From: Candidatus Raymondbacteria bacterium RIFOXYA2_FULL_49_16
GTDB taxonomy: Bacteria > Fibrobacterota > OXYB2-FULL-49-7 > XYB2-FULL-49-35
Direction: 5' to 3'
Length of the DNA: 10,218 nt
NCBI GenBank assembly: GCA_001789205.1
Contig: MFYT01000044.1
Span: 1 to 10,218, forward strand
Made by a program: the position numbers and the translations under genes. The notes beneath the pieces were generated by a model. The model ran no database searches and had not been told where the DNA came from. It worked only from the letters and a program-made list of their open reading frames with translations. Below are positions 1 through 10,218 of the stretch, piece after piece. The first letter of the stretch is position 1. Each line of letters opens with the position of its first letter.

Positions 1-3000
1 GTCATTTCCCATGAATTCGCGCTGAAACTGCCGTAGGTCGTCAGTGAAAAATAGGTCTCGGGACCGCTAAACGACGTGCCGTTCCAGTAATTCGTCGAGT
101 CCATGCAGTAGATCGACACTTTGATATCTGTGGGAAAACCCGTATAGGCACCGGTCAGCTTGTTCGGATTGGGATACATGGATATGGCGCCTGTTGGCGT
201 TGAATGGCTCGCCGTGGGCCCCGTGTAATCAAAGTAATCAATGTTCACGGTATCTTCGATAAATCCGTTCTCGATACCTCGTGACTTTATCGTGTAGTTT
301 GTCCCGCTCTCCCACGCAGGCATGCTCGTGGTCATGGTCCAGGTACCTGCACTGAAACTGCCATAACTGCCCAGCGACAACCAATTTTCCGTGGGAACGC
401 TGAAGTCAGACCCGGACCAGTAAAAACTCCCATCATATATGGTTACCTCAATATCTGACGGCGATCCCTGGTATGTACCATGAATCTCGTTGGGGCTGGG
501 ATAGTTTGTTATAGACCCCAGTGGCGAGGTCACGTCTGTCACGGTTCCCCAGTTGATGTTGTTGCCCGAGTTGGTGCTGTTGGTCACCGTGCCCCTGCTC
601 GCGCTTCCCGAGGCGTCGCTGTGGCCGATGGTCGCGTAATCGGCCGTAAGGGTGCCTGTCGCATTGATATACCATGTTGATGTGGGATTAATATTCAGCA
701 GATTGCTGTTCTGGCCCGACAATGACGCATTGCCTGCAACCGTGATGGTGATGCCATCAAGTCCTGAGATGGTCGATGCCGTGCCATTAGTAATGGTGAA
801 GTCCCCGCTGGCAACAGTGGTAATGTCCAGACCTGCGAAATTGAGCATACCAGCTGAATTAATAAAACTATTCGCCGTGAGATCGTTGGTGGACAGCGTA
901 AGGCCGCCGGCACCGGAATGGACAATGGCTGGGTGTGTTGTGGCTGCCTTTGGAATAAACGACTGTGCGCCGCTTGCGGTCAGTTCGAGTGTTCCGGTTC
1001 CGGCGATAAGGCTGGGTAGTGCGCTGAAATCAACGTCCATTGCGGCTGTTTTCAGGGTAGCAGAACCAAAATTAAGACCTCCGCCTGTCAGGGCAAGACC
1101 CATGCCCACGCTGTCTGTCAGGCCTACACCGAGATTGAATGTACCCGTATTAATAATAAGCGAATCTGCTGTCAACCCGTTCGTTTGTACCGTGGTACCG
1201 CCTGCGCCTGCCTGAATGAGCTTCGGAATAACATACCCTGCCTTGGGAGTGAAAGTCTGCGCGCTGGCACCCATAAAACGGAGGGAACCGCTGGCATTGA
1301 TAGAGGACAAGTTTGAAAAATCAGCTGAGCTGCCGGTTATGGTAAGTGCACCACCGGCTGTGGTAATGGTCAGACTACCCGCTCCAGAAAGGTTCGCTAC
1401 TGTATCGCTGTATGCGCCGGTCTCGAACGAACCTGAGGTTATGGTCAAATCCTTTGCCTTAAATCCGCGCGTGTTACAGATGACCGACCCGGTATTAGAC
1501 TTTGTGATATTGGGAAACAGCATGTTTGCGCGCGGAGTAAATGTCTGCGCGCCAGATCCGGAAAATTCGAGCGTTCCCGTGCCCGCAATCACATTGATAT
1601 TGTTGAAATCCGTGGTACCGGTTGATTGCAGCGTCGATGACCCAAAATCCACTGTCGCGCCCGAATTGCCCATAATACTCATCACCTGATGGGTACGACC
1701 CGCTCCCAGGCCAAGTACGCCGCTGTTGATTGTGATCAATCCAGCTATAAGATCGTTAGTGGAAAGCGTCACTGAAGCTATCGAGTCTTTCTGCAGCGTA
1801 ATGTTCGGATGAGTGGCCCCTGCCTTTGGCGTAAAACTCTGCAGAGCAGATCCGATAAATTTGAGAGTACCCGTACCTGCATTGACAGCGGAGAGTCCGC
1901 TCAAATCAGCATTGCCAGTCACATTGAGCGTGGTGGAATTGAAATCAAGCGTGCCCATAGCGCCCATGCTCATTATCGCATCAACTGTATCCGCTGATGT
2001 GGTTCCCAGATTAATGACCCCACTTTTAATAATCAATATTCCCGCCTTGAGCGCATTGGATTGCACGGTGACCGAATTGGATGATTTGTTAATAATGATA
2101 CTGGGGTGCTTCACGTTCATCTTGGGCGTGAAATTCTGCGCAGCTGTTCCCGTGAATTCAAGAAAACCTGTATTGATGTTCATGCCAATGAGAGACGTGA
2201 ATCCGTTTGCCGTGGCTGCGGTCTGGAGCGTACAAAGCGTACCGAAATTGATAAAGCCGCTTGAAAGCCCGATCATCTGACCCACGCTGTCACGCGTGTT
2301 CACACCAAGGTCAAGATATCCCATGACCGTCAGCTTGTTCGTCTTGAAGCCATTGTACATGACCCGTACCGAACAGGTCGCGGGAATATAGATGGCCGGA
2401 AGGAGCGGGCCCGCAGGCGGGATCAGCTTTTTCATCCCAGCGCCTGCCTGGAACTTGACGGAATCCGTACCCACCATGTTCAAGGCACCGCCCGAACGGA
2501 AGTCAGCGCCGCCGTTCAGCGCGAGATTGAACCCCTTGAAGTAGAATGTTCCCGTATACCCCGGTGTGAAAGTGATTGACTTTACCGTGACATTGTTCGA
2601 AAGGGAACATGCCTTGGTGCCGGCCTTAAAAATAACCGAATCGCCGCTCGAAGGCATGACATCCGTACTCCAGTTTGCGCCTGTGTTCCAGAAACCGTCT
2701 GCGCCGCCGCCGTCCCATTCAACGCCTGCGGGATTCAGTTCCTTGTGCTTTGCGGGCTGGACCACGCCCATCTTCGCATACGTCGTTGTAATATCCGAGG
2801 TTAAAAGTCCTATCATGAGACTGTCGTTGGCAACAAGGTTTGCCACATTGGCCCTGAGAATGTAATTGGTGGGTGCTGATACGTTAAATGACGATGAAAA
2901 AGTGACGGTACCTGTTGTGCCCGTAATATTCACACTTCCGGAACCGCCAACAGTGGTTGCTTCGCCAGCATCGATGATACCATTGCTGTTCGCGTCAATG

Positions 3001-4352
3001 AACAGCGCGGCGCCGGTCATGTCGCCCGTGGCAATGCCGCTGACATTTGAAAGATTTACAACAAGCTGGGTGACTGAAGGGGTGCCGGTACCCGGATAGA
3101 GAAGGAACGCAAAGAGGCCGGCACCGGTTTCTGCTCCGTTGGCCCCAAACGCATTGGGCTTTTGGCCTGCAACGTGGTTAGTAAGCGCAAGGTACTGGAA
3201 TGCGTAATATTCGTCAGCGCCAATGTCCCAGGCAGGTCCTTGCGGCCGCAACGAATCATCAATATCCCAGTTGAACAGGCCCGCGAACGAAACACCCTGG
3301 TCCTTTGCCGCGCTAAATCCAAGAATGTGCAGGTCGCGCGTGGCTGTTGCCGTGTCAATAAAGCCGATCTGACTGAAATCCACGCACAAGTTTCCGGGAA
3401 CAGCTGACAGCGAATTGTCGCCGCAGATATTGTACATATCGTCGTTGTCTATGGCAGTAGTGCCGTCGTCCGCAACGTCCTTGAGTTTGTTGCCCCAGAA
3501 AATATTGTTATTCACGCGGGTGATGATCCCGGATAAAATGCCCCAGCCTGTATCGCATAAAGCGACTGTATTGTTTATAAAGGTGAAATTTCCCGAACCC
3601 GTTCCTCCAACGCCGTACTTATGGCCGTAGATAATGCAGTTAAAGACTGTGTCGTTGCTGGCGCCGTTCAAATAGACGGCTTTGGCGTCAGTATTGCCGT
3701 CGCGAATAAGGCATCCGCTGATCTTGCAATTGGAGGCTGACAAATTCAGGCCGTTTGAACTCAGGTTCCGGATTTCAAGCCCTTCCAGTTTGATATTCGG
3801 TATAGTTATATTCCACGAGGCCGCATTGCCGTTTATCACAACACCTGTGTTTGCCTTGCCAATATGGCGATTTCCCGGTGCGGCTTTGATCGTGATGGTA
3901 TGGGTCTGATCCGTGCTCCAGCCGGTAATGCCTGCAACCATCAGTTCCGCGTCCTTGTAGAGCATTGCCACTTCCGCCTGGTTGTCAGTGATCAGGTCGC
4001 GGCTTTGCGCGCCCCACGCGCTCAAACCTGAAAATTTGCGCATGATAGTGTATGCGGCACCGCTCTGGGTAGAACCTGCAAGACTGCGCAGAACAATACG
4101 GGTTTCAGACGTTACAGAGTCGATCATATAGCCGGTGGCGCCAATAGCGATCGAATCGCCTGGTCCGCGGTTGGTAGTGATCCATGCTGTGCCCGTACCT
4201 GTGACCACGGGAGACCCGCTGGTTGTGGCAACAGTGCCGGTCGTATAATTGGCCGCACTGCCGACCGATACGCTGCGCACAGTTTGCGCAAAAATCGGAC
4301 CAGCGGCAAGCGCCAGACACGCAGCAAGGGCGAACTTCATCGTATTTTTCAT
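1..4352 (-). CDS. Giant secreted repeat protein, adhesin-like (3' end outside window)
   Basis: Probable surface or secreted adhesin. The frame stays open for 1450 codons and leaves the window without a stop, so the C-terminus and any anchoring or sorting signal are unseen. Layout by residue: signal peptide 1-22 (cut after IFA, before QT); small beta domain about 35-100; right-handed parallel beta-helix about 150-380, rich in Asn/Gly/Ser/Ile turns and closing with DIGADEY (376-382), a common end of such folds; a beta-sandwich-like stretch with a calcium-loop-like DANSNGIIDAGE (453-464); a WDGGG...WNTGANW module near 545-576; six repeats of 97-100 residues, about 630-1210; then two Ig-like repeats, 1273-1375 and 1379 onward. 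The start ATG overlaps the upstream regulator's stop (ATGA). AAAGG lies 8 nt upstream of it. ATG at 4340 is an alternative start. Adhesion is inferred from architecture; a degradative beta-helix enzyme is possible, but no catalytic motif was seen. Confidence 0.85.
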   Translation of the reverse strand, partial: MKNTMKFALAACLALAAGPIFAQTVRSVSVGSAANYTTGTVATTSGSPVVTGTGTAWITTNRGPGDSIAIGATGYMIDSVTSETRIVLRSLAGSTQSGAAYTIMRKFSGLSAWGAQSRDLITDNQAEVAMLYKDAELMVAGITGWSTDQTHTITIKAAPGNRHIGKANTGVVINGNAASWNITIPNIKLEGLEIRNLSSNGLNLSASNCKISGCLIRDGNTDAKAVYLNGASNDTVFNCIIYGHKYGVGGTGSGNFTFINNTVALCDTGWGILSGIITRVNNNIFWGNKLKDVADDGTTAIDNDDMYNICGDNSLSAVPGNLCVDFSQIGFIDTATATRDLHILGFSAAKDQGVSFAGLFNWDIDDSLRPQGPAWDIGADEYYAFQYLALTNHVAGQKPNAFGANGAETGAGLFAFLLYPGTGTPSVTQLVVNLSNVSGIATGDMTGAALFIDANSNGIIDAGEATTVGGSGSVNITGTTGTVTFSSSFNVSAPTNYILRANVANLVANDSLMIGLLTSDITTTYAKMGVVQPAKHKELNPAGVEWDGGGADGFWNTGANWSTDVMPSSGDSVIFKAGTKACSLSNNVTVKSITFTPGYTGTFYFKGFNLALNGGADFRSGGALNMVGTDSVKFQAGAGMKKLIPPAGPLLPAIYIPATCSVRVMYNGFKTNKLTVMGYLDLGVNTRDSVGQMIGLSSGFINFGTLCTLQTAATANGFTSLIGMNINTGFLEFTGTAAQNFTPKMNVKHPSIIINKSSNSVTVQSNALKAGILIIKSGVINLGTTSADTVDAIMSMGAMGTLDFNSTTLNVTGNADLSGLSAVNAGTGTLKFIGSALQSFTPKAGATHPNITLQKDSIASVTLSTNDLIAGLITINSGVLGLGAGRTHQVMSIMGNSGATVDFGSSTLQSTGTTDFNNINVIAGTGTLEFSGSGAQTFTPRANMLFPNITKSNTGSVICNTRGFKAKDLTITSGSFETGAYSDTVANLSGAGSLTITTAGGALTITGSSADFSNLSSINASGSLRFMGASAQTFTPKAGYVIPKLIQAGAGGTTVQTNGLTADSLIINTGTFNLGVGLTDSVGMGLALTGGGLNFGSATLKTAAMDVDFSALPSLIAGTGTLELTASGAQSFIPKAATTHPAIVHSGAGGLTLSTNDLTANSFINSAGMLNFAGLDITTVASGDFTITNGTASTISGLDGITITVAGNASLSGQNSNLLNINPTSTWYINATGTLTADYATIGHSDASGSASRGTVTNSTNSGNNINWGTVTDVTSPLGSITNYPSPNEIHGTYQGSPSDIEVTIYDGSFYWSGSDFSVPTENWLSLGSYGSFSAGTWTMTTSMPAWESGTNYTIKSRGIENGFIEDTVNIDYFDYTGPTASHSTPTGAISMYPNPNKLTGAYTGFPTDIKVSIYCMDSTNYWNGTSFSGPETYFSLTTYGSFSANSWEM
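720..2470 (-). repeat. Six tandem protein repeats of about 97-100 residues inside the giant protein
   Basis: Each unit follows the pattern G-T-L-x-F-x-G-x-x-A-Q-x-F-x-P-K, then HPxI, a TxxNxL-like segment, and a short D-S-V-x-x-L or similar. The AQ(N/S/T)F(T/I)P motifs fall near 2140, 1848, 1546, 1258 and 965, spaced 288-302 nt; a degenerate first copy (KKLIPP) lies near 2440. The repeats are well diverged at DNA level, which suggests an old duplication rather than recent slippage. This pattern is typical of stalk-like beta modules in long adhesins. Unit borders are approximate. Confidence 0.75.
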
Positions 4353-4924
4353 ATGTCCTGCCTTTGTTTATTTTCGTCAGACATTGCCGGAACCGTCTCA
4401 TCGGCAAACCGCGAACCCACACGCACCTCGTCTTCAGAAATGATCGTGTTCACAATGGTCCCTTCGAGCGGGCTCCTCAGAAATCCTACTTCGTCCGAGA
4501 CCCAAACTTTTACATTATGGTATTTATTCAGGATTGAACGCAGGGTATCTTGCGGAAAATCGAGCCCCCGCAATAAAACCGCGAACCCGTGCATGCTCAC
4601 GTCGACCAATGTGCCGCCGCATACCAGCCGGGCATCGGGAATGCCGTCCATGAGTTCGACCCGGGCTGTATAGGCAAGGCCAATGCGCGGATTTATCCGG
4701 CGGTCGCGTGCGCGTTGTGCGGCGAGTATTTTCTCGGATTCAAAGTGCGAGAGCCTGCGGCCCCGTATATTCACAAAACGCAGCACCTCTTCACGCTGGA
4801 ACCGGCGGTGTCCGCCCAGGGTTTTAAACGCGGGCAGTAGCCCCTTCCGCTCCCAGTATTGGACGGTCGAAGGCGCAACAGCGCACAATTCTGCGACTTC
4901 TTTAATTGTCAATATCTCGTTCAT
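4349..4924 (-). CDS. MerR-type HTH fused to PilZ domain: putative c-di-GMP-responsive transcription regulator
   Basis: 191 aa. Residues 4-52 form a MerR/BldC-like winged helix (IKEVAELCAVAPSTVQYWER, then the wing KTLGGHRRF). Residues about 53-75 are a charged linker. Residues 76-175 look like a PilZ domain carrying both c-di-GMP signatures: RxxxR as R76-INP-R80 and DxSxxG as D108-V-S110-MH-G113. PilZ proteins with these motifs normally bind c-di-GMP, and MerR-family proteins normally bind palindromes between -35 and -10, so a one-component c-di-GMP sensor-regulator is the simplest reading. Start choice: GGAG (4932-4935 on the complement) sits 7 nt upstream of the ATG. The stop TGA overlaps the next gene's ATG by 4 nt, pointing to co-transcription and translational coupling with the giant adhesin-like gene. 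The domain calls are strong; ligand binding and targets are inferred. Confidence 0.9.
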   Translation of the reverse strand: MNEILTIKEVAELCAVAPSTVQYWERKGLLPAFKTLGGHRRFQREEVLRFVNIRGRRLSHFESEKILAAQRARDRRINPRIGLAYTARVELMDGIPDARLVCGGTLVDVSMHGFAVLLRGLDFPQDTLRSILNKYHNVKVWVSDEVGFLRSPLEGTIVNTIISEDEVRVGSRFADETVPAMSDENKQRQDI

Positions 4925-4991
4925 GGTGCTTCTCCGTTTGAATTCAGGATGAAATAGATACGGGTTGGTTTTTGATGAACATGTACGTATA

Positions 4992-5020
4992 ATTTTATAT
5001 TAATTAATATACAAAGTCAA
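4992..5020 (-). promoter_or_regulatory. Promoter of the MerR-PilZ/adhesin operon
   Basis: On the minus strand, TTGACT (5020-5015) and TAAAAT (4997-4992) are separated by exactly 17 nt, a near-consensus sigma-70 pair. The predicted transcript start is near 4985, giving a leader of about 60 nt before the ATG at 4924. The surrounding 287-nt divergent intergenic region (4925-5211) is strongly AT-rich and has no gene. Confidence 0.6.
4996..5011. promoter_or_regulatory. Perfect 16-nt palindrome in the promoter spacer, candidate MerR-PilZ operator
   Basis: TATATTAATTAATATA is a perfect palindrome. It occupies nearly all of the spacer between the -35 and -10 boxes of the minus-strand promoter, which is where MerR-family regulators bind. 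It is pure A/T in an A/T-rich stretch, so chance is a real alternative. The related but imperfect ATATTAATTATAT at 5190-5202, next to nfo, could be a second site. Confidence 0.4.
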
Positions 5021-5173
5021 CAACCAAATCACTCAAAACGACAATACTATTATTTATCTTATTTGATATCATTAGTTTATGTTGTTTGTTAAAATCATAT
5101 AATTTATTAAATTTCATGTAATGCATTATATGTGTGCCATAAATAAATATAGCAGAATCAACAATTCAAATCC

Positions 5174-5203
5174 GTGATCAGGATCACAAATATTAATTAT
5201 ATT
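5174..5203 (+). promoter_or_regulatory. Putative nfo promoter with inverted repeat GTGATC-AG-GATCAC
   Basis: A perfect 6-bp inverted repeat with a 2-nt centre lies at 5174-5187. A -10-like TATATT lies at 5198-5203, only 8 nt before the nfo ATG. The -35 at 17-nt spacing (TGATCA) is poor and falls inside the inverted repeat, as expected if an activator or repressor binds there. No Shine-Dalgarno lies between the -10 and the ATG, so the transcript may be leaderless. Confidence 0.35.
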
Positions 5204-5211
5204 GTTGTTTT

Positions 5212-6096
5212 ATGGTTCTACTTGGCGCACATGTATCTGCCTCAGGAGGCGTATCCAACGCGCCCCTCAACGGGAAAAACCTCGGATGCACTGCCATCCA
5301 ACTCTTTTCGAAAAACCAACGCCAGTGGTCTGCCCCGCCCCTTTCTGACGATGAAACAGCGGCATATTTCACTAATCTGAAGGCATCGGGAATCGTTTCT
5401 GTTGTGGCGCACGACACCTATCTGATAAATCTGGGGTCGCCTGATACCGAAATGCGTGAAAAATCGCTGCATGCCGTTATCGACGAGATTAAACGGGCCA
5501 ACAAGCTCAAACTCAACGGCATTGTCTTTCACCCCGGATCACATATGGGTGCAGGCGATGCACAAGGCATCAGGTTTGTGGTAAGCAGCCTGAACAGGGC
5601 AGTGGACGAAACTCCGGACTGCACAGCGCCTATCCTCATTGAAACAACCGCTGGCCAGGGAACAAACCTGGGCCATACGTTTGAACATATCCGGGACATG
5701 CTCGCTGGCGTAAAGGACAAATCCCGCTTTGGCGTGTGCTACGACACCTGCCATACCTTTTGCGCAGGATACGATATCAGAACGGCAGAAACGTACAAAG
5801 CGACCATGGAGAAATTCAATTCAATCATCGGCCTATCAAACCTGAAATGCATCCACATGAACGATACTGACTATGAACTGGGATCAAAAAAAGACCGGCA
5901 CCAGAACATCGGCAAAGGCGTAATCGGCAAAGCAGCCTTTGGCTTTTTCATGAACGATCCCCGGTTTCAAAATGTGCCGAAAATACTCGAAACCCCGGGC
6001 GGTGACGAATGGTATGCCAGGGATTTGAAGACATTGAAAGGATTGATGAAAACCAAGGTTAAGGCTAAGGTTAGAAAGCCAAAGCAGAATGCATAA
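5212..6096 (+). CDS. nfo: Endonuclease IV (AP endonuclease family 2)
   Basis: Cytoplasmic base-excision-repair enzyme that cuts the backbone 5' of abasic sites and removes 3' blocking groups; a TIM barrel with three metal ions. 294 aa, against about 285 in E. coli. It opens with [13 protein letters not shown], and all nine expected metal ligands can be placed: H67, H107 (FHPGSH), E144, D178 and H181 (CYDTCH), H215 (IHMND), D228 and H230 (KKDRH) and E260 (ETPGG). The start is fixed by the family N-terminus and by an in-frame TAA at 5194. There is no recognisable ribosome-binding site. The C-terminal 15 residues are a lysine-rich tail ([12 protein letters not shown]...) encoded by a short DNA repeat, AAGGTTA twice at 12-nt spacing. 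It is divergent from the MerR-PilZ gene and 44 nt upstream of thiC, possibly co-transcribed. Confidence 0.97.
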
Positions 6097-6098
6097 TT

Positions 6099-6136
6099 TC
6101 CTCAACCTTAACCTCGACACTTAACCTTTTTGAGGA
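6099..6136 (+). promoter_or_regulatory. Possible hairpin masking the thiC ribosome-binding site
   Basis: TCCTCAA (6099-6105) is the exact complement of TTGAGGA (6130-6136), which holds the thiC Shine-Dalgarno GAGG 5 nt before the ATG. The loop carries two direct CTTAACCT copies (6107-6114 and 6120-6127). These can instead pair with GGTTA repeats in the end of nfo: AGGTTAAGG 6056-6064 with CCTTAACCT 6106-6114, and AAGGTTA 6067-6073 with TAACCTT 6122-6128. The pairings cross the hairpin, so they are alternatives or a pseudoknot. No TPP riboswitch consensus is visible. A regulatory role is inferred. Confidence 0.35.
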
Positions 6137-6140
6137 TTCC

Positions 6141-7409
6141 ATGACCCAATACCAGGCAGCGAAGAAAAAAATCATTACCCCTGAAATGAAATGCGTGGCA
6201 AAGAACGAATACCTGAAGCCGGAATTTGTGCGCAACGAAATTGCCAAGGGCAGACTCATCATTACGGCAAACAAAAAACACCGGAACCTTATACCCATTG
6301 GCATTGGCCGGGCAGTGCGTTGCAAAATAAACTCAAATATCGGCACATCAGCGCTTTCGTCAGACATACAAAAAGAGGTCGAAAAGCTGCGCGTGTCCGT
6401 GAAGTATGGGGCTGATACGGTCATGGACCTCTCCACTGGGGGAAATATCCCCGCCATACGCAAAGCCATTCTCAGAAACGCGAAAGTCCCTGTGGGCACA
6501 GTGCCTATTTACGAGACACTTGCGGACATGAAAGACCCCATGAACATGACGCCTGCGGCAATCCTTAAAACCATAGCTTCTCAAGCGGACCAAGGTGTTG
6601 ATTTTATGACTATACACTGCGGCCTGCTCCGAAGACACCTGCCATTGGCCTGCAAACGCCTGACAAGGATTGTAAGCAGGGGCGGATCCATTATGGCCCG
6701 ATGGATGGCCTATCACAACAAGGAAAATCCCTTCTTTACCCACTTTGACACCATACTCGATATCTGCAAGGAATACGACGTATCCCTGTCCCTGGGCGAC
6801 GGCCTGCGGCCCGGAAGCCTTGCCGATGCCAGCGATAAAGCACAATTCGCTGAACTAAAAGTGCTAGGCGAACTGACCCTGCGCGCATGGGACAAGGGAG
6901 TGCAGGTCATGATCGAAGGCCCGGGCCACGTGCCATTTGACCAGATTGAAATGAACATGAAACTGCAGGAAAAACTCTGCCACGGCGCGCCCTTCTATGT
7001 GCTTGGCCCCCTAGTCACGGACATTGCGCCCGGCTATGACCACATTACCTCTGCCATTGGCGCCACCATGGCGGGCTTTTGCGGCGCTGCCATGCTCTGC
7101 TATGTGACCCCGCGCGAACACCTGGGCCTGCCAGACGCCGAAGACGTGCGTCAAGGAATCATTGCCTATAAAATCGCGGCACACGCGGTGGACGTGGCCC
7201 TGCACCGGCCCCACGCTCGCGAACGTGACGACGCAATGTCGCGGGCGCGCTATGCCTTTGACTGGGAGAAACAGTTCAAACTCGCCATGGATCCGGAACG
7301 GGCGCGGGAATTCTACAAAAAAAGCAGGACGGCGAAACAGGAAAAAGACGACTATTGCACCATGTGCGGACCGAATTTCTGCGCAATGAAAAACAGCGGA
7401 AGAATCTGA
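6141..7409 (+). CDS. thiC: Phosphomethylpyrimidine synthase ThiC
   Basis: Radical-SAM enzyme that rearranges aminoimidazole ribotide to HMP-phosphate, the pyrimidine half of thiamine. 422 aa, the length of the short form found in many anaerobes and lacking the N-terminal extension of the E. coli enzyme. Visible signatures: [18 protein letters not shown] (residues 53-70), [14 protein letters not shown] (88-101), [12 protein letters not shown] (219-230), EGPGHVP (259-265), [19 protein letters not shown] (289-307) and the C-terminal cluster motif CTMCGPNFC (C406, C409, C414), the CX2CX4C of this family. GAGG precedes the ATG by 5 nt. It stands alone, without other thiamine genes. The paralogue BzaF/BzaA/B (benzimidazole synthesis) is the main alternative; lacking bza/cob neighbours, ThiC is preferred. 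Confidence 0.92.
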
Positions 7410-7422
7410 TCAGGGAATTTAT

Positions 7423-7461
7423 GGATAAGGCACGAGCCTCGAGCCTCGTGCCTTCTTATCC
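7423..7461. terminator. Strong hairpin between convergent thiC and the GNAT gene (bidirectional terminator)
   Basis: GGATAAG-GCACGAG pairs with CTCGTGCC-TT-CTTATCC (7446-7461) with a 2-nt bulge; the apical region centres on CTCGAG. It lies just after the thiC stop and contains the stop codon of the opposing gene (TAA at 7458-7456). Neither side has a clear T-tract, so intrinsic termination is not assured. Confidence 0.55.
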
Positions 7462-7938
7462 CCCCATCTTCAATTCCATGGCAAGTTCAGGGCAATTGAG
7501 AGGACTGGTATATTTGGTGCAGTTGATACAGCCCAGATAAATTTTGCTGTATAACTTCTCCTTGGCAATACGCTTGAACCCGAACTTCTCGAAAAACCCC
7601 GGTGAAAAAGTGAGCAGGATAATCCGTGTAGGCTCGTATTGGAGAATATGGTCGATGACCGCCTCGACCAGGCTACGCCCTACGCCTTTGCTGTGAAACT
7701 TTTTATCAACGCATAGTGACACAATCTCGATAATATGCTCTTTCTCGTTGCCGATCTCGGGAAGAATTTTCCACGAGACCGTGCCGGCAATGCAGTTTTT
7801 GTCCTTGAAGACAAAAAACCGGTCGATGTGCGTGGCAATGTCCGAGAGCGAACGCGGCAACACCTCTTTAGAAAACCGTTTGATGAGTTTATAGATGCCA
7901 AGGGCGTCGCGAAACGCGGCTGGTTGTACGTCTCCCAT
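7456..7938 (-). CDS. GNAT N-acetyltransferase, probably single-domain N-acetylglutamate synthase type
   Basis: 160 aa from ATG at 7938. That start is preferred because AAAGGA lies 9 nt upstream and the fold begins right after it; an upstream TTG at 7962 would add 8 residues. The GNAT acetyl-CoA loop is KKFHSKGVGRSL (79-90), with beta-5/alpha-4 FFEKFGFKRI (115-124). The N-terminal LPRSLSDI...FFVFKD (27-46) and the cysteine-bearing tail (CINC 137-140, C149, then PELAMEL) resemble, from memory, the short ArgA-like acetylglutamate synthases of deltaproteobacteria. These start arginine synthesis by acetylating glutamate. The cysteine trio could bind a metal. The gene faces thiC across the hairpin and has no arginine genes beside it. 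The GNAT call is firm; the substrate is inferred. Confidence 0.8.
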   Translation of the reverse strand: MGDVQPAAFRDALGIYKLIKRFSKEVLPRSLSDIATHIDRFFVFKDKNCIAGTVSWKILPEIGNEKEHIIEIVSLCVDKKFHSKGVGRSLVEAVIDHILQYEPTRIILLTFSPGFFEKFGFKRIAKEKLYSKIYLGCINCTKYTSPLNCPELAMELKMGG

Positions 7939-8028
7939 ACACCATAATCCTTTCCAATACAATCTGTCCTATCGTCTATTTTGCCGGGTCACAGTGTTTA
8001 CATAACTATCCGGTTACCGGAAAGATGA

Positions 8029-9147
8029 ATAGTAATCAATTGGCAAGAAGAATTGGCCAACGCCATCATGGCATGCAGAACTGCACAGCTGGGCGGCCAT
8101 GTATACCAGTGCGATTCCTGTGGCCACGAGCACATATCATACAACTCGTGCAGAAACAGGCATTGCCCGCAGTGCCAGGCCCTTGCCCGTTCAGCATGGG
8201 TGCAGGCCAGGATGGACGATCTTCTGCCTGTACCATATTTCCACGCGGTCTTCACCATCCCGCCTGCTCTGAACCCCTTTGCCTTGCGGAACAAAGAAGC
8301 CTTCTATGCGCTGATGTTCAAAGCCGTGTCCGAAACCCTGCTTGAGCTTGCAAAGAACAAAAAACGGCTGGGTGCTGTCATTGGCTTCATCGCCATCCTG
8401 CACACCTGGGGACAGAACCTCATGGACCATCCGCACATACACTGCGTGGTGCCGGGTGGCGGCATTCAAGAGACCCGCTGGATACACTGTAGACGGAAGT
8501 TCCTCTTCCCCATACGGGTCTTGAGCGCTCTCTTCAAGGGCAAATTAATGGCCTACTTCCGGGAAGCTGTCACAAACAACGACATCCAGTTCCACGGAGC
8601 CCTTGCAGCACACAAAGACCCCATTGCCTTCCAGTCCCTGATTGATGACCTATACGCGCAGGATTGGGTCATCTATGTCAAACCTCCCTTTGCCGGGCCG
8701 CAGGCTGTGCTCAAATACCTGGGCAGCTACACTCATCGTATTGCCATCTCGAACAGGAGGATCATCTCCATAAAGGATGGGATGGTCTCATTCACCTGGA
8801 AGGACTATGCCCATGGCAATGTTCGAAAGGTCATGGCCTTTCCCATTTCCGAATTCATCAGGCGCTTCTTGCTCCATGTTGTACCAAAGGGGTTTGTGCG
8901 CATACGGCACTATGGATTCCTAGGAAACAGGACCAGGAAAACTTCGATTGCCGCATGCAGGAAGGCGTTGGGAGTTCTGAGACCGCCTGAGGAAAAACGC
9001 CAGCCCAGGTCATGGGTGGACCTCTGCAAACAGCTGACTGGTAATGATCCGACACTGTGCCCCATGTGCGGCACAGGACACCTGAGACCGTTCAGGGAGA
9101 TTACAGCATCGCCACCAGGGTATGAAACGGTCAGACATGTAGCGTAG
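8029..9147 (+). mobile_element. IS91-family insertion sequence remnant or element (ends unresolved)
   Basis: Defined by the transposase at 8053-9147. IS91 elements move by rolling-circle replication and have no terminal inverted repeats or target duplication, so the ends cannot be read with confidence. Candidate end structures are CCGGT-T-ACCGG at 8010-8020 on the left and the palindrome AAAAGCTTTT at 9161-9170 on the right. The in-frame stop at 8026 limits the coding part on the left. Confidence 0.6.
8053..9147 (+). CDS. IS91-family Y2 (HUH) transposase, apparently short at its N-terminus
   Basis: 364 aa if read from TTG 8053; ATG at 8068 is another possible start. Zinc-ribbon domain: C20, C23, C33, H37/C38 and C41 in YQCDSCGHEH...NSCRNRHCPQC. 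HUH motif H128-I-H130 in HPHIHCVVPGGG. Paired tyrosines Y222 and Y226 in YLGSYTHRIAISNRR, the Y2 nucleophiles of rolling-circle transposases. A further CPMCG lies at 336-340. Family members usually carry roughly 25-40 more residues before the CRTAxLGGH motif. Here that motif starts at residue 8, and an in-frame TGA lies at 8026, with INWQEELANAI between. The protein keeps all catalytic residues but may be N-terminally truncated and inactive. The upstream frames show no missing piece, so a deletion is more likely than a frameshift. Confidence 0.92.
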   Translation: MANAIMACRTAQLGGHVYQCDSCGHEHISYNSCRNRHCPQCQALARSAWVQARMDDLLPVPYFHAVFTIPPALNPFALRNKEAFYALMFKAVSETLLELAKNKKRLGAVIGFIAILHTWGQNLMDHPHIHCVVPGGGIQETRWIHCRRKFLFPIRVLSALFKGKLMAYFREAVTNNDIQFHGALAAHKDPIAFQSLIDDLYAQDWVIYVKPPFAGPQAVLKYLGSYTHRIAISNRRIISIKDGMVSFTWKDYAHGNVRKVMAFPISEFIRRFLLHVVPKGFVRIRHYGFLGNRTRKTSIAACRKALGVLRPPEEKRQPRSWVDLCKQLTGNDPTLCPMCGTGHLRPFREITASPPGYETVRHVA

Positions 9148-9377
9148 GATATTGGAGAAGAAAAGCTTTTACACAGCACTCACCGCTCCGGTTTCAAAGG
9201 ATGACACACTCATGATGCCGGGCAATAGAAAGCCTTACATGAAAAGGTCCTGGCGCAGCATTGTCCCTGTGGAACCGCGAACGGCTAAACCGCCCGTCTT
9301 TATGCTCTCATATCACTTTACTTTGGCTTATTCAGTGATTATATTACTTAAGGTGAGCGGGACGTCAATGGATCGCT

Positions 9378-9409
9378 GGTTTTGAAAACCCATAGCTGAA
9401 TCCGGATTC
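9378..9409. repeat. Two adjacent short palindromes
   Basis: GGTTTT-G-AAAACC (9378-9390) and the perfect 12-mer GAATCCGGATTC (9398-9409) lie 7 nt apart, just left of the larger palindromic element. The first has no T-tract on either side, so it is a poor terminator. The second contains GGATTC, also found in the arms of the larger element, which may be coincidence. Confidence 0.5.
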
Positions 9410-9422
9410 CGCGAAACGGCTT

Positions 9423-9511
9423 CGTTCAACTGGATCCTTTCTGAAATCATATCGCAACGTTTGGCTATGCTACTATGGGGTCGCTTCAGAAAGAATCCTA
9501 TACGTTGTGCG
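9423..9511. repeat. Imperfect palindromic element, copy 1 (attC-like or element end)
   Basis: The arms GGATCCTTTCTGAA (9432-9445) and TTCAGAAAGAATCC (9485-9498) pair over 14 positions with one mismatch. Outside them, CAAC (9427-9430) pairs with GTTG (9504-9507), with 1 unpaired nt on the left and 5 on the right. The left box GTTCAAC fits the integron-site consensus RYYYAAC; the right box GTTGTGC misses GTTRRRY at one place. The right half, read on the opposite strand, matches copy 2 at 22 of 27 positions. Confidence 0.65.
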
Positions 9512-9561
9512 TAATCGCAGGGCCAAGAAATCACAATTTTCCTCATCGGCGCAATTAATTA

Positions 9562-9590
9562 TTGATTTTTAATTACATTGTAGTTATATT
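9562..9590 (+). promoter_or_regulatory. Promoter of the brnTA operon
   Basis: TTGATT (9562-9567) and TATATT (9585-9590) are 17 nt apart, a near-consensus sigma-70 pair. The expected transcript start is at or within a few nt of the toxin ATG (9597), and no Shine-Dalgarno is present, so the mRNA is probably leaderless. Confidence 0.6.
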
Positions 9591-9593
9591 ATA
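9574..9593. promoter_or_regulatory. Candidate BrnA operator: two 9-nt palindromes one helical turn apart
   Basis: TACA-T-TGTA (9574-9582) and TATA-T-TATA (9585-9593) have centres 11 bp apart and overlap the -10 box. Ribbon-helix-helix antitoxins typically bind paired sites at about this spacing and repress their own promoter. The A/T-rich context weakens the statistical case. Confidence 0.35.
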
Positions 9594-9596
9594 CTT

Positions 9597-9887
9597 ATGC
9601 GTGACTTAAGATTCGTTTGGGATCCGAACAAGGCAAAATCAAACCAGCGGAAACACGGAGTCTCTTTTGAAGAAGGTCTTACCGTATTTTATGATGAATT
9701 TGCTACACTCATACCCGATCCCGAACATTCAACGGAAGAGGATCGATTTCTTATGCTAGGAATGTCGTTTGCTGCTCATCTAATTGTTGTCTGTCATTGC
9801 TATATTGACGACGATAGTGTGATCCGAATTATTAACGCAAGAAGAGCCACAAAACACGAATCCCTTCAATACACGAGGTACCCATGA
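9597..9887 (+). CDS. brnT: BrnT family toxin (type II toxin-antitoxin ribonuclease, DUF497)
   Basis: 96 aa, the full family length. BrnT is a RelE-like ribonuclease that halts translation when freed from BrnA. Family pattern: FVWDPNKAKSNQRKHGVSFEE (residues 6-26, with W8-D9, N16, K19-H20-G21), then the conserved acid/arginine stretch HSTEEDR (44-50), LMLGMS (52-57) and the C-terminal IRIINARRATKHE (76-88). The ATG at 9597 directly follows the -10 box with no Shine-Dalgarno. The 3' end overlaps brnA by 4 nt (ATGA), the toxin-first order usual for brnTA. The operon is visibly more AT-rich than thiC or the transposase, consistent with acquisition, and sits between two palindromic elements. Confidence 0.95.
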   Translation: MRDLRFVWDPNKAKSNQRKHGVSFEEGLTVFYDEFATLIPDPEHSTEEDRFLMLGMSFAAHLIVVCHCYIDDDSVIRIINARRATKHESLQYTRYP

Positions 9888-10111
9888 GAAAAGAATACGA
9901 TTTTTCAAAAGGAATACGGAATCCCTATGCGGCCCGCTTAAAGAAGCAGATCACAATCCGCATAGACGATTTATCCGTTAATTATTTCAAGAAATTATCC
10001 GACAACATGGGTATTCCATACCAAAGCTTGATCAATTTGTATTTGAGAGATTGCGCCTCTGAAGGCAAACAGCTCTCCATGAAATGGATCAACCCTGTTC
10101 ACGCACATTGA
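9884..10111 (+). CDS. brnA: BrnA-type / CopG-like ribbon-helix-helix antitoxin
   Basis: 75 aa. The N-terminal segment MRKEYDFSKGIRNPYAARLK (1-20) is the toxin-contacting part usual in this family. The ribbon strand is QITIRI (22-27), followed by helix A (about 30-41) and helix B (about 45-57, YQSLINLYLRDCA), a dimeric RHH DNA-binding fold. It should neutralise the toxin by direct binding and, with it, repress the promoter at 9562-9590. The ATGA overlap with brnT implies coupled translation. The tail after residue 60 is not recognised. An attC-like palindrome starts 17 nt after the stop and could also act as the transcript's 3' hairpin. Confidence 0.9.
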   Translation: MRKEYDFSKGIRNPYAARLKKQITIRIDDLSVNYFKKLSDNMGIPYQSLINLYLRDCASEGKQLSMKWINPVHAH

Positions 10112-10128
10112 AGCTGGCCCTGCTAAAG

Positions 10129-10218
10129 CGCACAACACTATGGATTCTTTCTGAAATGGTTACACAACACCATCCTCCGATGCGAGGCTTCGCAACCATT
10201 TTAGAAAGAGCATGTTGA
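10129..10218. repeat. Imperfect palindromic element, copy 2 (reaches window edge)
   Basis: TCTTTCTGAAATGGTT (10146-10161) pairs with AACCATTTTAGAAAGA (10194-10209) over 16 bp with one G-T pair. Outside, CAAC (10133-10136) pairs with GTTG (10214-10217). A small inner hairpin GCGA-GGCT-TCGC lies at 10182-10193. The left part, GCACAAC then 5 nt then GGATTCTTTCTGAA, is the inverted match of copy 1's right part. In direct orientation TGGATTCTTTCTGAAAT (10141-10157) matches copy 1 (9431-9447) at 16 of 17. The right end GTTGA agrees with the start of GTTRRRY, but the window stops there. Confidence 0.65.

Follow-up and report, generated by a model that had tools for sequence, protein, structure and literature searches.

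A fused regulator gene ahead of a giant gene

The window, by which we mean the whole stretch of DNA analysed, is an entire contig of 10,218 bases (C44; MFYT01000044.1) from a 5.43 Mb genome in 112 contigs (G000), the completeness of which is rated 100%. On its minus strand lies a gene with an ATG start (4349..4924) that encodes a regulator of 191 aa, in which a MerR/BldC-type wHTH (residues 4-54; 4763..4915, minus strand) is followed by a linker helix (residues 62-73) and a PilZ domain (residues 74-177; 4394..4705, minus strand). The gene that follows (3..4352, minus strand) encodes a giant exported beta-rich protein of 1450 codons that is still open at the contig end. The stop codon of the regulator overlaps the giant start by 4 bp as ATGA (4349..4352, minus strand), with an SD-like AGGA immediately 5'. 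A preliminary description of this DNA had proposed both a MerR/BldC HTH fused to PilZ at 4349-4924 and a stop/start overlap as ATGA; the overlap is confirmed at 4352-4349, and the fusion, the PilZ part of which is borderline in Pfam, is borne out by predicted structure and is conserved together with its motifs.

The regulator is separated from a divergent nfo-like gene by an intergenic region of 287 bp with 25% GC (4925..5211). A sigma-70-like TTGACT-17-TAAAAT in this region (5020-4992, minus strand) matches at 10 of 12 positions and is a weak candidate for the promoter of the regulator, shuffled sequences yielding 1.9 sites that score at least 9. A search upstream for direct repeats of the BldC kind gave no more than AT-rich inverted repeats and a single weak direct one, an unconvincing result. 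Riboswitch control was rejected on finding no Rfam match anywhere in the window. A CRP/Rex-like palindrome (5173..5188; TGTGATCCTGATCACG on the minus strand) has one mismatch to TGTGA-N6-TCACA and is 23 bp away from the nfo-like gene, to which it may belong. Such palindromes are present 5' of both MerR-PilZ copies in the source genome, that of the second copy, on contig C49, being perfect (L015 9898-9913; G000:C49:31897-31912). Perfect sites number 12 genome-wide vs 2 for the motif reversed as a control. T9SS or giant genes follow several of these sites (C69, C56), and a Rex-like gene is found next to one. The remainder of the window holds thiC (6141-7409), with no TPP riboswitch at the Rfam gathering score, and an IS91-type transposase (Y2_Tnp with zinc-binding domain; 8053-9147) close to the contig end.

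A new combination of known domains

The HTH of the regulator scores 48.3 bits against Pfam MerR and 47.3 bits against HTH_17, both far over cut-off, and the closest NCBIfam model is HTH_BldC, at 55.8 bits and thus under its cut-off of 77. In an AlphaFold2 model of the regulator (pLDDT 78, from an alignment of only seven sequences) residues 2-54 align to BldC over 53 residues at 1.7 A (Z 9.7; VIA-align). BldC of Streptomyces, the nearest wHTH, differs from classical MerR proteins in having no coiled coil and forms head-to-tail multimers on direct repeats (PMC5859096). Likewise, only a low-confidence helix of 12 residues (62-73) follows the wHTH in the window protein, with no coiled-coil dimerisation helix, and the GGHRR wing and the BldC-equivalent interface residues W31, T42, L43 and G44 are retained, the matching of residue numbers between the two proteins being our own. 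Judged by these residues, the regulator may oligomerise as BldC does. It differs from BldC, a protein of 68 aa without effector domain (PMC5859096), in carrying PilZ and in the position of the base-reading Arg30, taken by Tyr, Ser or Leu in MerR-PilZ proteins and by Tyr23 in the window protein. The regulator should therefore read a different site from BldC and, since the reading of AATTxxxx(C) by BldC depends on the Arg30 that is replaced here, no DNA site was identified. Proteins with a BldC/HTH_17 domain and a receiver, found in the source genome (C73) and in one Pseudomonadota genome, also place an N-terminal wHTH module ahead of a signal-input domain, but have a receiver where the window protein has PilZ. 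HTH-receiver fusions at L016 7868-8449 and L069 1111-1698 share the same BldC-like HTH, a mobile module before varied input domains.

The PilZ domain (PF07238) is borderline when the protein is scanned singly, residues 74-177 scoring 21.9 bits where the cut-off is 22.5 (hmmscan), and reaches 22.9 bits with its genome neighbours in a genome-wide search. PilZ was matched by six of the seven homologues at E<=0.1, the best at 7e-9. The closest structural matches of the predicted domain are BcsA, VCA0042, YcgR and the PilZ of MrkH; residues 76-181 align with BcsA in complex with c-di-GMP (Z 9.8, 100 residues, 3.1 A; VIA-align) and residues 76-179 with VCA0042 in complex with c-di-GMP (Z 8.4, 91 residues, 3.0 A). 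Alignment of the model in this way shows a PilZ fold and says nothing on binding. On the strength of the genome-wide score, the matches among homologues and the predicted fold, the domain is considered genuine. Its two motifs stand exactly where they had been placed in the preliminary description: RxxxR is found as R76-INP-R80 at the start of the domain and DxSxxG as D108-VSMH-G113, the D, S and G of the latter being invariant in all seven homologues. For the synthesis of c-di-GMP the source genome has 10 GGDEF genes.

Two characterised regulators invite comparison. MrkH of Klebsiella pneumoniae is the closest functional analogue, a PilZ protein that acts as c-di-GMP-dependent activator of an attachment operon (type 3 fimbriae), but it has no HTH (PMC3161979), and neither a MerR/BldC domain nor a giant protein is part of that system. 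To judge from the title of a crystal-structure paper cited in a 2025 review, its DNA-binding part is PilZ-like (PMC12564702). BrlR of Pseudomonas aeruginosa is a wHTH regulator of the MerR type and responds to c-di-GMP; in line with the preliminary description, it binds the ligand and has no PilZ domain, the c-di-GMP sitting on the DNA-binding domain of a protein with a long helical linker and a multidrug-binding C-terminus (PMC6028453). According to the same 2025 review, most c-di-GMP transcription factors have an HTH, PilZ-type MrkH uses a different DNA-binding part, and PilZ joined to other domains is a promising place to look for new receptors (PMC12564702). That the preliminary description knew of no characterised MerR-PilZ one-component system paired with an adhesin agrees with the literature searched, most subscription journals lying outside it, in which no MerR-PilZ or HTH-PilZ protein is named. 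The regulator is thus a new fusion of known parts, an architecture that may already be listed in domain databases.

Distribution of MerR-PilZ genes and their giant neighbours

All seven MerR-PilZ proteins found belong to the Fibrobacterota. A search of 167 genomes of the phylum with a three-row model matched six genomes, five of which contained a full-length MerR-PilZ; the source genome has a paralogue on contig C49, and a further homologue, L026, was added from a separate genome collection. The other genomes searched are related to the source genome at phylum level only. The fusion was absent from 398 Pseudomonadota, 43 genomes of one other phylum, plasmids and viral contigs, and the matches outside Fibrobacterota were HTH-only or HTH-receiver proteins. 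The homologues form two well-separated groups, one of the window protein and L026 and another of C49, G028, G020, G032 and G069; branches are long, and branching order inside the groups is not settled.

The preliminary description had proposed that the genes next to such homologues be inspected, and large exported proteins do recur. On C49 a giant of more than 5294 aa, dominated by fn3 and Ig-like repeats, starts 31 bp after the MerR-PilZ gene, and in G020, from another family, an ORF of more than 1530 aa that is open at the contig end starts 23 bp after it. In G028 a truncated signal-peptide stub of 117 aa begins 17 bp after the MerR-PilZ gene and is followed by unrelated mobile-element genes; it resembles a giant gene that an insertion or an assembly join has cut short. 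This stub (L017 11331-11684) precedes a recombinase and phage-like genes. The expectation failed clearly in two of the seven: the tally is three clear giant neighbours, one probable (G028), two negative and one off the contig. The ATGA overlap is not kept at the other linked loci, where gaps are 17-31 bp. Within the source genome a giant is the next gene for both MerR-PilZ genes but for none of the remaining six PilZ genes (Fisher p 0.036), and the chance of finding two giant neighbours out of two is about 8e-5 if a generous 40 giants among some 4400 genes are assumed, both numbers being estimates. The pairing of MerR-PilZ and giant genes is well beyond chance. The genes just upstream of the C49 unit (L015 6631-7886, 8431-9813) encode an ECF-type sigma factor, a protein that is probably its anti-sigma partner, and a lipoprotein-like product.

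The window giant has a signal-peptide-like N-terminus and at least 1450 codons, its C-terminus lying beyond the contig end. Residues 24-545 are predicted to form a right-handed beta-helix and then Ig/cohesin-like strands (pLDDT 81), and residues 546-1268 constitute a homologous beta-repeat module common to the three linked giants (pairwise E of 4e-84, 3e-49 and 3e-44). Elsewhere in the source genome the latter module occurs mainly in a giant on C55, which has no MerR-PilZ before it. The beta-helix module is found in about a dozen source-genome giants without MerR-PilZ, and most other giants there have a different module and no regulator. A giant secreted repeat protein with the looks of an adhesin had been predicted here; the signal-peptide-like start, the beta-rich character and the length held good, and no adhesin domain was recognised. 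No Pfam domain exceeds its cut-off in the window giant, choice-of-anchor Q and NosD being found below threshold only, and the repeat module gave nothing meaningful when searched against PDB sequences. The label 'adhesin-like' is reasonable as a tentative one. As the source genome encodes a SprA translocon (C61; 588.6 bits), as its T9SS sorting domains number at least 150, and as relatives of the window giant, such as one on C57, end in a sorting-domain-like tail, type IX export of the giant is likely. The source genome encodes a family of some 16 giant exported proteins, reaching ~5000 aa and with beta-helix modules in common, on contigs that include C23, C75, C53, C55, C96, C57, C106, C109, C69 and C89. 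Many giants run into contig ends because their repeats probably broke the assembly.

A candidate c-di-GMP switch and its alternatives

We propose that the MerR-PilZ protein is a one-component regulator that responds to c-di-GMP and controls the operon which it forms with the giant surface protein, and estimate the probability of this reading at about one half. At high c-di-GMP the ligand would occupy the RxxxR/DxSxxG face of PilZ, and the bound domain would reorient the linker and alter the assembly of the BldC-like wHTH on DNA. The target would be the AT-rich region of its own promoter (4925-5211), an autoregulation by which the regulator would be made together with the giant to which it is translationally coupled. 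The giant would most likely leave the cell through the Sec pathway and the type IX system and be used to attach to surfaces or to polysaccharides. That the effect is to activate and not to repress is a guess by analogy with MrkH and BrlR. If true, this would connect c-di-GMP to a surface protein by very short wiring, two adjacent genes providing the sensor, the DNA-binding domain and the effector, and would open c-di-GMP signalling in Fibrobacterota, a phylum without such a study in the literature searched. More tentatively, the proteins could represent a hitherto undescribed class of BldC-like wHTH-PilZ regulators, perhaps confined to Fibrobacterota, that form c-di-GMP-gated head-to-tail assemblies on DNA and are dedicated in separate clades to switching giants of a single module.

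An alternative that differs from this proposal in output only, and overlaps with it, retains the regulator as described and makes the giant a carbohydrate-active or scaffold protein, c-di-GMP then switching polysaccharide use or matrix building. Residues 24-545 have weak matches to NosD, a xylosidase, tailspikes/polysaccharide lyases and cohesins, the low TM-scores of which indicate a fold class and not a function. The C49 partner, however, consists mostly of fn3 and Ig-like repeats, and a catalytic domain was recognised in none of the three linked giants, so that such an output is possible but doubtful.

The protein might also be a genuine c-di-GMP-responsive regulator acting mainly on other genes, with the giant merely co-expressed in the operon. 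BldC-type proteins bind many promoters (PMC5859096), and two homologues are not beside giants: L026, by sequence the closest to the window protein, adjoins a convergent unrelated gene though its motifs are intact, and G032 has a Nif3-like gene downstream. This is rather unlikely in view of a pairing that occurs in two separate clades and follows one giant module.

A third account denies c-di-GMP a role and regards PilZ as a module for interaction or dimerisation, with other input, for example from a CRP- or Rex-like regulator acting upstream. The borderline PilZ score and the palindromes 5' of both source-genome copies are consistent with it, as is RxxxR, which is degenerate or lost in G032 and G069. 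We consider it improbable, as neither RxxxR nor DxSxxG has lost a motif residue in the window protein, L026 or any of the four giant-linked members. The association of RxxxR loss with a missing giant neighbour is at most suggestive, with six loci only (Fisher p 0.33). That adjacency is a coincidence in a genome with about 16 contigs of related giants is highly improbable; the pairing is not attributed to chance because it holds for two of two copies in this genome and once more, same module included, in another family, the shared module being the more telling.

The two homologues in which RxxxR is lost have a STAS-like neighbour in common. STAS and receiver/kinase genes lie upstream of the MerR-PilZ gene in G032, and a STAS gene lies upstream in G069, where the contig ends 413 bp downstream. 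In both genomes the STAS-like gene directly precedes the RxxxR-less MerR-PilZ (L034 8411-8737; L032 1267-1590), and the two are possibly a repurposed signalling pair.
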